Source of the DNA: Prevotella sp.
GTDB lineage: Bacteria > Bacteroidota > Bacteroidia > Bacteroidales > Bacteroidaceae
Direction: 5' to 3'
DNA: 60,603 nt
Assembly: GCA_017538105.1 (NCBI GenBank)
Contig: JAFYJN010000083.1
Span: 1-60,603, forward strand
Notes under the pieces: model-generated
What the model saw: only the letters and a program-made list of their open reading frames with translations
Database searches by the model: none
What the model was told of the DNA's origin: nothing
Shown: piece after piece, positions 1 through 60,603 of the stretch
Position numbering within the stretch: position 1 is the first letter of the stretch
Layout of the letters: the number at the start of each line of letters is the position of its first letter
Translations under genes and position numbers: made by a program

Positions 1-194
1 ACAAAGCGAAGGTTGGCTTCTATAAGTCTTTGACGTGCTTTGTCTGCCTCCTTACCGCCTTGTTTAATCTTTTGTGCGAGAATCACCTCTTCGTCTACTG
101 TTGCCATTGGGTAACGACTTACTTCCTTGAGATAATTATTTACTGAAATATTGCTTCGTTCGGTAATGTTCTTGGTACTTTTGAATTGTCTCAT
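1..194 (-). CDS. RpoD-type sigma factor, N-terminal part (cut by window edge)
   Basis: The frame opens with ATG at 194 and runs off the left edge without a stop. The readable 64 residues begin MRQFKSTKNITERSN and continue through a segment with DEEVILAQKI and then EANLRF. This matches the start of the complete RpoD at 42367-43230 ([27 protein letters not shown]), covering sigma region 1.2 and the start of 2.1. It would bind core RNA polymerase and select promoters. Because a full primary sigma gene lies in the same window, this is probably an alternative or duplicated group 1/2 factor. Regions 2.4 and 4 are not visible, so promoter specificity is unknown. It sits 41 bases downstream of the unknown gene at 236-736 on the same strand. 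Confidence 0.85.
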   Translation of the reverse strand, partial: MRQFKSTKNITERSNISVNNYLKEVSRYPMATVDEEVILAQKIKQGGKEADKARQRLIEANLRF

Positions 195-235
195 TAGTTG
201 CTGTTTATTTTGTTTATTCAGAAGATAGAAAAACT

Positions 236-736
236 TTATGGCTTGAGCACTCTTTTAATTACTATTCTTAGATTCTTCAGTTTGAGTAGAGGCTGACCAA
301 GATATGAAGAAATCTCGTATCCATTTGCTTTCATCCAACCCACTGCTTGGTTCCTTATCTCGTTGTCATAAGCGATAGACACTTGTAAAGGCTGCTGTGC
401 CGTGAATATGCCAGGAACATAGGTGTTGCTGTCAGGTTGAGTTGTGTTGATGCCGAGGATAAAGGGCACGAGGCTACCATTCAGGGAGCACTTGTCCGCC
501 TCCTGCTCGAAGCCCAGTTCCTTCCGCATTCCTTCTACTATCTTCGCCAAATCGAGCAAAGCATCCGTTTGGTCGTTTTGGCAGATGGCATCCAGTTCTG
601 CGGCCAAATTCTGTTCCATCCCCATAATGTCGATACCTTTTTGTTTTCTTGTGAATTCCACTTGGAAACGGAATGATTCATTCTTTGCTCGTGCAGCCAA
701 TTGCGCCTTGCGCTTCTGATCTTTGTTCTTACTCAT
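236..736 (-). CDS. Hypothetical protein, 166 residues
   Basis: I do not recognise a family. The product starts with a strongly basic stretch (MSKNKDQKRKAQLAARAKN), has an acidic, helix-prone middle (about residues 40-80) and ends in a basic tail with KLKNLRIVIKRVLKP. There is no signal peptide or membrane segment, so it is likely cytosolic. The basic ends would suit nucleic-acid binding, but that is only inference. It lies 41 bases upstream of the partial sigma factor on the same strand, so the two may be co-transcribed. The upstream gap (737-909) shows no other gene. Confidence 0.6.
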   Translation of the reverse strand: MSKNKDQKRKAQLAARAKNESFRFQVEFTRKQKGIDIMGMEQNLAAELDAICQNDQTDALLDLAKIVEGMRKELGFEQEADKCSLNGSLVPFILGINTTQPDSNTYVPGIFTAQQPLQVSIAYDNEIRNQAVGWMKANGYEISSYLGQPLLKLKNLRIVIKRVLKP

Positions 737-909
737 AATTATTATAGTTACATTTAGTTAAGAGGAATAGCCCTCCATATTATATATCTTTATACGAACG
801 AAAAGGTACAAAAAACGACGTTTTTGCAGGTAGATATGCAAAAACGCCGCAGAATATGATAGAAAAATAACGCTATTTGCTATTTATCGCATAAACTCGA
901 ACACTTAAC

Positions 910-2214
910 CTACCTGATTACGACATCTATTCCTCCAATAGCTTCATGTGGAGTTGCTGTAAGAACCTTGTCTTTAAGTTCTTGAGAAATGGGGAGAGAG
1001 CGGAAGTCAGATTCTGCATCGCGATGGATGGGGATAATAGCATAGCGCGGATTTACCTTTTCACAAACAGAAGCTAAAGCCTCCCTTGAAGCATGACCTG
1101 AAGTATGAAGGTACTCTATGTGCCAATCCTTGCTATGAACGAAATCATAGGTTCGTTGTTGAAAGGCTTTGTGCCCCTTCAGTACATATCCACGAAACTG
1201 CGAATAGACAAGGCAAGTCCTTTCTGGATTCATCAAAGGATAAAGTTCGTCTATCATTTTCCGAATCTGGTAGTTATTTCTGATTAACATCGTAATACCA
1301 TTTCGAGGGATATTCTTCTGTATTTCTTCCTTATGTTTATTGTAATAGAGTTGACCCCTAAAACGATAGCGCCAAGCTATAGGGTCAGCACCTAATGTTT
1401 CGCTAATAGTCTTCATTTGCATCCACTGATAGCCATCAACCACAAAAGGTCTGCCTTTGAATTCCTTGTTGGCATTGTAGAACGAGGAAATACGGTCGGC
1501 ATCCATAGAACTGCACATTACAAAGACATTATCGTATTCTTTCATTAGTCCGATAGCACTCTTCATCAGTTCTTCTTCCGATTGCACCCTGCTGTCATTA
1601 CGGCTCAGCATAGTACCTTCTGTTATGAGAACATCTATCTTTTGACGAGTAATATATGTAGCGATTGTTGGCAAAAGTCCCTTACCGCGATAACCATGAT
1701 CACGGAAATCACCTGTATGCAGAATCCTGCGTCCATCGCATTCTACCACAAACATATAGGCGTCAGCAGCAGAATGACTCACAAAGTAAGGGGTCACACG
1801 GATGCCACCAATTTCAATTGTTTCTTTAGCATCATATTCACCGAAGCTCCCTATAGCATCATAACTCTTCTGCAATACTTCTTTCCGCTCTTCCTTTGCG
1901 CTATAGGCCTGATGCCCCTTTAGTACTAACAACATCGCTTTGCTGGCCTTCCCGATATATTGCGGAATCCCAGCCTCTTTCACTTTAGCCTCGAAACTCA
2001 AGTGGTCGCCATGAGGATGTGTATAGAACACAGCATTTACCCCTTCTAGGAGTTCATCCATCTTTTCTGGTTGGTCATAGATGTCATCTGAAGGCTTATC
2101 GCCCTCAGGCAGGTTATGCCCAAGGTCGATAAGTATCTTTGTTCCTTTCTCAGACTTTATCTCTGTGATACAGCCCCCAATCTGGTTTATGCCGCGATGA
2201 ATGGTGATGGTCAT
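910..2214 (-). CDS. Beta-CASP / RNase J-like metallo-beta-lactamase-fold hydrolase
   Basis: This 434-residue protein carries the metallo-beta-lactamase zinc motif HPHGDH near residue 66, a later metal-ligand segment LHTGDFRDHG (about 165), and a beta-CASP-like insert with the HTSGHAS motif near residue 372, which in RNase J/CPSF-type enzymes binds RNA phosphate. A final IPIHRD resembles the last metal-ligand region. Members cleave or process RNA; this one is short compared with RNase J (about 550) and lacks an obvious C-terminal domain. Its ATG overlaps the stop of the upstream nuclease-like gene (ATGA), so the two are translationally coupled. Context with a WYL regulator suggests an accessory or defence-related RNA nuclease rather than the housekeeping enzyme. 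Family confidence is high; the exact substrate is unknown. Confidence 0.8.
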   Translation of the reverse strand: MTITIHRGINQIGGCITEIKSEKGTKILIDLGHNLPEGDKPSDDIYDQPEKMDELLEGVNAVFYTHPHGDHLSFEAKVKEAGIPQYIGKASKAMLLVLKGHQAYSAKEERKEVLQKSYDAIGSFGEYDAKETIEIGGIRVTPYFVSHSAADAYMFVVECDGRRILHTGDFRDHGYRGKGLLPTIATYITRQKIDVLITEGTMLSRNDSRVQSEEELMKSAIGLMKEYDNVFVMCSSMDADRISSFYNANKEFKGRPFVVDGYQWMQMKTISETLGADPIAWRYRFRGQLYYNKHKEEIQKNIPRNGITMLIRNNYQIRKMIDELYPLMNPERTCLVYSQFRGYVLKGHKAFQQRTYDFVHSKDWHIEYLHTSGHASREALASVCEKVNPRYAIIPIHRDAESDFRSLPISQELKDKVLTATPHEAIGGIDVVIR

Positions 2215-3167
2215 TGATTAACAATTTCTACGTCGTAATATGTTCTGTCTAAAATGTCTTTTATTTGAATATCGGGCAGAGTAGCTTTTGAAAAAAGAAA
2301 AACAGGCCTAAAGGTTGAATTATGTTCAATCATATCAAAGTAATCCCCTTCCTTTTTTATCAACGATGACAATCGATTACATTTCCATCGCTTATCGCTG
2401 AATAGATACCCACTCATTGTCTGTTTCGGCGTATTATTTGAATTTCCATCGGGATTGTCGTTTAATGTAATAAAATAGAATTCTGGTTCAGAAGCAAAAT
2501 TCTCAATGGAAACATTTCTCAAAGACTCTGGCACATCAACTCCTAAAATGTGTAGTTTGTGTATGATTGTAATTATTTCTGGTTTAAGAGTTTCAAATTT
2601 TTTGTTCTTGAAGAATGAATAGAAATCTTTTACATGCGTTCTAATGCCAGACGGCTCCTTCAAAGCAGATGCTCCATATTTTAGTTCAATGAGGGCAACG
2701 TGGAAGGGAGAATCTTTGCTTATGGCAATAATATCAAATCTCCAATCTTCTGCTTTTCTCTTCCCTTGCAAAGACTTTGTATATTCCACATCAATGCAAA
2801 ACCACTTGGATTCAGAGTTATTATTGTTATCCATGAATAGCCTTTGTTGGGCTTGCTTTTCATTCTTCTTCCTTTTATTGCTATTCTCTATTATTGTATC
2901 ATAAAGGGAAACAAATTCGTTGTCTGTGAGTTTATTTTTTTCTCCATTTGTATAGTATTTGTCAATTATACATTTATTGGGATTTTTTACTTCAATTTTG
3001 GCGATACTATCACAGTTGTAATAGAGGTTAATAAAACTGTCGCGCACACCAATGATGATTTCATTTTTATGATTGACATAAATGTTGTTATAAAAAAGAC
3101 TCTTTTTGAATGAATCTGCAAAGGCATTGTCAATGGACGTACCTCTAAATGAATCACGATTTTTCAT
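2211..3167 (-). CDS. PD-(D/E)XK nuclease-like protein
   Basis: The middle of this 318-residue protein shows the spacing of a PD-(D/E)XK core: an acidic IDVEY near residue 128, WRFDIIAI near 145, and ALIELKYG near 161-163, with D and E-x-K as candidate metal ligands. I chose ATG at 3167; an in-frame GTG six codons upstream is possible. There is no signal peptide. The N-terminal 100 residues and the C-terminal 110 are not recognised. It lies between the WYL regulator (20-38 bases upstream) and the beta-CASP hydrolase (4-base overlap), so all three probably form one operon. The gene is AT-rich and asparagine/lysine-rich compared with neighbours, suggesting recent acquisition. Nuclease activity is inference from the motif. 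Confidence 0.6.
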   Translation of the reverse strand: MKNRDSFRGTSIDNAFADSFKKSLFYNNIYVNHKNEIIIGVRDSFINLYYNCDSIAKIEVKNPNKCIIDKYYTNGEKNKLTDNEFVSLYDTIIENSNKRKKNEKQAQQRLFMDNNNNSESKWFCIDVEYTKSLQGKRKAEDWRFDIIAISKDSPFHVALIELKYGASALKEPSGIRTHVKDFYSFFKNKKFETLKPEIITIIHKLHILGVDVPESLRNVSIENFASEPEFYFITLNDNPDGNSNNTPKQTMSGYLFSDKRWKCNRLSSLIKKEGDYFDMIEHNSTFRPVFLFSKATLPDIQIKDILDRTYYDVEIVNQ

Positions 3168-3205
3168 ACTTTTTTTTACAACCACAGATGCAATAGGGAA
3201 ATTTC

Positions 3206-4123
3206 TTAATTATCGTATTTTTTTAAGGTGGAACGCAGTTTTTTCTTCATCTCATCTCTGAGCGATTCCGGCTCTAAAACTTCAACCTTATCTCCCATTG
3301 CCAGCAGTTGGCTAACCAACTCTGGCGTTACACATAAGCGATAGGTGAAATCTGCAAACTCGCGATATTTGGAACGGCCCTCCGATTGGCTTTTGTGAAG
3401 CGGAGTGGAGCGAAGATAATCTGCCTGAACGCCGTAGGCGCGGATTTTCACTTTGGTTATTGGTAAGTCTTTATTCATAAAGATGCCAACAACGTCGGAA
3501 AAATACTTCCTCACATCAAAATCCTCAGGCAACTTAAAACTATTTTTAAGGACCTTCAAACCGAGTATTCGGTCCAATGCGATAGTGCGCAATCCTTCTT
3601 GTTCTTTCAGATAGCCCAACATATACCAACGGCGATTAAAGACCCTTAGCGCAAAGGGCTGGATGTGAAACGTCTGAAGATGCTCTTCCCTCATGTTTTC
3701 ATAGCGTTGGTAATCAACTTGCAACTCTACGTTCTGTTTCATAGCCTCGATGATGGCATCCAAGTACGCTGTGCCTAACGGAATCTCTTCCAACATGATT
3801 CTATCCTTCATCCCATTGAAGGTCGTAAAGTCTTGAGGAATGCTGTACTTTCGCAGTAGCCACTTCGTTAGTCTCTGCTCATCCAGAACCTCAGGATTCT
3901 TGACATAATATACATTGCATCGTGAACGGTCACACGCAATATCCACGCCAAACATCTCCTTGATACCTTTACGATGCTCATGGAAAGTGCGTAGGGGTAT
4001 AGGTCGCCCATCGCTGGCTGGGCAATCCCTCCATAATATATTAATCTCATCGATTGTCAGAGGACTGCTGTTCAGCAACGTGTCAAGAAGCCAAATGTAT
4101 CTATAGTAAGTTTTGCTGATCAT
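3206..4123 (-). CDS. WYL-domain transcriptional regulator
   Basis: The 305-residue product has an N-terminal helix-turn-helix (about 1-75, with PLRTFHEHRKGI) and a WYL domain from about 130 with VDYQRY, then RRWYMLGYL (the WYL signature) and TIALDRI, followed by a C-terminal WCX-like extension. WYL regulators bind ligands, often nucleic acids or nucleotides, and commonly control phage-defence and RNA-repair loci. It is first in an operon with the PD-(D/E)XK-like and beta-CASP genes, which it probably regulates. It is divergent from the tRNA array starting at 4277. It is only distantly similar to the two WYL-type genes at 4981 and 5871. Confidence 0.85.
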   Translation of the reverse strand: MISKTYYRYIWLLDTLLNSSPLTIDEINILWRDCPASDGRPIPLRTFHEHRKGIKEMFGVDIACDRSRCNVYYVKNPEVLDEQRLTKWLLRKYSIPQDFTTFNGMKDRIMLEEIPLGTAYLDAIIEAMKQNVELQVDYQRYENMREEHLQTFHIQPFALRVFNRRWYMLGYLKEQEGLRTIALDRILGLKVLKNSFKLPEDFDVRKYFSDVVGIFMNKDLPITKVKIRAYGVQADYLRSTPLHKSQSEGRSKYREFADFTYRLCVTPELVSQLLAMGDKVEVLEPESLRDEMKKKLRSTLKKYDN

Positions 4124-4252
4124 TCACTTATGGCCCTTTCTTCCTTTATCATTTAACGCAGTTTTTATGCCCTTATTATGACGGCAAAAGAAGTTTTTAC
4201 TCATTTTCTTCACTTTATTTTCTGAACGAAAAAAGGCTTCATTCGGCCCCTG

Positions 4253-4260
4253 TAACTTTG
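4253..4260 (+). promoter_or_regulatory. -7 box of the tRNA array
   Basis: TAACTTTG fits the Bacteroidetes -7 element TAnnTTTG and lies 16 bases before the first tRNA. No good -33 TTTG is visible at the usual 19-21 base spacing. Confidence 0.5.
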
Positions 4261-4276
4261 CTCCCGAATTCAAGAA

Positions 4277-4362
4277 GGAAGTATGGCTGAGTGGTCGAAA
4301 GCGGCACACTGCTAACGTGTTGAACCATCCTGGTTCCGGAGGTTCGAATCCTCCTGCTTCCG
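4277..4362 (+). tRNA. tRNA-Ser(GCT)
   Basis: The 86-base class II tRNA has acceptor GGAAGTA/TGCTTCC, discriminator G, a T-arm GGAGG-TTCGAAT-CCTCC and anticodon GCT in loop CTGCTAA. The closing pair of the anticodon stem would be A31 x C39, a mismatch. No CCA is encoded. It is the first of eight tRNAs spaced 6-11 bases apart. Confidence 0.9.
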
Positions 4363-4368
4363 CAAAAA

Positions 4369-4442
4369 GGCTCGTTAGCTCAGTTGGACAGAGCACGACG
4401 CTACGAACGTCGGTGTCGGGAGTTCGAATCTTCCACGAGTCA
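4369..4442 (+). tRNA. tRNA-Arg(ACG)
   Basis: Acceptor GGCTCGT/ACGAGTC (one G-T wobble), D-arm GCTC...GAGC, and a perfect anticodon stem CGACG/CGTCG around loop CTACGAA give anticodon ACG. Discriminator is A; CCA is not encoded. Confidence 0.93.
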
Positions 4443-4449
4443 CAAAACT

Positions 4450-4535
4450 GGAGACTTGGCAGAGTTGGCTTATTGCACTGGTCCTGAAAACCGACAGGCG
4501 GCAACGTTTTAAAGGTTCGAATCCTTTAGTCTCCG
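4450..4535 (+). tRNA. tRNA-Ser(TGA), divergent
   Basis: Acceptor GGAGACT/AGTCTCC with discriminator G, a variable arm AGGCG-GCAA-CGTTT and a T-arm with TTCGAAT support a serine tRNA. The anticodon stem CTGGT/ACCGA has one mismatch and one wobble, and the loop CCTGAAA puts C at position 33 where U is nearly universal. It may be a weakened or decoy copy. Confidence 0.8.
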
Positions 4536-4541
4536 CTACAA

Positions 4542-4612
4542 TGCCCCATGGTGTAATGGCAGCACGGCAGATTTTGAATCTGTAAGAGGTGGTTCAAATC
4601 CATCTGGAGCAA
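4542..4612 (+). tRNA. tRNA-Gln(TTG)
   Basis: Anticodon loop TTTTGAA gives TTG; the T-loop is TTCAAAT. The acceptor TGCCCCA/TGGAGCA contains a C x A mismatch at the fourth pair, unusual for a functional tRNA. Discriminator is A. Confidence 0.85.
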
Positions 4613-4618
4613 CAACAT

Positions 4619-4692
4619 GGAGTTTGTAGCTCAGTTGGTAGAGCACCAGATTGTGGCTCTGGTTGTCGCAGGTTCGAAACCTGTCAAACTCC
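4619..4692 (+). tRNA. tRNA-His(GTG)
   Basis: Stem CCAGA/TCTGG with loop TTGTGGC gives anticodon GTG. Eight acceptor pairs form when the first G is read as the histidine-specific G-1 opposite C73, the expected identity element. Confidence 0.93.
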
Positions 4693-4698
4693 CCCAAT

Positions 4699-4771
4699 GG
4701 TCGGTTCATCTAATTGGTAAGGATAGCAGATTTTCAATCTGCTTACACGAGTTCGAACCTCGTACCGACTA
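4699..4771 (+). tRNA. tRNA-Glu(TTC)
   Basis: Stem GCAGA/TCTGC around TTTTCAA gives anticodon TTC. Acceptor GGTCGGT/ACCGACT has a first-pair G-T wobble; the T-arm is CGAGG-like with TTCGAAC. Confidence 0.9.
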
Positions 4772-4782
4772 CAGAACACAAT

Positions 4783-4855
4783 GCTTCAATAGCTCAGTTG
4801 GCAGAGCAACTCACTTTTAATGAGCGGGTCGTTGGTTCAAATCCAACTTGGAGCA
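4783..4855 (+). tRNA. tRNA-Lys(TTT)
   Basis: Acceptor GCTTCAA/TTGGAGC, D-arm GCTC...GAGC and loop CTTTTAA give anticodon TTT. The outermost anticodon-stem pair is A x C. Discriminator is A. Confidence 0.92.
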
Positions 4856-4862
4856 CTAAAAC

Positions 4863-4937
4863 GTGAGGATGCCCGAGTTGGCCCAAGGGGGTGGTCTGCA
4901 AAACCATCATTCATCGGTTCGAATCCGATTCCTCACT
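4863..4937 (+). tRNA. tRNA-Cys(GCA)
   Basis: Acceptor GTGAGGA/TCCTCAC with discriminator T (the U73 expected for cysteine), and stem GTGGT/ACCAT around CTGCAAA, giving anticodon GCA. It is the last of the eight tRNAs. Confidence 0.92.
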
Positions 4938-4943
4938 CAAATA

Positions 4944-4979
4944 AAACCTCCGATTCTCAATGACTGGAATTGGAGGTTT
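4944..4979. terminator. Bidirectional terminator hairpin after the tRNA array
   Basis: A 13-bp stem (4944-4956 with 4967-4979, one G-T pair) around a 10-base loop, flanked by AAA and TTT, ends the tRNA array and faces the stop codon of the truncated WYL-type gene at 4981. Confidence 0.65.
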
Positions 4980-4980
4980 A

Positions 4981-5394
4981 TCATACGAAATTTAGAATGG
5001 ATGTCAGTCTGTTCTTCAATCTTGCAAGGACTCTCATTGTCCTAGCCGTGTCAAGGTTGTCCTTGTCGCCGAGCAAGGTGATGGCCTCCTTGATGAGCAA
5101 GCAGTCATCCTTCGACAACGGCATTTCCGTGATGGAGTAGTCGGGGTCGGCATAGGTGTAGTATATCTTGTCGTACACCACAATCGGGGCGTTGTAGCCC
5201 AGTTTGTCAGACCTCATAATCTGGATATCCATCTGCACGGTTCTGGCGCATACGCCCTTGGTGATACCTTCCATGTCGTAGAGTGCATCGCAGCACGCAT
5301 CCACGAGGTCGTCAAGTGTCCACCTTCTGTATCTGTTTCTCAGACATCTGTCTATTGTCTTGTACCTGATTAGGGCATTCTTATTCGCTGGCAT
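4981..5394 (-). CDS. HTH-only paralogue of the WYL regulator (truncated)
   Basis: The first 100 residues are nearly the same as those of the complete WYL regulator at 5871-6893 (shared MPANKNALIRYKTID start, RRWTL-DLV, DALYDMEGI, RTVQ-DIQ-MRSDKLGYNAPI, YADxDYSI). After about residue 105 the sequences drift apart and the protein ends at 137, so the WYL and WCX domains are absent. It keeps the winged-helix part and could still bind DNA as a competitor, or it may be a decaying duplicate. A structured RNA and an intrinsic terminator (5421-5462) separate it from the nearest clear promoter, so its expression may be attenuated. The stop codon abuts the tRNA-array terminator. Confidence 0.75.
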   Translation of the reverse strand: MPANKNALIRYKTIDRCLRNRYRRWTLDDLVDACCDALYDMEGITKGVCARTVQMDIQIMRSDKLGYNAPIVVYDKIYYTYADPDYSITEMPLSKDDCLLIKEAITLLGDKDNLDTARTMRVLARLKNRLTSILNFV

Positions 5395-5419
5395 GGTTCT
5401 TTCTTCATTTGTAAATTGA

Positions 5420-5690
5420 TAAAAAAATAGTTGGAAATTCCCAGTTAGGATATTCCAACTATCGTTTTATCTCTTGCTTGTCTATTGCATCCTATGATGC
5501 ATAGAAGAAATTACTATGCTCGTGTTGATGTGGAAATCCTATACCGTCTTTGACTGATGATTTGCTAAATGTATGCTCATAACAACTCCGTTCAAAGCGT
5601 CGATAACTCTGAACGAACGATTGTGATGTATGTGCAAATAGTCTCATTCCGTATAGGATAAATATCTTTCGAAACGCATTATTGCGAATT
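5420..5690 (-). ncRNA. Candidate structured RNA from a WYL-operator promoter
   Basis: On the minus strand a -7 box (5697-5704) is followed by about 270 bases and then an intrinsic terminator (perfect 10-bp stem 5427-5436 with 5453-5462, then seven T). Between them are nested helices: 5651-5659 with 5536-5544 (9 bp), 5634-5639 with 5560-5565 (6 bp), and 5610-5615 with 5589-5594 (6 bp). No convincing protein is encoded; a 51-codon frame (5492-5647) has no recognisable features. Just after the promoter, 5666-5679 reads ATGCGTTTCGAAAG, close to the start of the RtcB remnant at 7809 (ATGCGTTTAGAAAG), so promoter and leader look duplicated. It may be an independent RNA or the attenuated leader of the HTH-only gene. 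Confidence 0.5.
5421..5462 (-). terminator. Intrinsic terminator of the candidate RNA
   Basis: A perfect 10-bp stem with a 16-base loop is followed on the minus strand by seven T residues. It lies upstream of the HTH-only gene (start 5394). Confidence 0.75.
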
Positions 5691-5696
5691 CGGCTG

Positions 5697-5733
5697 CAAA
5701 GATACACAATAAGAACGAAATCTTTTTGCGTAG
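5697..5733 (-). promoter_or_regulatory. Promoter with degenerate WYL-type operator
   Basis: The -7 box TATCTTTG (complement of 5697-5704) is followed 8 bases upstream by a 21-base site (5713-5733) matching 15 of 21 positions of the operator at 7680-7700, including an intact TTGCGTAG half. The 8-base spacing is the same as at the two divergent promoters near 7.7 kb. Confidence 0.6.
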
Positions 5734-5870
5734 CTGGAAAAAGTTTTGTATTTAACATAAAAACATCTTGGAATCCTCCTTATACAGTTTCTGAGATGCA
5801 AGTTCACTTGACCTCCTTCAATCTATCCTCCTTTTTCTTTTAGTCTGCATCTCCTAGTGACCTGCTCCTC

Positions 5871-6893
5871 TTAAACGGTTGTTTCATAGAGTTCCAAAGC
5901 CTCTTTCAGCTTGTCATGCATGTAATTCATGACATTCTTCGGATAAATGATCTTGATGCCAGGTCCATACGACATGAAAACGGAATACATCTCAAAATTG
6001 ATAACCACATCAATCCTGAAGATACAACTTCCGTCTTCGGTGTTCTCTTGTAACAGTTGTTGAGAGCGATGTATTGGTTTGGTCTTGATGTACTTGCTTT
6101 GCTCGGCATTTGCCCAGAACTTGATGGTTCTAGGCGTATTCTTAATGTTTTTGCTAACGCCAATCACATCGTCGAAGAAGTGCTCAGGGTCAAAATCAGG
6201 ATTCTCCCTGAAGGGAACCATGGTAGGTTCAAGGCTTTTGATTCGGTCAAGAGCCAGGTTGAAAAGTTTCAGGTCATCCGCCTTGGAGCCGAATAGGAAC
6301 CAACGGTTGCGGAACTCTTTCAGCAGATACGGAAATATGATGAATTCTTTGGGCTGCCTTGCATTAAAGGATTGATACATGATACGGAGTGTCTGCTTAT
6401 GCGCGATGTATTTATAAAGAGGATTAAGCAGATGAATGCCCTCCAAATTCGGGACACTGTCGAAATGGATGATGGGCTTGCGGTTATTACGGCTAATGGC
6501 CAGCTTATCCTGCAAGCGACTGACGATATCCGACATCTCAGAGAACTGTTCGAAATCTTCCAGTTGGCGTAGCATGTCCACAGCTTCCTGCATCACATCA
6601 TAGTCATTCTGTGACATGGGCATGTTCATGATGGAATAGTCTTTGTCCGCATAGCGGTAGTACTTGTGGTCATATACCTCAATAGGAGCATTGTAACCAA
6701 GCTTGTCGGAGCGCATCACCTGGATGTCACCTTGTACCGTCCGTACAGAAACACCCTTGCGGATGCCCTCCATATCATAGAGCGCATCCGAACAGGCTTC
6801 AACCAAGTCTTCGAGCGTCCACCGGCGATAGTGGTTGCGAAGACAGTTGTCGATAGTCTTGTATCGTATCAACGCATTTTTGTTTGCTGGCAT
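5871..6893 (-). CDS. WYL-domain transcriptional regulator of the RNA island
   Basis: This is a complete 340-residue regulator: a winged helix (1-100, RRWTLEDLV and RTVQGDIQVMRSD), then a WYL domain with IMYQSFNA, FRNRWFLFG (the W-F-L variant of the signature) and LALDRI, and a C-terminal WCX region ending in a typical MSYGPGIKIIYP segment. It is 12 bases downstream of the ATPase gene and shares its promoter, which carries one of two facing 21-base operators; it is therefore the best candidate for the factor binding them, as activator or repressor. WYL proteins often respond to nucleic-acid or nucleotide ligands released by damage or infection. A truncated copy lies at 4981-5394. Confidence 0.88.
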   Translation of the reverse strand: MPANKNALIRYKTIDNCLRNHYRRWTLEDLVEACSDALYDMEGIRKGVSVRTVQGDIQVMRSDKLGYNAPIEVYDHKYYRYADKDYSIMNMPMSQNDYDVMQEAVDMLRQLEDFEQFSEMSDIVSRLQDKLAISRNNRKPIIHFDSVPNLEGIHLLNPLYKYIAHKQTLRIMYQSFNARQPKEFIIFPYLLKEFRNRWFLFGSKADDLKLFNLALDRIKSLEPTMVPFRENPDFDPEHFFDDVIGVSKNIKNTPRTIKFWANAEQSKYIKTKPIHRSQQLLQENTEDGSCIFRIDVVINFEMYSVFMSYGPGIKIIYPKNVMNYMHDKLKEALELYETTV

Positions 6894-6905
6894 AGTTATA
6901 TTCTC

Positions 6906-7649
6906 TTATCTAAACAACTCATTGATTATCATATTTCTGTTCATGATGAATGACAGCATGTCCCTGTAGATATGACAGTCCTCATAATCAGTAGTTATGA
7001 GTCGGCCATCATCTATGACCAGGATCTCTGCATCTGGAAAGGATAAAATGACCGGGGAATGTGTGGCAATAATAACCTGTGAGCCAGCAGCCACTGCATC
7101 CTTCATCCACACCAGGAAACGCAACTGATTTGTATAGGACAAAGCTGCCTCTGGCTCATCGAAGATGTACAGGCCACGATTTCTGAGCCTGTTCATGACC
7201 AGAGAGATGAAGCTCTCCCCGTGAGACTGTTCATGAAGGCTCCTTCCACCATAGCTGTCAAGCATTCTACCGTCTTCCCTCTGTAGTCTGTCCACTTCCG
7301 AAGCTACATTATAAAAACTCTCGGCACGGAAGAAAAAGGCGTTTCTGTAGCTCAGGTCTGCACGTATGGGTCTCAGTTCCTCATACAAACGGGAATGCGT
7401 TTCCCATGTACTGAAGTTAAAGTTACGGCTTCCCCCTTCCGGATTAAGCTTGAGGATGGTAGCTATGGCTTCGAGCAAGGTTGACTTCCCAGAGCCGTTT
7501 TCACCGACAATATATGTCACGCTCCTGTTAAACTCCAATGAAGTCAGATTTCTGACCACAGGAAGTGTGAAGGGATAGTCTTCCGGCTCTTTTGGAATAT
7601 GCTCATTCCTTATTCCTTTGAGGAAGATATTCTGTCCGTTGATATTCAT
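6906..7649 (-). CDS. SMC/RecF-type ABC ATPase
   Basis: The protein has a Walker A motif GENGSGKST (about residue 50), an ABC-signature-like HGESF (about 145), Walker B LYIFDEPEAAL (about 160) and the H-loop IIATHSP (about 195). With 247 residues it is only the ATPase core, without a long coiled coil, as in the stand-alone AAA/ABC ATPases common in defence and repair loci. ATG at 7649 was chosen; an immediately preceding GTG (7652) is possible. The leader from the predicted start site is under 10 bases. It is first in the leftward operon with the WYL regulator. Its partner is not evident; RNA or DNA end sensing is inference. Confidence 0.85.
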   Translation of the reverse strand: MNINGQNIFLKGIRNEHIPKEPEDYPFTLPVVRNLTSLEFNRSVTYIVGENGSGKSTLLEAIATILKLNPEGGSRNFNFSTWETHSRLYEELRPIRADLSYRNAFFFRAESFYNVASEVDRLQREDGRMLDSYGGRSLHEQSHGESFISLVMNRLRNRGLYIFDEPEAALSYTNQLRFLVWMKDAVAAGSQVIIATHSPVILSFPDAEILVIDDGRLITTDYEDCHIYRDMLSFIMNRNMIINELFR

Positions 7650-7663
7650 CACTCTTTTTTTTG

Positions 7664-7700
7664 CAAAGATAACACTTTTCTACGCAACCTATTTGCGCAG
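7664..7700 (-). promoter_or_regulatory. Leftward promoter with 21-base operator
   Basis: The -7 box TATCTTTG (complement of 7664-7671) lies 8 bases from operator 1 (7680-7700), which has form CTACGCAA-N5-TTGCGCAG. The operator occupies the -33 position, and no TTTG is present there, so activation by the bound regulator is plausible. Confidence 0.7.
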
Positions 7701-7748
7701 AACTCAAAAAACATACTAAATTTGCTGTTTTTAATAAGATTTTTCTAT

Positions 7749-7785
7749 CTGCGCAGAAAGATTGCGTAGTACATATCTACCTTTG
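7749..7785 (+). promoter_or_regulatory. Rightward promoter with 21-base operator
   Basis: Operator 2 (7749-7769) is the inverted match of operator 1 at 18 of 21 positions and lies 8 bases before the -7 box TACCTTTG (7778-7785). The two promoters are back to back. This one starts the transcript carrying the RtcB remnant, the RNA array and the RING-TerD gene, ATG of the remnant being 23 bases after the box. Confidence 0.72.
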
Positions 7786-7808
7786 CATCGCGATTCGGTT
7801 AAAACCGG

Positions 7809-8033
7809 ATGCGTTTAGAAAGCATGTCTCGAACGATGACTATCAAGACGCTGGACATGCAGCAGGAAGTCACCCAGCTCGAAGCTAAAGGCATCGTCCA
7901 CGCCATCCGTTCGCAGGAGGACATGCAGGAGGCCTCAGGTGCCTATAAGGACATCGAAGAGGTGATAGCAAACGAGGCAGACCTTGTAAGAGTGAAGACA
8001 AGACTGCTTCCTGTAGCGGTAATAAAGGGATAA
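7809..8033 (+). pseudogene. C-terminal remnant of an RtcB RNA ligase
   Basis: The 74-residue frame matches the end of RtcB: MSRT as after the HGAGR motif, then GAYKDIEEVIANEADLV and a final LLPVAVIKG, corresponding to the conserved AYKxID...ADLV...VKG end of the family. A full RtcB is about 400-480 residues. Here everything upstream is missing, including the metal ligands and the histidine that carries GMP, so it cannot be a ligase on its own. The regulated promoter and a short leader are retained directly in front, which points to an internal deletion between promoter and C-terminus. Whether the short peptide is made is unknown. It precedes the tRNA-like array in the same direction. Confidence 0.75.
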
Positions 8034-8077
8034 TTCAAGAGAAAAAACCAAAATAGAAAACACTTTTAGGTTGTTAT

Positions 8078-8162
8078 GGTCTCATGGTAAAGCCATGATG
8101 TCGGAACGGAGGCTGCTGAACAAGCAAGATGAGAAGGTTCGAATCCTTCCGCCGTGAGACCT
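8078..8162 (+). ncRNA. tRNA-like RNA A
   Basis: A perfect 7-bp acceptor-like stem (GGTCTCA 8078-8084 with TGAGACC 8155-8161) encloses a canonical T-arm GAAGG-TTCGAAT-CCTTC (8133-8149). Five extra bases (CGCCG) sit between T-stem and acceptor, and the middle does not form a normal D-arm or anticodon arm. It therefore looks like a tRNA elbow/acceptor mimic. No CCA is encoded. Confidence 0.65.
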
Positions 8163-8166
8163 AATC

Positions 8167-8239
8167 GGAACTTTGGCAGACTTGGTGTATGCGCAGGACT
8201 GAAAATCCTGTGAACGTGGTTCGACTCCACGAGGTTCCA
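8167..8239 (+). tRNA. tRNA-like RNA B, tRNA-Phe(GAA)-like
   Basis: All arms form: acceptor GGAACTT/AGGTTCC, a 3-bp D-stem GCA/TGC, anticodon stem CAGGA/TCCTG with loop CTGAAAA (anticodon GAA), and T-arm CGTGG-TTCGACT-CCACG; discriminator A. It is the only member of this array with a normal cloverleaf. It might be a charged tRNA-Phe variant or a mimic. Confidence 0.65.
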
Positions 8240-8242
8240 CAA

Positions 8243-8325
8243 AAGACGGTCCAAACGGTTCTTACTCCTTGATCTGAGAGAGCCCAGACTGTGGGGCGTT
8301 AAAACAGAATCGTACTTTCCGTCTT
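8243..8325 (+). ncRNA. Hairpin RNA E1 (repeat family)
   Basis: Lower stem AAGACGG (8243-8249) with CCGTCTT (8319-8325); upper stem 8255-8262 with 8306-8313 (8 bp, one G-T); apical stem GCCC/GGGC (8282-8285, 8294-8297). It shares GGTC at the top of the lower stem and TACTCCT directly after the upper stem with E2-E4, and is the most divergent of the four. Confidence 0.55.
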
Positions 8326-8333
8326 CCCCATAT

Positions 8334-8426
8334 GCGGCGGTAAGCTTCGTAATTGCCATAGTGTTGGCCCAAACGTTTGCTTACACCTAAAGGTTACTGC
8401 TGGTTCGAATCCAGCCCGCCGCACCA
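8334..8426 (+). ncRNA. tRNA-like RNA C with encoded CCA
   Basis: Acceptor GCGGCGG (8334-8340) pairs with CCGCCGC (8416-8422), then A and an encoded CCA. The T-arm GCTGG-TTCGAAT-CCAGC is canonical. In place of D- and anticodon arms is one long hairpin: TAAGC (8341-8345) with GCTTA (8379-8383) and an inner GCCA/TGGC. It has a tRNA-like 3' half without an anticodon. Confidence 0.68.
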
Positions 8427-8429
8427 TAA

Positions 8430-8504
8430 AAGAGTGGTCAAGGACGGCTTACTTCTACGACTTTTCGCTAAAGAGGCTCCGATAGCCGGCCAATTACCTC
8501 TCTT
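8430..8504 (+). ncRNA. Hairpin RNA E2 (repeat family)
   Basis: Lower stem 8430-8438 with 8496-8504 (AAGAG/CTCTT plus GGT/ACC, one T x T), GGTCAAGG, upper stem CGGCT/AGCCG (8445-8449, 8484-8488), then TACTTCT; apical CTTT/AAAG; 3' end CCAATTACC. Confidence 0.65.
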
Positions 8505-8507
8505 CAT

Positions 8508-8632
8508 GCTGCGATAGCTCAGCTGGAAGAGCAACAGTTTGTTGTGATGACATTTCCTGTGAAGGACCAATCACCACATACTTAGATTTTTATTATTACA
8601 GTGGGTCGCAGGTTCGAGTCCTGCTCGCAGCA
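8508..8632 (+). ncRNA. tRNA-like RNA D with expanded anticodon loop
   Basis: Acceptor GCTGCGA/TCGCAGC, D-arm GCTC...GAGC and T-arm GCAGG-TTCGAGT-CCTGC are perfect and resemble a tRNA-Thr body. The anticodon stem ACAGT/ACAGT keeps four of five pairs around an A x A mismatch, but the 7-base loop is replaced by about 65 bases that fold internally (GTGAT/ATCAC; TCCT/AGGA). Total 125 bases instead of about 73. Confidence 0.7.
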
Positions 8633-8646
8633 CAGTGATAATCAAC

Positions 8647-8723
8647 GAGGTCTAAGAGAGACTTACTCCCGATCGAGTTAGGACCACAGGTCCTAGCTAA
8701 CCATGCAGTTTCTCAATTACCTC
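8647..8723 (+). ncRNA. Hairpin RNA E3 (repeat family)
   Basis: Lower stem GAGGT (8647-8651) with ACCTC (8719-8723); upper stem 8656-8663 with 8707-8714 (8 bp, one G-T); TACTCCC follows the 5' strand; perfect 7-bp apical hairpin TAGGACC-ACA-GGTCCTA; 3' end CAATTACC. Confidence 0.68.
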
Positions 8724-8734
8724 ATAGTATTAAC

Positions 8735-8805
8735 AAGGTCAAGGCTGGCATACTTCTAGCTTTCGAGCAATTGTTTATTAAACAATCCTGCCAGTCAATT
8801 ACCTT
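8735..8805 (+). ncRNA. Hairpin RNA E4 (repeat family)
   Basis: Lower stem AAGGT (8735-8739) with ACCTT (8801-8805); upper stem 8743-8750 with 8789-8796 (8 bp, one G-T); TACTTCT follows the 5' strand; perfect 7-bp apical hairpin ATTGTTT-ATT-AAACAAT; 3' end CAATTACC. It ends 15 bases before the start of the RING-TerD gene. Confidence 0.68.
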
Positions 8806-8820
8806 TTAATTAAAAACGTT

Positions 8821-11085
8821 ATGGACAACAAAACTTTGACAAATGTAGCTCTTCGCTACCGCGCGGTGTTCCTCGACATCAACCGAGAGGACATCAACAT
8901 GAGTTCCGTGGCATCAGTGCCTGTAGTGGCGTTCACATGCCGCCTGAAGGAGAACGGGTTCTGCGTCAGCGAAGAACTGCTTCATGCGTTGAGCACCGTT
9001 TCTGCCGACCGCCTTGAAGAAATCACCAAGTGCATCAATGATGTGATGGGGGTTAACCTGAACTGGGCATCACTCGTCAAGGGATGGAACGTTCCTACTG
9101 GCGAGAGCCTTGCCGACCATCTCATCACCTTGATTGCAAATATTTTCGGCAAAGAGGCTGGCTTCAAGGGTACCACATTGCCCTGCGGCCACCTGATTCC
9201 TGAAGGTACCTTTCCTCTGGAGAGATACAACGGCTGCCCCTTCTGTGGCACGCCATTCGAGACTGCCGACTTTGTCTATAAGGGACAAGGCAGCAAGCAG
9301 AAGGAGCTGCGACTGTTCACAATCGAGGACATGAAGAGAGTCTTCCTGTCACTCCTGTCTTCAAACACTCCTCTCGACGGTACTCAGAAGGATTCGTTGG
9401 CTCAGTTGCTCCAAGTGTTCACCTTGCCTGAGGATGCTAATATCACCATGAAGGAGACGGCCATGCTTGTCGTGAAGCAGATGGTGGAGCAGGATAAGGC
9501 GGATGATGCAACGAAGCTGCTGAAAACTCCTACGGATATTCTTCGCTACCTTTGGTACGAAAAGACCGGCTATGTGCAGATTATAGAGCCAAAGACTCTT
9601 GTCGCCCATGCCCGTAAGCTCTACTACCACATGTGGGGGCCTCTCGACAGGGGCGTGGATGCGGCCAAGGACATGAAGAAGAAGCTGATGCTGAAGTACG
9701 ACCGTAAGGCATGTCTGCGTGTCGCTCTGTGGCTGAACGCCCTTCCTATGACCGCCAAGCAAGCTGCCAAGAACATGAACCCCAAGCGTGGCATGTGGGT
9801 ACGCATGATTCGCGCCCTCCGTCTGGGTGAGTATTCACGCAAGAACGGTTTCGACCACCTTGCAGAGATACTGGACGTGTTCTACAAACAGGACTACAGC
9901 ACATGGCAGGGTCGTGTGGACAAGGCTCGTTCGGAGAACGATGCCGAAAAGACGCTGGCTTTGTTGAAGGAACGTCCGGGACTCTTCGCCCGTTGCCTGT
10001 TCGCCATGATGCTCCGCTTTGGCAGCGACAAGGTGCTGGCCGCATTCTCGGAGATTGCTGACAAGATGCCTGCCCGTCTGCTGCTTTCACTCGGTAATGC
10101 GGCAGAGTCCTACTTCGACCCGAAAGAAACACGTTTGGCACGTCCCATCACCGGCGTTACCCATAAGATTGAGGCTAACAAGCTGCTGGCTCTTTATGAC
10201 GATGATAGTCGCATGGCAATGGTTGATGCCATCAACAACCTCTACAAGGAATCCATGAATCGTCGTTTTGCCGCAGTGAAGACAGAGGCGAAGACTATCT
10301 TCATCGATCCGTCGTTGTACAACATCCCTGTCAGCGTCGGCGACCGTTCGGCAACCATTCAGGATGCCTCCTGCGCCCTGATGGGTACACGCTTCCCCGT
10401 GGAAGGCGATGCCGTCCGACTGTTCCTCCAGTGGGGTAAGGGATTGCATGCCCAGTACCTTGACATGGACCTGAGCTGTCGTATTGCCCTGCCGGAAAAC
10501 AAGATTGCAGAGTGCGCCTACTATAGCCTGACCTGTGTGGGTGCCAAGCATTCGGGTGACATCCGCGCCATCCCGGAGATGGTTGGTACAGCCGAATTCA
10601 TCGAGCTTTCATTGCCTGAATTGGAGGCAGCTGGAGCCAAGTATGCAATTTTCACCTGTAATGCCTACTCGGTCGGAGCTCTCTCTCCGAATCTTGTTGT
10701 CGGCTGGATGGATTCCGCCAATCCGATGATTATCTCCGAGGAAAATGGTGTAGCCTACGATCCTTCCTGTGTTCAGCACATGGTTCGCATCAGTGAGGGC
10801 GATCTCTCAAAGGGGCTTGTGTTCGGTGTTCTCGATGTCGCTAAAAGGGAAATCATCTGGCTCGAAATGCCGTTCACATCTCAGACATTGAGAGGAGCGG
10901 ACAGCACGTCCGTCGAGGCCCTGCTTCGCAAGCTGGAGACAAAGCTGTCCATCGGTCAGCTTCTCGACATGAAGGCCAAGGGTCAGAACCTTGCTTCTGT
11001 GGAGAAGGCTGAGGATGCCGATGAAGCATACACCTATGAGTGGGCACTCAATCCGGCTGAAGTGACTATGTTGCTTAATATGTAG
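8821..11085 (+). CDS. RING-finger / TerD-like protein (MXAN_6230/SCO0854-like)
   Basis: The 754-residue protein has a RING-like zinc site at about residues 121-140 (LPCGH followed by CPFCG), a long helical middle of about 350 residues with many basic positions, and a C-terminal part (about 555-690) resembling a TerD domain (HSGDI, AEFIELSLPELEAAGAKYAIFTCNAYS, VVGWMD). This layout fits the family named MXAN_6230/SCO0854 RING-domain proteins; the assignment is from memory of that pattern. The gene follows the RNA array with no terminator between, so the array forms part of its transcript. A role as protein partner or effector for these RNAs is inferred from position. GC content is higher than the RNA array. 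A strong terminator follows. Confidence 0.72.
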   Translation: MDNKTLTNVALRYRAVFLDINREDINMSSVASVPVVAFTCRLKENGFCVSEELLHALSTVSADRLEEITKCINDVMGVNLNWASLVKGWNVPTGESLADHLITLIANIFGKEAGFKGTTLPCGHLIPEGTFPLERYNGCPFCGTPFETADFVYKGQGSKQKELRLFTIEDMKRVFLSLLSSNTPLDGTQKDSLAQLLQVFTLPEDANITMKETAMLVVKQMVEQDKADDATKLLKTPTDILRYLWYEKTGYVQIIEPKTLVAHARKLYYHMWGPLDRGVDAAKDMKKKLMLKYDRKACLRVALWLNALPMTAKQAAKNMNPKRGMWVRMIRALRLGEYSRKNGFDHLAEILDVFYKQDYSTWQGRVDKARSENDAEKTLALLKERPGLFARCLFAMMLRFGSDKVLAAFSEIADKMPARLLLSLGNAAESYFDPKETRLARPITGVTHKIEANKLLALYDDDSRMAMVDAINNLYKESMNRRFAAVKTEAKTIFIDPSLYNIPVSVGDRSATIQDASCALMGTRFPVEGDAVRLFLQWGKGLHAQYLDMDLSCRIALPENKIAECAYYSLTCVGAKHSGDIRAIPEMVGTAEFIELSLPELEAAGAKYAIFTCNAYSVGALSPNLVVGWMDSANPMIISEENGVAYDPSCVQHMVRISEGDLSKGLVFGVLDVAKREIIWLEMPFTSQTLRGADSTSVEALLRKLETKLSIGQLLDMKAKGQNLASVEKAEDADEAYTYEWALNPAEVTMLLNM

Positions 11086-11111
11086 TATCCTACTTATAAC
11101 CAAATACAATT

Positions 11112-11144
11112 CGTCCTGCTGTAAACGCAGGACGTTTTTCTTTT
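11112..11144 (+). terminator. Intrinsic terminator of the RING-TerD transcript
   Basis: Perfect 8-bp stem CGTCCTGC/GCAGGACG with loop TGTAAAC followed by TTTTTCTTTT. Confidence 0.9.
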
Positions 11145-11299
11145 ATATCTGAATCATGACTTTTCAAAGAGAGAGCTTGGTCGGTGAAGTGGAGATGCAC
11201 TGATCAAGTACACACTATGAGGGAGGACAAATACGGAACGATGTATTTCATCCGACAAGGATGACTCCTCAGTATTCTCAGAACGCAAAGAAGAAGGAA

Positions 11300-11998
11300 C
11301 TATAATTCTTTGAATGCCTCCAGAAGCATCTTCATGCCTTCAGAGGCCGTAGTCTTGAAATGAGTGAACCCTAACAGGGTACATTGCTCCATGTCACCTG
11401 GGTCAATGACGAACTTTGGCACTTCATGGTGTGCATAGTGGATGAACCCAGCAGCGGGATAGACCTGAAGGGATGTGCCGATAACCACGAAGATGTCGGC
11501 ATTGCTGACATAGTCCATGGCAACGTTCTTACTATCTATATACTCTCCGAACATCACGATATAGGGACGTAGCTGTGCTCCGTCCTCTGCCAAGTCACCA
11601 AGCTTGATGGGCGTGGTAAGCGGGTATTCCTTGACACAGGTTGTGCGGTTATCCATTGAGCAGACCTTGCTCAGCTCACCATGAAGGTGGATGACATGAG
11701 AGGAACCGGCTCGTTCATGGAGATTGTCAACATTCTGCGTGATAACGGTAACCTGGTGTTCCTTTTCCAATTCAGCAATCATCCTGTGGGCTTCGTTAGG
11801 CTCCACCTCTGCCAGTTTCTTCCTCCTGAAATTGTAGAAATCGAGACACTTCTGCGTGTCATTGTACAAGGCATCCGTACTTGCAAGATACGTCCACTCC
11901 TTGTTCGTCCATAAGCCGTCCTTGTCACGGAAGGTGCTCAGTCCGCTCTCTACACTGACACCTGCACCTGTCAGAAAAACGATGTGTTGTCTAGTCAT
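11300..11998 (-). CDS. SIR2-family NAD-dependent protein deacylase (CobB-like)
   Basis: Sirtuin motifs are complete: GAGVSVESGLSTFR (about 10-24, NAD binding), TQNVDNLHERAG (about 101-112), the catalytic histidine in HLHGEL, and VIGTSLQVYPAAGF. A zinc ribbon appears reduced: only two cysteines (VCSMDNRTTC) are evident. The 232-residue length fits a bacterial CobB-type enzyme, which removes acetyl or other acyl groups from lysines using NAD. It is convergent to the RING-TerD gene with no shared promoter, so it may simply be the neighbour; SIR2 domains also occur as NADases in defence systems, but this one looks like the deacylase class. Confidence 0.88.
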   Translation of the reverse strand: MTRQHIVFLTGAGVSVESGLSTFRDKDGLWTNKEWTYLASTDALYNDTQKCLDFYNFRRKKLAEVEPNEAHRMIAELEKEHQVTVITQNVDNLHERAGSSHVIHLHGELSKVCSMDNRTTCVKEYPLTTPIKLGDLAEDGAQLRPYIVMFGEYIDSKNVAMDYVSNADIFVVIGTSLQVYPAAGFIHYAHHEVPKFVIDPGDMEQCTLLGFTHFKTTASEGMKMLLEAFKEL

Positions 11999-12078
11999 AT
12001 TTTTTTTGAATACTTTTTGTACGCGTCATCACAATACATGTACAAGTGGGCATAAAGCATTGTTTGCACGCACAGAAT

Positions 12079-13428
12079 CTACTTTCCCACGCAAAACTCC
12101 GCAAAAATCTTTCCCAAGGTCTCGTCAGGAGTAATTTCTCCACCAACAATCTCGCCCAAGTGGTGGATGCAACTGCGTAAGTCCTCGCTCAACAAATCGC
12201 CGGATAGCCCCATCTCCATACCTTCACACACTCTTCGCATATCTTCTTGGGCGGCAGTCAAAGCTGAATAGTGGCGGGCATTGGTCACGATAACATCATT
12301 TTCTGATATCTCAGGCAAATCGGCCAATTCATATATACGTTCTTCAAGCGCGTCCATTCCTTGCCCATACTTGGCGGATATGCATAATACACCGTCCCAG
12401 AGTTCAGCCTCGCCACGGTCTACCTTGTTATAAACAGGAAGAAGGGCTTTGCCTTCACACCTTCGCTCCATCTCTTCGCGTTCCGAAGGGGTAGGGGGCG
12501 TGTCGAAAAGCCAAATGACGATGGTGGCCTCCGACAGTTTCTCATAACTACGTTCAATGCCTAAACGCTCAATGGTGTCGATGGTCTCACGTAAACCGGC
12601 TGTGTCGATAAAACGGAAACAAACCCCACGAATGGTAATCGTGTCTTCTATTACATCGCGCGTGGTGCCATGGATATCGCTCACAATGGCCTTGTCATCG
12701 TGCAACAGGCGGTTCAGCAATGTGCTCTTGCCAACATTCGTCTTGCCGATAATGGCTACAGGAATACCTTCCTTCATGGCCTTGCCCGCACGGAAGCTAT
12801 CTGTCAGGCGACTTATATGTTCGCTCACCTCGGATGATAGACGGCGCAATTCGCTACGGTCGGCAAACTCCAAATCCTCATGGTCGCTGAAGTCCAATTC
12901 CAATTCCAACAACGAAGTCAGGTGCAGCAGTTGGTCGCGCAGTTCTCCCAAAGCACTGGAAAAACGACCTCGTAACTGACTCATAGCCATGCGGTGCGTG
13001 GCTTTGTTCGTTGAGGCGATAAGGTCGTCTACGGCTTCGGCTTGGCTCAGATCCATCTTGCCGTTGAGAAAGGCACGCTGGGTATATTCGCCCGGCTCGG
13101 CCTGTCGGCAACCGTAAGAAATCAGAGTGTCAAGAATACGATGAATAACATATCGGCTTCCATGGCATGAAAACTCCACACTATCTTCGCCGGTGTACGA
13201 GTGGGGATTGCGGAACACGCTGACTAACACTTCGTCGATGATGTTCCCTTCAGAATCGACAGCATCACCAAAAAGCACACTATGCGAAGGAGACTCAATA
13301 AGGTGCTTTCCAGATTTGCCGCGAAACAGTCTATCACTGAATGTCAGGGCTTGTGGCCCTGACACTCGTATCACTCCGATGGCTCCACCAACGGCGGTAG
13401 CCAATGCGCATATAGTATCCTCACTCAT
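12079..13428 (-). CDS. mnmE: tRNA modification GTPase MnmE
   Basis: MnmE with MnmG installs the carboxymethylaminomethyl (or related) group on U34 of certain tRNAs. The N-terminal folate-binding domain starts MSEDTICALATAVGGAIGVIRVSG, the G domain has GKTNVGKST (Walker A), DIHGTTRD and DTAGLRE, and the protein ends in the diagnostic CxGK (EFCVGK). ATG at 13428 is chosen because it gives the usual family start; an in-frame ATG seven codons upstream is less likely. It is 24 bases downstream of the nucleoside phosphorylase gene on the same strand. Confidence 0.97.
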   Translation of the reverse strand: MSEDTICALATAVGGAIGVIRVSGPQALTFSDRLFRGKSGKHLIESPSHSVLFGDAVDSEGNIIDEVLVSVFRNPHSYTGEDSVEFSCHGSRYVIHRILDTLISYGCRQAEPGEYTQRAFLNGKMDLSQAEAVDDLIASTNKATHRMAMSQLRGRFSSALGELRDQLLHLTSLLELELDFSDHEDLEFADRSELRRLSSEVSEHISRLTDSFRAGKAMKEGIPVAIIGKTNVGKSTLLNRLLHDDKAIVSDIHGTTRDVIEDTITIRGVCFRFIDTAGLRETIDTIERLGIERSYEKLSEATIVIWLFDTPPTPSEREEMERRCEGKALLPVYNKVDRGEAELWDGVLCISAKYGQGMDALEERIYELADLPEISENDVIVTNARHYSALTAAQEDMRRVCEGMEMGLSGDLLSEDLRSCIHHLGEIVGGEITPDETLGKIFAEFCVGK

Positions 13429-13452
13429 ACCAAAATCGTCACTCGTCACTTG

Positions 13453-14328
13453 TCAAATCCTATCCAGCACCTTCTTAATCAAACCGTCGATGGTGTTCTT
13501 GTAACTGGCGTTGGCTTCCTTGGCCAGACGGTTGGCTATCACCATGCAACAGGTCATGGCCTTGTGGCCCATCAACAAAGAAAGACCGGCGATGGCACTG
13601 CTCTCCATTTCGAAATTGGTGATGCGTAAACCATTGTATTCAAATGATTCCACCTTTTCATTCTGCTTCGGATCGGCCAGACCCAGGCGCAACTCACGAC
13701 CTTGGGGGCCGAAGAAACCACCACAGGCGATGGTCACGCCACGTACCATGTCGTCTTGTGCAATGCGGTCTATCAACTCGGCATTGGCATTAGCCACATA
13801 GGGCGCGCCTTTTTGAGGATTCCACTTCATGTGCTTCACGAAAGCACGCTCGAGATCCAAATCACAAACCTCATCGCGTCCAGCATAGTAATTCAGCAAT
13901 CCGTCGAACCCGATGCTCTTCACCGAGGCAATATATGTGCCTACGGGTGTGTTGGGTTGTAAACCGCCACAGGTGCCAATACGCACGATGGTAAGGCTAC
14001 GCAACTCATCGTGCTCGGTGCGAGTCTTGAAATCAATATTTGCCAAAGCGTCGAGCTCATTCAACACGATGTCGATGTTGTCACAGCCGATACCTGTACT
14101 TTGTACTGTGATGCGCTTGCCTTTGTAACTGCCGGTGATGCTGCGGAACTCACGGCTCGACACGTCACACTCTTGTTCGTCGAAATGGGCTGCCACAGTG
14201 GGCACACGACCGGGGTCACCTACCAAGATAACTCGGTCGGCCAACTGTTCGGGTTTCAAATGCAAATGGAAAACGCTGCCATCAGGATTGATAATCAGCT
14301 CCGATTCCGGAAAATATTTCTTTGCCAT
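13453..14328 (-). CDS. Nucleoside phosphorylase (uridine phosphorylase-like)
   Basis: The 291-residue protein has phosphorylase superfamily features: VILVGDPGRVPTVA near residue 35, STGIGCDNIDIVLNEL near 78, IVRIGTCGGLQ near 113 (phosphate and ribose binding) and ITNFEMESSAIAGLSLLMGHKAM near 235 (the glutamate/methionine/glutamate ribose-binding motif). It cleaves a pyrimidine or purine nucleoside with phosphate; uridine specificity is likely from overall resemblance but not proven. It precedes mnmE in the same direction with 24 bases between. A TAAATTTG -7-like box (complement of 14354-14361) lies just upstream. Confidence 0.88.
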   Translation of the reverse strand: MAKKYFPESELIINPDGSVFHLHLKPEQLADRVILVGDPGRVPTVAAHFDEQECDVSSREFRSITGSYKGKRITVQSTGIGCDNIDIVLNELDALANIDFKTRTEHDELRSLTIVRIGTCGGLQPNTPVGTYIASVKSIGFDGLLNYYAGRDEVCDLDLERAFVKHMKWNPQKGAPYVANANAELIDRIAQDDMVRGVTIACGGFFGPQGRELRLGLADPKQNEKVESFEYNGLRITNFEMESSAIAGLSLLMGHKAMTCCMVIANRLAKEANASYKNTIDGLIKKVLDRI

Positions 14329-14430
14329 ATTGTTGGAGTTTTAGTTAAAAAAGCAAATTTAAACAATTTCTCCGAACAATGAAAACTTTCTTCCAATTTT
14401 AACATTTTCCCCGCACTCCTCAGACTGGTT

Positions 14431-14516
14431 TCCCCTCCTTGGGAGGATAAATCAATCAACCTCACCCCTCAGATAGGTTCCCCCCTCCTTGGGAGGGGGG
14501 TAGGGGGAGGTTAAGC
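14431..14516. repeat. Palindromic CCCCTCCTTGGGAGG intergenic repeat
   Basis: Two imperfect copies of a palindrome built on CCTCCTTGGGAGG separated by AACCTCACCCCTCAG. A related element lies at 19747-19775. The second copy supplies the end of the neighbouring ttcA-like gene. Confidence 0.6.
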
Positions 14517-15166
14517 GCATGCCATACACTGTACCTCGCTTCGGGGTTCAGTTGCTCCACCTCGGAGAAAAGCCGGCGAATATCGGCACGGTAGCTGTCG
14601 TCTTCATACTGGCATAACGTTTTTTGCGACACATAGCCTCGCAATCGGGCATATTCTTCCAAGTCTGCTTCATGCTCGTGGCATAAAGGACGGATAAGAG
14701 TCAATGGCATCTTGTCCATCTTCATCTTAGGGGGCATCGATGAAAAGTGTCCTTGGAAAAACACGTTCATGAGAGCGGTGTGGATAATGTCGTCTTGGTG
14801 ATGACCTAATGCTATTTTGTTGAAACCATGTTCTTGGGCATAGTTGAACAGCTGTTTCCTGCGGTTCCAACTGCATAAGAAACAGGGCGACTTTCTGCGG
14901 TCGGTACTAGGGTCGAATGAGGTGGTCAACACATGCAGCGGTACACCACATTCTGCCGCAAACGACTCTAAATAACGGGTGTCGCTCTCGTATGGGATGT
15001 TCTCCATGCGCACATGCACGGCCTCCACTACAATCTGCGGGCGGTGGATACGCTGAGTGCCACCGAGAAGTTCCAGCAGACACAACGAATCCTTGCCGCC
15101 AGAAAGACCGACAAGGATGCGGTCGCCATCTTCTATCAACTCATGATGCGACAACGCTTTTTTCAT
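14462..15166 (-). CDS. TtcA-like tRNA thiolation PP-loop ATPase
   Basis: The PP-loop SGGKDSLCLLELL sits near residue 20 and a CFLC pair near residue 95, as in the TtcA family that thiolates C32 of tRNA using a cysteine-bound Fe-S cluster. HHQDD follows near 121. At 234 residues it is shorter than E. coli TtcA (311), missing N-terminal sequence before the PP-loop. The last dozen residues (PLPPSQGGGNLSEG) are encoded by an intergenic palindromic repeat, so the original stop has been replaced by read-through into repeat DNA. A TtcA/TilS superfamily member with another substrate is possible. Confidence 0.8.
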   Translation of the reverse strand: MKKALSHHELIEDGDRILVGLSGGKDSLCLLELLGGTQRIHRPQIVVEAVHVRMENIPYESDTRYLESFAAECGVPLHVLTTSFDPSTDRRKSPCFLCSWNRRKQLFNYAQEHGFNKIALGHHQDDIIHTALMNVFFQGHFSSMPPKMKMDKMPLTLIRPLCHEHEADLEEYARLRGYVSQKTLCQYEDDSYRADIRRLFSEVEQLNPEARYSVWHALNLPLPPSQGGGNLSEG

Positions 15167-15204
15167 ATCGGCTCACAATATGCCGATATACCTCCGTCTT
15201 TTTC

Positions 15205-15250
15205 CACTCGTCACTCATCACTCGTCGCTCATCACTCGTCGCTCGTCACT
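15205..15250. repeat. CACTCGTCACTCATCACT simple repeat
   Basis: Degenerate tandem repeat built from CACTCRTC units between the ttcA-like and DUF486 genes. Copies of the same type occur at 46019-46090 and, inside a gene, at 60003-60087. Confidence 0.75.
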
Positions 15251-15617
15251 ATTTCATAAACACCAGATACACGGCGCAGATGATAAGCAGGAACGCCAAC
15301 ACGTGGTTCCAATGAAGACTTTGACCCTGGAAAAGGATATTGGCAATCGCAGCGAATACCCCCAGACTGATGCATTCCTGAATCACTTTCAACTGAACCA
15401 AGTTGAAGGGACCGCCATTGCCCTCAAAACCCATACGGTTAGCGGGAACCTGACAGCAATACTCAAAAAAGGCGATGCACCAACTAAAGGCTATCACACC
15501 CAACAGCGGCCAATGACTACTCACGCCTGACTGTTGCAAACGAAGATGCCCGTACCAAGCCAATGTCATGAAGACATTGCTCAGTACGAGCAACAATATT
15601 GTATATAATCCGTTCAT
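15249..15617 (-). CDS. DUF486-family small membrane protein
   Basis: This 122-residue protein has four predicted transmembrane helices (about 3-22, 36-53, 68-95, 101-121) and the DUF486 pattern WYGHL, PANRxGF and FNLVQLKVIQE. It resembles half of a drug/metabolite transporter and probably acts as a dimer in the inner membrane. The substrate is unknown. It lies between the glutamate synthase fusion and the ttcA-like gene, all on the minus strand. Confidence 0.85.
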   Translation of the reverse strand: MNGLYTILLLVLSNVFMTLAWYGHLRLQQSGVSSHWPLLGVIAFSWCIAFFEYCCQVPANRMGFEGNGGPFNLVQLKVIQECISLGVFAAIANILFQGQSLHWNHVLAFLLIICAVYLVFMK

Positions 15618-15677
15618 AATCGAGTAAAAATAGTAATTAACTACTCCTTCACTCCTCCAGACTATTGTCTAAAATCC

Positions 15678-18038
15678 TTAACTTCTTAATCTTTCATGCA
15701 TATTCAAGGCGGCACGACGACCGTCGCCCATAGCCAGAATGACAGTGGCACCACCGCGAACGATATCACCGCCAGCATACAGGTTGTCACGCGACGAGCG
15801 CATCTCCTCATTCACCACGATGGTATTCTTGCGGCCCAATTCCAGACCTGCCACTGACTTGGGTACGAGGGGATTAGGTGATACGCCTACGGCAACAATC
15901 ACCTGGTCAACGTCCAACGTCACAGTCTTGCCCTCAACGGGAACGGGACTCCTACGGCCGCTGGCATCGGGTTCGCCCAGTTCCATCACCTGCAACACTG
16001 CTTGCTTCACGGCACCATTCTCATCGGCCAAGTACTCGATGGGGTTGTGCAGCGTCAGGAACTCAATGCCTTCTTCCTTGGCGTGTTTCACTTCTTCCAA
16101 ACGGGCGGGCATCTCAGCCTCGCTGCGACGGTACACCAAAGTCACTTTGGCACCCAGACGCTTGGCGGTGCGACACGAGTCCATGGCGGTGTTGCCACCA
16201 CCTACCACCATCACGTTCTTGCCAAGGTTCAAAGGGGTATCGGTGGAGGGATTGGCGGCATCCATTAGGTTCACACGAGTAAGATACTCGTTAGACGACA
16301 TGATGTTGATGAGGTTCTCGCCGGGAATGCCCATAAAATTGGGAAGACCGGCACCACTACCTACAAATATACCTGCAAATCCATTCTTCTCAAGGTCGCC
16401 GATGCTCAGTGTCTTGCCAATGATGCAGTCGGTCTGAAAATGGACACCCATCTTCCGCAAGTTTTCTATCTCAACATCGACGATGCGGTTGGGAAGACGG
16501 AACTCGGGAATGCCGTATTTCAGCACACCACCGATCTCATGCAGGGCTTCGAAAACATAAACATCATAGCCGAATTTGGCCATGTCGCCGGCAAAACTCA
16601 GGCCAGCGGGACCACTACCCACAACGGCTATCTTTTTGCCGTTCGAGGGGGCTACTGTTGGAACGGACATCTTGCCGCTCTCGCGCTCATAGTCGGCGGC
16701 AAAACGCTCAAGATAACCAATGGCAACGGCAGGCTCGTTCATCTTCAAGTGGATGCAACGGCTCTCACACTGCTTCTCCTGGGGACAGACGCGACCGCAC
16801 ACGGCAGGTAAAGCCGAAGTGCTCTTCAGCACACGGGCGGCACTCAAGAAATCGCCGCGCTCGATGTTTTTAATAAACGAGGGGATATTGATATTCACCG
16901 GACAGCCTTCCACACAGGTGGGTTTCGCACAGTCCAGACAGCGATGGGCTTCGGTGATTGCCTGTTCGGCCGACAGACCGGTCTGCACCTCTTCCAGACG
17001 GGTAGTGCTGCGGTAGGAAGCATCCAACTCGGGCATCACCACACGCTCAATGGCGGTACGCTCCTTAGGTTTCATCTGTTTGCGCAACTCCTGGCGCCAA
17101 GCGGCATTGCGGTCGGTCAACTCCTCCAAACTCATTTCTTCTTGAGGCTCTCCAGCTGCCGAGGTCGTGCATGAAACCGTCACGTCGTCTGCCCTTTGCT
17201 CTTCATCGCGGTTGTAAGCGTGTTCCTCGAAATGGGCCAACTCTTCTTGTTCGGCACGCTTGAAAGTTCCCATGCGCTTGAACATCTCGTCCCAGTCCAC
17301 CTGGAATCCGTCGAACTCGGGACCGTCGATACACACAAACTTGGTCTTGCCGCCGATAGTAAGACGACAAGCACCGCACATACCTGTGCCGTCCACCATG
17401 ATGGTGTTCAAAGACACGTCGGTGGGGATGTCGTATTTCTTCGTCAGCAGACAGCAGAATTTCATCATGATGGGAGGGCCGATGGCAAACACCTTGTCGA
17501 TGTGCTCCTGTTGGATGAGTTTTTCCATGCCAACGGTGACAACGCCTTTCTCGCCATAAGAGCCGTCATCGGTCATGATGAGCACTTCGTCGGATGAAGC
17601 TCTGACCTCGTCTTCCATGATAATAAGGTCTTTGCTCCGGCCTGCCAACACGCTGAGTACCCGGTTGCCAGCGGCTTTCAACGCGCGGATGATGGGCAAC
17701 ATAGGGGCGACACCTACACCGCCGCCGGCACACAGCACCGTGCCGAACTTCTCAATGTGGGTGGCATTGCCAAGTGGACCTACCACGTCGGTGATATAGT
17801 CACCTACATTCAGGTCGCACAACTTGATACTCGACAGACCCACCTTTTGGACCACCAGGGTGATGGTACCGCGCTCAATGTTGGCATCGGCAATGGTTAA
17901 CGGCATGCGCTCTCCTTTATGGCCAACGCGTACAATCACAAAATGTCCGGCTTTCCTGCTTTTGGCGATCAACGGAGCTTCCACCTCAAAAAGGAAAACT
18001 TTCTCCGAAAACTGTTCTTTCCTTACTATCTTGTTCAT
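15678..18038 (-). CDS. Fused ferredoxin-NADP reductase / NADPH glutamate synthase small subunit-like protein
   Basis: The 786-residue product joins two flavoproteins. Residues 1-280 resemble the dihydroorotate dehydrogenase electron-transfer (FNR-like) subunit with a 2Fe-2S motif DGTGMCGACR. From about 330 a glutamate-synthase small-subunit-like part follows, with cysteine clusters CLDCAKPTC-EGCP and CGRVCPQEKQC for 4Fe-4S centres, the FAD motif VVGSGPAGLSFAG and the NADP motif VVGGGNTAMDSCR. The arrangement matches the NfnAB pair (NADH-dependent reduced ferredoxin:NADP oxidoreductase) fused in one chain, so transhydrogenation between ferredoxin and NAD(P) is likely. ATG at 18038 starts MNKIVRKEQF, the usual start. 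Confidence 0.9.
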   Translation of the reverse strand: MNKIVRKEQFSEKVFLFEVEAPLIAKSRKAGHFVIVRVGHKGERMPLTIADANIERGTITLVVQKVGLSSIKLCDLNVGDYITDVVGPLGNATHIEKFGTVLCAGGGVGVAPMLPIIRALKAAGNRVLSVLAGRSKDLIIMEDEVRASSDEVLIMTDDGSYGEKGVVTVGMEKLIQQEHIDKVFAIGPPIMMKFCCLLTKKYDIPTDVSLNTIMVDGTGMCGACRLTIGGKTKFVCIDGPEFDGFQVDWDEMFKRMGTFKRAEQEELAHFEEHAYNRDEEQRADDVTVSCTTSAAGEPQEEMSLEELTDRNAAWRQELRKQMKPKERTAIERVVMPELDASYRSTTRLEEVQTGLSAEQAITEAHRCLDCAKPTCVEGCPVNINIPSFIKNIERGDFLSAARVLKSTSALPAVCGRVCPQEKQCESRCIHLKMNEPAVAIGYLERFAADYERESGKMSVPTVAPSNGKKIAVVGSGPAGLSFAGDMAKFGYDVYVFEALHEIGGVLKYGIPEFRLPNRIVDVEIENLRKMGVHFQTDCIIGKTLSIGDLEKNGFAGIFVGSGAGLPNFMGIPGENLINIMSSNEYLTRVNLMDAANPSTDTPLNLGKNVMVVGGGNTAMDSCRTAKRLGAKVTLVYRRSEAEMPARLEEVKHAKEEGIEFLTLHNPIEYLADENGAVKQAVLQVMELGEPDASGRRSPVPVEGKTVTLDVDQVIVAVGVSPNPLVPKSVAGLELGRKNTIVVNEEMRSSRDNLYAGGDIVRGGATVILAMGDGRRAALNMHERLRS

Positions 18039-18089
18039 AATGTCTTTCTTATCTATTTGTCTAAAATAGCCCTCCAAAAACGAATGGAT

Positions 18090-18247
18090 GTTCCCTTGTC
18101 GAACTATTTATGTGTTCTTATGTTCCTTTGTCGAACCCTTAATATGTTCTTCTGTTCCTTTGTCTAAATATATTTCTGTTCCTTTGTCGAACTCTTAACA
18201 TGTTCTTATGTTCCTATGTCGAAATATATTTTTGTTCCTTTGTCGAA
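18090..18247. repeat. GTTCCTTTGTCGAAC tandem repeat
   Basis: Six or so imperfect copies of GTTCCTTTGTCGAA separated by 17-24 AT-rich bases (for example CTCTTAACATGTTCTTAT). The unit lengths alternate and the spacers are related to each other, so it is not a CRISPR array. It fills the gap between serS and the reductase fusion gene. Confidence 0.8.
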
Positions 18248-18274
18248 CAACCTTCTGTTATTATGTCAAAAATC

Positions 18275-19591
18275 TCAATCAATGATGTCAAACCCACAAT
18301 AGGGAACCAACACCTTAGGCACACGGATGCCTTCTGGTGTCTGGTTGTTCTCCAATATGGCTGCTACAATGCGCGGTAAGGCCAAGGCGGAACCATTCAA
18401 CGTATGGCATAATTCAATCTTCTTGTCTGAAGACCTACGATAACGACATTTCAGACGGTTGGCTTGGTAGGTGTCGAAATTGCTCACCGACGATACTTCC
18501 AACCAACGTTCCTGAGCCTCGCTATATACCTCGAAATCGTAGCAAATGGCGCTGGTGAAACTCTGGTCGCCGCCACAGAGCAGCAATATGCGGTAGGGCA
18601 GTTCCAATTTCTTCAGCAACCCTTCCACGTGTTCCAACATCTCCTTGTGGCTCTCCTTCGAATGTTCGGGCTTGTCGATGCGCACAATCTCAATCTTCGA
18701 GAACTCGTGCAGACGGTTCAAACCGCGAACGTCTTTTCCATACGATCCGGCTTCACGACGGAAGCATTCGGTATAGGCGCAGTTCTTGATGGGCAGAGCG
18801 TCTTCGTCGAGAATGACGTCACGATAGATATTGGTAACAGGCACCTCGGCGGTGGGAATGAGATAGAAATCGTCTAACTCGCAGTGGTACATCTGTCCTT
18901 CCTTGTCGGGCAACTGACCGGTGCCGTAGCCTGATGCGGCATTGACAACCGTGGGGGGCATCAGTTCGGTATAGCCCGACTCGCGAGCCTCATCCAAGAA
19001 GAAATTGATGAGGGCACGCTGCAAACGGGCTCCCTTTCCCACATATACGGGGAAACCGGCTCCTGTAATCTTCACACCAAGGTCAAAATCAATGAGGTTG
19101 TATTTCTTTGCCAGTTCCCAATGGGGCAGCTTGGCAGAACCATTCGAGGGAACGGTCGTCCAATTGCCTACGGTATCACCGGCCACGCATTCACGAAGGT
19201 TGCTCTTCACCACATGATTATCTTCGGCGCTCACGCCCTCGGGTACTTCATCATAGGGAATATTGGGTATTTGGCAGAGTAGGGTGGTCAACTCCGATTC
19301 GCAGTCGCTCTTCTCGGTCTCCAATTGCTTGTTGGTCTCTTTCAACTGGGCCACCTTGGCTTTCACCTCGTCGGCTTCATCCTTCTTGCCCTGTTTCATC
19401 AACATGCCTATTTGTGAGGCCAGTTTCTTCGCTTCCGAAAGGTTGCTGTCAAGAGTCTGCTGGGCTTCACGACGGCGTTTGTCCACTCCAAGCACTTGGT
19501 CAATGGCTTCACGTGCTCCCTTGAAATGTTTCTTCTCCAAACCGGCGATAACACGCTCGGTTTCATCATGGATGAGTTTAAGTGTAAGCAT
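18275..19591 (-). CDS. serS: Seryl-tRNA synthetase
   Basis: SerRS charges tRNA-Ser with serine. The 438-residue protein starts with MLTLKLIHDETERVI and a coiled-coil arm (about 35-110), then the class II core: motif 2 FRREAGSYGKDVRGLNRLHEFSKIE and motif 3 LNGSALALPRIVAAILENNQ near the end. An -7 box lies at 19657-19664. Two tRNA-Ser genes are present in the window at 4277 and 4450. Confidence 0.97.
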   Translation of the reverse strand: MLTLKLIHDETERVIAGLEKKHFKGAREAIDQVLGVDKRRREAQQTLDSNLSEAKKLASQIGMLMKQGKKDEADEVKAKVAQLKETNKQLETEKSDCESELTTLLCQIPNIPYDEVPEGVSAEDNHVVKSNLRECVAGDTVGNWTTVPSNGSAKLPHWELAKKYNLIDFDLGVKITGAGFPVYVGKGARLQRALINFFLDEARESGYTELMPPTVVNAASGYGTGQLPDKEGQMYHCELDDFYLIPTAEVPVTNIYRDVILDEDALPIKNCAYTECFRREAGSYGKDVRGLNRLHEFSKIEIVRIDKPEHSKESHKEMLEHVEGLLKKLELPYRILLLCGGDQSFTSAICYDFEVYSEAQERWLEVSSVSNFDTYQANRLKCRYRRSSDKKIELCHTLNGSALALPRIVAAILENNQTPEGIRVPKVLVPYCGFDIID

Positions 19592-20058
19592 ACTTGTATG
19601 ATTGTTTATTCTTTGTTATTCTTGTTCCTGATTGTTACAATTACGAAATATGGCTGCAAAATTACTAAAAAATATTGATTACGTGTACTATATGTCATAA
19701 GTTTCACGCTTTTTTGTCTTTTTGTTTCCATTGATCCGACTTCTTTCCCTCTTTCCTCCTGTCGTTCCCCTCCCTTGTAGGGGAGGGGATAGAAGTGGGG
19801 TCGGTAATCAAATACCCCCGTTCGGGCGGATTTGTAATCCGACTGCACTACCTTGTCCGACTGCACTACCTTGCCCGACCATGTTGCTGGGCTCTGGGCT
19901 ATTGGATTCTAACTCCTCCTTACTCCTTTTAACTCCTTACAACTGGAGCTTGTGGAAGTTGAATCAAAACCCTATGTCCCTCTGTCTAAAAGCAGAAATC
20001 CCGGCTCTTTGTCAAGAACCGGGAAGTCTGTGTTTGTTTGGAATAAGTGAAAAAAATG
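19592..20058. other. Gene-poor gap between serS and rpmA
   Basis: No gene seen. It contains the serS -7 box TAATTTTG (complement of 19657-19664), a CCCCTCCCTTGTAGGGGAGGGG palindrome at about 19747-19770 and a short GACTGCACTACCTTGCCC-type duplication at 19840-19875. AACCGGGA/TCCCGG (around 20000-20025) could be part of a hairpin downstream of rpmA. Confidence 0.5.
19657..19664 (-). promoter_or_regulatory. -7 box of serS
   Basis: Complement reads TAATTTTG, fitting TAnnTTTG, 66 bases before the serS start. No clear -33 TTTG. Confidence 0.45.
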
Positions 20059-20322
20059 TTAGGCCTCTGCCTCGGGAATAACCGAAACGACGCTCTTGTT
20101 GCGAGCTCCTTTATGGAAATTCACCGTGCCATCGACCAACGCGTAAAGCGTGTCGTCCTTACCAATACCGACATTGCGGCCAGGATTGTGCTTCGTACCA
20201 CGCTGACGCACGATGATGTTGCCGGCTAAAACCTTCTGGCCACCGAACATCTTGATGCCTAATCGCTGAGCAGCCGATTCGCGGCCGTTCTTCGAACTAC
20301 CTACACCTTTTTTATGTGCCAT
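20059..20322 (-). CDS. rpmA: Ribosomal protein L27
   Basis: The 87-residue product begins [16 protein letters not shown] and has the L27 core [26 protein letters not shown]27 lies at the peptidyl-transferase centre of the 50S subunit. It follows rplU with a 15-base gap, the usual rplU-rpmA operon. Confidence 0.98.
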
Positions 20323-20337
20323 TTCTTTGTCCTCCTT

Positions 20338-20655
20338 TTAAGCAATTACTGACTTGATTTCTACCTGGGTGAACTGGGCACGATGGCCATTCTTCTTGCG
20401 AGAGTCCTTGCGACGCTTCATCTTGAAGACAATCACTTTGTCACCCTTGACAAGCGGTTTCACCACTTCACATACTACTTTCGCACCCTCTACGGTCGGT
20501 GCGCCTACCGTCACGGCACCCTCGTTGTCCACGAGCAATACCTTGTCAAACTCAACAGACTGGCCTTCCTCAGCATCCCTGATGTGATGAACGAACAGTT
20601 TCTTTCCCTGTTCGGCCTTGAACTGCTGACCGTTAATTTCTACAATTGCGTACAT
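20338..20655 (-). CDS. rplU: Ribosomal protein L21
   Basis: L21 of the 50S subunit. The start [19 protein letters not shown] at 20655 is the family start; an upstream in-frame ATG at 20709 would add 18 residues unlike L21. The C-terminal part has the [21 protein letters not shown] signature, binding 23S rRNA. First gene of the rplU-rpmA operon; promoter -7 box at 20741-20748. Confidence 0.98.
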
Positions 20656-20740
20656 TATTATATTGTAAAACGGTTCTTCCGCGAGGCGGTGCGACACTCT
20701 CTCACACACTTAACCGAGCCCCTACGGACTAAATCGGCTG

Positions 20741-20748
20741 CAAAATTA
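20741..20748 (-). promoter_or_regulatory. -7 box of rplU-rpmA
   Basis: Complement reads TAATTTTG followed by CAGCC, the same box and flank as at serS. About 85 bases before the rplU start. Confidence 0.5.
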
Positions 20749-21201
20749 CTAAATTCATCTTGTTTATAATTCCACACAACAACAGTTTTTTGCTTTCTTA
20801 ACAAAAAATAACATACAAAACAAAAAAGCGATTACCTTCTCAGGCGACCGCTTCATCTTCAATAGGTATTAGTTTTTTTTTAAGGTAAAAAGATTGTTTT
20901 CAGGATAACACTTGCAAAGATAGACCATTTTTTTAATAAACAAAATGATTTCTCACATTTTTTTTAAAAAAAACATTGTGTGCCCACACACTTTTTTGTT
21001 CTCACGAAATATCGATTTATCTTTACATCAATTACCATAAAAAACAATAGGTTTCAAAAAATACATATCAATTCGTAAACATTCAACGGCTATTCAATGT
21101 AAAAGAACTTTTTCGTCCTTTCGCGTTTTTCACATTTCAAAAAAACGCTATTTCGTGTGGTAATTTGTAGTGAAAGATGTTCCTCCGCTTTCAGAAAAGA
21201 C
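20749..21201. other. AT-rich gap
   Basis: No gene seen. It holds a possible minus-strand terminator (stem 20827-20836 with 20843-20852, then six T on the minus strand) and a small plus-strand hairpin GTGTG-CCCA-CACAC followed by six T at 20978-20997. Neither has an obvious upstream gene. Confidence 0.45.
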
Positions 21202-21367
21202 AAAAAAAGAGGGAAAGAACTCCTGATGGAGTCGCCTTCCCGACGAAATCGTAGATGATTTGTAATTTCTTTCTAATTCCTCTTTTTGACTATATAACCT
21301 AAATAACCTAATAACTTAAAATATGCAATGTAAAACTTATGGATAATCTCAAACTATTATCTTTTTT
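21202..21367 (-). ncRNA. Candidate small RNA with promoter and terminator
   Basis: On the minus strand TACCTTTG (complement of 21374-21381) is preceded 21 bases upstream by a TTG core (21403-21405). About 125 bases after the predicted start comes a strong terminator: GGGAA and ACTCC strands pair across loop ATCA (21211-21241), followed by TC and seven T (21202-21208). No ATG lies in the transcript. It is divergent from the GH2 gene. I cannot name a family. Confidence 0.45.
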
Positions 21368-21519
21368 CTGATGCAAAGGTACAATCGATTGATACCTCAT
21401 TCCAACAAAAACAATCTTTTTCTGTTAATTACCTTGCGACAGAGCGTCTATTGTGCGACAAATGGCATAGGCGCATTCAAAAACTGTCGCACGAATGCCT
21501 TTTTCTCAACTTTTTTACG

Positions 21520-21527
21520 TACATTTG
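21520..21527 (+). promoter_or_regulatory. -7 box of the GH2 gene
   Basis: TACATTTG fits TAnnTTTG; start of transcription would be near 21534, so translation must begin after that, supporting ATG 21555 (or 21537). Confidence 0.55.
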
Positions 21528-21554
21528 CAGAAAACAATGCTCAAAACAGTCATC

Positions 21555-23990
21555 ATGAAAAAATACGCTTTCTTTTTTTTCCTTATGGCCATGACTATGC
21601 AGATGATGGCGCAACGGTCGACACAAAACCTTGAAAACTGGGAGTTCTCACGAGACAGCGCTCAGTGGACGCAGGTGACAATACCTCATGACTGGGCCAT
21701 CAGCGAACCATTTGACAAGAAATGGGACCTCCAGTTTGTGGCTATCGAACAGAATGGCGAAAAGGAAAAATCTGAGAAATCGGGCCGCTCGGGGGCTTTG
21801 CCGTGGATAGGAAAGGGATACTACCGCACAACGGTCAATGTAGATGCGTCATGCCATTACGCTGAACTGCTCTTCGATGGAGCCATGAGTGAACCTGTCG
21901 TTAGAGTGAATGGGAAAATGGCTGGAACATGGGCGTATGGATACAACGCTTTTCGAATTGATGTCACTCCGTTCATTCATCAAGGCGATAATACCATTGA
22001 GGTGAGTCTCAACAATGTGGAAGAGAGTAGCCGCTGGTATCCTGGAGGGGGACTGTATCGGCCTGTACAGCTGATATGCTACCGATCGAGAGGTATCGAG
22101 GCAAGGATTATTGACTGGGAGAGCTACTGCCAAACCCTGGAGGCGGATGCGAACAAGGCGAAGGTGAGGGTGACAACGAAGATAGCCAACTGCAACGGCG
22201 TAAGGGTGGAGGCAATCCTCACCGACGAACAAGGTAATACCGTGGCAAGCGGAGAGATGGAAAAAGGGGAGGAAGGTCGCTGCGAGGCCGTATTTACTAT
22301 CGACCATCCGCAACTCTGGTCACCGGAGACACCTTATTTATATACCTTGACTATCAACACTCGCTCTGCCATACGCCAGACAGATCCGGCAAAAAGGGTA
22401 TATGGCATCACACTCACAGACTCGTGGACACACAAAGTGGGCATAAGGACGGTCTCTTTCTCCAAAGATAAGGGGTTCCAACTCAATGGAGTGACACGGA
22501 AAATCAAGGGGGTATGTCTGCACCATGACCTGGGACCGTTAGGCACAGCCGTTAACAAGGCGGCACTCATACGTCAGATAAAGATATTGAAAGACATGGG
22601 ATGCGATGCCATCAGAACGGCCCACAACATGCCGTCAACGATGCAGATGGAGATTTGCGACTCAATGGGCATGATGGTGATGGCGGAGAGTTTCGATATG
22701 TGGATTTATCCGAAATGCCAGAATGGCTACGCGCGCTTCTTCAAGGAATGGGCAGACCGTGACATCGAGAACTTGGTGCGGAACCATCGTAACCATCCTT
22801 CCATCATCCTTTGGAGCATTGGCAACGAAATTCCTGAACAGTGGAGCGACGAGGGTAGGGAGATGGCACGACACTTGCAGGACATCTGTCACCGCCTCGA
22901 CCCTTCTCGGATGGTGACGCAAGGCATGGACAGGGCGGAGGAGGCACTCCGTTCGGGCTTCGCACAGGTGATGGATGTGCCGGGGTTCAACTACCGTGTA
23001 CATAAATATGGCAATAATATCAAGCAACTGCCACAAGGTTTTCTTTTGGGCTCTGAAACGGCTTCCACCGTCAGTAGCCGTGGGGTGTACAAATTTCCTG
23101 TCACCATCTCTGATTCCAACACCTATCCTGACGGACAATGTTCCAGCTACGATACGGAATATTGTTCGTGGAGCAACCTGCCCGACGACGACTGGCGGTG
23201 GCAGGATGATTTCCCGTGGGTGGTGGGTGAATTTGTGTGGACAGGATTCGACTACCTCGGTGAACCCACGCCCTACGATGAGTATTGGCCTTCACGTAGT
23301 TCCTATTTCGGCATCTGCGACCTCGCCGGTCTGCCGAAAGATCGCTATTACTTGTACCGCAGCCGATGGAACACCAACGACCATACCATACACCTGCTGC
23401 CGCATTGGACATGGCCGGGACGTGAGGGACAGGTGACTCCTGTTTACTGCTATACCGATTGTCCCGAAGGGGAATTGTTCGTCAATGGCGTAAGTCAAGG
23501 CCGGGTGAAGAAAAACCCCAAGAGCCGCCTTGACCGCTACCGTCTCCGCTGGAACGATGTGATCTACCAACCGGGCGAAGTACGGGTGGTTGTCTACGAC
23601 AAGAAAGGGCGCAAAGCGGGTGAACAGGTGATGCACACGGCGGGTGAACCGGCGAAGATGATGCTCACGGCGGACCGCACCGAACTGGCGGCGGGACAGG
23701 ATGACTTGGCCTTCGTGACAGTTACCATGCTTGATGATAAGGGAAATGTGGTTCCTGATGCTGATGAACAACTGACATTTGAGGTGTCTGGGGCAGGACG
23801 TTTTCGGGCGGCATGTAATGGCGATGCCACGTCCTTGGAACCATTCACACAACCAACAATGCGCCTGTTTCATGGACAATTGGTCGTCATCGTGGAAGCG
23901 CTCGACTCCACAGGCCCCATCACACTTACCGTACGTGTCCTTCAGCGTAACATCTCACAGTCCATCACACTCAATGCGAAAAAAAGATAA
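21555..23990 (+). CDS. Glycoside hydrolase family 2 (beta-galactosidase/glucuronidase type), exported
   Basis: The 811-residue enzyme has a signal peptide (MKKYAFFFFLMAMTMQMMAQ) and the GH2 layout: sugar-binding domain (ENWEFSRDSAQW to TVNVDAS), immunoglobulin-like domain, then a TIM barrel with LHHDLGPLGTAVN, the acid/base glutamate in SIGNEI (about 425) and a candidate nucleophile glutamate in GSETAS (about 501). The C-terminal 250 residues carry DUF4982-like and Ig-like domains with CPEGELFVNGVSQG. It hydrolyses a terminal beta-linked sugar, probably in the periplasm. The neighbour downstream (64 bases) is a DUF4861 protein, suggesting shared polysaccharide use. No SusC/SusD pair is present. 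ATG 21555 fits promoter and signal peptide. Confidence 0.9.
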   Translation: MKKYAFFFFLMAMTMQMMAQRSTQNLENWEFSRDSAQWTQVTIPHDWAISEPFDKKWDLQFVAIEQNGEKEKSEKSGRSGALPWIGKGYYRTTVNVDASCHYAELLFDGAMSEPVVRVNGKMAGTWAYGYNAFRIDVTPFIHQGDNTIEVSLNNVEESSRWYPGGGLYRPVQLICYRSRGIEARIIDWESYCQTLEADANKAKVRVTTKIANCNGVRVEAILTDEQGNTVASGEMEKGEEGRCEAVFTIDHPQLWSPETPYLYTLTINTRSAIRQTDPAKRVYGITLTDSWTHKVGIRTVSFSKDKGFQLNGVTRKIKGVCLHHDLGPLGTAVNKAALIRQIKILKDMGCDAIRTAHNMPSTMQMEICDSMGMMVMAESFDMWIYPKCQNGYARFFKEWADRDIENLVRNHRNHPSIILWSIGNEIPEQWSDEGREMARHLQDICHRLDPSRMVTQGMDRAEEALRSGFAQVMDVPGFNYRVHKYGNNIKQLPQGFLLGSETASTVSSRGVYKFPVTISDSNTYPDGQCSSYDTEYCSWSNLPDDDWRWQDDFPWVVGEFVWTGFDYLGEPTPYDEYWPSRSSYFGICDLAGLPKDRYYLYRSRWNTNDHTIHLLPHWTWPGREGQVTPVYCYTDCPEGELFVNGVSQGRVKKNPKSRLDRYRLRWNDVIYQPGEVRVVVYDKKGRKAGEQVMHTAGEPAKMMLTADRTELAAGQDDLAFVTVTMLDDKGNVVPDADEQLTFEVSGAGRFRAACNGDATSLEPFTQPTMRLFHGQLVVIVEALDSTGPITLTVRVLQRNISQSITLNAKKR

Positions 23991-24053
23991 ACATGTGGGA
24001 AATCCTCCGTTCTCTTCTTCTGAAAAATAGTAATCCTGTTGAATCTGTAATCC

Positions 24054-25328
24054 ATGAATACAAATAAATGGTTTCGGTGTGGAATGGTGGTCATGATGCT
24101 CATGGTTATGATGCCCATGGCCATGAGGGCTGATGACGCCCAGAAGTTGACGGTGATAGTGAAAAACCCTTATAAGGAAGATTTCAAAGATTATCCCGTG
24201 ACCGTCGATATCAAAAAATATGGCGATGTGAAAGGGGCCGTGATAAGATGGGGGTTGGACATGATACCATGTCAGCTGGATGACTTGGATGGTGATGGCA
24301 TCAACGACGAATTGTTTTTCCTGGCCGACATAGGCCGGGATGAGAGTCGTGGTTATGACATCACTCTCTATGACAGCCCGCAACAAGCAATATATCCGCA
24401 ACGGGTATATGCGGAAATGATGCTTACCAACAAGAAGATAAAGGAAGAAAACAAACAAGACCTATATATCAGTCATCTGACAGTGGAAAGAGGGGTGAAT
24501 CCCTATTGGATGCTACACCACCATGGGGCGGCTTTCGAAAACGAATTGGTGGCATACCGCATCTATTTCGACCATCGGCAGACGGTTGACATATATGGCA
24601 AGTATCGAAAGGGGTTGGAACTGAGAGATACACAGTTCTATCCTGATTCAGCACAAAAAGCGGCGGGTTATGGCGACGATGTGTTATGGGTTGGGCAAAC
24701 CTTGGGGTTGGGAACAATACGCGGGTGGGAAAGGTCTCAACCTGCAATGTTGACTGATGTGGAGCGTCGCTCGCAGCGTATCGTCAGTAAAGGACCGTTG
24801 AGAACCATCATTGAAGTGAAAGATGAAGAATGGAAACCGACTCCTATATCAAAACCCGTCGATATGCTGATACGTTATACGTTGGTGGCGGGACATCGTG
24901 ACTGTCGGGTAGATGTGTCGTTCGGTCGTCCCGCACACGATTTGAAATTGTGTGCCGGCATCATCAACGTGAAGAACAGCATGGAATACTCTGACCATAA
25001 AGGATTGAGAGGATGTTGGGGCACAGACTGGCCGGTATCGGAAAAAGATTCCGTTGGGCATAAACGTGAAACGGTAGGATTGGGTATCTGTCTGCCCAAG
25101 GAAGTGATTGGCGAGGAAATGGCTGCAACTAACGACAACTATGCCTTCACGCTCTCATTGCCCGAGGGAACAGACCATTTCACCTACCATATCACATTTG
25201 GTAGTAACAATGAGTCGTTTGGCTACCATAGTTCCCAAGACTGGTTTTCCTATCTGCGAGAGTGGAAACACAACTTGGAGAATCCGCTGGCAGTGACGGT
25301 AGTTGAAGGTACATGGATGCATAGATAA
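24054..25328 (+). CDS. DUF4861-family exported protein
   Basis: The 424-residue protein has a signal peptide (MNTNKWFRCGMVVMMLMVMMPMAMRA) and the DUF4861 features LDDLDGDGINDELFFLADI, YRIYFDHRQTVDIYGK, a CWGTDWPVSE region and a final SWNxHxENPLAVTV-like end. The family occurs next to polysaccharide lyases and glycoside hydrolases and is thought to act on or bind carbohydrate; the activity is not established to my knowledge. It is 63 bases downstream of GH2 and probably co-transcribed. A paralogue is at 35023-36246. Confidence 0.82.
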   Translation: MNTNKWFRCGMVVMMLMVMMPMAMRADDAQKLTVIVKNPYKEDFKDYPVTVDIKKYGDVKGAVIRWGLDMIPCQLDDLDGDGINDELFFLADIGRDESRGYDITLYDSPQQAIYPQRVYAEMMLTNKKIKEENKQDLYISHLTVERGVNPYWMLHHHGAAFENELVAYRIYFDHRQTVDIYGKYRKGLELRDTQFYPDSAQKAAGYGDDVLWVGQTLGLGTIRGWERSQPAMLTDVERRSQRIVSKGPLRTIIEVKDEEWKPTPISKPVDMLIRYTLVAGHRDCRVDVSFGRPAHDLKLCAGIINVKNSMEYSDHKGLRGCWGTDWPVSEKDSVGHKRETVGLGICLPKEVIGEEMAATNDNYAFTLSLPEGTDHFTYHITFGSNNESFGYHSSQDWFSYLREWKHNLENPLAVTVVEGTWMHR

Positions 25329-25424
25329 ATAAATGCTACACGCCTTTCATAATCGTTCAATTTGCTAATTTTGTTTAATAAAACACCGTAAAATCCTCGA
25401 AATTTTAAATTTTTTAGCGAAAAA

Positions 25425-25456
25425 TTTGGTTTTTAAAATATTTTTTAGTATTTTTG
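25425..25456 (+). promoter_or_regulatory. Full Bacteroidetes promoter of the GldB-like gene
   Basis: TTTG (25425-25428), 20 bases, TATTTTTG (25449-25456). Predicted start of transcription near 25463, about 20 bases before the GTG start. Confidence 0.75.
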
Positions 25457-25483
25457 CAGAAATTATTAACAACAGGATAAGGA

Positions 25484-26278
25484 GTGAGGAACATTTGGCT
25501 TATAATCATCTCCATCTTTCTTCTTTGTGCTTGTGATTTCAAATTCAAAAGCGAAGAAAATGAGACTGTCGAATCGTTGGAAATACAACGGTACGACAGA
25601 TTGGAGAGTTTGTTCCTGACGACTGGCGACTTCTCCGCACTCCAACAGATGAGCACTGACTATCCCGTGGAAACGAGAACGCTCATTGAGGATGTGCTCA
25701 ACCTTGGAAAGGTGGACGATCCGGACATCAACAACAAGTTCCTCGCCTTCTACCAAGACTCCACGCTGCAAAGCATTATCATCGAGGCGGAATCGCAATA
25801 CGCTTCCATGGATGACCTCAACAAAAGTTTTAACGACGCGTTCAAGAAATTGCAAGGGTGGGTGCCGGAACTGAAAACGCCGCTCATCTATGCGCAGATA
25901 TGTGCCCTTGACCAGAGTATCATCATCGGTGATGCCTCCGTGGGCATATCGCTCGACAAATACCTCGGTGAGGATTATCCTCCTTATAAACGGTATTATA
26001 CTGAAGAGCAGCGGAAAACGATGAACCGTGAAAACATCCTTCCCGACTGCCTCAGTTTCTATCTACTCAGCCGTTATCACCTGCCTAACTTCGGTACGCG
26101 GCCACAGTTCGACCGTGATATGCATGTGGGGAAAATACAGTGGGTGGTCAACAAAGCCATTGACAAACCGTTCTTCCAGTCGGAATACGTCACGGCCGTT
26201 TCCCAACACATGGCTAAACATCCCAACTTGTCCATCAAGGATTTGCTCAACATTACCAATTACGAGCAATTCAAATAA
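25484..26278 (+). CDS. GldB-like lipoprotein
   Basis: The 264-residue protein starts at GTG (MRNIWLIIISIFLLCAC), giving a lipobox with the modified cysteine at 17. The body resembles GldB of the gliding/type IX secretion lipoproteins: DRLESLFL, CALDQSIIIGDASVGISLDKYLGEDYPPYK, and C-terminal KIQWVVNKAI and YVTAVSQHM. In Prevotella the gene occurs without gliding motility, so a role in the cell envelope is more likely. It would be anchored to a membrane through its lipid. It stands alone, with a full promoter upstream and hairpins downstream. Confidence 0.75.
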   Translation: MRNIWLIIISIFLLCACDFKFKSEENETVESLEIQRYDRLESLFLTTGDFSALQQMSTDYPVETRTLIEDVLNLGKVDDPDINNKFLAFYQDSTLQSIIIEAESQYASMDDLNKSFNDAFKKLQGWVPELKTPLIYAQICALDQSIIIGDASVGISLDKYLGEDYPPYKRYYTEEQRKTMNRENILPDCLSFYLLSRYHLPNFGTRPQFDRDMHVGKIQWVVNKAIDKPFFQSEYVTAVSQHMAKHPNLSIKDLLNITNYEQFK

Positions 26279-26284
26279 CTTCTT

Positions 26285-26329
26285 CTATCTTCTTCTTTCC
26301 AAAATGAAGATAGCCGCTTTTCAGCGGCT
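26285..26329. terminator. Alternative hairpins between convergent genes
   Basis: Two overlapping stems, CTATCTTC/GAAGATAG (26285-26292, 26306-26313) and AGCCGCT-TTTC-AGCGGCT (26312-26329), lie between the GldB-like gene and the TonB receptor. No clear T-run follows, so intrinsic termination is uncertain. Confidence 0.45.
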
Positions 26330-26479
26330 GAAGATAGATGACAATACTTTGTCTATTGTGAATCTGTATCAAAACAAATGTCTTTTATCTCCTTTTATCT
26401 TCTTCTAACTTCCACTAACTCCCTCCTTCCGAACTTGGGTACTGGCTTTTAACTACTTAACTCCTTAACTTCCGAAACA

Positions 26480-29050
26480 TCAAAACCTCTGCTTCTCGTC
26501 ATTACCGGCACCTGTGCCACGATATTTTGAACGAGTGGCGTTGAAATTATAGGTGAGAGTCAATCCTACACACTGCGTATAGGAGTAGATGTCTTGTGAA
26601 GTCTTGCCGATGGCATAGTAGGTAGTCACATTGGACTTGGTCGTGCGGAAGATGTCGTTGGCATAAAGCGTGGCCGACAATCGTTCATTCAAGAAGGTTT
26701 TCTGCAGACGGGCATTCACCATGAAGCTGCTGCCGCGATACATGAATCCCCAGTGGTTACTGCCGGTATGACTTACCTGTAGCAGTGCTTTCATCGTAGG
26801 GTCAATGATAAACCAGCTCTTCAGGTCAAAGCTGAACTCTGGTTTGTTCAGTTTCTTGGGAGCACCGTATGCTTCGGTATCGAACATCTGCTGATAATAG
26901 TGCAGCGTGGCGGTGGGTTGCCAGAAACCGAACTTGGGCGAGGCCACGAGAGTGGCATAGACACGATTCTGGTGGTCGAAGTTGTTCGACTGAAATATGG
27001 CAATCTCTTTCTCCTCGTCATATACCTTGCCAACGTGGGTAAAGAAGTCGTTCTCGCGGGTAAAGCCTGCCGCGAAATTCAGCCACGAATAGGTTAAGGA
27101 GAAGTCGATGCTCTGACGAACGGAAGGACGCAATAGTGGGTTGCCACCTTCGTATAGCATACGGCTGTCGTACACAATCATAGATGTCAATGTGTTGTAT
27201 GGTGGACGGGTGATACGCTTGCTGTAGCTGAGCTGTGCACTCCACTTGCCCTTCTGCCAAGCAGCCGACAGGTTGGGGAACCAGTCGTTATAGGTGCGAC
27301 TGGGTTCTGGCTGCCAAACGCCAAACGAGGTGTAATCGGCTGATACATGCTCGAAACGCAGACCTGCATTCAGGTGCCATCGTCCTAATTGCATCTCATA
27401 TTGGGCAAAGCCGGCTATATTTTTTTCCTTCATCTCATTGTCAGACTCTGGAATGATGCCCTCTTGGTTCAGGTTGTGACCATGGCTCTCAGTAGATGTC
27501 ATCTCCGACCCTGCACTCAACTCACCTTTCCAAATAGGATAGGTCAGTACCAACTTGCCGGCAATCATTGTGCTTTTCTCCCTGTTCTGGGTGCTGATTT
27601 CTCGGTTGCCCAATTCTTCGCTCAGTTCATTTTGGCTGTTATTCACATCCGATTCACGTCGCACCATGGTAGTGTTCAGGTCGATGCCCAGTTTGCCTGC
27701 CTTACCTACATAGTAGGTGTTGAGTTCCCATACGGGCTTGTTCTGTTCGTGTATGTACGTTTGCAGCCGTACGTCACCGTAAAATGTTCCGTTCTTCAGA
27801 TAGTGTTGCATCATATCTGTATTGAAAGAATTGCTGAGTATTGTTTGCGACGAGAAACTCAGTCCAATGGAATGGTCGGTGTTGAAGTCGTAGCTCAGTC
27901 CTGCCTGATAATGAAGCTCTGTCCAGGAACTCCTTACGGGTAGTTCTGCATGGATATTAAACAGGTCCTTGCTGATGTGCAGTTCTTGGTCAAGATCCTG
28001 ATCGTAGCTATAGTGACCGTTATCAAGCGCAACAGTGGCAAATGCCTCAAATCCGCCGGTGCGGTATTTCAAAGTCAGGTCGTCGTAGTTGTTCCACCTG
28101 TTGTTCCGCCATGTCTGACTGGTGGCCATCAGGCTGAATCCGTCGCCCTGAGGCTTGAGTGTCTTGATGCGGATGACGGCATTCACTTCTGCATTGTATT
28201 GGGCTCCCGGAGCGGTGATAATGTCCACGCTCTTGATGTCCACGGATTTCAAGATTTTCAGTTCGCTGGCATCCGTCACCTTCTTGTTGTTGATGTATAT
28301 CTCGGGTTCCCCCTTTGCCATCACATTGAACTTACCATCCCGGCCCTGAATCATTGGCAGCATCGATAGAAGGTCGTCGGCGGTACCCACGTCGTGTAAA
28401 ATGGAATGCTGTACGTCCACTGTCATCCCTCCTGTGGCCATCTTGTACTGGGGAATCTCACCTTTCACGGTGACACCCTTCATGGTGAACGTCTCGGGGT
28501 GGAGGGTTATAGTGCCGATGTTACCCGTAACGACACTGCGGCTGACAGTCTTATAACCGACATACGACACTTTTACCACGACACGGCCGGTTTTGCAAGG
28601 GATGACGAAGTCACCGTTCCCATTGCTCACGTTGCCGTTGATGAAGGTGGAATCTCTTTGCGATGTCTGCGCTCCGGAAATGCTGTACAATGAGACATTG
28701 GCGAATTCTATGGGGTTACCTTGCTCGTCAACGACACGTCCGATGACTTTTGTGTCTTCTTTCTGTGTACACTCGATGAAGATGTTGTCTTTGTCGTAGG
28801 TCACTTTCATAGGATAGAAACCGATGACCTCGCGCAGCGCATCTTCCAGTGAGAGGTTGCGGAAATGACAGGTGACAGTGAAGTCCTCTAACTCGTCGTA
28901 GATGAAATAGATGGTCTTGTCGGCAGTGGCCTTGTTGAGGTCCTCAAGCACTTTCGAGAGTGACTGGTTCTGGTAGTCGCGGCTGATTTTCTGGGCATGG
29001 AGGCACAGAACAGAAGCGCAGAATAGCGCAATAAAAAATAACCTTTTCAT
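26480..29050 (-). CDS. TonB-dependent outer-membrane receptor with STN domain
   Basis: The 856-residue protein has a signal peptide (MKRLFFIALFCASVLCLHA), an STN (secretin/TonB short N-terminal) domain at about 25-95 that interacts with an anti-sigma factor, a carboxypeptidase-regulatory-like domain (VIGRVVDEQGNPIEFANVSLY), a plug (GTADDLLSMLPMIQGRDGKFNV) and an outer-membrane beta-barrel. The ligand is unknown. Together with the FecR-like protein and ECF sigma factor directly upstream it forms a cell-surface signalling set in which the loaded receptor signals to the anti-sigma factor. There is no SusD partner nearby. Confidence 0.9.
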   Translation of the reverse strand: MKRLFFIALFCASVLCLHAQKISRDYQNQSLSKVLEDLNKATADKTIYFIYDELEDFTVTCHFRNLSLEDALREVIGFYPMKVTYDKDNIFIECTQKEDTKVIGRVVDEQGNPIEFANVSLYSISGAQTSQRDSTFINGNVSNGNGDFVIPCKTGRVVVKVSYVGYKTVSRSVVTGNIGTITLHPETFTMKGVTVKGEIPQYKMATGGMTVDVQHSILHDVGTADDLLSMLPMIQGRDGKFNVMAKGEPEIYINNKKVTDASELKILKSVDIKSVDIITAPGAQYNAEVNAVIRIKTLKPQGDGFSLMATSQTWRNNRWNNYDDLTLKYRTGGFEAFATVALDNGHYSYDQDLDQELHISKDLFNIHAELPVRSSWTELHYQAGLSYDFNTDHSIGLSFSSQTILSNSFNTDMMQHYLKNGTFYGDVRLQTYIHEQNKPVWELNTYYVGKAGKLGIDLNTTMVRRESDVNNSQNELSEELGNREISTQNREKSTMIAGKLVLTYPIWKGELSAGSEMTSTESHGHNLNQEGIIPESDNEMKEKNIAGFAQYEMQLGRWHLNAGLRFEHVSADYTSFGVWQPEPSRTYNDWFPNLSAAWQKGKWSAQLSYSKRITRPPYNTLTSMIVYDSRMLYEGGNPLLRPSVRQSIDFSLTYSWLNFAAGFTRENDFFTHVGKVYDEEKEIAIFQSNNFDHQNRVYATLVASPKFGFWQPTATLHYYQQMFDTEAYGAPKKLNKPEFSFDLKSWFIIDPTMKALLQVSHTGSNHWGFMYRGSSFMVNARLQKTFLNERLSATLYANDIFRTTKSNVTTYYAIGKTSQDIYSYTQCVGLTLTYNFNATRSKYRGTGAGNDEKQRF

Positions 29051-29065
29051 GTTCGTGTACCTTTG

Positions 29066-29647
29066 TTATTTGACAATCAGTTGACGGTTCCCAAGGGTGA
29101 TATGGATGCGGTCAAATTTGTTGAACATTGCGACGACATCCTCAATGGAAGTGGACTTGTCCCAGGTAAAGTAGAGACGGACATGCTTGGAACCCTCGTT
29201 ATGATAGACAATCTCATATTGATAGTAGGAGGCTATTTCATTCAGCATCGTTGAGAAGTCGGTGTCCTCGTAAATCTTTACTGGTTCCGACTCTTCAACG
29301 GAACTTGTTGGAACTTCGAGTGTAGGAGCAATGGTATCCCGTTCGGTGTGCAACTGTGTAGATGTTGTCGATTGTTCCGATGGAGTAGGGCGTGAGGAAT
29401 TTTTCCAAATCTGAATAGCTGCAATGGTGATGCCTGAGAGCAACAACGTTCCAATGAATATTGCGGCTATCTTCCTGAATGAAGATGATGTCGATTTCTT
29501 CACGTTTATCGTCTCCCTTTCGAAACGATTCCATGCTTCTTCGGCATCGGGAACGGGACTGTCGGTTTCCTTGAGCATCTGGTCGAGCTGCTCTTCGGTG
29601 TATTTGTCGGGATGTAGCAACATCCGCAGTTTCTCTTCTCTCGTCAT
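29066..29647 (-). CDS. FecR-like anti-sigma factor
   Basis: The 193-residue protein has a cytoplasmic N-terminal part (about 1-57), one membrane helix (IAAIFIGTLLLSGITIAAIQIW) and a periplasmic end resembling DUF4974 (STMLNEIASYYQYEIVYHNE, LYFTWDKSTSIEDVVAMFN). The central FecR domain is much reduced compared with the usual 300-350 residues. It should hold the ECF sigma factor inactive until signalled by the STN domain of the receptor. Its start overlaps the sigma stop (ATGA), and the receptor follows after 15 bases. Confidence 0.8.
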   Translation of the reverse strand: MTREEKLRMLLHPDKYTEEQLDQMLKETDSPVPDAEEAWNRFERETINVKKSTSSSFRKIAAIFIGTLLLSGITIAAIQIWKNSSRPTPSEQSTTSTQLHTERDTIAPTLEVPTSSVEESEPVKIYEDTDFSTMLNEIASYYQYEIVYHNEGSKHVRLYFTWDKSTSIEDVVAMFNKFDRIHITLGNRQLIVK

Positions 29648-30129
29648 GCTTCTTTTTTGTTAAAAGTGGAACGTATTTTTCTCAAGCCCTGCACGATGTG
29701 TTTGTTGACGGCCGAGAGGCTGATGCCTAATGAGTCGGAGATCTCCTTGTACGACTGTTCTTCATCATAGTGCATACGAATGATGCGGCTGGTCTGTGTC
29801 GTCAATTTCTCGTCGATGTAGCTGTTGATGGCGGCAATCAACTCTTCGTCGTTTTCCGATGACTCATATTCACATAGCTCGTGAAAGGCTTTGTCAATGT
29901 TCTTTCTCCGTGCAATGATGTTGAGGCAGCGATTGCGGACGCAAGTAAGAAGAAATGCCCGTTGTGACTCTTCACGAAGCGTGACGGCACCTGTCCATAG
30001 CTGTGTGAACACATCCTGGACGGCATCCTTGGCTTCATCCTCGTTGCCCAGCAGCATATAGGCCGCCCGGTACATCCTGCCGTGCTCCGATAGGAAGAGT
30101 TGTTTGAAACGTTGTTCTCTACTTTGCAT
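29644..30129 (-). CDS. ECF-type RNA polymerase sigma factor
   Basis: The 161-residue protein has sigma region 2 (AYMLLGNEDEAKDAVQDVFTQLW) and region 4 (RIIRMHYDEEQSYKEISDSLGISLSAVNKHI), typical of the Bacteroidetes FecI-like group. It would direct transcription of the downstream receptor and itself. First gene of the sigma/anti-sigma/receptor operon. A near-consensus -7 element TATCTTTA is at 30205-30212 on the minus strand. Confidence 0.92.
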   Translation of the reverse strand: MQSREQRFKQLFLSEHGRMYRAAYMLLGNEDEAKDAVQDVFTQLWTGAVTLREESQRAFLLTCVRNRCLNIIARRKNIDKAFHELCEYESSENDEELIAAINSYIDEKLTTQTSRIIRMHYDEEQSYKEISDSLGISLSAVNKHIVQGLRKIRSTFNKKEA

Positions 30130-30243
30130 CTTTTTGTCGCTTTTTTTACTGTATATACAGATGAACGAGAGAAATAAATACCCTTATATTGAATTTTTTT
30201 TAAGTAAAGATACTTATGATACACATAACTCCGATATTTCGTC

Positions 30244-30843
30244 TCAACGATATATCAATACCGTCTTCAAAAAACCGTTGTTACCATTTTGTTTTTGCCA
30301 ATAATAATATGTGGTATTTGTAGTATCGTATAATGGAATATATACATAGTCTTTCGGAATTCCGAATTTTTTTATGAATGCATTCCATTCCAGTTCTTCT
30401 GGAGGTATATGATTAAAAAATTGGCATTTGTCTAATAATACATATAAAGCATGTTCGTTCTTACTGAATGGTGTTTTCTCGTTTTCACATGAATACAATG
30501 GATTCTCTTGAAGAAAAATATCTATATTCCCAAATTTGATGTAATATCTACTATCACAGCTTTCATGCTTGGTAATCTTTTTGACTCTTTTAAGGCTGGT
30601 TGATATTTCCAAATAATCACATTTACTCAAATAGACGGTATCAGCTTTTTTAAAAACATATGATTTCAAATGATGATGTTCAAATCCAATAGGTGTTTCC
30701 ATTAATGCAGGAGAATACACAACCTCTATAGTGTCTTTATTAAGAATTATACTTTCATAATAAAGACCTCTTGTGTTTGAGCAACTAAGGAAAAAACAAG
30801 CAAGTATCAAGATTAAAAAAGTAGATAAACTATTTGACTTCAT
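30244..30843 (-). CDS. Hypothetical lipoprotein, 199 residues
   Basis: Starting at ATG 30843 (MKSNSLSTFLILILACFFLSCSN) gives a classical lipobox with cysteine 21. The mature part is not recognised; it contains four further cysteines (SKCDY, HESCD, LYSCEN, DKCQF) that could form two disulphides. AT-rich composition. Last of four adjacent small lipoprotein genes on the minus strand, all probably membrane-anchored outside the cytoplasm. Confidence 0.7.
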   Translation of the reverse strand: MKSNSLSTFLILILACFFLSCSNTRGLYYESIILNKDTIEVVYSPALMETPIGFEHHHLKSYVFKKADTVYLSKCDYLEISTSLKRVKKITKHESCDSRYYIKFGNIDIFLQENPLYSCENEKTPFSKNEHALYVLLDKCQFFNHIPPEELEWNAFIKKFGIPKDYVYIPLYDTTNTTYYYWQKQNGNNGFLKTVLIYR

Positions 30844-30878
30844 ATCTTTGCTTATTATTGATATTTTTAGGAATGTCA

Positions 30879-31355
30879 TCACTGAGAAATTGGAATCTTT
30901 GCGACAGGTAAATCTGTCCATTGAAGGTAATCATTTTTGCTGGTTCTGGGGGGCTTAGTTTTCATCCCAATTGTAAAATACAATATTTCTCCGTCCTTTC
31001 TTGAGATTAAAAGCGTGGAATGATTATCAAATCCACTCCATGATTGTGCTTTAGTACTAAGTCCATATCGCACGGGGCACATAACTATCCAAACACTGTC
31101 GTTGAGAATTGAAACCCTGAATTGTCCATCTACGGCCAGGTCACTCCTTTTAAAATTGGATATGTAAAATGATGATGCTCTTATGCATGCATCTTTGGGA
31201 TAAGGCAGTGCATATCCATCATTTAATTCCTGTCCTATGAGCTGTGCCTCATCCCCTGTAAACGAATAGTCTTGTTCATAACTATTAGTCACGCTTGAGC
31301 ACGATGGGATGAACATTATTGAGAAAAACAAAAAAATTATCTGAAGCTGTTTCAT
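30879..31355 (-). CDS. Small lipoprotein, possibly NTF2-fold immunity-like
   Basis: With ATG 31355 (MKQLQIIFLFFSIMFIPSCSS) there is a lipobox at cysteine 19. The mature 139 residues show a pattern, DSVWIVMCP followed by LLISRKDGEILYF, seen in NTF2-fold immunity proteins and in the neighbour at 31363. No toxin gene is nearby. It is 7 bases downstream of that neighbour, so the two are co-transcribed. The family call is tentative. Confidence 0.6.
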   Translation of the reverse strand: MKQLQIIFLFFSIMFIPSCSSVTNSYEQDYSFTGDEAQLIGQELNDGYALPYPKDACIRASSFYISNFKRSDLAVDGQFRVSILNDSVWIVMCPVRYGLSTKAQSWSGFDNHSTLLISRKDGEILYFTIGMKTKPPRTSKNDYLQWTDLPVAKIPISQ

Positions 31356-31362
31356 CTCTCTA

Positions 31363-31743
31363 TTATCTAATATATTTATACGATTTAATCTGTCCGTCAT
31401 ACATGGAAATACATATTCCATAAGAATTTAAACTATAACGTCCTTTACCCGTTAGTAGATGCCTGAAGTTGGGGTTAATCCAAACGGCCCATAGGCTATC
31501 ATCAACAATTTCTATTTTGTATGGCTTGTATTTTGCATAATCTCTACCGAATTTTTCCTTTAAGTATGGACGTGCAGCCCTAAATGCGTCAGAAGGATAT
31601 TGCAACTTGACGGGTTTTCCAGCGTGAAGAATGGAATCCAAATATTCTATTCCATAATTGTCAACGATGAAATCCAACTTTTGATACGTGCGGCAACTTA
31701 ATTGCATCATCAATAAAAGAGCAATATAAAAGACCTTTCTCAT
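31363..31743 (-). CDS. Small lipoprotein, possibly NTF2-fold immunity-like
   Basis: The 126-residue product from ATG 31743 (MRKVFYIALLLMMQLSCRT) has a lipobox at cysteine 17. It contains PSDAFRAARPYLKEKFG and KPYKIEIVDDSLWAVW, then CISMYDGQIKSY, a layout like NTF2-fold immunity proteins (substrate-like helix, central strand DSLWxVW, final DGxI strand). It probably shares ancestry with the next gene. Function unknown. Confidence 0.6.
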   Translation of the reverse strand: MRKVFYIALLLMMQLSCRTYQKLDFIVDNYGIEYLDSILHAGKPVKLQYPSDAFRAARPYLKEKFGRDYAKYKPYKIEIVDDSLWAVWINPNFRHLLTGKGRYSLNSYGICISMYDGQIKSYKYIR

Positions 31744-31829
31744 AATGCTATTAATCGTTATAATTTTAGAGTGCGATAATGTTGCATTTGGATTATTTCT
31801 ACAATTCACAATAAGCCCTTGATACATGA

Positions 31830-32393
31830 TCAGCGTCCCTTAGGCAGATATAGTCCATTTAAATAATTTGCAAAATACAAGTCTAAATCGGAATCATTTA
31901 ATGATATAAAATTTCCATAATATTCGACTCCATTCGGTACACAACAGTATTCATATAAATCTTTAGGTCTGCAAGTTTTTTTCCATGATTCCAAATATAA
32001 AGGATAGGAAGAACCGACTTCAATTTTATTATTCGAAAAGTCATCCCATAACCTTTCATAGTCCTTTCCTCCATGAGACAGTATCTTATATGTTTTATCA
32101 TCCTTGACAGCAAATATAACAAAAACATCATTTGGTAAACTGTCAATGCTGCTGATGTAATAATAATTCTCAGAAACGAACGATTCTTTTATCTTGGATA
32201 GTTTTTCCAATGCCATTGTGTCCAATTTGGATACAGCAGGATATTGTTGGGGCAATATTTTATGTGTACAACCCGATAGCAAAAGGATAATAATTATGGA
32301 AAAGACGGAAACAGTATATTTGACACGAGGGCTAAGGACAGTATCCTTCGAGGGCAAATTGCTTCGCGACTTCGATATTAACCTCTTCTTCAT
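31830..32393 (-). CDS. Hypothetical lipoprotein, 187 residues
   Basis: A basic N-terminus (KKRLISKSRSN) precedes a membrane segment and lipobox LLLSGC at about residue 42, an unusually long n-region. The mature part is acidic and not recognised (SLPNDVFVIFAVKDDKTYKIL; CRPKDLYEYCCVPNGVEYYG). It has its own promoter and leads the four-lipoprotein group. Confidence 0.65.
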   Translation of the reverse strand: MKKRLISKSRSNLPSKDTVLSPRVKYTVSVFSIIIILLLSGCTHKILPQQYPAVSKLDTMALEKLSKIKESFVSENYYYISSIDSLPNDVFVIFAVKDDKTYKILSHGGKDYERLWDDFSNNKIEVGSSYPLYLESWKKTCRPKDLYEYCCVPNGVEYYGNFISLNDSDLDLYFANYLNGLYLPKGR

Positions 32394-32418
32394 AATTGTT
32401 TGTTCTTATTTCATGCCA

Positions 32419-32450
32419 CAAATATATGAAATAGTTTTCAAAGTTCCAAA
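32419..32450 (-). promoter_or_regulatory. Promoter of the lipoprotein group
   Basis: On the minus strand TTTG (32447-32450), 20 bases, TATATTTG (32419-32426); the gene starts 26 bases after the box. Confidence 0.7.
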
Positions 32451-32716
32451 TTCGAATATAGGGATTTAACGTTGTTACATGCAAATAACCGTCTGAATTA
32501 CAATAAGTAGTACGTTTTTTACATGTTTTACATGTTACATCTGAAAACACGAATATCAGGTCAATGGCTCAGTTCCTGTATGTTTGAACTATTATATTCA
32601 CAACCCAATAATAAAAACACATTATTCGCTTTGCATATATGAAGAAAACACTTTATTAATTCTCATTTTGTCATCAAATATTTAATCTTATAATTTTTTA
32701 TCTTATTATTTTTCGC

Positions 32717-32724
32717 TATCTTTG
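32717..32724 (+). promoter_or_regulatory. -7 box of the DPP IV gene
   Basis: TATCTTTG followed by CAACG. It overlaps the first possible ATG (32722), so translation must start downstream, at 32794. Confidence 0.6.
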
Positions 32725-32793
32725 CAACGTAATAGATGGCAACATAATATGAGGCGACGTGTCATAACATCGCTATGTTTTTTTGCAAGACCT

Positions 32794-35010
32794 ATGAAAA
32801 CATTGAAAAGAATAAATTTTTTGCTCTTCGCTTGTTTTGTTGCGACAGCATCATTTGCTGGCAACCCCCTCACCATCGATGATGTGGTGAGCGGTACGTT
32901 CCGCAGCGACTACATCTACGAGATGAACATGCTCGCCGATGGGACAAGCTATGCACAGATTGATTACCAGACCGCGCGAATCCTCAAATACGATGTTAAG
33001 ACTGGGGAGCAGACGGGTGTTCTCTTCGATGCCAGTCAATTCAATAGTGATTTGAAACATACCCTCACCGACATCGATGCCTATGAGATGAGTCCCGATG
33101 GAAAGAAAATGCTCATACAAGTGAATACGAATCCTGTTTACCGACGCTCTTTTATGGCGGATTTCTATGTTTACGACATTGCAACGAAAGATATCATCCT
33201 GCTGTCGTTAAACGGTCCACTGCAAAATCCTGTATGGGCACCGAAAGGCGACAAAATAGCGTTCGTCAGGGATAACAATATCTTCCTGGTTGACCTCAAA
33301 AGCGGCACAGAGACTCAGGTAACCGACGATGGTGAGAAAAACAAAATCATCAACGGTATACCCGACTGGGTCTATGAAGAGGAGTTCGGCTTCAGTAATG
33401 CCATGACTTTCTCCGCCGACGGGAAGAAAATATGCTTCCTGAAATTCGATGAGTCGATGGTGAGGATGTACCCGTTGCAGTTCTTTGCAGGTGACAAACC
33501 GAAATTCGAACAGTATGATGTCTATCCCGGGGCGTATGAATACAAATACCCAAAGGCAGGGGAGGAAAATGCGAAATGCTCGGCATGGGCGTACGACATA
33601 GCCACGGCGAAAACGGCAAAAATAAACTTGCCTTATATCGAAGATGGCTACATCCCTCGCATATTGCAACCCAAAGACTTCGACCATGTGGTGTTCTTCA
33701 CCATGAACAGACATCAGGATGAACTGAACATTGTGGCATGGAACCCGGCAACGGACATGTACAAGACGCTCCTCACCGAACGAGTGGACAAATATGTCAA
33801 GGAGGAGGCGATGGAGCAAATCACTTTTACAAAAAAACATATCCTATTACCCAGCGACCGCGATGGGTTCATGCAGGTGTACCTCTACGACATGCAGGGG
33901 AACCTCGAGAAAAAGATGACCAATTCTCAGTTTGGCGTGACGGAGGTCTATGGCTTCGACGAGAAAAACGGCACGCTTTACTACCAAGCACAGGGGGTGT
34001 CGCCGATGCAGAAAGAGGTATATGCTACCACGATCAAAGGTGATACCAGACGCCTCTCCAAAAATGAAGGCACGAACTCTGCGCTCTTCACGGCGGATTT
34101 CAGGTATTTCGTCAATACATGGAGTACGGCAAATCGTCCTTACGTCTTTTCCATCATCGATAATCAGGGAAAACAAGTGAAACAACTGGTCGACAATGAA
34201 AAACTCGTCGCGAAGATAAAAGAATATAATCTGCCTGGGAAAACGTTCTTCGACTTTACGACATCGGAGGGCGTAAAACTTAACGGGTGGATGATGAAAC
34301 CCGCCGAATTCGATGAAAGTAAGAAATACCCGGTCATCATGTTCCAATACAACGGACCGGCAAACCAACAGGTGGTAGATGCTTGGAATATTGGGTCGAT
34401 GGGGCAGGGGGGGCTGTACGACGCTTATCTCACACAACAAGGCTTTATCATCGTTTGTGTTGACGGTAGGGGAACAGGCGGCCGTGGGGCCGACTTCGAG
34501 AAATGTACCTATCTTCGTCTCGGACAACTGGAGTCGAAAGACCAGGTGGAGACGGCTCTTTACTTGCAGCAACAGCCCTTTGTCGATAAGGATAATATCG
34601 GTATATGGGGTTGGAGCTATGGCGGATTCAACACGCTCATGAGCATGAGTGAGGGCAGGCCAGTGTTCAAGGCGGGTGTGGCAGTGGCTCCTGTCACCAA
34701 CTGGCGCTATTATGACTCGGTGTACTCGGAACGGTTTATGCGAACGCCTCGTGAAAACCCGGCGGGATATGCGGTAAACCCCATAGAGAGGGCGAAAAAC
34801 CTGAGTGGAAAACTGCTCATCTGCCACGGACTGGCCGATGATAATGTGCATCCGCAAAACGCATTCGAATATTCGGAATCTCTCGTCCAGGCAGACAAGG
34901 ATTTCAAAGAGGTGATATACACTAACCGCAATCATAGTATTCGGGGAGGAAACACCAGGAAACATTTGTTGCGCCAAATCACTCAATTCTTTGTTGAAAA
35001 CATGAAATAA
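32794..35010 (+). CDS. Dipeptidyl peptidase IV (S9 prolyl oligopeptidase family), exported
   Basis: The 738-residue protein has a signal peptide (MKTLKRINFLLFACFVATASFAG), a DPP IV beta-propeller, the double-glutamate substrate motif DWVYEEEFG (about 195) and an alpha/beta-hydrolase domain with the nucleophile in GWSYGGF (about 608), aspartate in ADDNVHP (about 682) and histidine in NHSI (about 714). It removes X-Pro dipeptides from peptides in the periplasm, part of the proteolytic nutrition of Prevotella. ATG 32794 fits the promoter and signal peptide. A DUF4861 gene follows after 12 bases. Confidence 0.93.
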   Translation: MKTLKRINFLLFACFVATASFAGNPLTIDDVVSGTFRSDYIYEMNMLADGTSYAQIDYQTARILKYDVKTGEQTGVLFDASQFNSDLKHTLTDIDAYEMSPDGKKMLIQVNTNPVYRRSFMADFYVYDIATKDIILLSLNGPLQNPVWAPKGDKIAFVRDNNIFLVDLKSGTETQVTDDGEKNKIINGIPDWVYEEEFGFSNAMTFSADGKKICFLKFDESMVRMYPLQFFAGDKPKFEQYDVYPGAYEYKYPKAGEENAKCSAWAYDIATAKTAKINLPYIEDGYIPRILQPKDFDHVVFFTMNRHQDELNIVAWNPATDMYKTLLTERVDKYVKEEAMEQITFTKKHILLPSDRDGFMQVYLYDMQGNLEKKMTNSQFGVTEVYGFDEKNGTLYYQAQGVSPMQKEVYATTIKGDTRRLSKNEGTNSALFTADFRYFVNTWSTANRPYVFSIIDNQGKQVKQLVDNEKLVAKIKEYNLPGKTFFDFTTSEGVKLNGWMMKPAEFDESKKYPVIMFQYNGPANQQVVDAWNIGSMGQGGLYDAYLTQQGFIIVCVDGRGTGGRGADFEKCTYLRLGQLESKDQVETALYLQQQPFVDKDNIGIWGWSYGGFNTLMSMSEGRPVFKAGVAVAPVTNWRYYDSVYSERFMRTPRENPAGYAVNPIERAKNLSGKLLICHGLADDNVHPQNAFEYSESLVQADKDFKEVIYTNRNHSIRGGNTRKHLLRQITQFFVENMK

Positions 35011-35022
35011 TCATCATTGTCA

Positions 35023-36246
35023 ATGAAAAAAACAAATCGCTTCCTCCTCACCACATCATTGTTCCTGTTGGCATTTGCGGTTCAAGGGCAAACAGTAAAA
35101 GTGACTGTTACCAACCAAGAACGACAACAACGGCAGCAAATTGTAGAAGTAAAAGCATATGAGGTGTTCAGCAAACTGGGCATAGCACCAAGCAGCAAAA
35201 ATATAGTCGTTACCAATGCCCTCGGACAGGAAGTGCCTTACCAGTTGACATACGACGGCTTCCTGCTCATCGACGCGGCGGTGCGTCCATGTGGCGAGGC
35301 GGTTTATAACATCACCAAAGGAACACCCCAGGAGATGAAGACTTTCGTATGCGGACGGCAATATCCGGAACGCGTCGATGACATAGCATGGGAAAACGAC
35401 CGCACGGCGTATCGTATCTACGGACCGGCCCTGCAACGGTCGGGGGAAAGGGCGTTTGGTGTCGATGTGTGGGTAAAAAACACACCCGACCTTGTGGTGG
35501 AACAACGTTATGCCACGGAACTGGCACACCACGATGAGATACAACAACTTATCAAACAGGGTAAACAACAAGAAGCTAAGCAGGTGGAGATAGCTACGAC
35601 ATACCATTTCGATCATGGTTACGGCCTTGACTGCTATAAGGTGGGACCGTCATTGGGATGTGGTGCCCCGGCCGTCATGGCGGATGGAAAACTGGTGCTG
35701 CCGTATTGTTATAAGGATTTTAAAATTCTCGATAACGGACCCTTGCGTTTCACTGTCGAACTGACATATAATCCAACGGTTATTAATGGCGAAACGGTGG
35801 TTGAACACCGCATCATCAGCCTCGACAAAGGCTCGAACTTCAACAAAATGATTCTTTGGTACGAGGGTATGACTAAGCAATGCGACATTGCTGCAGGAGT
35901 GGTCGTTCATCAGGAGGACACACAAACCATTGCAACGGCACGGGACTATGTGGCGTATGCCGACCCGACGGACAACCCGCAGGCACAAAATTTCCAAATC
36001 TATGTGGCGGCGCTTTTCCCACAAGGAATCGACGAGACAAAGACAATGTGGGACGAAACACCACAAAACGGTATTGCAGGACATGTCGTAGGAGTGTGGA
36101 AAAATTATGTCGAAAACCAACGACTGACCTATTATTTTGGGTCGGCATGGAGCAAAAACGATGTCACTACCTTTGATGAATGGAAAATGCGTATAGAAAA
36201 CCATCTCAACGCTCTCCACTCACCCCTAACCGTCTCTGTCAATTAA
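35023..36246 (+). CDS. DUF4861-family exported protein (second copy)
   Basis: The 407-residue protein from ATG 35023 (MKKTNRFLLTTSLFLLAFAVQG) has a signal peptide and the DUF4861 pattern: DRTAYRIYGPAL, FGVDVWVKNTPDLVV, HFDHGYGLDCYKVGPSLGCG, and a final YYFGSAWSKNDV and HSPLTVSV. It is more typical of the family than the copy at 24054. A TTG two codons upstream is a less likely start. It is 12 bases from the DPP IV gene and probably co-transcribed, an odd pairing for a carbohydrate-associated family. Confidence 0.85.
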   Translation: MKKTNRFLLTTSLFLLAFAVQGQTVKVTVTNQERQQRQQIVEVKAYEVFSKLGIAPSSKNIVVTNALGQEVPYQLTYDGFLLIDAAVRPCGEAVYNITKGTPQEMKTFVCGRQYPERVDDIAWENDRTAYRIYGPALQRSGERAFGVDVWVKNTPDLVVEQRYATELAHHDEIQQLIKQGKQQEAKQVEIATTYHFDHGYGLDCYKVGPSLGCGAPAVMADGKLVLPYCYKDFKILDNGPLRFTVELTYNPTVINGETVVEHRIISLDKGSNFNKMILWYEGMTKQCDIAAGVVVHQEDTQTIATARDYVAYADPTDNPQAQNFQIYVAALFPQGIDETKTMWDETPQNGIAGHVVGVWKNYVENQRLTYYFGSAWSKNDVTTFDEWKMRIENHLNALHSPLTVSVN

Positions 36247-36316
36247 CAATTCTCCATTCACAATTCTTTATCACGAAGCGACAATTCAAAAATTCAACAT
36301 TCAAAATTCAACATTC

Positions 36317-37927
36317 ATGAAAAAACTACTTTTAGGTGATGAGGCTATTGCGCAAGGTGCCATAGATGCTGGCATCAGCGGCGTATATGCCTACCCGGGC
36401 ACTCCTTCAACGGAAATAACGGAATATATCCAGGAGTCGCCTGTGGCCATCCAGAGAAACCTGCACCGCAGGTGGTGTACGAATGAGAAAACGGCTATGG
36501 AGGCTGCTCTCGGCATGTCGTTCATGGGAAAAAGGGCTCTCGTTTGCATGAAGCACGTGGGTATGAATGTTTGCGCAGACCCCTTTGTCAACTCGGGAAT
36601 GACGGGTACGAATGGTGGTGTGGTTGTCCTCGCTGCCGACGACCCTTCGATGCACTCCTCACAAGATGAGCAGGACTCGCGTTTCTATGGCAAATTTGCC
36701 ATGATACCGGTGTTCGAGCCGAGTTCACAACAGGAGGCCTACGACATGATGGAGGTGGCTTTCGACTATTCCGAAATGGTGAAACTGCCGGTGCTCATGA
36801 GGGTAACCACGCGCATGGCACACTCTAGAGCGGTGGTGGATATAAAGGAGACACCTCGTGAGGAAAACAAACTCAACTACGATGCGTTGGCGGCCAACTG
36901 GGTGCTCCTGCCAGCAAACGCAAGGAGAAGAAACGACCATGTGACAGCACAACAGGCGGAACTGGAGGAGTGGGCGGCTGAGTGTCCGTTCAACAGTCTT
37001 ACCATCGCGGATAATCATTCTATGGCGGTTGTCGCATCGGGCATAGCCATCAACTATCTCAATGAGTGTTTCCCCGAGGGATGTCCTTATCCGGTACTCA
37101 AGGTCTCTGCTTACCCACTGCCGAAGAAACTGTTGGCGCAACTGGCGGAGATTACGGATACCTTCATGGTCATCGAAGAGGGACAGCCAGTCATCGAGGA
37201 GATGATGATTGGCGCATTGCCGTCGAAATACACGGTCAAAGGTCGTTTGTCAGGCGACCTGCCCAGAACGGGAGAATTGAACCCAGATTGGGTGAAGAAA
37301 GCGATGGGCTTGAAGGTGGAACAGGTGTACGACAAAGCGGAAAATGTGGCAAACCGTCCACCAGCGTTGTGCCAGGGATGCGGACACCGCGATGTCTATG
37401 CGGCACTCAACAAGGTGCTCCTCGACTATCCCAACGCACGCGTGTTCGGAGATATCGGATGCTACACGCTGGGATTCCTGCCGCCTTATAAGGCCATTCA
37501 CTCTTGCGTTGACATGGGCGCGAGCATCACCATGGCAAAAGGTGCCGCCGACGCAGGACAGTGGCCGACCATCGCCATCATAGGCGACTCTACGTTCACC
37601 CACTCGGGAATGACGGGACTGCTTGATGCGGTGAACGAAAACGCAAACATCACGGTCATTATCTCCGACAATCTCACCACGGCCATGACGGGAGGACAGG
37701 ATTCGGCGGGAACGAACAAGTTCGAGGCGATTTGCCGCGGACTGGGTGTTGCCGACGAACATCTCAAGGTGGTCATCCCACTGCCAAAGAATATGGAAGA
37801 GATAACAAAGACCATCCGTGAGGAGATAGAATTCAAGGGACTCAGCGTCATCATCCCGCGCAGGGAATGTATGCAGACGCTGCAACGTCATCTCAAACAG
37901 AAAAAAGCCAAGGAGGAGAAATCATGA
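36317..37927 (+). CDS. iorA: Indolepyruvate ferredoxin oxidoreductase, alpha subunit
   Basis: IorA with IorB oxidises aryl pyruvates (from Trp, Phe, Tyr) to aryl-acetyl-CoA with reduction of ferredoxin. The 536 residues start MKKLLLGDEAIAQGAIDAGI and contain the pyrimidine-binding part (YPGTPSTEITE, TNEKTAMEAALGMSFMGKRALVCMKHVGMN) and the thiamine diphosphate part (CQGCGHRDVYAALNK, GDSTFTHSGMTGLLDAVN). The usual C-terminal pair of 4Fe-4S ferredoxin motifs is absent; the protein ends in a lysine-rich tail, so electrons may go through a separate ferredoxin. Its stop overlaps the iorB start (ATGA). Confidence 0.93.
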   Translation: MKKLLLGDEAIAQGAIDAGISGVYAYPGTPSTEITEYIQESPVAIQRNLHRRWCTNEKTAMEAALGMSFMGKRALVCMKHVGMNVCADPFVNSGMTGTNGGVVVLAADDPSMHSSQDEQDSRFYGKFAMIPVFEPSSQQEAYDMMEVAFDYSEMVKLPVLMRVTTRMAHSRAVVDIKETPREENKLNYDALAANWVLLPANARRRNDHVTAQQAELEEWAAECPFNSLTIADNHSMAVVASGIAINYLNECFPEGCPYPVLKVSAYPLPKKLLAQLAEITDTFMVIEEGQPVIEEMMIGALPSKYTVKGRLSGDLPRTGELNPDWVKKAMGLKVEQVYDKAENVANRPPALCQGCGHRDVYAALNKVLLDYPNARVFGDIGCYTLGFLPPYKAIHSCVDMGASITMAKGAADAGQWPTIAIIGDSTFTHSGMTGLLDAVNENANITVIISDNLTTAMTGGQDSAGTNKFEAICRGLGVADEHLKVVIPLPKNMEEITKTIREEIEFKGLSVIIPRRECMQTLQRHLKQKKAKEEKS

Positions 37928-38496
37928 AAACGGATATCATTCTTTGCGGTGTGGGAGGACAAGGCATCCTTTCCATCGCGACAATCATCGGCGAGGCGGC
38001 AATGAACGAAAACCTGTATATCAAACAGGCGGAAGTGCACGGTATGTCGCAACGCGGAGGTGATGTGCAAAGTAACCTGAGAATATCGTCGAACCCCATA
38101 GCGAGCGACCTCATTGGAATTGCCCAGGCGGATGTCATCATCTCCATGGAGCCGATGGAGGCACTGCGTTATTTACCGTACCTCAACAAAAACGGTTGGA
38201 TTATCACATCGGCCTCACCCTTTGTCAATATCCCTAATTACCCCGACATCGACAAGGTGATGGAGGAACTGAATAAGGTTGGCAATGTGATTGTTGTTGA
38301 CATCGACCGATTGGCAAAAGAGAACGGCATACCGCGCTCTGCAAATGTTATCCTCCTCGGAGCGGCACAGAAAGCATTGGGCATCGATTATGACAAACTG
38401 GAAGAAGCGGTGACGAGAGTGTTCCAACGCAAGGGACAGGTTGTCGTCGACGCGAACATCAAGGCATTGGCCTTGGGTAAAAAAGAACAGAAATGA
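37924..38496 (+). CDS. iorB: Indolepyruvate ferredoxin oxidoreductase, beta subunit
   Basis: The 190-residue gamma-domain subunit starts MKTDIILCGVGGQGILSIATIIG and has QAEVHGMSQRGGDVQSNLRIS, the conserved 2-oxoacid oxidoreductase core. ATG 37924 overlaps the iorA stop; an upstream in-frame ATG lies inside iorA and is unlikely. The stop overlaps the start of the aminotransferase, so the three genes form one tightly coupled operon. Confidence 0.93.
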   Translation: MKTDIILCGVGGQGILSIATIIGEAAMNENLYIKQAEVHGMSQRGGDVQSNLRISSNPIASDLIGIAQADVIISMEPMEALRYLPYLNKNGWIITSASPFVNIPNYPDIDKVMEELNKVGNVIVVDIDRLAKENGIPRSANVILLGAAQKALGIDYDKLEEAVTRVFQRKGQVVVDANIKALALGKKEQK

Positions 38497-39803
38497 ACAC
38501 GCCAATAAATAAGGAAATCATTGACAATGCCATACGTGACTATGGCATACAGGACTTTGCTAAGGCGACCATCCGCGAGGTGAAAGCTATCGCGGCCTTT
38601 GCTGAGGAGAAAACGGGAACTGAGTTCATCAAGATGGAAATGGGCATTCCTGGACTTCCTGCTGCAGAGGTTGGCGTGAAGGCGCAAATCAAGGCTCTTG
38701 AAGAGGGCATAGCACACAGCTATCCTGATATACAAGGCTACCCGGAACTGAAACGGCAGGCATCACGCTTCGTCAAGGCGTTCATCAATGTTGACATCGC
38801 CCCTGAAGGGTGCGTACCGGTGTGTGGCTCCATGCAGGGCACCTTCGCCTCATTCCTCACATGCTCACAGGCGGACAAGAAGAAGGATACGGTGCTGTTC
38901 ATCGACCCGGGATTCCCTGTGCAGAAGATGCAGCTGCAGGTGCAGGGGGTGAAATACATCACTTTCGATGTGTATGACTTCCGGGGTGACAAACTGGCTC
39001 CAAAGTTGGAGTCGTACCTCGTGAAGGGGAACATTTGTGCCATCGTCTACAGTAACCCGAATAACCCGGCATGGATATGTCTCAACGAAGAGGAACTGGC
39101 GTGTATCGGTGCACTGGCCAATAAATACGATGCCATCGTCATGGAAGACCTTGCGTACTTCGCCATGGATTTCCGGCAGGATCTCAGCGTTCCTTTCCAA
39201 CCGCCGTACCAGCCTACAGTAGCCCGCTATACCGATAATTATATCCTGCTTATCAGTGGGTCGAAGGCATTCAGCTATGCGGGAGAACGTATTGGCGTGA
39301 CATGCATCGGCGACAAACTGTTCCACCGTCATTTCCCCGACCTGTCGGAGCGTTACGAGGGTCTGCCTTTCGGACTGGTGTTCTCCACGCGTATGCTCTA
39401 TGCGTTGTCGTCGGGAACGAGCCATAGTGCGCAGTTTGCCATGGCGGAGATAATGCGTGCGGCTTGTGATGGAGAGTACAATTTCCGTAACGAAGTGATG
39501 GTGTATGGAGAGAGGGCGAAGAAACTCAAGGAGATTTTCTTGCGTCATGGCTTCCATGTCGTCTACGATACCGATATCGATCGGCCTATCGCCGACGGTT
39601 TCTATTTCACTATCGGCTATCCGGGCATGGACAGCGGCACCTTGGCCCACGAACTGATGTACTACGGTGTCAGTGCCATCTGCCTCATCACAACAGGCAG
39701 TCATCAGGAGGGCCTCCGCGTGTGCACCTCCTTCATAGAGGACCATCAATATCCCATCCTCGACGAACGAATGCGACTGTTCCACCAGAATAATCCGACA
39801 TGA
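38493..39803 (+). CDS. PLP-dependent class I/II aminotransferase
   Basis: The 436-residue enzyme has the fold-type I pattern: substrate loop IPGLPAAEVG, a PLP-contact aspartate in VMEDLAYFAMD, YSNPNNPAW, and the Schiff-base lysine in SGSKAFSYAGERIG (about 262). Coupling to iorAB (ATGA overlap) indicates that it makes the aryl pyruvate for IorAB from an aromatic amino acid. The same reaction could run backwards in biosynthesis from aryl acetates. Exact substrate unproven. A terminator hairpin follows. Confidence 0.88.
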   Translation: MNTPINKEIIDNAIRDYGIQDFAKATIREVKAIAAFAEEKTGTEFIKMEMGIPGLPAAEVGVKAQIKALEEGIAHSYPDIQGYPELKRQASRFVKAFINVDIAPEGCVPVCGSMQGTFASFLTCSQADKKKDTVLFIDPGFPVQKMQLQVQGVKYITFDVYDFRGDKLAPKLESYLVKGNICAIVYSNPNNPAWICLNEEELACIGALANKYDAIVMEDLAYFAMDFRQDLSVPFQPPYQPTVARYTDNYILLISGSKAFSYAGERIGVTCIGDKLFHRHFPDLSERYEGLPFGLVFSTRMLYALSSGTSHSAQFAMAEIMRAACDGEYNFRNEVMVYGERAKKLKEIFLRHGFHVVYDTDIDRPIADGFYFTIGYPGMDSGTLAHELMYYGVSAICLITTGSHQEGLRVCTSFIEDHQYPILDERMRLFHQNNPT

Positions 39804-39814
39804 TGCAATAACTG

Positions 39815-39844
39815 AGGCTGCAAAGTTTGAACTTTGCAGCCTCA
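39815..39844. terminator. Bidirectional terminator between convergent operons
   Basis: GAGGCTGCAAAGTT and its complement form a 14-bp stem with a 2-base centre, followed by AATTTACCCTTTT. It separates the iorAB operon from the PqqD operon. Confidence 0.7.
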
Positions 39845-39846
39845 AT

Positions 39847-39936
39847 TTACCCTTTTACCCTTTTACTTTTTTACCCTTTTACTTTTTTACCCTTTTACTT
39901 TTTTACCCTTTTACTTTTTTGCCTTTTTACCTTTTC
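39847..39936. repeat. TTTTTACCC tandem repeat, left copy
   Basis: About five units of ACCCTTTTACTTTTTT between the terminator and the PqqD-like gene. A matching array lies at 42277-42366, on the other side of the four-gene operon. Confidence 0.8.
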
Positions 39937-39937
39937 T

Positions 39938-40207
39938 TCACTCCTCCACAATCTCTGTCTCCAACCAACTCTTGATGATGGATTGGCTGTCTTTCAATGC
40001 CGTCTCTTCGTCCACGTCATATTCCTCGGTCAGTAACTTGGCTAAGTCCTCGGCAGTGAAATCCTTGCCCTGGATGGCTTCCCAGAGATAAGCGGCACTC
40101 TCGTTCATACTGATGATATTGCCGTAGTCGATGTTCTGCTTACCCTCGGCCACGATAATCTTCTCGCCTGCAATCGTACGCAGGACAAATCCTTCTTTTG
40201 CTCTCAT
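39938..40207 (-). CDS. PqqD-family protein (RiPP recognition element)
   Basis: The 89-residue protein has the PqqD fold pattern: FVLRTIAGEKIIVAEG, then NIISMNESAAYLWEAIQGKDFTAEDLAKLLTEEYDV and a terminal helix with D-xxIIKSWLE. PqqD-like domains bind leader peptides of ribosomally made, modified peptides. The usual partner, a radical SAM enzyme, is absent. Its start overlaps the stop of the signal-peptidase-like gene by 4 bases. Last gene of a four-gene operon. Confidence 0.85.
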   Translation of the reverse strand: MRAKEGFVLRTIAGEKIIVAEGKQNIDYGNIISMNESAAYLWEAIQGKDFTAEDLAKLLTEEYDVDEETALKDSQSIIKSWLETEIVEE

Positions 40208-40737
40208 TGTATTTTCGGTTTAAATATTTTCAGCCAAATTCTACGGTGAAAGGCCAACAGATAACGACGGATAGGGAACAGACGGGTCCACCACCATGAG
40301 TAGGTGCGCCATTTCCAACCATCGGTACTGTCCATTTTTTTTCGCCCTTTTCGGTAAAAACCCAGGGCCTTGCCTTTTACATCGCTAATCTTGCAATGTT
40401 CCTCGCTCAAGTTTCCGTCACCACGAAGAGTGACATCATCCCCGTCAATGGCTACGATGCGGTGCAATACATATTTTTTTGGTGAAATCTCAGCCAGTAC
40501 TGCATCGCCAATCTTGGGGTCAACAGCCAAGGTCAACAGGCCTTTGTCGCGGTCATTCTCCAAAAAAGGACGCATGCTGAAACCACGAAGATTCAATGTC
40601 ACCGTCTTGCCTCGTTCTAAATCTGAAACGACCATGGGTAACAATATTTCGTTGGGAAACTGTATTTTGTTGATTTGGGCCTTCTTCTTGGGTGTTTCCT
40701 TACTCCGCCTGAAGAGTCTCTTGAGCCATTTAAACAT
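40204..40737 (-). CDS. S24/S26-family signal-peptidase-like protein
   Basis: The 177-residue protein has the serine motif LRGFSMRPFL (about 52-61) and, where bacterial signal peptidases have a lysine, VLHRIVAIDGDDVTLRGDGN (about 91-110), giving a Ser-His arrangement as in archaeal/ER-type enzymes. It would cleave an exported peptide or a propeptide. The C-terminus is basic and aromatic (WRTYSWWWTRLFPIRR). It overlaps the PqqD-like gene and follows the kinase-like gene by 12 bases. Confidence 0.82.
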   Translation of the reverse strand: MFKWLKRLFRRSKETPKKKAQINKIQFPNEILLPMVVSDLERGKTVTLNLRGFSMRPFLENDRDKGLLTLAVDPKIGDAVLAEISPKKYVLHRIVAIDGDDVTLRGDGNLSEEHCKISDVKGKALGFYRKGRKKMDSTDGWKWRTYSWWWTRLFPIRRYLLAFHRRIWLKIFKPKIQ

Positions 40738-40749
40738 ATTCGTGAAGAA

Positions 40750-41646
40750 TTAGTTCTTTATGCCAATGGCTTGATAACACACCAACGCCGATTCGGCGTC
40801 GGGCAGACAGTGTAATATATAGATACCTGTAGTCTCCACCACTTGGGTAACGGTGTCACACACTTCATGGTAGATGTCGGCATCCCATTTCATGGAACTG
40901 CATGAGGGAAGAAAATTGGCGAATGCCTGGATGGGGGGGAGCTTCTCCACGCTGTTTTCCGCAGCGCGGTCGATACGCGTGACAGCACCGAGTCGGGCTT
41001 TTACATTGCGGTAACAGGGGGTCTTGCCACTCCAAGGACTACCGTAGATATAGGGTTGGCCATCGACGATGCGAACGATGGGGTTGTCGTCGTTCATCAA
41101 GTCGCAACCGGGTATATTGCGGAGCCAGTTGCTCACTTGTGTTGACTTGCCGGTACCGCTCTTCGCAATAAAGGCATAGCCATAACCGTCCTTGCGCACC
41201 AGAGAAGCATGGATGAGCAGACAGCGGGACTTGGCGGAGCTGAAACCGAAGGCGAGCATCATGGCATTGTTCAGACCATAGCAGCGCATGTCGTAATTGC
41301 CATTCAAGGCAACACGGCAATGATGGAAACCTTTGTCGGATTGTAACATACAGCAGTCGTAGCCACGGATATCACGAATGATGAATTGGTAGCCTCCGTT
41401 GTCCAATAAGTCAACAACGGTGTCGCCGTTGCCTGTGTCAAAGGTACGGATACGTTCACGGCGCGCCTTGGGGATGGGGGGCGTACTGTCATCAATCGTC
41501 ATCTCTAAATAGGGTTCTCCTTCAAAGTGGGAAACACGGAAAGGCTCAAAAGAACGCAACAGGTGCATACCGTTGTAACGGCTTGAAGCAAAGATAATCC
41601 GGATAGGAAGGTCGGCGATGATGAAATCGTTGATGCTCGCTTCCAT
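40750..41646 (-). CDS. HPr-kinase-like P-loop protein
   Basis: The 298-residue protein has a Walker A motif AKSGTGKST (about 157-165) preceded by LLIHASLVRKDGYGYAFI, LMNDDNPIV, and GSPWSGKTPCYRN, the pattern of HPr serine kinase-like proteins associated with RiPP and lasso-peptide clusters. The N-terminal 140 residues are not recognised. In other clusters such kinases modify precursor peptides; the substrate here is unknown. It is between the exported protein and the signal-peptidase-like gene. Confidence 0.82.
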   Translation of the reverse strand: MEASINDFIIADLPIRIIFASSRYNGMHLLRSFEPFRVSHFEGEPYLEMTIDDSTPPIPKARRERIRTFDTGNGDTVVDLLDNGGYQFIIRDIRGYDCCMLQSDKGFHHCRVALNGNYDMRCYGLNNAMMLAFGFSSAKSRCLLIHASLVRKDGYGYAFIAKSGTGKSTQVSNWLRNIPGCDLMNDDNPIVRIVDGQPYIYGSPWSGKTPCYRNVKARLGAVTRIDRAAENSVEKLPPIQAFANFLPSCSSMKWDADIYHEVCDTVTQVVETTGIYILHCLPDAESALVCYQAIGIKN

Positions 41647-41650
41647 CGGC

Positions 41651-42199
41651 TTATTGTTTTAAGGTCTGTACCTGAGCCTTCGAGGCTTGTTTGGCAGCCT
41701 TCTTGGCGGCCTTGCTCGCTGCCTTTCGTTCCTTACGTGCTGCCTTTTGCTCCTTGCGCACTTCGGCAGGGGCTTTGTAGCTATCAGTCGGCTCTACGGA
41801 GTGGAAAACAAAACTGTCTTTCATCACATTCACCACACGAAAACGAGGATGACCTTTCTTGGGTTGTTCATATTGCTTGCGTAACTTCAGATACTGCTTC
41901 ATGATCTCCTTTTCGGTCGTGGCGTAAAAAATGACGCACGTGCGGCCTTCCTCACCAATCGACGTGAAGTAGTTCTTCAGCTGCGACGAATACTCTTGGC
42001 GCTCAACCAAGAAATGGGTACGACCTTCCAGATAGGCACTGTCAATGGTTTGTATCTCTGTGAAATAGACAATGGAATCGTTGAACGACGCAGAAAAACC
42101 GAAAGCATACACACGCGTGCATTCCACACCACGGGCGTTGGCCTCCATACTCATGAACGTAATCAATAGCATTACGCCCAAAATCTTGAAAAATCTCAT
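41651..42199 (-). CDS. Exported protein with lysine/alanine-rich tail
   Basis: From ATG 42199 the N-terminus MRFFKILGVMLLITFMSMEANA is a signal peptide; an ATG nine codons upstream is possible. The mature part contains two cysteines (VECTRVYAFG; RTCVIFYATT), an AFGFSASFNDSIVYFTEIQTID segment and a highly basic tail rich in KAARKERKAASKAAKK. I do not recognise a family. It is first in the operon with the kinase-, peptidase- and PqqD-like genes (4-base gap), so it could be their substrate or a surface partner. Confidence 0.65.
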   Translation of the reverse strand: MRFFKILGVMLLITFMSMEANARGVECTRVYAFGFSASFNDSIVYFTEIQTIDSAYLEGRTHFLVERQEYSSQLKNYFTSIGEEGRTCVIFYATTEKEIMKQYLKLRKQYEQPKKGHPRFRVVNVMKDSFVFHSVEPTDSYKAPAEVRKEQKAARKERKAASKAAKKAAKQASKAQVQTLKQ

Positions 42200-42276
42200 T
42201 CTGTCTGTAAAAATCTTTGTATTCATCCCTCAAAACCTTTTCCCTTATTCCCCTTTGCTCCTCTAACATCCTCCTC

Positions 42277-42366
42277 CTTTTACTTTTTTCCCTTTTTACC
42301 CTTTTACTTTTTTCCCTTTTTACCCTTTTACTTTTTTCCCTTTTTACCCTTTTACCTTTTTACCTT
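42277..42366. repeat. TTTTTACCC tandem repeat, right copy
   Basis: Units of CCCTTTTTACCCTTTTACTTTTTT, directly after the rpoD stop codon and related to the array at 39847-39936. Confidence 0.8.
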
Positions 42367-43230
42367 TCACTGTCCTAGATATGACTTCAATGTCTTGTTC
42401 TTGGTGTTGTGTCGTAGTCTACGGATGGCTTTCTCCTTGATCTGGCGAACACGTTCACGGGTAAGACCGAATTTCTCGCCAATCTCTTCCAAGGTCATCT
42501 CTGGCTGGTCGATGCCGAAAAAGGCTTCGATGATGTTGCGCTCACGTTCATTCAATGACTGCAAGGCACGCTTGATTTCATCTCGCAACGACTCGGCCAC
42601 CAGTCCATTGTCGGCCATAGGGGTGTCGGGATTGGGAAGAACATCCAACAGACTGTTTTCGTCACCTTCGGAGAAAGGTGCGTCAACAGAGATGTGGCGG
42701 GTTCCTACCTTAAGGGCGTCTTCTATCTTGTCATGGGGCAGGTCTACACGGTCGGCTATCTCGTCAACACTGGGACGTCGCTCATGCTCCTGCTCAAACT
42801 TACTAAGGGCACGGTTAATCTTGCCCACGCTGCTCACCTGATTTAAGGGGATGCGGACAATGCGACTCTGCTCTGCGATAGCGGAAAGGATACTCTGCCG
42901 AATCCACCAAACGGCATAGCTGATGAATTTGAAACCACGGGTCTCGTCGAACTTCTCGGCGGCCTTGATAAGACCTAAGTTGCCCTCGTTGATAAGGTCG
43001 GGCAGACTCAATCCTTGGTTCTGGTATTGCTTTGCAACGGAAACAACAAAACGCAGGTTGGCACGAGTCAGTTTCTCCAAAGCTTCACGGTCGCCTTTGC
43101 GAATTCGTTGGGCCAATTCAACTTCTTCCTCCACGGAAAGAAGGTCCTCATGCCCTATCTCTTGTAGATATTTGTCTAAAGAGGCACTTTCGCGATTGGT
43201 GATGGATTTGGTGATTTTTAACTGTCTCAT
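42367..43230 (-). CDS. rpoD: Primary RNA polymerase sigma factor RpoD
   Basis: The 287-residue protein starts [21 protein letters not shown] at 43230 and has regions 1.2, 2 ([37 protein letters not shown]), 3 and 4 ([30 protein letters not shown]). It lacks region 1.1, as is normal for the short primary sigma of Bacteroidetes, which reads TTTG/TAnnTTTG promoters. An in-frame ATG 13 codons upstream would lie in the -7 box. It has its own promoter beside the degP terminator. Confidence 0.95.
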
Positions 43231-43255
43231 GGCGATTTGTCGTTGATAGCATCTG

Positions 43256-43286
43256 CAAAAATAATGCATTTCCCAAACATAACAAA
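43256..43286 (-). promoter_or_regulatory. rpoD promoter
   Basis: On the minus strand TTTG (43283-43286), 19 bases, TATTTTTG (43256-43263). The -33 box lies inside the palindrome at 43281-43319. Confidence 0.7.
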
Positions 43287-43319
43287 CAAATTCGCAAAGA
43301 TTTTGCGAATTTGTTTGTT
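43281..43319. terminator. Perfect 18-bp palindrome after degP
   Basis: AACAAACAAATTCGCAAA and its exact complement flank a 3-base loop. It ends degP (stop 31 bases upstream) and also contains the rpoD -33 box. A T-run is only partial, TTTGTTTGTT. Confidence 0.65.
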
Positions 43320-43349
43320 ACTTATCCCTCATTACTCATCCCTCTCCAC

Positions 43350-44819
43350 TTATTGTTCTTCCAGCGGGATGGCGAAATATTTCTTCTTGCCAGTGGGGAA
43401 GACACCTTGGATATATAGCACAGGCTCCTTACTCGTCGATGCTTCTTTCACAATCTTCTGGAGGTCGTCAAGCGAACGTACCACTTCGTCGTTCACACGT
43501 TGGATGATAAAACCTTTTACCACGCCGGCATCTTTTAGGGCTCCGTTGTTTACCTTGATTACTTCCAAACCGTAACTGATGCCCAACTGACGTTTCTTGG
43601 CGTCGTCCAACTCCTTGAAACTGGCACCGAGGACATCCAGGTCGGCGGGTTTCACAATGCCAGTGTTACCTTGGGCGTTCTTTAATGTCACGGTCTTTTC
43701 CTGACGCTTCTTGTTGTGCAGGAAAACGATGTGTACCTTGTCACCGGGACGCTTGCTGGCAAGAACTTCTTGCAACTCGGCCATCTTGGTGACTGGCTTG
43801 CCGTCCAAAGAGATGATAACGTCGCCTTCTACCAAACCGGCATCGGAACCAGCTCCGCCTTCGTTCACCTTGGCCACATAAACACCTTCGTTGGTGCCTA
43901 AGTCTACTTCTTCGCCACGTGAACGCTGCAGGTCAATGTAATTGTGGACATCTTGACCTTGAATGTCGAGCAGGGCGCGCTGAACAGTTCCGTAACGCTT
44001 CAAATCGTCTACCACCTTAGTCATAATCGAGGTGGGGATAGCAAAACCATAACCGCTGTAACTTCCCGTCTGGGAGTACAACATGGCGTTGATTCCCACT
44101 AATTCACCATTGGTGTTCACCAAGGCGCCACCGGAGTTGCCAGCGTTGATGGCGGCATCGGTCTGGATAAATGATTCCACACCATTGGCATACAAGGAGC
44201 GGGCTTTGGCACTTACAATACCAGCTGTCACGGTGTTGTTTAAGTTGAATGGATTGCCGATGGCCAATACCCATTCGCCAACCTTCAATTTCTCGGAGTC
44301 GCCAACAGTGATGGAGGGGAGACCAGAAGCGTCAATTTTGATGAGGGCCAAGTCGGTGGTGGGGTCGGTGCCGATAATGCGAGCGGAATACTCGCGGTTG
44401 TCGTTCAACGTCACCGTCAACTCGTCGGCACCGTCAACCACGTGGTTATTCGTAACAATATAACCATCGTTGCTAATGATGACACCACTGCCAGACGCTT
44501 CTCTGCGTGGGGTCTGAACCTGACGACGCTGAGTGCCGCCCTTGCCGCTACCGCCTGGATTGCCGAAGAAACCGAACGGGTCGTTGAAAAAGTCTTCAAA
44601 CGGATCCGACTGAACGTCAACAGACTGTACCTTCGACGTCTGCACATATTTGATATGTACTACAGCGGGAAGGGCTTTCTCCGCAGCATAGGTCAAGTCT
44701 ACATGACCGGCAGGGGGGAGGGGAGCGGCATTCGCCTCGCGGATGCCTCCCATTGACAGGGTCATGCCGCTAAGGGCAACAACCACCATCAAACTTTTCA
44801 TTCTCATGTTCATTGTCAT
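43350..44819 (-). CDS. DegP/HtrA-type periplasmic serine protease
   Basis: The 489-residue protein has a signal sequence, a trypsin-like domain with His126 (TNNHVVDG), Asp156 (PTTDLALI) and Ser229 (GNSGGALV), and two PDZ domains (about 315-385 and 395-480). A glycine- and phenylalanine-rich linker (about 72-100) lies before the catalytic domain. It degrades or refolds misfolded envelope proteins. Several ATGs exist in the first eight codons, so the start is approximate. A -7 box is at 44857-44864. Confidence 0.93.
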   Translation of the reverse strand: MTMNMRMKSLMVVVALSGMTLSMGGIREANAAPLPPAGHVDLTYAAEKALPAVVHIKYVQTSKVQSVDVQSDPFEDFFNDPFGFFGNPGGSGKGGTQRRQVQTPRREASGSGVIISNDGYIVTNNHVVDGADELTVTLNDNREYSARIIGTDPTTDLALIKIDASGLPSITVGDSEKLKVGEWVLAIGNPFNLNNTVTAGIVSAKARSLYANGVESFIQTDAAINAGNSGGALVNTNGELVGINAMLYSQTGSYSGYGFAIPTSIMTKVVDDLKRYGTVQRALLDIQGQDVHNYIDLQRSRGEEVDLGTNEGVYVAKVNEGGAGSDAGLVEGDVIISLDGKPVTKMAELQEVLASKRPGDKVHIVFLHNKKRQEKTVTLKNAQGNTGIVKPADLDVLGASFKELDDAKKRQLGISYGLEVIKVNNGALKDAGVVKGFIIQRVNDEVVRSLDDLQKIVKEASTSKEPVLYIQGVFPTGKKKYFAIPLEEQ

Positions 44820-44856
44820 TATATGTTATAATCAAATACTCCTAAAAATGTGAATG

Positions 44857-44864
44857 CAAATTTA
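44857..44864 (-). promoter_or_regulatory. -7 box of degP
   Basis: Complement reads TAAATTTG, 38 bases before the gene; no clear -33 box. Confidence 0.45.
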
Positions 44865-45026
44865 GGAGCATTTTTCGTTTTTCCGATAAAACGACACATT
44901 ATTTGTCCACTTTTAACAATCAAAATGCCATCGTTAACGGCTATTAGCGACCTACATGATATTTTTAATGTTTCTTTAAATACCTCGTTTCCTTACATGA
45001 CACATGATGGCTACCTGTCGTATTCA

Positions 45027-45989
45027 CTATTTATCTTTCCTCATCTCCTGAAACCGCTGCAAAGCATTCACCACATCATCTTCATCATCGGTCAGCGTAA
45101 GAAGGAGGTTCTTGTATTTGCCACGTGCCATCATATCTTCCAACAAAGGATAGATGGGAACTTCCTTCGTCCAGAAGTCTTTGCCAAGGAACACCATCGG
45201 ACTGGCGAAACCAAACGAGAGATAGTGGTTTTGGACGGCATCTTGGAATATCTCTTGTAAAGTGCCGGCACTCCCAGGAGTATAGATAATGCCACCGAAG
45301 GCCAAAGTGAGGATACTGTCTTCGCGAATGCTGTTCTCGAAAAATTTGGCAATATGGGTGGCAAAGGGTGTGGAGGGCTCATGACCATAAAGCCATGTTG
45401 GTATGCCCAAGCTATCGTAACATGGTTGCGGATAGCGTCTCATCACGCGGAAGGCTGTTTCCAGCCAACCATCATCGTGGAAACAGGGGGCGCACGTGAG
45501 CATATGGATGGCTTCCGACAAGTCGGTCTCGTTATGGCCGGCCATCCAAGCTCCCAAATGCGTGGATTCCATGGCTCCTGGCCCCCCACCACTGAGCATG
45601 TAAAATCCTTCTTCTGTCAACCGCTTACTGATATGGGCAATGGTTTTGAACATCGTATCTGTGCGTAACAAAGAATGGCCTCCCATGATACCGATGCAGC
45701 GAATTGGGGCATGGGTATCGAAAAAACGCGACAGGGCCTGATGCATTCCATGGTCGTGGAGGGTGCGGGCCAACGACTCGTTTACACTGTCAGCTTGTTT
45801 GCCTGTATGGAGATAATGCTGATATACTAATGTGTCATGGCACTTTTCAAAACTTGACACATTGTCAATATCATAACCCTTGTAAAGGTCAGCGGCACTA
45901 TACAGTTCTCTACGGGTCACATCGTAAGGCACTTGCTTCAAATAGTCAACGGCGCCTTCAAAATCATTGAAATACTTGTCGGCTATCAT
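45027..45989 (-). CDS. LOG-family protein (lysine decarboxylase-like fold)
   Basis: The 320-residue protein shows LOG-family motifs: IGIMGGHSLLR, MLSGGGPGAMESTHLGA (variant of GGGxxGxMGA) and TPGSAGTLQEIFQD (variant of PGGxGTxxE). LOG enzymes release the base from nucleoside 5'-monophosphates; larger members may act on other nucleotides. About 90 extra N-terminal residues are not recognised. It is last in the second half of the lipid cluster but may be a bystander. A simple repeat separates it from the AMP ligase. Confidence 0.82.
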   Translation of the reverse strand: MIADKYFNDFEGAVDYLKQVPYDVTRRELYSAADLYKGYDIDNVSSFEKCHDTLVYQHYLHTGKQADSVNESLARTLHDHGMHQALSRFFDTHAPIRCIGIMGGHSLLRTDTMFKTIAHISKRLTEEGFYMLSGGGPGAMESTHLGAWMAGHNETDLSEAIHMLTCAPCFHDDGWLETAFRVMRRYPQPCYDSLGIPTWLYGHEPSTPFATHIAKFFENSIREDSILTLAFGGIIYTPGSAGTLQEIFQDAVQNHYLSFGFASPMVFLGKDFWTKEVPIYPLLEDMMARGKYKNLLLTLTDDEDDVVNALQRFQEMRKDK

Positions 45990-46018
45990 AATTCAAAATA
46001 TATAATACACAATTTTTC

Positions 46019-46090
46019 GTCACTCGTCACTCATCACTCATCACTCATCACTCGTCACTCATCACTCCTCGCTCATCACTCGTCACTCGT
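46019..46090. repeat. CACTCRTCACTCATCACT simple repeat
   Basis: Nine or so degenerate units between the LOG-family gene and the AMP ligase. The repeat reaches into the ligase gene and supplies its last codon and stop. Confidence 0.8.
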
Positions 46091-47405
46091 AATACCATTT
46101 CCTATCCAATTTGCCATTGTAGGTCCTCTTCACCTCGGCAACGCACTCATAATACTGAGGTACTTTATATCTTTCCAAACGGGCATAGATGAAACGGGCT
46201 ATTTCGCGCTTATCCAACTCTTTCCCGTCGTGTGTTACATATAACAATTTCAATGCGCTCCCGGTAAGGGGCGAAGAGACGCCGATGCAAATGCAGTCTT
46301 TCACGTTAGGATGACCAAGCGCCACATTTTCAACCTCAGAAGGGGATATCTTGTAACCGCCAACATTAATCACGTCATCGTTCCTCCCTGTAAGATGGAG
46401 CATCCCTTCGTTGTCTATATAACCATTGTCAGCGGTATATATCACTCCATCCCGAAGAACAGTCTGTGTGAGCGCTTCATCACCGGCATAACCAGCCATG
46501 ATGGTCTTGCCGCTACAGGCAACCTGACCGTCTGGGGTGATGGACACGGATGAATTTTTCATCGGTTTTCCAAGACATCCTGACAGGCAACGACCATCAT
46601 TGAAATCATAAGTGCAGATAATGCCGGTCTCGGTAGAGGCATAAGTGTTGAATAGACGACTGTGTGGAAGTAACTGGCATAGAGACAACATGTCGGCGTG
46701 CGACATGGGGGCGGCGCCTGTTTCGATGAAATCAATCTTCTCTCTGTAACTACTCAAACGCTGAGAGGCCAATTGTAATAGTATGCGGGCACTTGTGGGA
46801 ACAAGAAAAGTGGCTACTTTGTCACAAGGATAGTCAAGGGCTTGGAAAAAGGCATTCAGGTCTTTCATGCCTTCCAGTAGATAAAGAGTACCTCCCAAAA
46901 GCATCACGGGATAAACCTTCGACAGACTGCCAATATGATTCAGTGGGCCGTTGATGATGAACAGATGTCCGGTGCTGTAACCATGAGCGACAATCAAGTT
47001 CTCGGCATCAGCCAAAATCGTGGCATGGCTGACCATCACTCCTTTGCTCTTTCCTGTGGTGCCTGTCGTGAACAGAATGTCGGCAACGCCTTCTGGAGGG
47101 GTGAAAGAAGAATAATGGTCGGCTATGTCATGAAACTGTTTGTCGCTGACATCGCTTTCCAACGGTAGGGCAACGGCACCAATCTCGTGAAGGGCGAAAT
47201 AGGTAATGAGGAAAGACAAATCCTGAGTGTTACGGAAAGGGACAACCATGCCGCTGGATACGCCTTCATGACATAATTTCTTGACCTGCACAGAGATTCG
47301 TTCACACAATTCTCCGTAGGTGGTGGCAACGCCACCACTAACTACAGCCACCTTCTTCGGGTGTTCCCTAGCATGCTCCTTGATAAAAACTTCCAGCCGT
47401 TTCAT
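46083..47405 (-). CDS. AMP-dependent acyl/aryl ligase
   Basis: The 440-residue adenylate-forming enzyme has FTTGTTGKSKGVMVSH (P-loop-like), YASTETG, the YTADNGYIDNEGMLHLTGRNDDVINVGGYKISPSEVE hinge region, and the catalytic lysine in YNGKLDRK at the end. In aryl-polyene and flexirubin clusters such a ligase loads an aromatic starter acid onto an ACP; an ACP gene lies 21 bases upstream. The substrate is inferred. The stop codon is inside simple-repeat DNA. Confidence 0.88.
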   Translation of the reverse strand: MKRLEVFIKEHAREHPKKVAVVSGGVATTYGELCERISVQVKKLCHEGVSSGMVVPFRNTQDLSFLITYFALHEIGAVALPLESDVSDKQFHDIADHYSSFTPPEGVADILFTTGTTGKSKGVMVSHATILADAENLIVAHGYSTGHLFIINGPLNHIGSLSKVYPVMLLGGTLYLLEGMKDLNAFFQALDYPCDKVATFLVPTSARILLQLASQRLSSYREKIDFIETGAAPMSHADMLSLCQLLPHSRLFNTYASTETGIICTYDFNDGRCLSGCLGKPMKNSSVSITPDGQVACSGKTIMAGYAGDEALTQTVLRDGVIYTADNGYIDNEGMLHLTGRNDDVINVGGYKISPSEVENVALGHPNVKDCICIGVSSPLTGSALKLLYVTHDGKELDKREIARFIYARLERYKVPQYYECVAEVKRTYNGKLDRKWYYE

Positions 47406-47426
47406 CGTACATCACTCACCGTTCGT

Positions 47427-47660
47427 TCATCGCTCATCCCTCATTTTCAACTTACCATTCACCATCGCTACAATGCTGTCGAGATTTTTCAAATTCCTCG
47501 GTGTGGCATCCGCAGCTTCTAGTTCAATCCCGAATTCTTCCGAGAGCGACATAAGGATATGTGTCACTCCTAAGGAGTCCAATTCGCTGAACAAAAAATC
47601 ACTATCCGCATCTACGAGCGGAGCGGCTTCTTCTACCAATGCTCTTATCTTCTCTTTCAT
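47427..47660 (-). CDS. Acyl carrier protein
   Basis: The 77-residue protein has the ACP motif ELDSLGVTHILMSL with the phosphopantetheine serine at 30. Unlike the second ACP (59078), it has DSLG rather than DSID, so it may be the starter-loading ACP for the adjacent ligase. It is 44 bases downstream of the exporter gene. Confidence 0.9.
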   Translation of the reverse strand: MKEKIRALVEEAAPLVDADSDFLFSELDSLGVTHILMSLSEEFGIELEAADATPRNLKNLDSIVAMVNGKLKMRDER

Positions 47661-47704
47661 ATCTGTTTGTCGCTCTTTTCTTTAAATACTACAATCACAT
47701 CCTC

Positions 47705-50599
47705 TTACTCATTCATTCCTTCACTTCTCTCATTCCTGAACTCCTTCACCCCTCCTTCTTCATCCAATTCAAGTACAGTGCTTTCGACATACCCTTCTCC
47801 TTTCCCATCTTCTTCCGAAGGCAGTATGCTCAGATTGTTCACCAATCCTTCTGCACTGTATTTAGCCAAAAGACGCTTCTCCTCATCATCTTCGTATGCG
47901 ACAAATGTCTTGTCGGGATGGCGGAGGGCCATTAACAATGAGAACTCACCATATCCGTTGTTCATTACAATAACATGTTGATGAAGATCTTCCCTGTCTG
48001 TCCAAGGTTTGTAATTGTCATGACGTCGGATGTGTCGTTTTACCGCAGAAAGAATATCATAACCCTTATAACGGTATTTGTCTAATACAAGTGATACGTC
48101 ATCATCATGGCTAAGATGCAACAGTCGTCGGATGGTCAGTGGACGTTTGCGATAGATGCCGTTCTTTGATACTAACCATTTGAAAAGAAGGGGAGGGATA
48201 AGGTAGGCCATGAACACCACGGTAAACATGCCGATGATGGTTACCTCGGCCAAAGAATGAAGGGCGGGGTGCTTGGCGAATATCAAGGTGCCGATACCAA
48301 AAAACATAATCAATGCAGAGATGATGATACTGTTTTTGTATGACGCTATCATCTTCTTTCGATAGGCGTATTCATATTGGCAACCCTCAGTCATGAATAT
48401 GGTGTAGTCGTCGCCCTGACCGAAGATGAAAGTGGCTAAAACCACGTTCACCATATTGAAATGAATGCCTAAAAGAGTCATAATGCCCATAATCCACAAC
48501 CAGCTAACGGCCATTGGAAGGAATGAAAGAAGGGCAAGCTCGATGCTCCCCATGGAGAACCATAGGAAGAAGAAAACGATGAGTCCACAGACCCAGCCTA
48601 TGTAGTTGAAATTATCTGACAGGGTGGTGGCTATCGCACTGTTCATGTGCTCTATATCAAAGGCATAGACTCCTTTGCCAGTATCAGGGAATTGTTGTTT
48701 CACTCCTTCAAAAAGGGTGCTGTCAACATACAGGTGGTCTACTACGCTGTATACTCCTTTGACGCTGTCTGTGCTGACGGTACCGCCTAATGCGGTGGTG
48801 CTGAATGTCGAGAAATAGGAATAGTCTTGCGGCTCATAATGAGCATGTAGGATATCGTGAAAGTCGGCAAATGAACCATCGGCAAAACCTGCTTGGCGAG
48901 CTGCGGTGGGTAGGATGCGCTCAAAAGCCTCGCGGTGTTTGGATAGAAAATCTGACCATTGTGCTAAACGACGCTCTTGTTCTTTTCTCGTGCAGAGTAG
49001 GGGAAAGCAACTGTGCAAACCTGACAGTTTTCCTTCCTTCTGCAGCGAATCTGTTTTGCCACGTCTCTGTTGGCAGAGTTCAAGGGCTTCATCCATCGTT
49101 TTTCCCTCATAAACCACATACAAGGTCTTCTCGTTGGTCGCGCTGCTCACCATCTGCTGCATGTAGTCCATGTCGGCACGTTGTTCTTTGGTCATGTAGT
49201 TAATGTGGCTTAGATTCACGTCAAAGGTGGTGCCTAAACTGAAATAACCAAATATAATGGTTAGGATAACCACTACTATTACGAGCCATCGTTTGTTTTC
49301 TGGCTTGAACATTCCAACCTTGCTGATGAAGGATGGGGCAGCGTGTCCTTGACGTGCCTTGGCGGCGTGGGGAAGATAGAGGAGAACGAACAAGATGGTG
49401 CCGATGAGCAGAAAAGAACTGAACAGACCTAAGTCGCGAAGGGCTTGCGACTGCAGGGGTACGAGGGCTAAAAATGCTCCTACAGTGGTGATGTTACCAA
49501 CAATCAGGGGAGGGGCTATCTCCTTCAGTGCAGTGCGTACCGTCGGAGTGTGTTGCATATGGGCTATTAAATGAAGGGGGTAGTTGAAGGCAATGCCGAG
49601 AATAATCGATGAGATGCCGATTACTATCACCGACACATTGTCATGGACTACCGATAGCATGCCCATGGCGAAAAGCCAACCCCAGGCGATTGAAAGGACG
49701 ATAAGCAACAGGTTCCTCACGCTCCGTAGAGAATAGTAAAGCAGGCCAACGATGAGCAAGACGGCCAATGATACACTCAGCAGACTGTCCATCCTGATTT
49801 GGCGGGCATTGCCCACTGCGACGGAGGGACCACCGGTGACGTGGATGGACAAATTGTTGTGCGATGACGTGGTGGAGTCGGCAGCTGATTCAAGCAACCG
49901 CACCAGAAGAGCATTGTGCTCTGTCTCACTCGATCCGTAGGGCGAAGAGAGCATCATCAGTGAATGGCACATGTCTGGACTGAAAATATATCCGTCGTAG
50001 ACTTCATAGTTCATGCCTTGGGCACTATGTTCCAGCGATGATACCACAGGGGTGAACAGGTTCAGGGGGTCTCGCTGCATATTGTCGCTGAATAGTCCCG
50101 AAACAGGAAACATCAGCAGTTGTTTGTCGGCATGTAACTGGTCGGTGATGTAACTCTCTTGGTTGAGCAGACTGTCCATTCGCTCATAGTCGGCGTCGGT
50201 CAGGAAATAGGGAATGTTGCGGTAAACAAAGTCGGCGGTTTCGTTCAATTGGTCGAAATCGAACTGGGTGAATAAATCGGCAGTGAGGCCATCGGTGTCT
50301 AACGATGACAAGACATCCTGATAGGTTTCCATGGCTGATACCAGACTGTCAGGCTCCATTTGAGTGCCGTCATTCGATTGGAAGATCACAAACAGACGGT
50401 TAGCTCCCGAAATCTCCTGATATATCGACATGGCTTTACGGTGCTGGGTTCCCATAGGGAGAAAATCGGTGATGTCTTCTTGATAATGCTGACTGGCAAA
50501 TAACGCGACAAGCAGGAGTGTGACAATGACGAAACTGCATCGGCGTAAGATTCGATGCGATCGCAAAAAGTCATATGTCTTCGTCACAATTGTTGTCAT
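47705..50599 (-). CDS. MMPL/RND-type lipid exporter with C-terminal Rossmann-like extension
   Basis: The 964-residue protein begins with a membrane helix and the EDITDFLP motif, and has two halves each with a large periplasmic loop and five to six helices (about 265-410 and 690-810), as in MMPL/hydrophobe exporters. After the last helix (about 810) a soluble region of 150 residues contains HVIVMNNGYGEFSLLMALRHPDKTFVAYEDDEEKRL, resembling motif I of SAM-dependent methyltransferases with the glycine-rich loop altered. It probably exports the polyene lipid. The extension is unusual and may be a degenerate enzyme or a docking domain. Confidence 0.85.
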   Translation of the reverse strand: MTTIVTKTYDFLRSHRILRRCSFVIVTLLLVALFASQHYQEDITDFLPMGTQHRKAMSIYQEISGANRLFVIFQSNDGTQMEPDSLVSAMETYQDVLSSLDTDGLTADLFTQFDFDQLNETADFVYRNIPYFLTDADYERMDSLLNQESYITDQLHADKQLLMFPVSGLFSDNMQRDPLNLFTPVVSSLEHSAQGMNYEVYDGYIFSPDMCHSLMMLSSPYGSSETEHNALLVRLLESAADSTTSSHNNLSIHVTGGPSVAVGNARQIRMDSLLSVSLAVLLIVGLLYYSLRSVRNLLLIVLSIAWGWLFAMGMLSVVHDNVSVIVIGISSIILGIAFNYPLHLIAHMQHTPTVRTALKEIAPPLIVGNITTVGAFLALVPLQSQALRDLGLFSSFLLIGTILFVLLYLPHAAKARQGHAAPSFISKVGMFKPENKRWLVIVVVILTIIFGYFSLGTTFDVNLSHINYMTKEQRADMDYMQQMVSSATNEKTLYVVYEGKTMDEALELCQQRRGKTDSLQKEGKLSGLHSCFPLLCTRKEQERRLAQWSDFLSKHREAFERILPTAARQAGFADGSFADFHDILHAHYEPQDYSYFSTFSTTALGGTVSTDSVKGVYSVVDHLYVDSTLFEGVKQQFPDTGKGVYAFDIEHMNSAIATTLSDNFNYIGWVCGLIVFFFLWFSMGSIELALLSFLPMAVSWLWIMGIMTLLGIHFNMVNVVLATFIFGQGDDYTIFMTEGCQYEYAYRKKMIASYKNSIIISALIMFFGIGTLIFAKHPALHSLAEVTIIGMFTVVFMAYLIPPLLFKWLVSKNGIYRKRPLTIRRLLHLSHDDDVSLVLDKYRYKGYDILSAVKRHIRRHDNYKPWTDREDLHQHVIVMNNGYGEFSLLMALRHPDKTFVAYEDDEEKRLLAKYSAEGLVNNLSILPSEEDGKGEGYVESTVLELDEEGGVKEFRNERSEGMNE

Positions 50600-50635
50600 G
50601 TCAATTGGCAGTTATGGGCCGAACACAGGGAATTC

Positions 50636-51778
50636 CTAAACATTTTCCACTGGATTGGCATAGATGCTGATGAAAATCTCCTTCAATCGATCCATGTCGC
50701 AAGTGTCATATTTGTCCAGCAAATCCAGACGTTTCACAAAGGCATCGTATTCGGCTTTCGTATACATGTGGGCATGGCGACTGCTACCATAAAGCATGTC
50801 GTGGGCGATGTAATTGTTGGGATAGAGACGATAGGCACTGTTGATGCGTTTGTCTATCAGATGGGCTACCGACTTATGGTATTCGTTTCTTGTCTGATGT
50901 TCATAGACGGTAAGCTCAGCTGTGGTGATGGGCTTGCATAAGGCAAAATGAATGCGTCCTTTGGGCTGAAGAATGCCAGTGATGATGCTGTTCAAGTCTT
51001 CACCGGGTTTCTTCGTGTATTTCCTGAACTGTGACTCATATAACTCTAGGGCCTTCAGTACATCGCACGATTCCCATTCATAACTAACGGCGACGGGAAC
51101 GATGTGTAGGTCGTCGATGGCTCTGATCTTGTCGCCAGAATCGCTCATGCAGAACATCTTGATGATGCCTTGGTCAGTGCTGTCAATTCCGTTTTTCGTA
51201 CGACCGTTGCGTTGAGCTATCCACACACTGCGTTTTTTTTCACGAATGGTATGGCGGATATATTCCGATAGATGAAGAGAACTCTTGTAAAAGTCTTTCA
51301 AGTTTCCGCCTGGACGTTCCACCCTAAACATCTTGTTGCTCTTGCCGATGTCCACCACAGTGGGGTTGATCATCAGATTGGCGCCGAATGTAATTTCAGT
51401 GGTCTCAAAACCGTTCTTGACGAAGAAATATTGTAAAAGACAAGCGTCCAGTACGATGTCTCTATGGTTCGAGATGTAGAGATATTGTTTGTTTGGGTCA
51501 AGACGCTCCAAGCCAGAACAGGTGAAACTCGTGATGCTTCGTTTGATAATCTGTTCGTTCACTTGGTACATCGTATCATGTTGGAAAGCTCGTGTACTGG
51601 TAAACGAAGCCACGCGACGACGTACCTCCTCGATGGGTTTGTCGGGGTATACGAATGAGGAGAGAAGGGGGAACAATTCGCAACTGGCGATGCGCTGCAT
51701 AGCTGCGGGTATCTCTTCCTCGTAGTAGGGACGGATGTCGTCAAATTTGGGGTCTTTCAACATAATCGATTCATGCAT
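50636..51778 (-). CDS. PlsC-type acyltransferase
   Basis: The 380-residue protein has the acyltransferase motif SNHRDIVLDACLL (about 105) and later VERPGGN and VAVSYEWE. It belongs to a larger Bacteroidetes acyltransferase group with NHRD in place of the classical NHxxxxD. It likely transfers an acyl or polyenoyl chain to a lipid or glyceryl acceptor. It begins a second transcription unit (TAGTTTTG -7 box, complement of 51805-51812), followed by the exporter, ACP and ligase. Confidence 0.82.
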   Translation of the reverse strand: MHESIMLKDPKFDDIRPYYEEEIPAAMQRIASCELFPLLSSFVYPDKPIEEVRRRVASFTSTRAFQHDTMYQVNEQIIKRSITSFTCSGLERLDPNKQYLYISNHRDIVLDACLLQYFFVKNGFETTEITFGANLMINPTVVDIGKSNKMFRVERPGGNLKDFYKSSLHLSEYIRHTIREKKRSVWIAQRNGRTKNGIDSTDQGIIKMFCMSDSGDKIRAIDDLHIVPVAVSYEWESCDVLKALELYESQFRKYTKKPGEDLNSIITGILQPKGRIHFALCKPITTAELTVYEHQTRNEYHKSVAHLIDKRINSAYRLYPNNYIAHDMLYGSSRHAHMYTKAEYDAFVKRLDLLDKYDTCDMDRLKEIFISIYANPVENV

Positions 51779-51887
51779 CGGGGCAATTTACTACCCCAAA
51801 AATGCAAAACTAATCAAAAGTTCCCAAAAAAAAGAATTATCGCCTCAAAAAAACAAAAACAAGCCAAATATCCTTTCCATATTTTAA

Positions 51888-52763
51888 TCATTTGGAATGG
51901 ATGGTTCGTGAAATGGTGGAAATCCACTTGAGAAAAGCTTCTTTCCAACCTCTGCATTCGGCAGTACCTTTCTTATCACTGGCCCCGAAACCATGCCCCC
52001 CTCGTTCATATTGTAAGTATATGTGTGGTATCCTCTTGGCTGTGAGGGCAGAGTCAAGCAACACACTATTACGGTAGTCCACAACAGGGTCATCCTTGCA
52101 GTTTACTAAAAAGACTGGACAGCAGTCGGAGGGTACATGACGTTCTAAGGACAAAAGGTCTTTCAGGGCATTGTTATGCAGACGACTCTCGCCGAGCAGT
52201 GCTCTGCGCGACCGTTTGTGTACGCAATCTTCGGTCATCGTCACCACAGGATAGATGGGAGCCACGAAATAGGGTCTGTCGCTTCCCGTGAATAGTTCGG
52301 CGGCGGACATAACCAAATGGCCACCGGCGGAAAACCCCATGGCTCCTACTCGGGCACTGTCAACATGGAACTCCTCATGATGGCCTTTGATATATCGAAA
52401 GGCTTGTCGCAGGTCATTCTGCGGGTCGGGGTAGCGGTTACCTCTGAACACGTAACGAAAATGAAATAAGAAAGCGGGAACATAGGCGGTGCGGTAGCGC
52501 AATACGAAAGCGCTGATGCCGTTGCTTTGCAACCAACGACCAACAGCATGCCCCTCGGTTTCCATGTCATGCCAGAAATAACTGCCACCAGGACAAACAA
52601 CCACGGCAATGTTGTTTTCGCCAGGAGCGATATAGCTGGTCATCTCCACGGTTTTGTGGCATGTTGTACCGGACCATATATTTACCACGGTGTTCTTGTC
52701 CTGGCCAAAGACCACGACTGTAATAAACAAGATGACGATAGTGATGTTAATCCGTTTGCTCAT
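51888..52763 (-). CDS. Exported alpha/beta-hydrolase (acetyl-esterase-like)
   Basis: The 291-residue protein has a signal peptide (MSKRINITIVILFITVVVFG), an oxyanion-hole region VVCPGGSYFWHDMETEG, the nucleophile in GAMGFSAGGHL (about 142), the acid in CKDDPVVDYRNS and the histidine in RGGHGFGA (about 257). The family includes acetyl-xylan and other esterases. In the lipid cluster it could trim or transfer ester groups. Its start overlaps the stop of the glycosyltransferase gene by 4 bases. Confidence 0.85.
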   Translation of the reverse strand: MSKRINITIVILFITVVVFGQDKNTVVNIWSGTTCHKTVEMTSYIAPGENNIAVVVCPGGSYFWHDMETEGHAVGRWLQSNGISAFVLRYRTAYVPAFLFHFRYVFRGNRYPDPQNDLRQAFRYIKGHHEEFHVDSARVGAMGFSAGGHLVMSAAELFTGSDRPYFVAPIYPVVTMTEDCVHKRSRRALLGESRLHNNALKDLLSLERHVPSDCCPVFLVNCKDDPVVDYRNSVLLDSALTAKRIPHIYLQYERGGHGFGASDKKGTAECRGWKEAFLKWISTISRTIHSK

Positions 52764-54244
52764 GTTTCAAAACGGTTCGCCAATTCCTCATACCACACCT
52801 TATACTCCCCGCGCATCCATGAGGCTTGTCGCTTGAGTTCTCCCTGTTCATGCAGAGTGTTGCATGAAATAGGGGCTTTAACCTCAATATGGATGGGACC
52901 TCTGTCCAAATGGTATTTTCCCTTGCGCAATACGTGCCCTGTGCCATACAGGCACATGGGCAACATATCCAGCCCTAAGTGTTCGGCAATGTAAAAAGCT
53001 CCTTTGTGAAAACGTCCTATTCGGCAGTCTTTTGAACGAGTACCCTCAGGGAAGAGGGCGATACTGTACCCTCGTCCTGCCAATGAACGTAACTTGGGCA
53101 ACAAACTGTCGATGCCTTCAGCCACGGGGTAGTATTCTGCGTTCCGTATCAATAGGCCGTAAAAGGGGTTCTTCCAAACCCAGTCGTTGGTTAGGAATAT
53201 CATGTTCGGGGTGAATATCAATTGGCACATAAGGTCCAAGTGAGACTGGTGATTGCAGATAATTACGTATGGCTTATTGAAATCCACACCCTCAGCCACA
53301 TGGTGAGTGAAACGGGTGCCAGGGATGCCGTGCTTCAGCATGAAAAAGCGCGAGATGTGATAAATGACGCGATGAAGTTTTTCCCGTTTCTTCTCTGTCA
53401 TCTTGCCAATCTTTGTATAAATCCATACAAGGGGAGTGATGATAAACAACATGAGTATGACAAACAACAACAGGGAATAGAGGGTGCGGCTCCATTTTGC
53501 GAGAAAGCGGAACAGACGAAGTGGAAAACCGTAGATTACCGCCAACACACACAAGATGGTATTCAATACGCTGATACGTGTGAAGTCTATGCCAGGACGG
53601 AAATGACTGACTCGCTCTTCCTTCGGGGGGTAATACACTTCTATGGGAATCTCAGTCAATTCCACGCCATGCCATGATGGAAAAACCAGTAGTTCCAGTT
53701 CGGCTTCGTATTTCGAGGTCAACAGCGACAGACCATGTAACTTTTTCAGGGGGTATAGGCGGTAGCCGCTCTGGGTGTCATTTATCCGTTTGCCGGTCTG
53801 AACAAAAAACCAGAAATTGGAAAAGTGGTTGGCAAATTTACTGCCTTTTGAACGCTCCACGCCATGAAGATTTCTGCTGCCGATGACAAGGGAACCGGGA
53901 TGGGTTTGGTTGGCATCAAGGAACTTGGTGATTTCCTTGGGGTAGTGCTGCCCGTCACCGTCCAAGGTGATGGCATACGAAAAACCCATTGACAGGGCTT
54001 TTCTGAAACCTTGTTTAAGGGCATAACCTTTGCCTCGGTTCTTGTGGTAGCCTACCACGGTGATGTCGGCGATGCTTGATAGAATGGTTGTGGTGTCATC
54101 GGTACTGCCGTCGTTCACCACGATGATGTCGTCACAATACAACTTTGTTTCCTCCACCACATGCGCTATCGTCCCACCATTGTTGTAGGTGGGGATGACA
54201 ACGCAGATGCGGCGCTCTCTCAGGGTTTTTCGTTGGTCGGTCAT
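52760..54244 (-). CDS. Fused family 2 glycosyltransferase / PlsC acyltransferase
   Basis: The N-terminal 240 residues form a GT2 domain (RICVVIPTYNNGGTIAHV, IVVNDGSTDDTT, TLDGDGQHYPKEI). A membrane segment follows (about 247-275), then a PlsC acyltransferase with ICNHQSHLDLMCQ (H-x4-D, about 333) and LFPEGTRSKD (about 398). The fusion is characteristic of aryl-polyene clusters, where it glycosylates and acylates the polyene lipid at the inner membrane. It is 10 bases downstream of the dehydratase gene. Confidence 0.9.
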   Translation of the reverse strand: MTDQRKTLRERRICVVIPTYNNGGTIAHVVEETKLYCDDIIVVNDGSTDDTTTILSSIADITVVGYHKNRGKGYALKQGFRKALSMGFSYAITLDGDGQHYPKEITKFLDANQTHPGSLVIGSRNLHGVERSKGSKFANHFSNFWFFVQTGKRINDTQSGYRLYPLKKLHGLSLLTSKYEAELELLVFPSWHGVELTEIPIEVYYPPKEERVSHFRPGIDFTRISVLNTILCVLAVIYGFPLRLFRFLAKWSRTLYSLLLFVILMLFIITPLVWIYTKIGKMTEKKREKLHRVIYHISRFFMLKHGIPGTRFTHHVAEGVDFNKPYVIICNHQSHLDLMCQLIFTPNMIFLTNDWVWKNPFYGLLIRNAEYYPVAEGIDSLLPKLRSLAGRGYSIALFPEGTRSKDCRIGRFHKGAFYIAEHLGLDMLPMCLYGTGHVLRKGKYHLDRGPIHIEVKAPISCNTLHEQGELKRQASWMRGEYKVWYEELANRFET

Positions 54245-54254
54245 GACAATCGTG

Positions 54255-54635
54255 TCAACGTTTCTTACAGGTAAAGGCGATGTTGCATAACAAATGGTTT
54301 TCGTGTTGCACCGTTATCCTTGAACTAACGGTTCCTTCTTTTGTCTTGTCAATGGTGCTGAAACAATAGATAATGGAGGGCATCTCTTCGGGCCTGATGA
54401 CGGACCTGAATTTCACATCCTTGATATACACTATTTCCAGAGATTCATGAAGAATGTCTTCCAAGAGCTCTCTCGCTATCTGCAACAAACAAGCTCCCGG
54501 TGTGATGGGTTCACTGGGGAAATGGGCTTGATAGATGAAGCTGGCTGGGTTCAACGTAATTTCACATTGCCAACTTTCACCTTCTTGCGCCTTTTTGTTC
54601 AGAGTGTATAACTCGTTTCGTAGTTCCATTTTCAA
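54255..54635 (-). CDS. 3-hydroxyacyl-ACP dehydratase (FabZ-like hotdog)
   Basis: The 126-residue hotdog-fold protein contains AHFPSEPITPGACLLQIARELLED, the FabZ/FabA active-site segment with histidine near 50. It would dehydrate 3-hydroxyacyl-ACP in each polyene elongation cycle. A ketoreductase is not in the window. It is 3 bases downstream of the small exported protein. Confidence 0.88.
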   Translation of the reverse strand: MKMELRNELYTLNKKAQEGESWQCEITLNPASFIYQAHFPSEPITPGACLLQIARELLEDILHESLEIVYIKDVKFRSVIRPEEMPSIIYCFSTIDKTKEGTVSSRITVQHENHLLCNIAFTCKKR

Positions 54636-54638
54636 TAA

Positions 54639-55064
54639 TTAATCTTCAATCTTCAATGGCTCAAACCTATAGGTGATATTCCGCTTCACATTTTCGTAGA
54701 CAGACTCGCCATGACTCATCTTTTCAAGAAGGGAACGAAGGTCTTTACGAAGCACACGTCGGATATACCATTTGTCCAACATCTTCATTACACTATGCAA
54801 CTTAACCTTGTGCTTGCGAAGGTCATACGTGAAATCAATGGCTGACACACCAAACTCATTGAATACACAGCAAAGCAACTGCTCTCCGTCATTCTTCATG
54901 ATACCGACACCACTGATGTAGCCACGAGACATCTCAATATTGACAGTATACTGTTGACGCTCGCCCACAGATGGCAGTAACTGTTGGGCGTCAACCGACT
55001 GAAAACTCTGCAACAGCAACAGAAGACTAACGCACAGAAAACGTGTCTTGGGGAATGGATGCAT
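54639..55064 (-). CDS. Small exported protein of the lipid cluster
   Basis: The 141-residue protein has a signal peptide (MHPFPKTRFLCVSLLLLLQSFQSVDA) and a beta-rich body (QYTVNIEMSRGYISGVGIMKNDGEQLLCCVFNEFGVSAIDFTYD). It is not recognised by name but has the size and position of the small LolA-associated envelope protein found in such clusters. It overlaps the end of the lolA-like gene by 38 bases. Confidence 0.7.
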   Translation of the reverse strand: MHPFPKTRFLCVSLLLLLQSFQSVDAQQLLPSVGERQQYTVNIEMSRGYISGVGIMKNDGEQLLCCVFNEFGVSAIDFTYDLRKHKVKLHSVMKMLDKWYIRRVLRKDLRSLLEKMSHGESVYENVKRNITYRFEPLKIED

Positions 55065-55650
55065 TGGTCACGATATTTTTCAACTCAATAACAGTGCGAT
55101 CGCCTTTCTTCTCCAACAACTCAACCTTGGTCACTAATAGCCGCTGCTTGTCAAAATGGAGAACAATCTTGTCGAACAGACTCTTTAGGTCTTTCTTCAG
55201 CGGCTGAAGCGTAGCAACATATTCCGGACCGCTGATATCAATGCTGCTACGGAAATCTTTGTCCGCAGTCAGGCATTTACCAACAACGCTGTTCAGCATC
55301 ACCTGGGCTATGGCTTTGAAGGCTTTGCTCTGGTTCACGTCAATCACGTCTTTACGACCATTGTTCTTTAACAACACCTGCTGGCCGTTCATGATAAATG
55401 TGTATTGGTAGGGCGACATGTATTCCCAACGTAGTTTGTCGTGCTGTTGGTAATACATTTTGCCTGTCGACACCATCCGGTCGTTCAGTAATTTCAGGTG
55501 TTTCGTCTGCACAAAGTCGCACTGCATGGTCTTCAACTGGGCGGAAGCTTTGTCAACGACGGCTTTCACCTGTTGCTCCGTCTGTCCCCATACATGGGAC
55601 AGCGAAAGAAGCAACAAAGATAACAGTATAATGGTTCTTCTCATCTTCAT
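55027..55650 (-). CDS. LolA-like outer-membrane lipid/lipoprotein carrier
   Basis: The 207-residue protein has a signal peptide (MKMRRTIILLSLLLLSLSHVWG) and LolA features: MQCDFVQTKHLKLLND, TGKMYYQQHDKLRWEYMSPYQYTFIMNG, and NSVVGK. LolA-fold proteins shuttle lipids through the periplasm, and aryl-polyene clusters carry dedicated ones. It overlaps the SMR-like gene by 4 bases. Confidence 0.85.
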   Translation of the reverse strand: MKMRRTIILLSLLLLSLSHVWGQTEQQVKAVVDKASAQLKTMQCDFVQTKHLKLLNDRMVSTGKMYYQQHDKLRWEYMSPYQYTFIMNGQQVLLKNNGRKDVIDVNQSKAFKAIAQVMLNSVVGKCLTADKDFRSSIDISGPEYVATLQPLKKDLKSLFDKIVLHFDKQRLLVTKVELLEKKGDRTVIELKNIVTNASIPQDTFSVR

Positions 55651-56000
55651 TTTGCTATTAAGATACAACCGGCCATAATCAAGGCCACACCAATCCACTT
55701 GACAATCGACACGTCTTCGTGGAAAAAGATGATAGCCGCAATCATGCCAAAGACGTAACTCAGGCTAATCATCGGATAAGCCACGCTGAGGGGAAAGGTC
55801 TTCACCATCCACATCCATAATGCGGTGGCGGCACCGAAACAGATTCCACAAGCGGCAAACTGCCAATTGACCAATAGGCCGCACCAAAACTCCTTCGTCC
55901 AGCCAAAGGGCGACATGCGAGCCATGGCGAATTTTAGAAACACCTGGCCTGCGGCCAACAAGATGCTCTGTGCAAGGGCGTATGGTATTATTCTCCACAT
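55647..56000 (-). CDS. EamA/SMR-type small membrane protein
   Basis: The 117-residue protein has four membrane helices and the half-DMT pattern (PYALAQSILLAAGQVFLKFAM, SVAYPMISLSYVFGMIAAIIFFHEDVSIVKWIGVALIMAGCILI). Similar proteins flip lipid-linked sugars or export small compounds. It overlaps the ketosynthase fusion by 13 bases and lolA by 4. Confidence 0.82.
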   Translation of the reverse strand: MWRIIPYALAQSILLAAGQVFLKFAMARMSPFGWTKEFWCGLLVNWQFAACGICFGAATALWMWMVKTFPLSVAYPMISLSYVFGMIAAIIFFHEDVSIVKWIGVALIMAGCILIAK

Positions 56001-57754
56001 GTCAGTACCATTGATAATGAATATACAGTGGGCTTTTCATTTAGACATAGTCTGCGCTGCAAGGCGGTGTATTGGGGGGTAGACTCATCATGAAAACCTA
56101 CTAATACATGTTTGTACTTACCGCTGCCCAAAAGTATCTTCGCTTCTCGCAGGGCCCATTCCAAAGACGCCTTTCCGTGGGTAAATGTTACATTCCAACC
56201 GTGACATTTGGTGCGGATGGCTATATTGCTGCCCAATGTGTTGTGAGTACTCTGCATAAAAAAAGTGGGCTTTACGCTCGCCTCGCCTTCTTCTTCCAAC
56301 TGGTCCAACAGACGCTCACTGTTTTCCAGACACCCCATGGCGGTAGCGGTAATGATGGCATCGGGACGTTCTAAACCGACGGCACGAAGAGCTTTCAGAG
56401 AGGTAAGCAACGAGGCTTTCAGCAATCTACCCATTCTTCTCGCTTCCATCATGCTGATGTATTCCTTTAACTCCTTTAAGTCGTCTTCATCACTTATTTC
56501 TACACGTGAAATCACATGTATAGGCTTGTCCGCGTTAATGGCGGGGAGGCTTTTGAGGGGTGTTCCCGCACTAAATAGCAACGAAGTGTCATTGCCGCCG
56601 AAACCGAAGGCGTTGCAGAGTACATATTGAATATCCACGTCCTTAGCACCCATAGAAGGAACAACACCACCTTCGATAACATGTTGCCAACCAAGGTTGG
56701 GCGGTATAAAATGGTGGCGCATAGCCAGCAGACAGATTACCGCTTCAATGCTCCCGGAGGCACTTGTCGTATGGCCGGTAAATGATTTGGTACTTGATAT
56801 GGGGGGCATTATGCTCCCGAAGATGCGACGAAGTGCGACGCTTTCCGACAAGTCATTGTTGGGCGTGCCGGTACCATGGGCATTCACATAGTCGATGGCT
56901 CCTTCATCAATGCCGGCCATGGTGATGGCATCGCGCATGGAGAGGTAGGCTCCTTCTCCGTCATCTGACGAGGCGGTCTGGTGATAGGCGTCACAGGCAT
57001 TGCCATAGCCTGCAATGTATGCATGGATGTCAGCGCATCTCTCTTGGGCGCCATCCTCGCGTTCCATCACGATATAGGCAGCTCCTTCACCAAGATTCAG
57101 GCCGGCACGTGTGGCATCGAAAGGACGACAACGTTCATGGTCGAGTATCATTAAAGAGTTGAAACCGTTCAGATGAAAAAGCGACAGGGCTTCAGTCCCA
57201 CCGGCAACAACGATATCGGCTTGACCTGACTGGATTAATTGTGCTCCTAACACGATGGCGTTGGCGGCAGAGGAACAGGCGGTGCTCAAAGTTGTGAAGT
57301 CATCAAAAATGCCAAAATAGTCGGCAATGTCACGGGTACAGCTGCCGCATTCATGATGTCTTAGAACCTCGAGGTGCTCATCAGAGACTTTCAAACTCCC
57401 ATAATGCTTTTCCGTGATGTCCATACCACCGACGGTAGTGCCGGACACGAAAACGATGCGCTTATTATCCTTTCTTTCTTTTATTTTCGCATCATCCAGA
57501 GCCTGACGAACGGCCAGCATGCCCATCATCGTGGTTCTGCTCGGATCTTCTGTAGGGGATATTCCCAACATCGCCTGCATCTCCTCATTACTCAGGTTCA
57601 CCTCACCTACGGGCAACTCCTTGTGTACGGATGCCAGATACTTCATGGTGCCGATACCACTCCTTCCATGCAACAACGAGTTCACCACACTAGTCTTGTC
57701 AAGACCAATAGCGCACACGATGCCCTCACCTGTTATCACGATACGGTTATCCAT
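55988..57754 (-). CDS. Ketosynthase fused to a chain-length-factor-like domain
   Basis: The 588-residue protein starts MDNRIVITGEGIVCAIG (ATG 57754; an ATG 12 codons upstream lies in the promoter). Residues 1-385 are a beta-ketoacyl-ACP synthase with the nucleophile cysteine in TLSTACSSAANAI (about 157), NAHGTGTPNND and TKSFTGHTTSASG. Residues 400-588 match the short ketoacyl-synthase-like chain-length-factor domain (AIITATAMGCLENSERLLDQL, THNTLGSNIAI). It carries out or limits elongation of the polyene chain. First gene of the leftward operon, with a full promoter. Confidence 0.9.
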   Translation of the reverse strand: MDNRIVITGEGIVCAIGLDKTSVVNSLLHGRSGIGTMKYLASVHKELPVGEVNLSNEEMQAMLGISPTEDPSRTTMMGMLAVRQALDDAKIKERKDNKRIVFVSGTTVGGMDITEKHYGSLKVSDEHLEVLRHHECGSCTRDIADYFGIFDDFTTLSTACSSAANAIVLGAQLIQSGQADIVVAGGTEALSLFHLNGFNSLMILDHERCRPFDATRAGLNLGEGAAYIVMEREDGAQERCADIHAYIAGYGNACDAYHQTASSDDGEGAYLSMRDAITMAGIDEGAIDYVNAHGTGTPNNDLSESVALRRIFGSIMPPISSTKSFTGHTTSASGSIEAVICLLAMRHHFIPPNLGWQHVIEGGVVPSMGAKDVDIQYVLCNAFGFGGNDTSLLFSAGTPLKSLPAINADKPIHVISRVEISDEDDLKELKEYISMMEARRMGRLLKASLLTSLKALRAVGLERPDAIITATAMGCLENSERLLDQLEEEGEASVKPTFFMQSTHNTLGSNIAIRTKCHGWNVTFTHGKASLEWALREAKILLGSGKYKHVLVGFHDESTPQYTALQRRLCLNEKPTVYSLSMVLTCGE

Positions 57755-57787
57755 GCAATTCTCCTTTGAGGTTCTTATATTTTCATG

Positions 57788-57819
57788 CAAAGGTACGTAT
57801 AAACGACAGAAATACCAAA
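57788..57819 (-). promoter_or_regulatory. Promoter of the lipid operon
   Basis: On the minus strand TTTG (57816-57819), 20 bases, TACCTTTG (57788-57795). Predicted start near 57781, before ATG 57754. Confidence 0.8.
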
Positions 57820-57996
57820 TTTATATGTTTTTTTACACCCATTGCTATGTACGACGACCTTAATTCATGATGTCTGTTGCTTGTTTCAATCTAATCCTGA
57901 TATGTACTGTATGTTACTGTGCCATAGCAAACCGTTTCTTCTATTTGAGGACATATAGTCGTTTTTTCATGGAAGTAATGTTTTTCAGCCTCTTAA

Positions 57997-58028
57997 TTTG
58001 GATTATTCAGCTTTTTTATATATTTTTG
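57997..58028 (+). promoter_or_regulatory. Promoter of the zinc-ribbon gene
   Basis: TTTG (57997-58000), 20 bases, TATTTTTG (58021-58028). Transcript would have a leader of about 75 bases. Confidence 0.72.
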
Positions 58029-58111
58029 TTTCGAAATACTAGATGACCATTGGATAATCAGAAAGCTAGAAACGTATTTACACTAATCCTAACAAACTGA
58101 AGAAACTGTTT

Positions 58112-58969
58112 ATGAAATTTGTGAGTGCCAAATGCCCAAATTGCGGGGCAGAGTTGCAGGTTGCGAGAAACCTAAAATCAGGATTTTGCAACTATTGTGG
58201 TTCGAAAATATTATTTGAACCTGAATTGTCCAACATTGTAATTGATCAAAGCAAAAGTCTTGCGAATTATAGGGAATTGGCTGAGTCGGCTATGCGTTGC
58301 GAAGATTCTAAAAACATGCTCAAATATGCTGAGAAAGCTTTAGAAATTGATTCACACGATAGTGAGATGTGGCTAGTCAAAATGAAAGCGCAAATAGCAG
58401 AAAAAATGGATTCTTTCCGAATTGTGGAATCTGGCAACAATGCTATAAAATATGCAATAGATGTCGAAGAGACGAAAATCACAGTATTTCAAATGTATCT
58501 TGACAATGCTTGTGAGGCTTTCGATAAATACACAGAAGACCCATGGACTTCATATTTAAAAGATAAATTTAAAACAATCATTGCGTGTCTAGAGAAAGAA
58601 ATGTTACCCTTGGCATACGCCGCTGACGTAAAATCTTTATCGGGTTGCACTTTATTACATGACCAAAAGGAAAAACTCTCAAAGAAATGGAAAGAGTATG
58701 CCTTTTCGTATTATTCTCATTTTCAGGATAAGGATGTTGACCTCCAAATGAAAATGGTATATTTGAAACTTTCTCTTCTATCTGAAGAAGATGCAGAAAG
58801 TGAGTGGTCAAAAGAAGTGAGTAAAATTGATATGGTGAAAAAGATGGAAGAGGAACATCGGCAAATATTCAAAGCAAAACTGGAACGCACCAGGTCCCAA
58901 ATTAATGGTTACTTACTATTGTTTGCAATAATTATCTTTTCAGTCATTCTGTATTTACTATTTAAATAA
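58112..58969 (+). CDS. Zinc-ribbon, tail-anchored membrane protein
   Basis: The 285-residue protein begins with a zinc ribbon (CPNCGAEL and FCNYCGSKI, cysteines about 9, 12, 27, 30), then a TPR-like helical stretch (YRELAESAMRCEDSKNMLKYAEKALEIDSHD), a charged coiled region, and a single C-terminal membrane helix (YLLLFAIIIFSVILYLLFK). It should sit in the inner membrane with its bulk in the cytosol. No enzyme motif is seen. It is AT-rich and lies on the opposite strand inside the lipid cluster, with its own promoter; it is likely an insertion relative to the cluster. Confidence 0.75.
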   Translation: MKFVSAKCPNCGAELQVARNLKSGFCNYCGSKILFEPELSNIVIDQSKSLANYRELAESAMRCEDSKNMLKYAEKALEIDSHDSEMWLVKMKAQIAEKMDSFRIVESGNNAIKYAIDVEETKITVFQMYLDNACEAFDKYTEDPWTSYLKDKFKTIIACLEKEMLPLAYAADVKSLSGCTLLHDQKEKLSKKWKEYAFSYYSHFQDKDVDLQMKMVYLKLSLLSEEDAESEWSKEVSKIDMVKKMEEEHRQIFKAKLERTRSQINGYLLLFAIIIFSVILYLLFK

Positions 58970-59077
58970 CACTGTTTCCATGTGACAACCTTTTCGGCAT
59001 ATTTGACTGCTTGTTCAATAAGGTGATATATATTACACAGCCTAGTTGTGGAAAGAAGAAACTCATGGACAACATTG

Positions 59078-59335
59078 TTACCTTTTTCTGTTTTCGCTTA
59101 CATAGTTGGCAATGGTAGATACGTTCTTGAAAATGTCTTTCCCTTCGGTGGGATTAGCGAGTTTGATGCCGTAGCGTTTTTCAAGGAGCACGATAAGTTC
59201 CAAAGCGTCGATGGAATCCAGACCAAGACCATCGCCAAACAAAGCGGCATTTTCGTCAATGTCGTCAGGAGTCATCTCTTCAAGGTTCAACACCTCGATA
59301 ATCTGTTCTTTCAATTCCAAAATTAATTCTTCCAT
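59078..59335 (-). CDS. Acyl carrier protein
   Basis: The 85-residue ACP has the site GLDSIDALELIVLLE with the phosphopantetheine serine near 41. It is the probable elongation ACP for the ketosynthases on either side. It is 100 bases downstream of the next ketosynthase gene. Confidence 0.93.
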   Translation of the reverse strand: MEELILELKEQIIEVLNLEEMTPDDIDENAALFGDGLGLDSIDALELIVLLEKRYGIKLANPTEGKDIFKNVSTIANYVSENRKR

Positions 59336-59435
59336 TGTATGTGAGTTATTCTGTGTTATTTTTTATTTCGTCAATAGTTAAGAGTGGTCTGATAATAAGA
59401 ATTTGGTGGCTTGGACGATGGTCGGGAATGTTTCC

Positions 59436-60603
59436 TTAACTTTTAATGCTTAATTTCAAATCAGCCATGAAATGCTCATCGTTCTCATAATCTATCCACC
59501 CTGTAATCATGCTGTTGATATTTTTGTCCAGCATCGTGGCCTCCACCACTTGTCGTATCGCGTCTTCGTCTCGATCGGGCAGGATATAAAAGGACGTCTC
59601 TCCATTGAAACCATTCCTGATTGCTATCTCGCCGGTCACAATATTTGGTAGGGTATATACAAATAACGATGGACTAGGAAAATAATTGTCTTTGTCTTGG
59701 ATAGATTCGAGATATTGTTGGTCTGCGCATATTGACGACGAATGGTTAAACAACACGATGGCACACTGCCCATAAGTAGCATCTTCTTTATCACATGATT
59801 CAGTCTTGAATCCTCGTTCACCATGCAGCAACAGTTCACTTGCGATGAAGCCTAACTTGCTAAGACCGTCCATCTTGTAATATTTCGGATAGTCGTTCAC
59901 ATACTCCTTATACAGGCTTGTCAACAACTCCTTACCGTGACCGAGACCCTCTATCGGCTGGTTGTTCAGCGTCGCGCCTTCAGGCGTAATACGAACTTTT
60001 TCTGTCACTCGTAACTCATCACTTCTCACTCGTAACTCATCACTTCTCACTCGTAACTCGTCACTTGTCACTCGTAACTCATCACAACTCTTGCGTCCCG
60101 CCACCAACGCAGCATTGCAACCGCCAAAACCCGAGATCATTTTCACGAAACACTCTTTGTCGGTAGCTTCGTGATTAGAAGATAAGCGTATTTTGCCAGA
60201 GACACCCAACTCGTCAAACCCCTTTGTTCCCAGCACGGTATGGTCGTCAATGGAACACATGCTCAATAGTGTTTCCATTACGCCGGCAGCTCCAAGGGTA
60301 TGCCCATAATAGCCTTTCAAGGCGTTCACGGGAATATCACTCAAGCCTGCTCGTTCAATGGCCACCGACTCCATTTGGTCGTTGAATAGTGTGGCGGTAC
60401 CATGGGCATTCACAAAGGCGATGTCGTTTGGTTTGATGGCTTGGAGTGTTTCACTCAAACAGAGATAGGCTCCTTCGCCGTGCTTAGAGGGGGCACTGAT
60501 GTGGTAGGCGTCGTTATGCACGGAACCTGATACGATGCTCCATGGACGACTTTCCAGACCATCTGTTGTCGACAAGACGATGGTGGCGGCAGCTTCACCG
60601 AGA
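59436..60603 (-). CDS. Beta-ketoacyl-ACP synthase, C-terminal part (cut by window edge)
   Basis: The frame is open through the right edge (…LGEAAATIVLST), so the gene extends beyond the window. The visible part has the catalytic histidines in VNAHGTATLFND and LKGYYGHTLGAAG and the terminal GFGGCNAALV of the ketosynthase fold. After it comes an insertion of four 7-residue repeats (SDELRVR type), then about 190 residues with a second, unrecognised domain (GFIASELLLHGERG, SMITGWIDYENDEHFMADL). The active-site cysteine is outside the window. The repeat lies between the two domains, so it may act as a harmless linker. Confidence 0.88.
   Translation of the reverse strand, partial: LGEAAATIVLSTTDGLESRPWSIVSGSVHNDAYHISAPSKHGEGAYLCLSETLQAIKPNDIAFVNAHGTATLFNDQMESVAIERAGLSDIPVNALKGYYGHTLGAAGVMETLLSMCSIDDHTVLGTKGFDELGVSGKIRLSSNHEATDKECFVKMISGFGGCNAALVAGRKSCDELRVTSDELRVRSDELRVRSDELRVTEKVRITPEGATLNNQPIEGLGHGKELLTSLYKEYVNDYPKYYKMDGLSKLGFIASELLLHGERGFKTESCDKEDATYGQCAIVLFNHSSSICADQQYLESIQDKDNYFPSPSLFVYTLPNIVTGEIAIRNGFNGETSFYILPDRDEDAIRQVVEATMLDKNINSMITGWIDYENDEHFMADLKLSIKS
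60003..60087. repeat. In-frame 21-base repeat inside the ketosynthase gene
   Basis: Four copies of CACTCGTAACTCATCACTTCT-like units, each encoding SDELRVR or SDELRVT on the minus strand. It is the same repeat type as the non-coding arrays at 15205 and 46019, but in phase with the reading frame. Confidence 0.85.

Follow-up and report, generated by a model that had tools for sequence, protein, structure and literature searches.

The window analysed here, a stretch of 60,603 nucleotides from a Prevotella-group bacterium, carries eight RNA modules at 8078-8806, flanked by an rtcB remnant and the gene for a 754-aa RING/TerD-type protein. Relatives, too, have this RNA array together with the RING gene, and the RNAs are similar to the Y RNAs, which are known as the partners of Ro; the locus therefore has the appearance of a so far undescribed RNA-protein machine that deals with damaged RNA. 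Its novelty is subject to the work of Burroughs and Aravind (2016). The best explanation, and a probable one, is that the RING/TerD protein forms the core of a Y-RNA particle which is independent of Ro and belongs to an RNA-repair regulon; its function and the binding are inferred.

The RNA array and the RING/TerD protein

The sequence-only reading of the window had counted eight RNA modules in about 730 bases, and this count was confirmed. The modules and the gene that follows them are listed below, with scores of the hairpin covariance model R1 where it matched.

8078..8161, + strand: tRNA-like module T1; acceptor-like stem GGTCTCA/TGAGACC and T arm (sequence, fold); one counterpart by blastn, in a relative's array (L027)
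8167..8240, + strand: tRNA-like module T2; anticodon arm present (GAA); ARAGORN; Rfam tRNA 58.3 bits; blastn relatives in L026 and L027, outside the array in both
8245..8323, + strand: hairpin module M1; by-eye assignment; ACTT variant of the 3' internal loop; blastn counterparts in two relatives' arrays (L023, L036)
8334..8422, + strand: tRNA-like module T3; acceptor stem, Y-type stem and T arm, without D arm; acceptor and T arm found by the parser; blastn relatives in nine loci
8433..8501, + strand: hairpin module M2 (Y-like stem); R1 61.6 bits, E 4.7e-12 in the genome; parser
8508..8632, + strand: tRNA-like module T4; acceptor and D arm, then a permuted Y-type stem for the anticodon arm, then the T arm; matched by Rfam tRNA at 50.1 bits, the insert being 55 bases long; permuted motif found
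8646..8724, + strand: hairpin module M3; R1 33.3 bits, E 1.1e-4 in the genome; parser
8734..8806, + strand: hairpin module M4; R1 60.7 bits, E 7.9e-12 in the genome; parser; ends 14 bases before the RING gene
8821..11085, + strand: gene for the 754-aa RING/TerD protein (Pfam, NCBIfam, AlphaFold2, structure comparison)
11112-11134: terminator-like stem, 3' of the RING gene

Four of the eight modules (M1-M4) are hairpins of one family. The layout is a stem1 ending in GGU, GGA or GGC, an internal loop with (C)CAA opposite AAUU, a stem2 of 8 bp, and then UACUUC; in one hairpin of the window ACUU replaces AAUU. The same motif, circularly permuted, occupies the place of the anticodon arm in two tRNA-like modules (T3 and T4). 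No sign of the shared motif was seen in the remaining two of the eight, T1 (8078-8161) and T2 (8167-8240). Module M1 (8245-8323), which R1 did not match, and the permuted motif in T3 (8334-8422) are by-eye calls, as both were missed by the parsers in the window. Rfam recognized only tRNA in the whole window, with no Y RNA family in 7600-8900 at E up to 5. In nine related loci it gave nothing beyond tRNA and one cobalamin riboswitch, and the array family had no gathering-score match.

The protein is composed of a helical N-terminal part, a RING-like CxH..CxxC motif (residues 122-142), helical repeats (about 165-485, from the AlphaFold2 model), and a TerD fold (528-697), which was found by structure comparison of the model. 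A RING-TerD-like gene followed by a terminator had been proposed from the letters, and the gene and a terminator-like stem were found, with the RING match (Prok-RING_4, PF14447) at 24 bits, just below the Pfam cut-off of 27. Among 37 proteins C122, C139 and C142 are invariant and H124 is nearly so; the AlphaFold2 model is weak in this region. With the HEAT-repeat ring and central hole of Ro60/Rsr in view, the model shows helical repeats, and in whole-model structure searches only TerD matched well. Foldseek against the PDB gave no match at E<0.001, with Ro absent among the matches listed there and in the structure comparison that found TerD, and PDB sequence searches gave weak, chance-like matches only. 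The NCBIfam model RING_SCO0854 (NF041916) aligns over residues 12-688 (E 4.2e-48, 164.2 bits); the protein thus resembles the MXAN_6230/SCO0854 RING-domain family over this length, whereas its score is far below the curated cut-off of 600. Neither locus tag, MXAN_6230 or SCO0854, was found named in the literature searched. Sequence homology to TROVE proteins was considered and rejected: PF05731 (TROVE) matched neither the protein nor anything else in its genome, and profile comparison with 19 TROVE proteins gave probabilities of 0.1 and 0.2. A scan of viral contigs revealed no relative; phage records contain five weak relatives, the best with 72% coverage at 24% identity.

Structure of the RNA family and its linkage to the protein

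The hairpins are structured RNAs. Both sequence anchors occur in 31 of the 40 relatives' loci, and in these anchor-picked hairpins 223 of 248 stem2 positions pair (28 of the 31 at 7 or 8 of 8 positions); when the 3' strands were re-dealt 2000 times, an average of 162 positions paired and never more than 184. The hairpin pairs covary (alignments A3 and A4 and the anchor-picked set). Alignment A4 was fitted to the model, and the A3 hairpins came from a parser that requires pairing, so that the loop readings and covariation of A3 lean towards structure. At its loosest setting the parser gave 72 matches upstream, versus 16 low-grade matches in 99,200 coding-control bases and 7 in 95,353 shuffled bases.

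The Y stem of the tRNA-like members lies between the D arm and the T arm, with the acceptor strands at the two ends. Upstream of the RING gene the permuted motif with a T arm after it was matched 30 times, and in 115,540 bases of coding control never; another count of the permuted motif gave 20 matches, three of which lie between neighbouring hairpins (L024, L037 and L038). The acceptor stems of the tRNA-like modules also covary (48 long modules, some misassigned, the T4 acceptor of the window included). The array might instead be a graveyard of tRNA genes and repeats in a mobile island, with no function linked to the RING protein, as the nearby tRNA cluster and rtcB remnant would suggest. This is very improbable and was already disfavoured, because a neutral array would not retain paired changes; moreover, the array is conserved down to about 50% protein identity and co-occurs with the protein.

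The sequence-only reading had proposed a search upstream of homologous RING-TerD genes, and this search found the same RNAs in 35 of 40 loci and full-length rtcB in 7 of 40. All 67 R1 matches in the 35 loci share the strand of the RING gene and precede it. Among the loci that contributed nothing to training, 20 of 25 were matched; 5 of the 40 loci had no match, nor had any of five loci of RING homologues outside the phylum. When RNA and protein were searched separately, both searches picked out an identical set of 11 among 395 genomes of the phylum, 10 of these 11 belonging to one genus. Within that genus (n=150), the RNA was found in 19 genomes, the protein in 20, and both in 17.

The nearest hairpin ends at most 40 bases before the start codon in 31 of the 35 loci, and many loci have a single hairpin at that place. 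Such positions would fit a cis-acting leader, in which the RING protein, an RNase or the ribosome reads a hairpin in the RING mRNA to set its level, the arrays being duplications of the leader. We regard this as unlikely. In two genomes the RNA and the RING gene are on different contigs, which counts against a mere mRNA leader, and in two further genomes the RNA is present and the gene was not found, although mis-binned contigs could explain some of these cases. The motif is also built into tRNA bodies whose acceptor stems covary, and in Prevotella sp. oral taxon 299 about 220 bases separate the end of the hairpin from the gene, and the hairpin leads into a T tract.

The tRNA-like modules retain the acceptor, D and T arms without an anticodon arm. 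They might therefore be decoys or baits, that is, tRNA bodies which offer no anticodon loop to cleave and soak up tRNA-cleaving toxins or phage factors, while the RING protein only stabilises them. A passage of Hughes et al. 2020 (PMC7790460) proposes YrlA as a possible inhibitor of an anticodon nuclease. The decoy explanation is quite improbable, since many loci contain hairpins alone without any tRNA body, and the array here has no toxin gene linked to it.

Relationship to Ro loci, WYL regulation and RNA repair

The RNAs were compared with those of the Ro (TROVE) loci of the phylum, which share the WYL operator of the window and encode YrlA-type RNAs with a similar stem and the UACUUC of the hairpins. 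In 12 of 13 permuted tRNA-like RNAs at Ro loci (the exception is L129), TACTTC precedes the RNA; these 13 were picked by their T and D arms, with the motif unused. The Ro-linked RNAs also have a two-stem element of comparable layout; the pattern search for this element required ACTTC, and therefore only the 12 of 13 counts for the motif. The link to bacterial Y RNAs is thus stronger than had been proposed from the sequence. The two classes are not identical: R1 had no match in 20 Ro loci, which indicates that the internal loops differ, and the hairpin was rejected as a Ro-linked Y RNA. RING-linked RNAs have (C)CAA / AATT loops, and the Ro-linked ones from this phylum have TGCCGTA / ..TTGC.

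The Ro60/Rsr-YrlA particles and rsr-yrlBA-rtcBA operons share with the present system a two-stem RNA element, RNAs encoded beside their protein, tRNA mimicry and, frequently, linkage to rtcB; the Ro-linked RNAs of the phylum share UACUUC beside stem2 and the WYL operator of their loci. However, the RING/TerD protein is not a TROVE protein, and the internal loop of the RNA is different. Of the YrlA features, the basal two-stem element with an internal loop is present in the RING-linked hairpins, whereas the circularly permuted tRNA-like domain inside the stem is absent. YrlA is described as a circularly permuted tRNA in a passage of PMC11472068; the RING-linked tRNA-like members keep the normal tRNA order. 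A search for the YrlA-type permuted pattern in 54 RING sources gave 11 matches, in which the letters show joined neighbouring tRNAs or tRNA-like modules.

The features upstream of the array are as follows.

4277-4938: eight tRNA genes (ARAGORN)
4981..5394, - strand: 137-aa paralogue of the N-terminal part of the WYL regulator (64% in tblastn, 132 residues aligned)
5420..5690 (approximate), - strand: second conserved RNA with a 3' terminator-like stem (blastn, alignment A5, fold)
5713..5733, - strand: third operator copy, 3 mismatches
5871..6893, - strand: WYL-domain regulator, 340 aa (PF13280, PF25583)
6906-7652, leftward: ATPase
7680..7700, - strand: WYL-type operator, leftward, palindrome
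7749..7769, + strand: WYL-type operator, rightward, palindrome
7778-7785: TAnnTTTG box, with the rightward operator
7809..8033, + strand: rtcB remnant, last ~70 codons only (PF01139 positions 354-426 of 426)

The divergent transcripts with matching operators, seen first in the letters, were verified as the palindromes at 7749-7769 (+) and 7680-7700 (-). The operator is common to RING and Ro loci: 17 of 40 RING loci and 15 of 20 Ro loci carry it, as do 9 of 10 loci in a second genus, with none in 601,357 shuffled bases. Full-length copies of the WYL regulator, 72-89% identical, are present in 13 of 40 relatives' loci (tblastn), and 12 of 20 Ro loci have a WYL regulator. No WYL domain was found in the 137-aa paralogue (no Pfam match). 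Sigma-70 scans gave no more than the shuffled level, terminator-like sites numbered 6 versus a mean of 4.9, and PADLOC reported WYL and generic ATPase matches only.

Some proposed neighbours look like bystanders. The leftward SMC/RecF-type ATPase, which had been taken as part of the system, was rejected as a conserved part because tblastn found no match in 43 relatives' loci. The eight-tRNA array does exist; its membership in the system was rejected, as these are ordinary tRNAs by score. ARAGORN saw no comparable array in the 1.5 kb upstream of relatives' RING genes. The further structured RNA noted beside the divergent transcripts was recovered as a conserved minus-strand RNA (70-79% by blastn in five loci). 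Its fold is only a suggestion, since the RNAalifold covariation term is unfavourable (+2.6) and two of the five sequences are nearly identical.

The RtcB C-terminus was correctly recognized from the sequence. The remnant is the sole RtcB match in the window's genome, and it corresponds to residues 322-390 in the 390-aa RtcB of L036, the locus of Prevotella ruminicola KHT3, a strain with the full unit. The full-length genes in the seven loci are of the same type (one with a gap); the neighbourhood evidence for RtcB includes 10 loci, all selected for having the RNA. As a remnant here, and missing in most of the 40 loci, rtcB is not an obligatory partner. Similar repair contexts occur elsewhere. 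For example, a Variovorax RING homologue adjoins a divergent rtcR, and a sigma-54 site lies 72 bases ahead of this homologue. These features and the seven loci with rtcB recall the RtcR/RtcB operons. In the window, by contrast, a WYL protein acts as regulator, and of rtcB only a remnant is left. In the second genus, the neighbours of the RING/RNA unit are T4 Rnl1- and Rnl2-type ligases, PNKP, Hen1 and Band-7 (10 ORFs picked by eye from 16, with a Pfam match in 8 of the 10). The 2016 study of Burroughs and Aravind reportedly covers RNA-repair systems with ATP-grasp ligases, PNKP, Hen1 and SPFH/Band-7 proteins, and it is genes of this kind that adjoin the unit. Taken as a whole, the earlier idea of a related but different RNA system holds in its core, the tie of the RNAs to the RING gene; the tRNA array and the ATPase as parts, and rtcB as an obligatory partner, found no support.

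A possible second Y-RNA particle

In the particle explanation, the array would encode small non-coding RNAs of one family, whose role for the RING/TerD protein would be much like that of Y RNAs for Ro60/Rsr. The protein-binding end is assumed to be the double stem with its (C)CAA/AAUU internal loop and the UACUUC adjoining stem2; direct binding of this end by the protein is inferred. In the tRNA-like members, the element stands where a tRNA body would have its anticodon arm, and the result is a tRNA mimic with ordinary tRNA ends. The inducing signal may be RNA damage, upon which the WYL regulator at the palindromic operators would jointly induce the RNAs, the protein and, in loci that have it intact, rtcB. 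The particle might then handle broken or misfolded tRNA alongside the ligase.

A broader proposal, to which we give about even weight, is that in the Bacteroidota a single WYL regulon covers two Y-RNA particles that exist in parallel: Ro with permuted mimics, and a Ro-free RING/TerD particle with hairpins and un-permuted tRNA-bodied Y RNAs that have true tRNA ends. The two RNA classes would be mutual circular permutations, perhaps once interconverted through a ligated RNA circle.

If the explanation is true, the covarying Y-like RNAs, linked to a protein without detectable TROVE similarity, with an operator shared with Ro and with RNA-ligase neighbours, would mean that a second protein has adopted the principle of the Y RNAs, in which a ring or scaffold protein holds a tRNA mimic. 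The RING/TerD family, widespread but unstudied, would gain its first testable role, and the pair of circularly permuted natural tRNA mimics would offer a way to probe the purpose of the tRNA domain in Y RNAs.

Hairpin RNAs upstream of the RING/TerD gene

The window is carried by contig C3 of a 3.6-Mb genome. The rightward transcript runs from a promoter through an rtcB remnant and eight RNA modules to the 754-aa RING/TerD-type protein (hereafter the RING protein); the ATPase and the WYL regulator form the leftward side of the locus. The promoter element is as follows:

7778-7785, rightward: promoter box TACCTTTG, preceding the rtcB remnant, the array and the RING gene

The remnant covers RtcB residues 322-390 only (Pfam positions 354-426 of 426), and a genome-wide search revealed no further RtcB match and no TROVE protein in this genome. 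Rfam 15 matches to the array were tRNA only. When the upstream regions of homologous RING genes were lined up, one shared element was found, a hairpin. Its stem1 ends in GGT, GGA or GGC against ACC, TCC or GCC; the internal loop places (C)CAA opposite AATT; and the 8-bp stem2 ends in CT/AG or CA/TG, with TACTTC or TACTCC directly 3'. Among 59 hairpin modules, the latter motif was TACTTC in 50 and TACTCC in 9, and the last pair of stem1 was T-A (47), A-T (8) or C-G (4).

In an alignment of 18 modules, taken from a parser that demands pairing, 95.2% of the cells were paired and 11 of the 14 pairs had changed on both sides; with the partner shifted by 1-3 columns, only 30-55% were paired. Because parser-derived modules presuppose pairing, the test was redone with modules picked by sequence anchors alone, and 223 of 248 stem2 positions paired, whereas 2000 re-dealings gave 162 on average and at most 184. 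Among the 67 hits of the covariance model R1, in an alignment fitted to that model, 93.7% of the cells pair, and 219 cells changed on both sides vs 65 in shuffles.

These 67 matches were distributed over 35 of 40 loci (the window and 39 relatives), and all of them lie upstream of the RING gene on the same strand, 791 to 7 bases before the start codon. The training sequences came from 15 of the loci; 20 of the other 25 were matched. R1 had no match in L042, L051, L052, L056 and L064, of which L056 does contain a module found by the parser, and none in five RING-homologue loci outside the phylum. The window's genome has three significant matches, all in this array; the fourth listed has an E-value of 0.27.

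Of 395 phylum genomes, 11 were marked by the RNA model, and exactly the same 11 by the protein profile (the window's genome and ten of one genus in another family, the second genus); as related genomes do not count as independent draws, a combinatorial figure for this agreement is not a fair probability. Neither RNA nor protein was found in other members of the second genus (G174, G206 and G217 among those listed). Within the window's own genus (150 genomes), the protein was found in 20, the RNA in 19 and both in 17.

Some RNA copies lie away from the gene. The RING gene and the RNA are on separate contigs in G063 (C61 and C30) and G009 (C3 and C10); the G063 copy comprises a hairpin and then a tRNA-like module with a circularly permuted form of the hairpin motif, and no RING match was found in the 12 kb around it. 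In G086 (94% complete) and G148 (75%) the RNA is present and the RING gene was not found. By eye, a TATATTTG box directly precedes stem1 in G009 and G086. Judged from these sequences, the RNA may act apart from its gene in some genomes; cases of this kind are open to errors in binning. In two genomes (L168, L169), a solitary hairpin with a promoter-like box of its own occupies the same position before a lipoprotein-like gene, away from any RING gene found.

tRNA-like modules and comparison with Ro-linked Y RNAs

The Rfam tRNA model recognises the tRNA-like module T4, in which a 55-base insert occupies the anticodon-arm site. This insert is the hairpin motif opened and rejoined the other way round, in the order stem2', (C/A)ATT, stem1 with a small closing loop, CCAA, stem2 and TACTT. 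The permuted motif occurred 41 times in 25 of the 53 loci scanned, and 30 occurrences, in 22 loci, were followed by a T arm; in a control of 115,540 coding bases the motif occurred twice, never with a T arm. The acceptor stems of the tRNA-like modules change in pairs (GCTGCGA/TCGCAGC, GGTACGG/CCGTACC, GATCCGG/CCGGATC, ACCGCGA/TCGCGGT and GGTCCCG/CGGGACC). T1 and T2 of the window showed no sign of the motif. Where hairpins stand in tandem (e.g. in L024, L037 and L038), the permuted motif can also arise from the 3' end of one hairpin together with the 5' start of the one after it, as an alternative fold of these modules.

TROVE proteins were found in 27 of the 395 phylum genomes. Eleven of 20 TROVE loci contain 13 RNAs in which T arm, closed acceptor stem and D arm follow in that order, i.e. 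a circularly permuted tRNA, with TACTTC shortly upstream in 12 of the 13. On parsing, 15 of the 20 loci yielded a two-stem element (GG / TGCCGTA / 9-bp stem2 / TACTTCG with the 3' partners), and at a score of at least 18 it occurred 20 times in 12 loci. Published accounts describe YrlA, the bacterial Y RNA, as a basal stem with a tRNA-like domain (PMC8394870) and as a circular permutation of tRNA (PMC11472068); the Ro-linked RNAs of this phylum, permuted tRNA plus two-stem element, have that layout. Several Ro loci (L127-L146) carry more than one YrlA-type RNA, and in the four TROVE loci scanned these RNAs matched no Rfam family.

The RING-linked RNAs share a common plan and TACTTC with the Ro-linked RNAs; however, they have another internal loop and the opposite permutation, and R1 had no match in the 20 TROVE loci. 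The two groups of RNAs probably share an ancestor. Both systems are found together in one genome, G438.

RNA-repair neighbours and the WYL operator

Close full-length rtcB genes were found in seven of the 40 RING loci (L022 with a gap), and a distant one in L032. In L038 the rtcB start alone remains before the array, reading MEVKIINNCPVKIWTK and then a stop; therefore repeated losses of rtcB, with the array and the RING gene retained, seem to have occurred. RtcB relatives occur in 15 of 20 TROVE loci (five at 23-25% identity) and in three of ten second-genus loci (33%). ORFs chosen from five of these ten include T4 Rnl1- and Rnl2-type ligases, PNKP, Hen1, a PNKP-ligase domain, Band-7 and an RNase T-type exonuclease. 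In Variovorax, rtcR is divergent to a RING homologue (24% identity), and the intergenic region between them contains TGGCACGGGCATTGC at 7914, 72 bases upstream of the start of the RING homologue. Weak relatives of the RING protein (24-25%) are also present in the phage records MT835874, NC_041887 and OP186293.

The operator palindrome CTRCGCARAAAGAYTGCGYAG, scanned with up to three mismatches, was present in 17 of 40 RING loci, 9 of 10 second-genus loci, 15 of 20 TROVE loci and one of eight plasmid-record loci, and was absent from 601,357 shuffled bases. In the window's genome, three copies fall in this region, and the remainder of the genome has two weak ones. The WYL regulator was found in full length in 13 of 40 RING loci, and relatives of it in 8 of 10 second-genus loci (46-47%) and 12 of 20 TROVE loci (41-47%). 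Further operator copies stand beside RNA-repair genes in L089-L098 and L127-L146; in L095 the copy at 3452 lies just before a Hen1-type gene (2141-3415). Such copies beside RNA-repair genes would make up a phylum-wide RNA-repair regulon.

Another unit carrying this operator lies at 4981-5733 (-) of the window: about 270 bases of conserved RNA with a terminator-like stem at the end, then a WYL-less regulator copy of 137 aa. Similar units were observed in L022, L026, L027, L034 and L035. The window also encodes an RNase J-like beta-CASP protein at 910-2214 (-) (Pfam RMMBL; TIGR00649, E 5.7e-14), with another WYL protein nearby (3206-4123).

A possible second Y-RNA particle

In the titles and abstracts shown by a literature search, no RING/TerD protein was linked to Y or tRNA-like RNAs. 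The abstract of Burroughs and Aravind (2016) reportedly mentions TROVE together with Y RNAs, and Band-7 proteins together with a novel tRNA-like molecule, and that study may therefore touch on part of the RING/RNA system.

The simplest interpretation would be a second Y-RNA particle, composed of the RING/TerD protein with hairpin and tRNA-bodied Y RNAs. The WYL regulator would sense RNA damage as the trigger, and the components would be produced along with rtcB. Competing interpretations treat the RNAs as mRNA leader elements, as decoys or as a graveyard of tRNA genes or repeats. According to PMC7790460, tRNA fragments induce the rsr-yrlBA-rtcBA operon of Salmonella, whose Y RNA may, as proposed there, function in RNA decay or as an inhibitor of the nuclease. 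By analogy, a natural guess is that the RING-linked RNAs might have similar roles.
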